Assembly (NCBI GenBank): GCA_028751875.1
Contig: CM054144.1
Coordinates: 17,582,044 to 17,646,043 of the forward strand
Source: Rapana venosa
Taxonomy: Eukaryota > Mollusca > Gastropoda > Neogastropoda > Muricidae
Direction: 5' to 3'
DNA length: 64,000 nucleotides
Part shown: positions 1 through 64,000 of the stretch, piece after piece
How the letters are laid out: the number at the start of each line of letters is the position of its first letter
Position numbering within the stretch: position 1 is the stretch's first letter
Position numbers and translations under genes: made by a program
Notes under the pieces: model-generated
The model's database searches: none
Told to the model about the DNA's origin: nothing
What the model saw: the letters and a program-made list of their open reading frames with translations, nothing else

Positions 1-53
1 ACAATGGGTGACGAGTTGAGATGACCAACAAAGAGTCAGAGGCATGGACTGAC

Positions 54-45835
<45,782 letters not shown>

Positions 45836-46244
45836 GGTCACAGTCAAGGCCTGGCAGATACTGCGGTGTTCGTGAGGAAATTGTCCACACTTACAACATG
45901 CAGGATAGGTACAGGGTCACTTCACACTTGTATGATCAAGGGATGTGGCTCGTATGCCGACAGAAAGATCAGACAACTTCCGTATTATCGGGCTGAATAG
46001 TAAAGCGATAGCTTACCGACCAAAAAATAAATGAGCAAAACAGACTTTTTCTGCATTTTTGTTTACCCTAAATAAAAATTGTAATGAAACTATTTTTTAT
46101 AAACGTGTCCTCGATTTTTCTTTCGTTTTTTTTAAATGAACCCCCACCCGCACTCCATCAGTCATCGTCTCTTCCGGTTGCTTTTACGCTTATGTTCTTC
46201 TGAAGAATCTAAGGAATTTAGGGGTGGAACAGATCTGCTTCACA
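45836..46244. promoter_or_regulatory. Shared head-to-head promoter region of NBEA and the septin
   Basis: Only 409 bp separate the two divergent start codons. The interval has no TATA box I can see. It contains ETS-like motifs CTTCCGG at 46171-46177 and ACTTCCGT at 45976-45983. TCATCGTCTCTTCCGGTTGC just upstream of the septin looks like a housekeeping start-site region. If the first coding exons are also the first transcribed exons, this is a bidirectional promoter. Untranslated exons farther away cannot be ruled out. Confidence 0.6.
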
Positions 46245-46268
46245 ATGGCTGCTACGGACATAGAAAGG
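46245..46268 (+). CDS. SEPTIN6: Septin coding exon 1 (MAATDIER)
   Basis: The exon has eight codons, MAATDIER, after CACA and close to the usual MAATDIAR start of SEPT6. It ends in phase 0 at GTTCGT, a valid but non-optimal donor. Continuation as [20 protein letters not shown] in exon 2 supports this junction. Confidence 0.85.
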
Positions 46269-49200
46269 GTTCGTACAATTCTACTAAAATTCTTTTGGAT
46301 AATTGAGCCAGGGGTATGCCTTTCTTTCATTTATTACAACCAGGAAGTGTAGTCTACTTCCCAGGTTCACACTGTAGACTGTAGAGTGTAGACTGTAGGT
46401 TCTGGCACTGCCGGCGGCTGAGACTGACAGTGATGATGGGTAGGCCTAGCCAAGGCCTACCAGGAAGTGTAGTCTACTTTCCAGGTTCACACTGTAGGTT
46501 CTGGCACTGCCGGCGGTTGAGACTGACAGTGATGATGGGTAGGCCTAGCCAAGGCCTAGACAGTCTGCTCAAGAAGCAGCCACAGTCTGTAAATGATTAG
46601 TCAGAACAGAGAAATGTGCAATGGCTTGTTTGGGAATCGGTTTACTGATCGTAATTTTTTTCTCATCAATGGCAGTTCTCTAAGTTACTGCTTAGTCTGT
46701 ATTCTCAAGTAGGTCTACTAGTGTGGCTACTACTTACTCGGTGTCAGCTTACAAAAATTATATCATATGTTCTGGACAGTGCCAGAACTTATTACATGTA
46801 ATATGTCAAATTCTACTGGTGAGACTGAACAAGGAGCCCATGGTCAAATAGTCAATCATATACATAGTGACTGCTTTTTTCAGTCAATTAGTGAATTACT
46901 AGGAATGATTTTTAAAATGTTCATGCAGGTATACACTATACAGGGAAGGACATCATTAACTTACCTTATTTTAATGCTTTACTCTACAATCTTATGGATC
47001 AATTCACACCAGCTATCAGTATCAATTCCATCTCAAAGTCCTTTCTGCTGTCTTGAGTTACTCAGTTAGGGATTAACAAGTTCTATACTTAGTATAGATA
47101 ACAAAACATGTACAGAGGAATTTCTTGAATTTTTTTTTCTGATCTCAGTTTATTTACTTTAAATTGTTTGATGATTGTTTTGACACTCATCTTCCTCTGT
47201 CAGTCTGTTATGTGTGTGAATGAGGTAAGTTACAGAAGGGAAGACTGGTGGCAGCACTGTTAAGTTTTTCTTTTGACTATGGCAGTTTTACTTTTAGGGC
47301 TTTTCAGGCAAGTTTTGTAGCTGGGTCACTCTTCTGAAACCTGTACAGTTTTGTTACATGGTTGGGGAAAAATCAATATCTGCATTAGATATTGTTTTCA
47401 GTTGTTTTTAAGAGATTTATGATTGCTTGATCAGGTAAAATAAAAAGTAAAATGACAACTCTCTGAGAACATAAAAAAAAGTTAGGCTTTATCCAAAGAG
47501 TTAAAAACGTCCGCGTGTAACAGACGACGCCATAAGAAATAAATATTTCTATTTTATATGCAGAAAATGATTCCGAATACATTACCACTGATTTTGTTGA
47601 TGACAGAGAAGGATGCCTTTCATTTTCAGATATACATATTATCTTTGGAATTGATCAGTTATAAGATTTTGAAAATGTGACTTGGACACGAGTCAAAAGC
47701 AAATCAAAACATTAAATCTATAACCATATCATGAAATTTATCAGGTTCAAAGTTTAATGCAGTTTAATATTAAATCAGTGTGATATGTAAAAGCTGAGTA
47801 AGGAGATATTGAAGTTGCATGCTTTATTTACAGACATAACATTTTAATACATACGTCCGCGTTGTAACACAGACACCGCACACCAGAAAATGAAACAATG
47901 CAAACATACTTGAAGTAAATACATTTTATTTGTTATCAATTGAACACTGAAACACAGGAGCATTCCAAGCAACCCTTTGGCACAATGGCAGTCAATTTCA
48001 ATCAAAATAGTAGTGCTGCCTGGCAGTTATGTCAGGGTTTCCAACTGGATGGGTGTCTTCCATGGGAACCCAGGCTATGTCATCCATTGGAGGCCAGGGC
48101 CAGATGTAGTAGTTCTCTTGGACATTCAGAATCTTCAGTCTACTCTGAATTTTCCTATGTCTGAGGAGATCCTGGAAAAAAAACGCAAAGAGATTATAGC
48201 CTACCTAGAGATATTTTTACTACAATCTCAGAGAACATGGTAATAGCACTGAATTCTCTTGCTGCACAGAACTGTGATAATATAAAAATCAGTGAACGAA
48301 ATCCTCGTTTGGTTATCTGCAATCCTGGAATAGCATGCTGAAAAATTACAATGAAACAAAACTTCATCATCATTGAGTTCTTAAGAGTTAGGCAGTCGTA
48401 ACCAGAACTTAAATTAGTGGTTACCTGTTATGCCTAGTAAAATATTAACTTATACAAAATGCTCCTACTTCAAAAAGCAGTTAAGTTGCAACCAAAATAA
48501 TAACATCCATATTGATCCTATTACCAAACCTGTAATTATTTCATTGTTCTACAATAAATCTACTCCAAATTGTATTAAAAAATTCTAGCACGTTGTTATT
48601 TCGGCATACGATCGTAATTCACAACCATCTGTATTGGTTTGTCAGGTTAACACACAACATCCATGTTTTGAACGTTAGTAGGATTTTTCGGGATGAAACG
48701 TTTAAATCAAACCTCTACTTATGGTCAAAACTATTCAATATATTAAACGTTTTCAATTTATAAGTGCAACGAAATGTAAATATTAAGAAAGATACGAAAA
48801 GGACAATCAGGTCTAATCGGTCCGAGCGTAATGCGACAACTTTCATACTTTTGTGTCGCAGTTACGCCCCAGGCATAAAAATGCTTCCCAAGTATAATTA
48901 AAACCATAAAGCATTTTTCGTTCTTCACTTTAAACACAAACATTAATCGTCACAAACTTCTAAATATAAACTTTCAGTCGACAAATCGCGATAATATTTA
49001 CATTATGGAACCCAAATCGAATCAATGACGCTGGTCTGATTTTCAGTGTGACTGGGACCCCTGGGTGTTTCCAGTATTCCATGCTGAAAACACCATAATT
49101 GCTTTAAATTTACTTTTTTTGTACTCATATGCCATTTCTTAATTCTATTACGATAAAAAGTAGTTGCAATACTCACCAGTTTCAATGTGGCTCGATATTT

Positions 49201-52200
49201 GAGAAATCCGGTCAGTTGACATTCCGTCGCGAGTGTAACTGCAGTAATAGATGCGGGACACCTAGCACTTTCAACATGGAGTGTAGATCCATCAACGCAC
49301 AGCACTCGTCCAAAATATGAGAGAAGTGAGTCACTGTATGGAATACCATTGGTATGACTTCGCTACAGAGCACCAGTGATCAGTTTGAAGATAATAAATC
49401 ATTTTGATTTTGCTGGCGAACGCATTTTTGCGACACGTCTGACGTCATTTTTTTCTGGAAACGAGTGTCTAAGTTATGAAACTTGCGACTTACAAGTGCT
49501 AGTTCACATCCTTAAGTTCATTAAAAATAACTTTTATATTTGAGTGATAATGGAAGTAGGTAAACTCATGCTAAGTAATTGACTTGAAGTTTCGTATGCA
49601 CAAGCAGGTCATGAATGTGACACATCATTACGCGCAGGACGCTTTTTTTTTAAATTATAAATAGTTGTGTGTTTGTTAGATATCCAACAGTAAGGTATCA
49701 TTAATGTAATTATTAATGGTTTGCTTAATTTCAATATCACTTTAAAGTTCCAGTATGCAGTTCTTCAGCTATTGGTGACTGAAGTTCCAGATTTGTGGAT
49801 GTAAACAATGCTTCAATGGTGATGTAACAAAACTGTGAGGATTTGAGCAGTGGATTTTTTATTCATACAATCAGTTTTAGGTTATGGCTTGTTGTAGAAC
49901 TTTGTGTTTGATTGTGTTGATATTTTGTACACTTTGATTTTAAACATGCATAAGTTACACACCAAAATTAATTAGAACGATTTTTATCTTTTATTGAACG
50001 TGACACCCCTCTTCTGCACAGGTTTCAAAAGAGTGACCCAGCTACTGCAAGATAATGAGTTATATTATAAAACTATTTAAAGTGTTACTGCAGAAAATAC
50101 AGTTCATAAAGTGTATAGTATATTACATAGTATTAGTAAAAACTAAGATTGAACCAAGCTGTAGTAATTTCCTCTACTGGCTCTAGTCAGTTTATTTGTT
50201 GTACATATTTATGATCAATAGTAATTTCTTAATGTCATTAAAGTAATTCAAGTAAAGCCACTAAAGGGGAGAACATTTTTAAACTTAACCTTTTTTTTCT
50301 TGTTTGATACACAAAAAATGGATTGATCTTCAGACAAGACTTTATTAGTTTTAAAACAATAAAAGACTCTTCTCAGTTGTGGAAAGTTGCTTATATCAAG
50401 TTTTTTCTCTGCATAAGCCATAACATAGCCAGATGCAAGTTTTGACGTCAGTAACATGTGGCAAGTTCTCAGTGGCAGAATTATTCATTTTGCAAGATAT
50501 TTTCTAGTTTTTCATGTTCTTTCATTTTCACTAATCAAGTTCAGCCTTTCTTAAAAATCTTATTGATAACTTGAATTTGACCTCTTCTTCTTTGTCATTG
50601 AATGGCTCAGACAGCAATTATTGTTTGTCATATGAGTGAAAATGTGTTGCACTGCTTGACAAGTCAGGCCCAGTACACCCCACTTTGACTTAGGCATGGG
50701 AGAGAATAGTTGTAATCTAAGTCTTTCTGGGGGAAAAAGGCAGGCAGAATGGTCCAAGAAGGCAGAAAATAGTTAAGAAAGACCTGTAACAGGAAAAAAG
50801 GAGCAAGACAGAAACAGAGGGATATAAAATAAGGAATTCCTATCACAGAATTTCCTAACTGTGGGAATGCTATTTAATTTATTCTGACAGGTCCCTGTCA
50901 TCATGGGGGAAATTTGTCTATAATCATCACAGAGATCTGTAGCTATACCAATAAATAATACTGAGTAGATTTTCAGCATTGCTCAAAAACAATTATCATT
51001 GATACTAATGTTAAGCTGTGAATGACCTCAAGAAAAAAAGGTCTTTTCTCATGCTATGAACCTGGGAGTGAAACAGCAAATCTTGGTGGAGTGTTTTTAA
51101 CTAACAACAAAAAAACCTTAACCTCTTAACTGCCCAGTGCAAGTGCACCCTATATGCCGGGGAATAAAATTCTTAAGTACCACTGCTATGTTCATATCCC
51201 TCTTACTCAGAAACTACTACATGAATATTCCTGATAGTCTACCCAGTGACAGTATAGATATCATAGATTACTTTCAGGCAATCTCAAATTAGTTAGCATG
51301 ATATTTCACTGCGAAAATATATTTAAAATGTAAAAAAAATCGACTAAAAATACAATTTCTTCATCACCACTGTCATTCTGAGTACCCCCCATCTCAATAA
51401 CGTCTAACATAAATCTAGGCCAAATCTCATTCATTGTTTTTTAAATACACGATCTCCTGAATCTTACGCGATCGTTTTCATCACTGTTAGGTAAATCTAC
51501 AGTTTTATTTGCCACTTTTACAGCTGTGTAACGTTATTGATGCCTTCAACAAGAAGTGTCAGCCATTTTGAACAAGAACTTCCCAAGCAGTCATGCATAA
51601 AAACACAAAATACGAGCTAAAAAACTATCGTTTTTGCCACGGTTTTTGCAGCTGGATGTTGCCAAGCAACAGGAGAGTGATCCCCATTAATTTTGGAGTT
51701 GTTTCCCTTTAACTGTAGGAAAATTTCCGGGTTGTAGGCGTATAGGGGCAAGTTTAGCCCCGGAAAATTTCAGGGGTAAGGCAGTCTAGTGGTCAAGGTT
51801 AGACACAGGTCTGAAAGGGGTCAAAATCATGTTTTTTTTAAAAGAAAAAAAATGTGCTGGATGCAAATATGGAGATTTCCCTGCGTGAATTTGAAAGAAT
51901 TCAGGTTGTAAAACATATGAAAAAACAGGTTTCTTGTAACTGATATAGATTTTTAAAATTTTTAAAAGGCATAAGAGTTTGAAACATTTAGGTTTGGCAG
52001 CCATTTTCAATTGTTTCCATGGCAACAGTGCATAAAAATGGGTGATTTATAGATTTTAGCATTTAGTAATTTACAACTGTGATGCCTTTTCAATGTATGG
52101 TGCAACTTCTGACATGAACTTGTAAACAAAATTTATCAGTTTTGACCCGCATGTACCACGCTTTCATTGAATGAATCTGACACTGTCAGTGTCACAGACT

Positions 52201-52410
52201 GTGACATTATTCGGGGCTATTGTTTAGTCCCTAATGAGATCTGTGAAAGGACCCAAACAAGTTGGACTTAGACTGAGGCTAGTGAGACAGAGTTTTTTGT
52301 TTTGTTTTTTTATTCATACCTTTGTTCTTTTGCTACTTAGCCAGTTTTAGAAGTAAAATGTTCTTTCCTTCTCTGTTAATTGTTCTTTCTCAAGTCTCTC
52401 TGAGTCTGCG

Positions 52411-52446
<36 letters not shown>

Positions 52447-55400
52447 TCTTTTTTTTTTTTTTTTTTTTTTGGGGGGGGGGGAGGGGGGAGGGATTTTTTT
52501 TCTTTTATTTTTCATTTTTGGATTTGTGTGGATTTTTTTGGAGGGGGGGGGGGGGGGGGGGGGATAGGGTTTTTGTTGTTGTTTTTGGTTTTTGTTGGGT
52601 TGGTTGGGGTTTTTTTGGTGGGGGGGGGGGGGGGGAGAGTTTTTATGGGAAACACTTTACGATTTTCTGTGCAGATGTTTGATATTTTTCATTCTGTTAA
52701 CTACAGGTTGTGCAGGTTGTTGAGAATAACCTCAGGAACCTGAATCTGTCTGGCCATGTCGGATTTGACAGTTTACCGGACCAACTGGTCAACAAGTCCG
52801 TCTCTCAGGGATTCTGCTTCAACATCCTGTGTGTTGGTTAGTTCTGCTTCTTAACTGCTCAGTGCTCTGACTCGTCTTCAGTAGAATTTGTGTGTGTGTG
52901 TGGATGTGCTTAGGGTCTGAACATGTGGGAACATGTGTGTTTGAGTGTGAATGCATCACTCTTGTGTGTGTGTCACCACTGTGTCGGTGTGTGTGCATTT
53001 AATACATGTTCTAACCAACCTCTTTCTCATGTGTGTGTGTGTATGTGTCACATTGTGTGTGTATAGTGTGTGTGTGTTAGTGTGTGTGATTTCTTTTATT
53101 TCAAGGATAATGGGGTGGGGGGGGGGGGGGGGGGGGGGGGAAATATGTTGCCCTCTCATATGATTGATGAGAATTGAGACAGACAGAGAGATGGAAGAGA
53201 AGGGGGTATGCACCCACAGACCACACACACTCACACACAGAGAAACAGTCACACACACACAAACTGTACACAAACTGCACACAACACATGCACACATACA
53301 CACACACACACACAACATACACACACACACACACAACACACACACAACCACACACACCACACATACACACACACATGGGAAAGAGGTTGGTTTGAACATT
53401 ATTAAATGTCTTCATGAAGAAGTTAAGTCAGAGGGGAACATTACCTCTTTGTGTGAATGTTCACAGGTTTACAAAACACATTAATACTAGTACTAGTAGA
53501 ATTCTATTAGTAATAGAATACATGATCATCATGGTCATCTCATCTGTCAGTGACTCAGTCACAGTCACCCAGACTGTCTTTCTACTGTGAAAACAAACTT
53601 ATATAATTGTACAGCTTACATATTATTTATTTATTTATTTATTTATTCTTTTATATCGAGGATAATGGAATAAGCACTCATGTGCTTTTTTACATCCAGT
53701 CCCTGTGTGTATGCGGTTTTGTAAATTTTGTCATCCGTTCCCACTGGCACACAATCATGACAATGGCCTACTCTTACGAAAAGCGGAACTGGATTTAACG
53801 TGTGCGCAAGATGTTCTGCGTGCGTTCGCACACGGGGCCTCGGTTTATAGTCTCATCCAAAGGACTTCGACATTCAGTTCGATTTTTTTGTCAAACTGGA
53901 AAGAAAGGGCAAGCCGCAAGGCTGGGAATCGAACCCACAACCTCACGGTTTACTTGTTGGCAGGCGAATGTCTTAACCACCCTTCCACCTTCCTTCCTTT
54001 ATGATTTACAAGCTTATTATAAGACATATGAAGTTTCTTATTTTCCCCTTTCTTTTTTTAAACTGCTAGAAACAGTATGATTATTACTATCAGACCCTAT
54101 GAAGTATCATTCAAGTACATACACTTTGTCAAGGCATGGCAAATTTATTTAAAAACTCCATTAGTGACTGGTAGTTGTACATGAAAATGTTACATGCATG
54201 TAATTGTAAATGTGAAACATGGTCTGACCTTTTGAGAGAAATTTAAAGTCTTGAGTCATTAAAAGTGTGTAGCAATGTGGTAAAATGCCATCAGGAACTA
54301 ATATTTTGGTAACAGTCATTCAATAAGAACAAAATTAAGTCTTAGTGGGTGTAAAAGATGGGCATACATAATTAATCATCATTCTCATCAAAGTAAAACA
54401 TTTTAGCATTGTCATGAGAAAATAAACATATCATTTTTGCAGTTTAAAAAATTGTTAAATTTAAACACAAAGTACAGAATTTTCAGATAAACTTTTGGTA
54501 ATTTTTTTTTCTCCAAAAATGTCAACACTGTTTCTTAAACTTAAAGATCACATTTCTCCATATTTGTATTACTTATTTATTAACAGTTATATTGATAAAT
54601 ATTTTCAGGTGAAACGGGCATTGGCAAGTCCACCTTGATGGACACCCTGTTCAACACCAATTTCGACTCCACCCCAAGTTCCCATGATTTACCTGGGGTC
54701 AAGCTCAAGGCTCACACCTACGGTATTGTGATGAATGGCATAAGATACTGACCAGTATAATTTATTATCTGTAGATACCCATGGGGACATGATTGCTCAG
54801 TGGTCGGAGCACTCGCTTCTCCCCAGCCAAGGTTAAGCAGCATCGAGCGTGGTTACAAATTGGATGGGTGACCGTTTGCACGCCTTGGCTTCAGTACAGT
54901 CCCCCAGTTCACCCAGCTGTAAATGGGTACCTGCCTCTTAAGGGTCAGGGCAGGTAAAGCAGCAAGGGAGAGGAGATGGGTGCCGCCCTCAATATGCTTT
55001 CCCCTAGAAAAGTGAGGTCTCTGATGCCTCTCTCCCCTACGACCTCATAGGTTATGGGACACCTTTACCCTTTACCTTTAGATACCCAACTGGTGGGATC
55101 AGTTGCTTTAGATACTGACCAGTGTAATTTATTACCTACAGAAGATACCTTTCTGATGTGATAAATTGCTTTAGATACTTGTGTAGTATATTTCCCTGGA
55201 TATGTAACTGAAACGAGTATAAATCATTCTTTTCTTTGGTGATGATAAGGATTTTGCTTGATCTGTACTGTTATTTTGCTATTGTTGTTCTTAGGGTAAT
55301 TTTTTTTGGTTTGGGCATGGGGGGGGGGGGGGGGGAGCAATTTTAGTACTTAAAGTCTAATTTTTTATAAGTAAAACTGTAGACTGACAATTTTACCCAG

Positions 55401-58400
55401 TCATTTGACCTATTTGTGTAATCTAGAAGGTTCATCCATTGTCAGTCTCTCTTTCTGTCTTTCTCTAGTTCTATGCTATGATTTCGTCATCCTCTAAGTG
55501 CAATTTTTTCCTGTGAATGATTATTTGTTTTTATCATTGTATTGTGAGTCATGTTTTCTTGTATTCCAGGAGATATTTTCCTCAGTTTAGGACATGACCT
55601 GATCTATGATTTATAGCCAAAGCTAAGTTTAGGTGATTCATGTGTTTGAATCAGACCTGTGTACATAAAACAGAACATGTTTTTAAATTAGTGTGGATTA
55701 GGTTTACAAATAGACCAGTGTATGCAAAAACAACGGGGGGGGGAAAGGTTGGGTAGTCTGGAGGGTTTGTTTTTCTTTTCTTTGCTCCTTGGCTAGAGCT
55801 CTGAGGTTTGCCAATAGTGAGATTTTGCGTATGCAGTCATTTTTACCTACCATTAAGGTAGCCACATTCCAACTTTGGGGATGGAGGGGGGTTTGAAAGA
55901 AAGAATTGATGTTCCCAGGAATGCTGACTTCTTTTTTTGGAGATAGTTTGAAGTGGAATGCTGGTTGGTTTTTTTAAAAGATACTATAAAGTTTTGTTTA
56001 GTGGGGGAAAAGGGGGGGGGGGGGGGGGGGGGGGTAATTTCAGAGTTGCACAGTGATGCTATGTATTCATTCATTGTATAAAGATGAAAAGTAAGAAATG
56101 TGGATTATTTTGTTTGTAGTGTGAATTTGTAATTTGTTAGTGAACAAGATGGGATTAAGCTCTGTCCACCTTTTCCCCCTCACAAAGTGAAAGAAAGCAG
56201 TGAGAAGTGCTAAAAAAAAATCATTGGGGGGGTGGGGGGGGGGGGGGGGGAGACAGTTTGAGGGTCTGGACCAGAGCTAACCAGTTTTGGGTAATTTAGC
56301 CAAACTCATATCACTTTATCAACTGTGTGTGTACGTGTTTGGGGGAGGTGTTATATGGCAGCCTTGCAATTATCGTATTAGCTTTTCTGATTTTCTTCAC
56401 TAGATTATTTGTAATAGATTTCATAGGAAATGTATCATTTTACAACTCCTTGTTCTTGTTTGTTTGTTCTGTTTCTGTCGATTCTTATTCTGAACTATTC
56501 TGTATTTCTACCACATGACCCATATTTTGAGAAAAAAATATTATTGTTTTATTGAATGATTTTCTTTAATGAAGCATTGCTAGAAATGTGTAAATTGCAG
56601 ACTTGACTGAGAAGAATGTTCGTCTAAAGTTGACGACGGTCGATACCACTGGTTTCGGTGATCAGATCAACAAGGCAGACAGGTAAAGGGACAGCCAGGT
56701 GGTAACACTTATAGTGACCACAGGCACCTGTGTGATAAAACACTCCTGTATGCATCACCCGTACACACACCTATGTGATGAACTTTTCTTTTCTTGTATC
56801 ACCTGTGCAGCTGTGGATGAAAAAAACAAAAAGCAGCTTTTCTGGTGTATTGTTCATTGGCTGTCTTTCTGCTCACCTTGTGCTGTGCTGTCTTTTTTTT
56901 TTCCCTTTCAGAGCTGCGCGAGAAGAATGTTCTGTTAAAACTAACGGTGGTCGACTCGGTGGGGTTTGGGGATCAGATAAACAAAGAGGATAGGTGAGCA
57001 AGCAGTGGGTGTTGTGCTGTGCTGTGGCCTGCAGCATGCTGGTTCTCTTGCTGTGCTGCACAGGGTGCTGTGCTGAGCTTTGCTGAGCTTCCTTCCCTCC
57101 TGTTGTGCACGCACACCTTCCACCCATGGTTTTTCTGTCACTGCCTGCTAAGTCTTCAGCTCTGTAGTGTAGATCTGGTTCCCCTAGACTGGTTTGGAGA
57201 GGTTGATTGATGTGAACGCATGCCACATTTAGTTGAAAGTTGTGCTTTCTTTGTTTTAGTTTCTGGGAAGTTTTTTTGTTTTTTTAAGTGTTGTTTATGT
57301 TGTGGTCAGTTATATCTTAAGTGTCAATGTATAAAGAGATAAACAGCAAAATATGTACACATGCTAGAACTAACATTAGATATTGTCATTATGGTATTCT
57401 GATTTTGAGTAGTAATTGTTGTAAAGCATGACTAATAGAAAAAAATCAAAATTATATGTTGTATAGCAAACTTGTAGTGTATGCAAGTATATAAAACATC
57501 AAAAACATGGAAAGAAAAGGCAAAATTCTATGTGTAAAAAGGTTAATTGTATGGATTTTAAAAAGTTGTTTGCACATAACATTAAATCTGTATTTCAAAA
57601 GTCAAACACCTGTAATTTATACTCTGATGGTAAATTGGAATTCATATTTAGATCAAAGATCAGAAGTGGTGAAGTATCATCAATGAAAACCATAGGTATT
57701 TGGGCGGTATCTGTCATAAATGTCAGGCTTCAAGAATATGTTTTCCGTGAAGCAGAACACCAGACAATCCCCCCAACTTCAAGTAGTATGTGTTTTGAAC
57801 TCATTTTGGGCACCCATCTGCACTTCGCTCATGCACTCGTTTTATTCTAAATTTGCATTTAGAGGGGTTTGTTTTAGAGCAAAGATCAAAGCATTCATCA
57901 TGAAACATGCAAGTGTGGCCTGAGCCCACGCTTCTGGAGCAGAAACTGTACAGCACGGTGGATGACCTGCAGGCAACTGCTGAATTCCTCAGAAGATCTG
58001 GTCTCACAACATAACCCAGGCAACGCAAAGAAGAAGAAGAGATGAAACATGCATAGTTCACTCTGAAGAGAGCAGTTTGTATGTGTATACTGCTCTGTGT
58101 GTTCAACTGTGATAATGGCCATGAGTGCATGGTCTTTAATGTGTACATGATGTCCAACATGCATGCACTAGAGAGCAGACATGCTTCTGTTGCAAATAGT
58201 AAGTCAGTGTCATATGCATGTGTTACAAAGGCTCTAGGAGCAAGCATCAATGAACTTTTTTATTCCTCTTGCAGATTATTTAGTTAGTTTGCATGCATTC
58301 CAAACAGTCCTGTGTAGGGACAGGGAAAAAAAACTTTCAGTGGTCAGAGCATGTTGTAGTTCCCATAGGACAGTAGTTTGGGTTCAGAATGAGTCAAGAA

Positions 58401-58727
58401 ATTATGTAGGAAATTAAAATGGGCTTGAGTATAAAATAAACAAGATTGCCTCTTTATCTGGAACTAAATAGAAACAGACAGCATACAGAGGAGATCAGAT
58501 TGCTGTTTGGAAAATGTTCTGAAGGCAAGAGACTTTCTTTGTTCTCTGGTTAGTTGAGCTTGCCATGAAACTTTTAAAAATCTTTTTTCTTGTTTTGATA
58601 CAACTAAGCAATGAACGCAGAAAACGAAACAAAACAAAATAATAAAATGAAACTAAACTATAACATATTATCAGGGTATTTTGTCTTCACCTGGGTTAAA
58701 CACATATCTGTACAAACCATACACAGT

Positions 58728-58758
<31 letters not shown>

Positions 58759-61700
58759 ACATACACACACATAATAATAATAATAATAATAATGTATGGA
58801 ATTTATATAGCGCTGAATCTTGTAAAGCAACAAATCAAAGCGCTCAGATGACTTTACAAAAAAAAATTTTTATAAATCAAGGATAATGGAATAACACTCA
58901 TGTGCTTTTTTACATCCAGTCCCCGTGTGTATGCGGTTTTGTAAATTTTGTCATCTGTTCCCACCAGCACACAATGGCCTACTCTTTCGAAAAGCGGAAC
59001 AGGATTTAACGTGTGCGCAAGATGTTCTGCATGCGTTCGCACACGGGGCCTCAGTTTATAGTCTCATCCGAAGGACTTTACACACGCACACGCACGCACA
59101 CACAACACACTTACTCGCTCACACACACTCTTAACATGGCTTAACTAAAGGGGAGCAGCAAAGTCGATGATAAGGAGTTTTAAAATTCCTGTTTTCATCA
59201 CAGTTGGCATTTGTTTTTTCTGTGAGCATACATTTTAAATACTTGTACGTGTTCATGAATGTACTATTTAGAGAGAATGATAGGGGAAAGAAATGCTTCA
59301 TTTTATTTTGCTGCATTTTGTAATGTGTATTCATTGCCTGTTTAGTTTCTATGCTTCGTGTTTTTTTGTTAATCCAAAATAGATTAAGACAATTAGTGCA
59401 TGTGGTCGTTCAGTTTTACATTTAGTGTAAAATTAGAGGATAGGAAGAGAACTGATGCGAAGAGTATTGTGCATCAGAGAAGTGATATATGTGTAGATAC
59501 AAATGGGGAGCAGGAGTTGTGGGGGTTAGAGGGGGGGAGGAATGGGATATGAATGCTTGAATATTATATATTCTGGATATTGATGGATATGCAGCATCCA
59601 TGATTTTGTATTTTTTGTTTGTTTTTTATTTCAGTATCTATGTGGCATTGTGCCATACTATTTTAATTTGTATTTATTTTTTAAACAGACATGAAATAAA
59701 TCAAAACAGAAAAGTTGAAAAGACTATAAACAAATTTCAAAAAAGGAAAGTAGGAATGTGCTAGGAGGACAGAAAATGCTCTGAGTGTGTATGTGCGCAC
59801 GCACACATGTGCGTATGTGTACAATTGTAATTTTCGACAGAGTAGCATAGGTTTGAATTCTTTCTCTCATCTTTTGTTGTTGGTGTTTGGATATTGTGCA
59901 CATTGTTTCTCCCCTCATGTTCTTTCCCGATTGTGAGCACTCTGTTTTCCTGAAAGTTTTCCATGCAGTGCATTTCTTTTGGGCATGGGCCGTGCACTCT
60001 TGTCTCAATGTCACCAGAAGCTTGTCAGTGTGTTGTCACAGTAGTTCTGAGTTCATGTTTTCATAATTGTGGTAATTTTATCAGTTGATTGTAATTAGTA
60101 TTTCTGAATCATTTAATCAAAACTACCATGCAGCTTGTCACTCTTACCAGTTGTAAAGTATTTCTGAGTTGATGTTACCATACATCTCGTCAGTTCATTG
60201 AAGTGCAATTTCTGATTAACATTACCTTATGGCTTATCAGTTTGTTATAGTAATTTTTTTTAAGGGGAAGGGTGGTGATAGTACTGCTTTTGGGGCTGCT
60301 TTTGTACATTTTGTATGTATTCTCAGAACTTGTATGTTGGTTTGCTTACGTAGAACCTCTGAAACAACAGCAGTCTACAACACACATACATTACAATGAA
60401 TATATGTGTACATCCTAGATATATATAATTACACATAGTGTGTTCTATGATGTGCTGTATTTTCTCTTCCAGCCTGCCTTTAGATTTTCAGCTGCAGATT
60501 TTCAGACTATATGAACTATACAGCTTAGCATCTGTAGAGTTTAACATCCATTTGTTGTTGTTTTTTAAATCTTGCTATTGTAATATGTATAGAAATTATT
60601 AAATCATGAAGAAATGATCCGTGTCACCAAAAGCATGAAAAAACATAACAATGTTTGGGAGGTTTGATTTGCACAGTGTGTGAATGGTGAATGTATGTAT
60701 TGTCAAATGACCAGTCTGAATCACAAATGTGTGTATTGTCAAATGACCAGTCTGAATGGTGAATGTGTGTATTGTCAAATGACCAGTCTGAATGGTGAAT
60801 GTGTGTATTGTCAAATGACCAGTATGAATGGTGAATGTGTGTATTGTCAAATGACCGGTCTGAATGGTGAATGTGTGTATTGTCAAATGACCGGTCTGAA
60901 TGGTGAATGTGTGTATTGTCAAATGACCGGTCTGAATGGTGAATGTGTGTATTGTCAAATGACCGGTCTGAATGGTGAATGTGTGTATTGTCAAATGACC
61001 AGTCTGAATGGTGAATGTGTGTATTGTCAAATGACCAGTCTGAATGGTGAATGTGTGTATTGTCAAATGACCAGTCTGAATGGTGAATGTGTGTATTGTC
61101 AAATGACCAGTCTGAATGGTGAATGTGTGTATTGTCAAATGACCATTGGGAATATGTGTATTGTCAAATGACCAGTGTGAATGGTGAATGTATGTATTGT
61201 CAAATGATTGTCTTGAATGGTGAATGTGTGGTATTGTCAATATGAACGGTCTGATGGTGAATGAGTTATTGTAATGCGGTTTCTGAATTGTGAATGTGTT
61301 CCACGGTCAAATGACCAGTCTGAATGGTAGAATGGTGTGTATTGTCAAATGCCAGTCTGAATGGTGAATGTGTGTATCTGCATCCAAATGACTTTGGGAA
61401 TGGTGAGTGTGTTGTTATGAGGTCAAAATTGACCATTGGGAATATGTGTATTGTCAAATGACCAGTGTGAATGGTGAATGTATGGACTAATGTGTTTTAT
61501 TTTATTTTTATTTATTTATTATTTTATTTTGTGGGTAATGGAATAAGAACTCATGTGCTTTTTACATCCAGTCCCTATGTGTATGCGGTTTTGTATATTT
61601 TGTCATTCGTTCCCACCGGCACACAATGGCCTACTCTTCCAAAAAGCAGAACGGGTTTTAACATGTGCGCAAGATGTTCTGCGTGCACTCGCACATTGGA

Positions 61701-62246
61701 CCTTGATTTATAGTCTCATCCAGAAGACTTTTGGGGAGAGTGGAGCCGACACTGTTGTTAACTCCAGAGGAAAAAATCCTCTTGAAGGAGATTTGAATGT
61801 GGGTCAGCAGATCATGAGCGCATCTCTCTAACCACCGGGCTATCCCATCCCCCAATGACCAATGTGAATCAGGAATGTGTGTATTGTCAAATGACCAATG
61901 TGAATGGTAATGTGTGTAATGTCTAATGACCAATCTGAATCATGAATGTGTGTGTTGTTAAATAACGGATGTGTTGTTTTGTCGCAGCTGGAAGCCCATT
62001 GTGGACTACATCGATGCCCAGTTTGATGCTTACCTTCAGGAAGAACTGAAGATCAAGCGCATGTTGGACACTTACCACGACAGTCGCGTCCATGCCTGCC
62101 TCTACTTTGTCGCTCCTACAGGACACTCGTAAGACTCATTCCATTACCTTCTTTGATTTTCTTCTTTGTTTGGTGAGGTGTGGTCAAAGATAAACTATAA
62201 AATATGTAGCGGGTAACCTGTCTGTCTATCTCTCTCTCTCTCTCTC

Positions 62247-62277
<31 letters not shown>

Positions 62278-63861
62278 CTGATCAGCAGTTGTCAAAGTAC
62301 AGTAATCATTGTAACTTGCAGTCTGAAATGTTAATGAGTTTCCCTGTTCTGTGCAGTGTCTTTCTTAAGCTCAGATTTTGCTTTAAAAATCTTTTTATCC
62401 AACCAGAAATTATGAGTTTTTAAAGTTTGCTCCCCGTTTGATGTGACTTCAGAATGGAGACTTGCTGAAAATATTACATCACTAACAGTCTCTGGCGATT
62501 TTGCTTGTATTGACCAGAATTTCTCTTTTTAATGTCAGGTTGGTGTAATGAGGTTTTGCTCATAGCATTGTGTGTGTGTGTGCCTGCATGTGTGTATGTG
62601 CCTGCATTCATGTGTGAGAGTGTGTGTTTGTGCTTTCATGTATAGATGTATGTGTGGATGATTGCACATGCACGGGTATTGTTGACTGTTTCAGGCTGAA
62701 AGCCCTGGACCTGGTGACGATGAAGAAGCTGGACAGCAAAGTGAACATCATTCCTGTCATTGCCAAGGCAGACACCATCACCAAGACTGAGCTCAACAAA
62801 TTCAAGGCAAAGGTGAGTCCACACTCCAGTTTTCTCAAAACATAAGCTTGTATTCTATGTATTTTGGCATAAGCATGTACGTTATGTATAACTACATACT
62901 AAATCAGATGCATCGCCATAGTGTTCACAAGTGTTGTATGATCTGTTCTCTGTATAATTAGTTAGCATGTATGACTGTGAAAGTTGTTAGTGGTGTAGAA
63001 AAAAAAAAGGATGGGTTGTATGTTTCGAGTAATATGATTTGAATTAACCAAAAATGAAGGGTGTCATTGTGAGTTCATAAATATTTCTGTAACATTTTAT
63101 TTTTTTGCATGTAGTGGTTTCCGTAAGAGAAGTCAGAAGGTCTAAGTCATTTGAATTGCTAAACAGAGAAGTGTTGTTTTTATGTCACAGATTTTATTTT
63201 TACTGATATGAGTATTGACAGTGGATGTACTCTGTGTTCAGATCATGAGTGAGCTGACAGCCAATGGAGTTCAGATCTACCAGTTCCCAACAGACGATGA
63301 GACTGTTGCTGACACCAATAACACCATGAATGTGAGTAGAGCCTTACTGTGGGTGGCATCTGGAAAGATAATTAAAGATATGGGATTTTTTTGTTTGTTT
63401 TGTTTTTAGAGAAAAGGTTTCTGTATTTTTTGTTGTGTTTAGTTTTTGGGGGTTTGTGTCTTTCTTTTTAAACATTCTTACGCCAACTTTTGCCAGTAAA
63501 AGAAAATTATGCACATAACTGGTGCTGTTTGTTATGTAACAGATAAAAGGGAAAAATATGTGTCTCACTCTGTGTGTGTGTTGTGTGTGTGTGTGATATA
63601 TATATATATATATATATATAAATTAGCTTATTATATATCTACACAAAATAGCTTTTTCATCCATCCTCTACTTACTCGTTTGATGATGCTCATGCACAAA
63701 GGTATGGTGTGGTAAGAAATATATTTCTGCTGTACTCAGTTTTCTGGTTGTATTTGTATTTCAGTCCCACCTGCCATTTGCTGTGGTTGGCAGTAACGAC
63801 GAAGTGAAGATCGGCAACAAGATGGTCAAGGCTCGCCAGTATCCCTGGGGCACCGTGCAAG
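46245..63861 (+). CDS. SEPTIN6: Septin, SEPT6/8/11 (SEPT6) group, coding exons 1-8
   Basis: Septins are GTP-binding cytoskeletal proteins that assemble into hetero-oligomeric filaments. Coding exons are 46245-46268, 52707-52836, 54609-54722, 56601-56682 or 56912-56993, 61988-62128, 62695-62812, 63242-63331 and 63765-63861. With one exon 4 this gives about 265 residues. Visible features are [20 protein letters not shown] at the N-terminus, a P-loop GETGIGKST at 52-60, the G3 motif at 104-107 (DTTG or DSVG), and the septin segments [17 protein letters not shown] and APTGHS. G4 is AKAD at 187-190, followed by [13 protein letters not shown] and [11 protein letters not shown]. Full SEPT6-group proteins are about 430 residues, so the septin-unique element and coiled coil are off the right edge. 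The group (SEPT6/8/10/11/14; fly Sep2/Sep5) is known to lack the catalytic switch-I threonine. The symbol denotes the group, since invertebrates have not split it as vertebrates have. Confidence 0.95.
46376..46562. repeat. Tandem duplication just downstream of septin exon 1
   Basis: Two copies contain CCAGGAAGTGTAGTCTACTT, CCAGGTTCACACTGTAG, GTTCTGGCACTGCCGGCGG and GATGATGGGTAGGCCTAGCC. The first has an extra GTAGACTGTAGA-type triplication. At about 110 bp from exon 1 it may lie in regulatory sequence. Confidence 0.9.
47998..48171 (-). CDS. Candidate terminal exon of an unrecognised nested gene in septin intron 1
   Basis: A strong acceptor (GCGTTTTTTTTCCAG) precedes 57 open codons ending in TGA at 48000-47998. 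An AATAAA signal follows at 47930-47925, 68 bases after the stop. The peptide includes [33 protein letters not shown] and ends ARQHYYFD, which is rich in W/P/Y/D and protein-like. I do not recognise the family; a transposon-derived protein end is possible. Upstream exons would lie at higher coordinates on the minus strand (see 49161-49355) but are unproven. Confidence 0.4.
   Translation of the reverse strand, partial: DLLRHRKIQSRLKILNVQENYYIWPWPPMDDIAWVPMEDTHPVGNPDITARQHYYFD
49161..49355 (-). other. Possible upstream exon of the nested minus-strand gene
   Basis: An open stretch on the minus strand contains [20 protein letters not shown] followed by [20 protein letters not shown] and ends [10 protein letters not shown] directly at a consensus GTGAGT donor. 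There is no in-frame ATG, so it would need a further 5' exon. The opposite strand is also partly open with a cysteine-rich frame, so the coding strand is uncertain. CpG content here is higher than in surrounding introns. Continuity with 48171-47998 could not be established. Confidence 0.25.
51117..51808. mobile_element. Possible degenerate MITE, septin intron 1
   Basis: The left end TTAACCTCTTAACTGCC and the inverse of the right end (TAACCTTGACC..ACTGCC) are imperfectly similar. GTGCAAGTGCACCC and GGGGCAAGTTTAGCCCC stand at comparable places near each end. The interior is AT-rich and noncoding. The end match is weak. Confidence 0.3.
52707..52836 (+). CDS. SEPTIN6: Septin coding exon 2
   Basis: The exon is 130 nt (phase 0 in, 1 out). 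It encodes [20 protein letters not shown] followed by [20 protein letters not shown] and LCV. The acceptor is CTACAG and the donor GTTAGT. A second AG nine bases into the exon could be used as an alternative acceptor, removing VVQ in frame. Confidence 0.94.
53020..53390. repeat. TG-rich and CA-rich arms around a 24-bp G-run, septin intron 2
   Basis: TG-rich sequence (53020-53090), a G-run at 53117-53140 and CA-rich sequence (53222-53380) could pair into a long imperfect hairpin. A diverged stretch TTTATTTCAAGGATAATGGG at 53094 also resembles the SINE 3' end. Confidence 0.9.
53649..53990 (-). mobile_element. tRNA-derived SINE with a different head, septin intron 2
   Basis: Read on the minus strand, GTGGTTAAGACATTCGCCTG (A box) and GTGGGTTCGATTCCC (B box) form a clear tRNA-like head. 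The shared core GGATGAGACTATAAACCGAG and the common 3' end GAGTGCTTATTCCATTATCC follow. A (TTTA)n stretch at 53622-53648 lies at its 3' side. The head differs from the 42351 copies, so this is a second subfamily. Confidence 0.85.
54609..54722 (+). CDS. SEPTIN6: Septin coding exon 3 (P-loop)
   Basis: The exon is 114 nt (phase 1 to 1). It encodes (G)[18 protein letters not shown], then [19 protein letters not shown], so it carries the Walker A/G1 motif and the switch-I region. The donor is GTATTG. Confidence 0.95.
54784..55082 (+). mobile_element. SINE with 5S-rRNA-like head (SINE3 type), septin intron 3
   Basis: GGTTAAGCAGCATCGAGCGT, then GGTTACAAATTGGATGGGTG and ACCG match the internal promoter half of 5S rRNA (GCTAAGCAGGGTCGGGCCTGGTTAGTACTTGGATGGGAGACCG). 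Just upstream, TTGCTCAGTGGTCGGAGCAC resembles a tRNA A box, suggesting a tRNA/5S chimeric head. The body contains CAGCTGTAAATGGGTACCTG and a T-rich, CTTT-type end. It has no coding capacity. Confidence 0.75.
55083..56600. other. Septin intron 3, downstream part
   Basis: It holds G-runs at 55319-55335, 55734-55743, 56012-56034 and 56226-56250, and the truncated SINE at 55783. The rest is AT-rich. No further copy of exon 4 was found between exons 3 and 4a. Confidence 0.8.
55783..55880 (-). mobile_element. Truncated copy of the 15935-16312 SINE family
   Basis: GGCTAGAGCTCTGAGGTTTG, GAGATTTTGCGTATGCAGTC and AAGGTAGCCACATTCC align with the corresponding stretch at 15950-16040. Only the 3' part is present. 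Confidence 0.65.
56601..56682 (+). CDS. SEPTIN6: Septin exon 4a (alternative G3/switch II exon)
   Basis: The exon is 82 nt (phase 1 in, 2 out) and encodes (D)[19 protein letters not shown] followed by DQINKAD(S). It has a consensus GTAAAG donor but a poor polypyrimidine tract (TAAATTGCAG). It is the same length and phase as the exon 229 bp downstream, so either one can join exons 3 and 5. Confidence 0.93.
56912..56993 (+). CDS. SEPTIN6: Septin exon 4b (alternative G3/switch II exon)
   Basis: The exon is 82 nt (phase 1 in, 2 out) and encodes (E)[19 protein letters not shown] followed by DQINKED(S). It has a strong acceptor (T-run, then CCCTTTCAG) and a GTGAGC donor. It differs from 4a at 7 of 28 residues and at many synonymous sites, with no stop or indel. 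This indicates an old, selected duplication rather than a recent assembly artefact. Confidence 0.93.
57907..58014 (+). other. Short protein-like open stretch, unassigned
   Basis: It reads [20 protein letters not shown] then [15 protein letters not shown] and a stop. The composition looks like a genuine coiled/helical protein end, and an AAGAAGAAGAAG tract follows. There is no clear acceptor or poly(A) signal, and another frame is open too. It may be a fragment of a retrocopy. Confidence 0.2.
58771..58860 (-). mobile_element. 3' end of another SINE with (AAT)n tail
   Basis: On the minus strand the sequence reads GAGCGCTTTGATTTG, AGCGCTATATAAATTCCATA and then (ATT)n. This is a common 3'-terminal form of metazoan SINEs. 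It abuts the fragment at 58866. Confidence 0.6.
58866..59080 (-). mobile_element. tRNA-derived SINE, head-less copy, septin intron 4
   Basis: It shares the 3' half and core of the 42351 family in reverse orientation (TGCGGTTTTGTAAATTTTGT on the plus strand). It stops at the core and runs into CA-rich sequence. Confidence 0.75.
60679..61490. repeat. 36-bp minisatellite, septin intron 4
   Basis: The unit TGAATGGTGAATGTGTGTAT + TGTCAAATGACCAGTC repeats regularly from 60679 to about 61170, with AGT/GGT variants, then becomes irregular to 61490. More diverged units continue after the SINE at 61525-61858. Because 36 is a multiple of three, both strands show long open frames (213 and 163 codons) that are not genes. 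Confidence 0.95.
61525..61858 (-). mobile_element. tRNA-derived SINE, full-length copy inside the 36-bp minisatellite
   Basis: The minus-strand head GGATGGGATAGCCCGGTGGT, B-box-like CATTCAAATCTCC, core and 3' end match copy 2 at 42713. Minisatellite units continue on both sides, so the SINE inserted into the array. Confidence 0.8.
61859..61970. repeat. Continuation of the 36-bp minisatellite up to septin exon 5
   Basis: Diverged units (AATGACCAATGTGAATCAGG, TGTGTATTGTCAAATGACC and so on) resume after the SINE and reach within about 20 bp of the exon 5 acceptor. Confidence 0.8.
61988..62128 (+). CDS. SEPTIN6: Septin coding exon 5
   Basis: The exon is 141 nt (phase 2 to 2). It encodes (S)[19 protein letters not shown] then [20 protein letters not shown] and FVAPTGH(S). 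The acceptor is GTCGCAG and the donor GTAAGA. A 36-bp minisatellite reaches almost to its acceptor. Confidence 0.95.
62129..62694. other. Septin intron 5
   Basis: It has a (TC)n tract at 62228-62276 and TG-rich sequence at 62568-62640. Nothing else seen. Confidence 0.85.
62695..62812 (+). CDS. SEPTIN6: Septin coding exon 6 (G4 motif)
   Basis: The exon is 118 nt (phase 2 in, 0 out). It encodes [20 protein letters not shown] then [19 protein letters not shown]. It includes AKAD, the septin form of the G4 guanine-specificity motif. The donor is GTGAGT. Confidence 0.95.
62813..63764. other. Septin introns 6 and 7
   Basis: Around exon 7 the sequence is AT-rich. Intron 7 holds a (TG)n(TA)n tract at 63568-63621. 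No other feature. Confidence 0.85.
63242..63331 (+). CDS. SEPTIN6: Septin coding exon 7
   Basis: The exon is 90 nt (30 codons, phase 0-0) and encodes [20 protein letters not shown] then [10 protein letters not shown]. It is bounded by GTGTTCAG and GTGAGT. Confidence 0.95.
63765..63861 (+). CDS. SEPTIN6: Septin coding exon 8 (last in window)
   Basis: The exon is 97 nt (phase 0 in, 1 out) and encodes [20 protein letters not shown] then [12 protein letters not shown]. The donor is GTAAAC. The following exon, expected to start (V)EN.. in phase 1, lies beyond 64000. Confidence 0.94.
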
Positions 63862-64000
63862 GTAAACTTCATGTGACCCATATTGTATTGTCTCTTCTTC
63901 CCTCCACCCCCCCCCCCCCCTTTTTTTTTCCTTTCTGTAAGGCCAGTATCGAGAATTTTTTTTTCAGTGTTAGTGGGTGTTAAAGTTTCATTAACCTCTT

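Follow-up and report, generated by a model that had tools for sequence, protein, structure and literature searches.

Tandem homologous exons in a snail SEPT6-group septin gene, probably mutually exclusive and older than a gastropod subclass split

We analyzed a 64-kb stretch of Rapana venosa DNA (the window), located at C11:17582044-17646043, which contains most of a plus-strand septin gene, and found that its exon 4 occurs in two adjacent homologous versions, 4a and 4b. With a probability of about 0.9, we read these as a mutually exclusive tandem duplicated pair in the sole SEPT6-group gene found in this 2.28-Gb genome, a pair that would have arisen before the Caenogastropoda/Heterobranchia split and been kept under constraint in both copies. 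Placed on human SEPT6, the predicted swap replaces only the β3 strand, the G3 motif (DxxG) and switch II as far as the residue that follows the β-bridge Asn-Lys. As judged from protein records, the pair is common to two gastropod subclasses and is already in databases as isoform entries.

Gene structure and frame logic of the exon pair

The product, 406 residues long without exon 1 and open in the same frame with 4a or 4b, combines a Septin G domain with a C-terminal coiled coil and is closest to SEPT6/8/11, which places it in the SEPT6 group. The Septin domain of Pfam (PF00735) scores 338.4 bits in the 4a form and 336.5 bits in the 4b form. Among solved structures, the 4a form best matches human Septin-6 (2qag_B, 675 bits, residues 5-399), and residues 337-390 match the Septin-6 chain 6wbp_A. 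Outside exon 4, 368 of 378 residues agree with a Babylonia areolata record, the closest found, and 352 of 378 with Littorina. The protein resembles SEPT6-group septins (SEPT6/8/10/11/14; 2qag_B) in its Septin G domain and in the absence of the catalytic threonine. In an alignment made by eye, that position of switch I, encoded by exon 3, is a glycine here and a threonine in a SEPT2-type paralog of the same genome. Septins without this threonine are described as class II pseudoGTPases in the available text of one source (PMC10731463), and both isoforms should belong to that class because the glycine lies in the shared exon 3. The human 2qag_B chain has one form of the exon-4 segment, whereas the snail gene has two.

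All exons that we placed are on the plus strand; exon 1 of the septin gene was looked for and not found. Exon 2, which encodes the N-terminal part, spans 52707..52836 or starts at 52716. Its start (52692-52720) has two AG acceptors that are in frame and separated by 9 nt, so that three residues could be added or dropped, and the N-termini of relatives, compared by eye, favor the acceptor at 52716. Exon 3 (54609..54722) carries the P-loop GETGIGKST and switch I and ends at the donor gtattg. It is followed by exon 4a (56601..56682), an intron of 229 nt (56683..56911), exon 4b (56912..56993) and exons 5 (61988..62128), 6 (62695..62812), 7 (63242..63331) and 8 (63765..63861); in coordinates extended past the window, exons 9-11 lie at 64329-64485, 67110-67242 and 67795-67953. 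The intron that separates 4b from exon 5 contains a 36-bp tandem repeat (60681-61481, about 22 copies, and 61854-61963, about 3 copies). An interspersed repeat of about 210 bp, with copies roughly 80-95% alike on both strands, is frequent in the septin introns and also occurs elsewhere (window positions 42469-43418, 53649-53867, 58867-59080, 61533-61731 and others, as well as loci L009, L011, L013 and L018).

The earlier note on this DNA had described 4a and 4b as tandem exons of 82 nt each, with GT-AG borders, entered in phase 1 and left in phase 2, and its coordinates, lengths, borders and peptides all proved exact. The codon joins are G/AC...AG/C for 4a and G/AG...AG/C for 4b, and each exon links exon 3 to exon 5 in frame. 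Using both together leads to a stop 27 residues past the join, and using neither leads to a stop after 20. By this frame rule only single-exon products give protein, and each productive mRNA would take one copy. The two versions are identical at 55 of 82 nucleotides and at 20 of 27 whole residues. Their dN is 0.18, their dS is saturated, and codons have changed at 11 of the 20 conserved residues, a combination that points to an old duplication under protein constraint. We detected no third copy in the window or among the 19 loci compared, and five other septin loci have one copy of the segment each within the 10-20 kb examined per locus. Searched as DNA against the whole genome, 4a and 4b each match only themselves; the same search did not detect the sister exon, which is 67% alike, so it excludes close copies only.

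The acceptors of the two exons differ sharply. At positions -20 to -4, pyrimidines number 6 of 17 before 4a and 17 of 17 before 4b, whose tract forms the 3' end of the 229-nt intron, and they number 9-12 of 17 before six other exons examined. The donors are CAG/gtaaag for 4a and TAG/gtgagc for 4b. These counts bear out the contrast in acceptor strength that the earlier note had read as fitting a regulated choice of 4a, and the contrast does fit such a choice; no regulatory signal beat its control. As to the docking-site type of exclusive exons, in which competing RNA structures would pair a docking site strongly with selector sites, the fold of the 481-nt region is no better than that of shuffled sequences (z -0.13). 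Six inverted repeats of only 14-18 nt occur in 7.3 kb of window DNA, the one sequence examined for them, and are taken as chance without a control; one of them might mask the 4b tract and another adjoins the 4a acceptor. Downstream of 4b, YGCY, a Muscleblind-type motif, occurs 8 times in 150 nt, and this cluster was rejected as a candidate signal: a composition-matched Markov control gives an equal count (mean 8.1), and the plus strand has a second run of this kind.

Competition between the acceptors is the simplest model of exon choice, in which the weak 4a site would be set against the strong 4b site and nonsense-mediated decay would remove the wrong products. A frame shift followed by decay is one route to exclusivity listed for human exclusive exons in the available text of one study (PMC5740500). 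The early stops also suit a different reading, in which the exons are not strictly exclusive and a double or null form is produced deliberately, as an unproductive switch to reduce the septin level; the 229-nt intron leaves room for the joint splicing that this would take. We consider such a switch unlikely, since constraint on both peptides argues that both are used in protein. Two segments are found in one of the 134 protein records described below (P0005), with 4a partial there, and this count is a weak point against the switch because unproductive forms would hardly be listed.

The pair in other snails and its age

A search of relatives for a second copy, which the earlier note had proposed, revealed the same pair in other snails. 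Three protein searches with a 47-residue stretch around the exon, against a clustered protein set, gave 134 distinct records, and the exon-4 segment is present in all 134. The 4b signature occurs in 19 of them, comprising 18 records and P0005 from Biomphalaria. P0005 alone has two segments, with 19 residues of 4a fused to the whole of 4b in the same order as in the window. Eleven further records, classed by sequence and taxon, are of the 4a type. These 30 records come from Caenogastropoda, Heterobranchia or six short contigs. We looked up the taxonomy of Littorina, Aplysia, Physella, Bradybaena, Babylonia and Haliotis, and we take the remaining 4a/4b-type species to be members of Caenogastropoda or Heterobranchia. 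The 4b type is absent from the records of Lottia, Haliotis, Gigantopelta, a chiton, Octopus and bivalves, although the Haliotis record stands for 14 sequences and may hide a second version, as may the records of other outgroups. Part of the 4b signature, EKNVLLK, is repeated in a bird SEPT10 (P0077).

Both versions are present in 5 of the 14 named snail species: Littorina saxatilis, Aplysia californica, Physella acuta, Biomphalaria glabrata and Bradybaena similaris. That the other nine have a single version carries little weight, because clustering of the protein set could conceal a second one. Four species have record pairs that differ only inside exon 4 and are identical elsewhere. Littorina X1/X2 show seven differences within residues 89-114, which are the window's own seven, and Aplysia X2/X1 show seven within residues 89-115. 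Nine differences separate Physella X2/X1 (residues 90-116) and nine separate Bradybaena 27164/27165 (residues 91-117), the latter being consecutive gene models, not named isoforms. All such isoform entries come from annotation, which may in part be predicted. The six contigs, 1.55-3.1 kb long with frames of 396-415 residues, carry one version each: P0006 and P0010, both with 413-residue frames, are of the 4a type, and P0013, P0015, P0019 and P0021 of the 4b type. They are most likely spliced transcripts, because the gene spans more than 15 kb here.

The pair has several of the features by which tandem exclusive exons are recognized. The exons are adjacent and homologous and agree in length, phase and type of splice site; the septin protein is disrupted if both exons are included or both skipped; and in other species, annotated record pairs show either exon by itself in otherwise identical products of the same gene. 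Taken together, the frame logic, the record pairs in four species and the one-version contigs support the mutually exclusive use put forward in the earlier note.

The peptides of the window recur unchanged in other genera. Its 4a is identical at 28 of 28 residues to Littorina X1 and Babylonia X1 and at 27 of 28 to Pomacea, and its 4b is identical at 28 of 28 to Littorina X2 and Batillaria. Loss of 4a from close relatives together with a lack of constraint, which the earlier note had named as the pattern that would count against the pair, is thus not what we see. Some observations would nevertheless suit a 4a that is a decaying or rarely used duplicate, included through splicing noise beside 4b as the sole working exon. 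Its acceptor is weaker than that of 4b, it diverges faster between the subclasses (Aplysia differs from the window at 6 of 28 residues in 4a and at 2 of 28 in 4b), and the G3 glycine is alanine in four of seven heterobranch or heterobranch-like 4a rows and in none of 18 4b records. The open frame and intact splice sites of 4a, the identities just given and the two short contigs that carry it make this reading very improbable, and we keep to a pair in which both exons would serve.

The age of the duplication was assessed with a tree of 41 hand-picked rows of 28 residues, in which the short contigs were grouped with heterobranchs by likeness. Trees with a single 4b clade fit no worse than the unconstrained tree. 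Forcing independent duplications makes the fit worse by 18.9 log units, with a p-AU of 0.013 and with p-KH (0.057) and p-SH (0.06) not below 0.05. The 4b residues R3, K5 and L8 are present in both subclasses. Exon 4a is nearer to the single form of other molluscs, with Lottia beside 4a in the tree, so only 4b has a clear signature. Separate duplications in Caenogastropoda and Heterobranchia would agree with the K5 that caenogastropod 4a has in common with 4b, and they are not rejected by the KH and SH tests on their own; the shared R3, K5 and L8, the AU value and the order of the copies in Biomphalaria, which is that of the window, render them improbable. Over these few sites, one old duplication before the split most likely fits better than two. 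The Caenogastropoda/Heterobranchia split is several hundred million years old.

Other changes at this junction appeared among the records. In Bradybaena similaris, a second SEPT6-group gene (P0018, P0049) has only the 4b type and may have lost 4a, and in one record of that gene six residues are added where exons 4 and 5 meet. A Mytilus trossulus record (P0075) has about 19 extra residues immediately ahead of the exon-4 segment, at the same junction; they may stem from an added exon.

Residues exchanged and partner septins

In the alignment to 2qag_B, exon 4 covers SEPT6 residues 87-114, and the seven differences between 4a and 4b lie at positions 87, 89, 94, 99, 102, 103 and 112. They fall before and along β3, two residues before the aspartate position, and at both middle residues of DxxG. 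One directly follows Asn-Lys (110-111 in our own mapping of the names used in a review), and the aspartate, glycine, Asn and Lys themselves are equal in both window copies. According to the available text of that review, the G3 glycine binds the γ-phosphate, the aspartate binds a water on Mg, and paired Asx residues, followed by Lys in the SEPT6 group, make up the β-bridge between two G-interface subunits (PMC8640212).

From the position of these changes, the earlier note had guessed that the gene could make two subunits with different nucleotide handling or G-interface behavior. Their location in β3, G3 and switch II supports that guess only in part; a difference in GTP hydrolysis is unlikely, because the shared exon 3 encodes glycine at the catalytic threonine position. 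What the swap most likely adjusts is the G-interface or the hold on the nucleotide, and the two forms would differ in G-interface strength, in their partner among SEPT2-group subunits or in nucleotide hold. The heterobranch 4a might be a nucleotide-locked form, since the glycine that binds the γ-phosphate is alanine in four of its seven rows. Some bivalve records have alanine at this position too, so the substitution by itself is tolerated. Isoforms of the window and of Littorina differ at seven residues only and so offer a natural mutant pair for the roles of β3, G3 and the β-bridge in a septin without the catalytic threonine, and Aplysia, Biomphalaria and Littorina make the role of the pair testable.

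Septins choose their neighbors by subunit identity, and the SEPT2 group faces SEPT6 across the G-interface. Through this exon pair, a single gene provides two forms of the strand and loop engaged in pairing across that interface, seemingly kept since before the subclass split. We typed possible partner loci by 45-47-residue pieces of the other septin loci. SEPT2 is the best match at C23:39.89 Mb and C24:1.64 Mb, and SEPT7 is the best match on C10 and C16. The piece at C23:40.14 Mb matches SEPT1 and then SEPT2. L017 3571-3696 (C23:40.13 Mb) is a SEPT2-group paralog whose switch II is unusual (DTPGYNDAVNAEN). Another SEPT2-like piece was located at C23:39.95 Mb, where the match list also has unrelated matches to a short part of the query. 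The SEPT2-type switch II segments differ, reading GFGDSLNST at two loci and GYNDAVNAEN at one. The genome has at least three SEPT2-group loci beside the one SEPT6-group gene found, and a two-faced gene with several partners suggests that exon choice could be partner choice: 4a and 4b would give two G-interface faces, and splicing would determine the SEPT2-group subunit that enters the filament. We regard this idea as possible but rather doubtful. If true, splicing would set the composition of septin polymers, a way of which we found no description in the accessible text of the open-access literature searched.

Relation to known alternative exons

Tandem duplicated exon substitution is a well-known type of event, and the snail pair resembles the cases in the available text of two studies in that adjacent homologous exons enter one per mRNA, leave the product identical elsewhere and are ancient (PMC9741552, PMC5740500). 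The terms septin and SEPT6 are absent from the main text of the first of these studies, as are septin and SEPT from that of the second. We found no account of alternative exons in the septin G domain in the accessible parts of the open-access literature, including PMC8640212, PMC10731463 and PMC9013439, and accordingly no prior description of a homologous pair that swaps β3 and switch II of a septin.

The nearest septin case is human SEPTIN3, which also has a mutually exclusive exon event, there linked to a 3'UTR repeat. It concerns the SEPT3 group, and the available preprint text neither places it in the G domain nor calls the exons homologous (PMC13174678). Human SEPT6 splicing, as given in the available part of one paper, consists of a cassette exon, E11, with products of 427 to 429 residues (PMC2764345), and differs from the snail pair. 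Among gastropods, exons 12a and 12b of Lymnaea Cav3 are likewise alternative exons that change one functional element, in that case the pore of an ion channel, a protein unrelated to septin (PMC9694082, available text).
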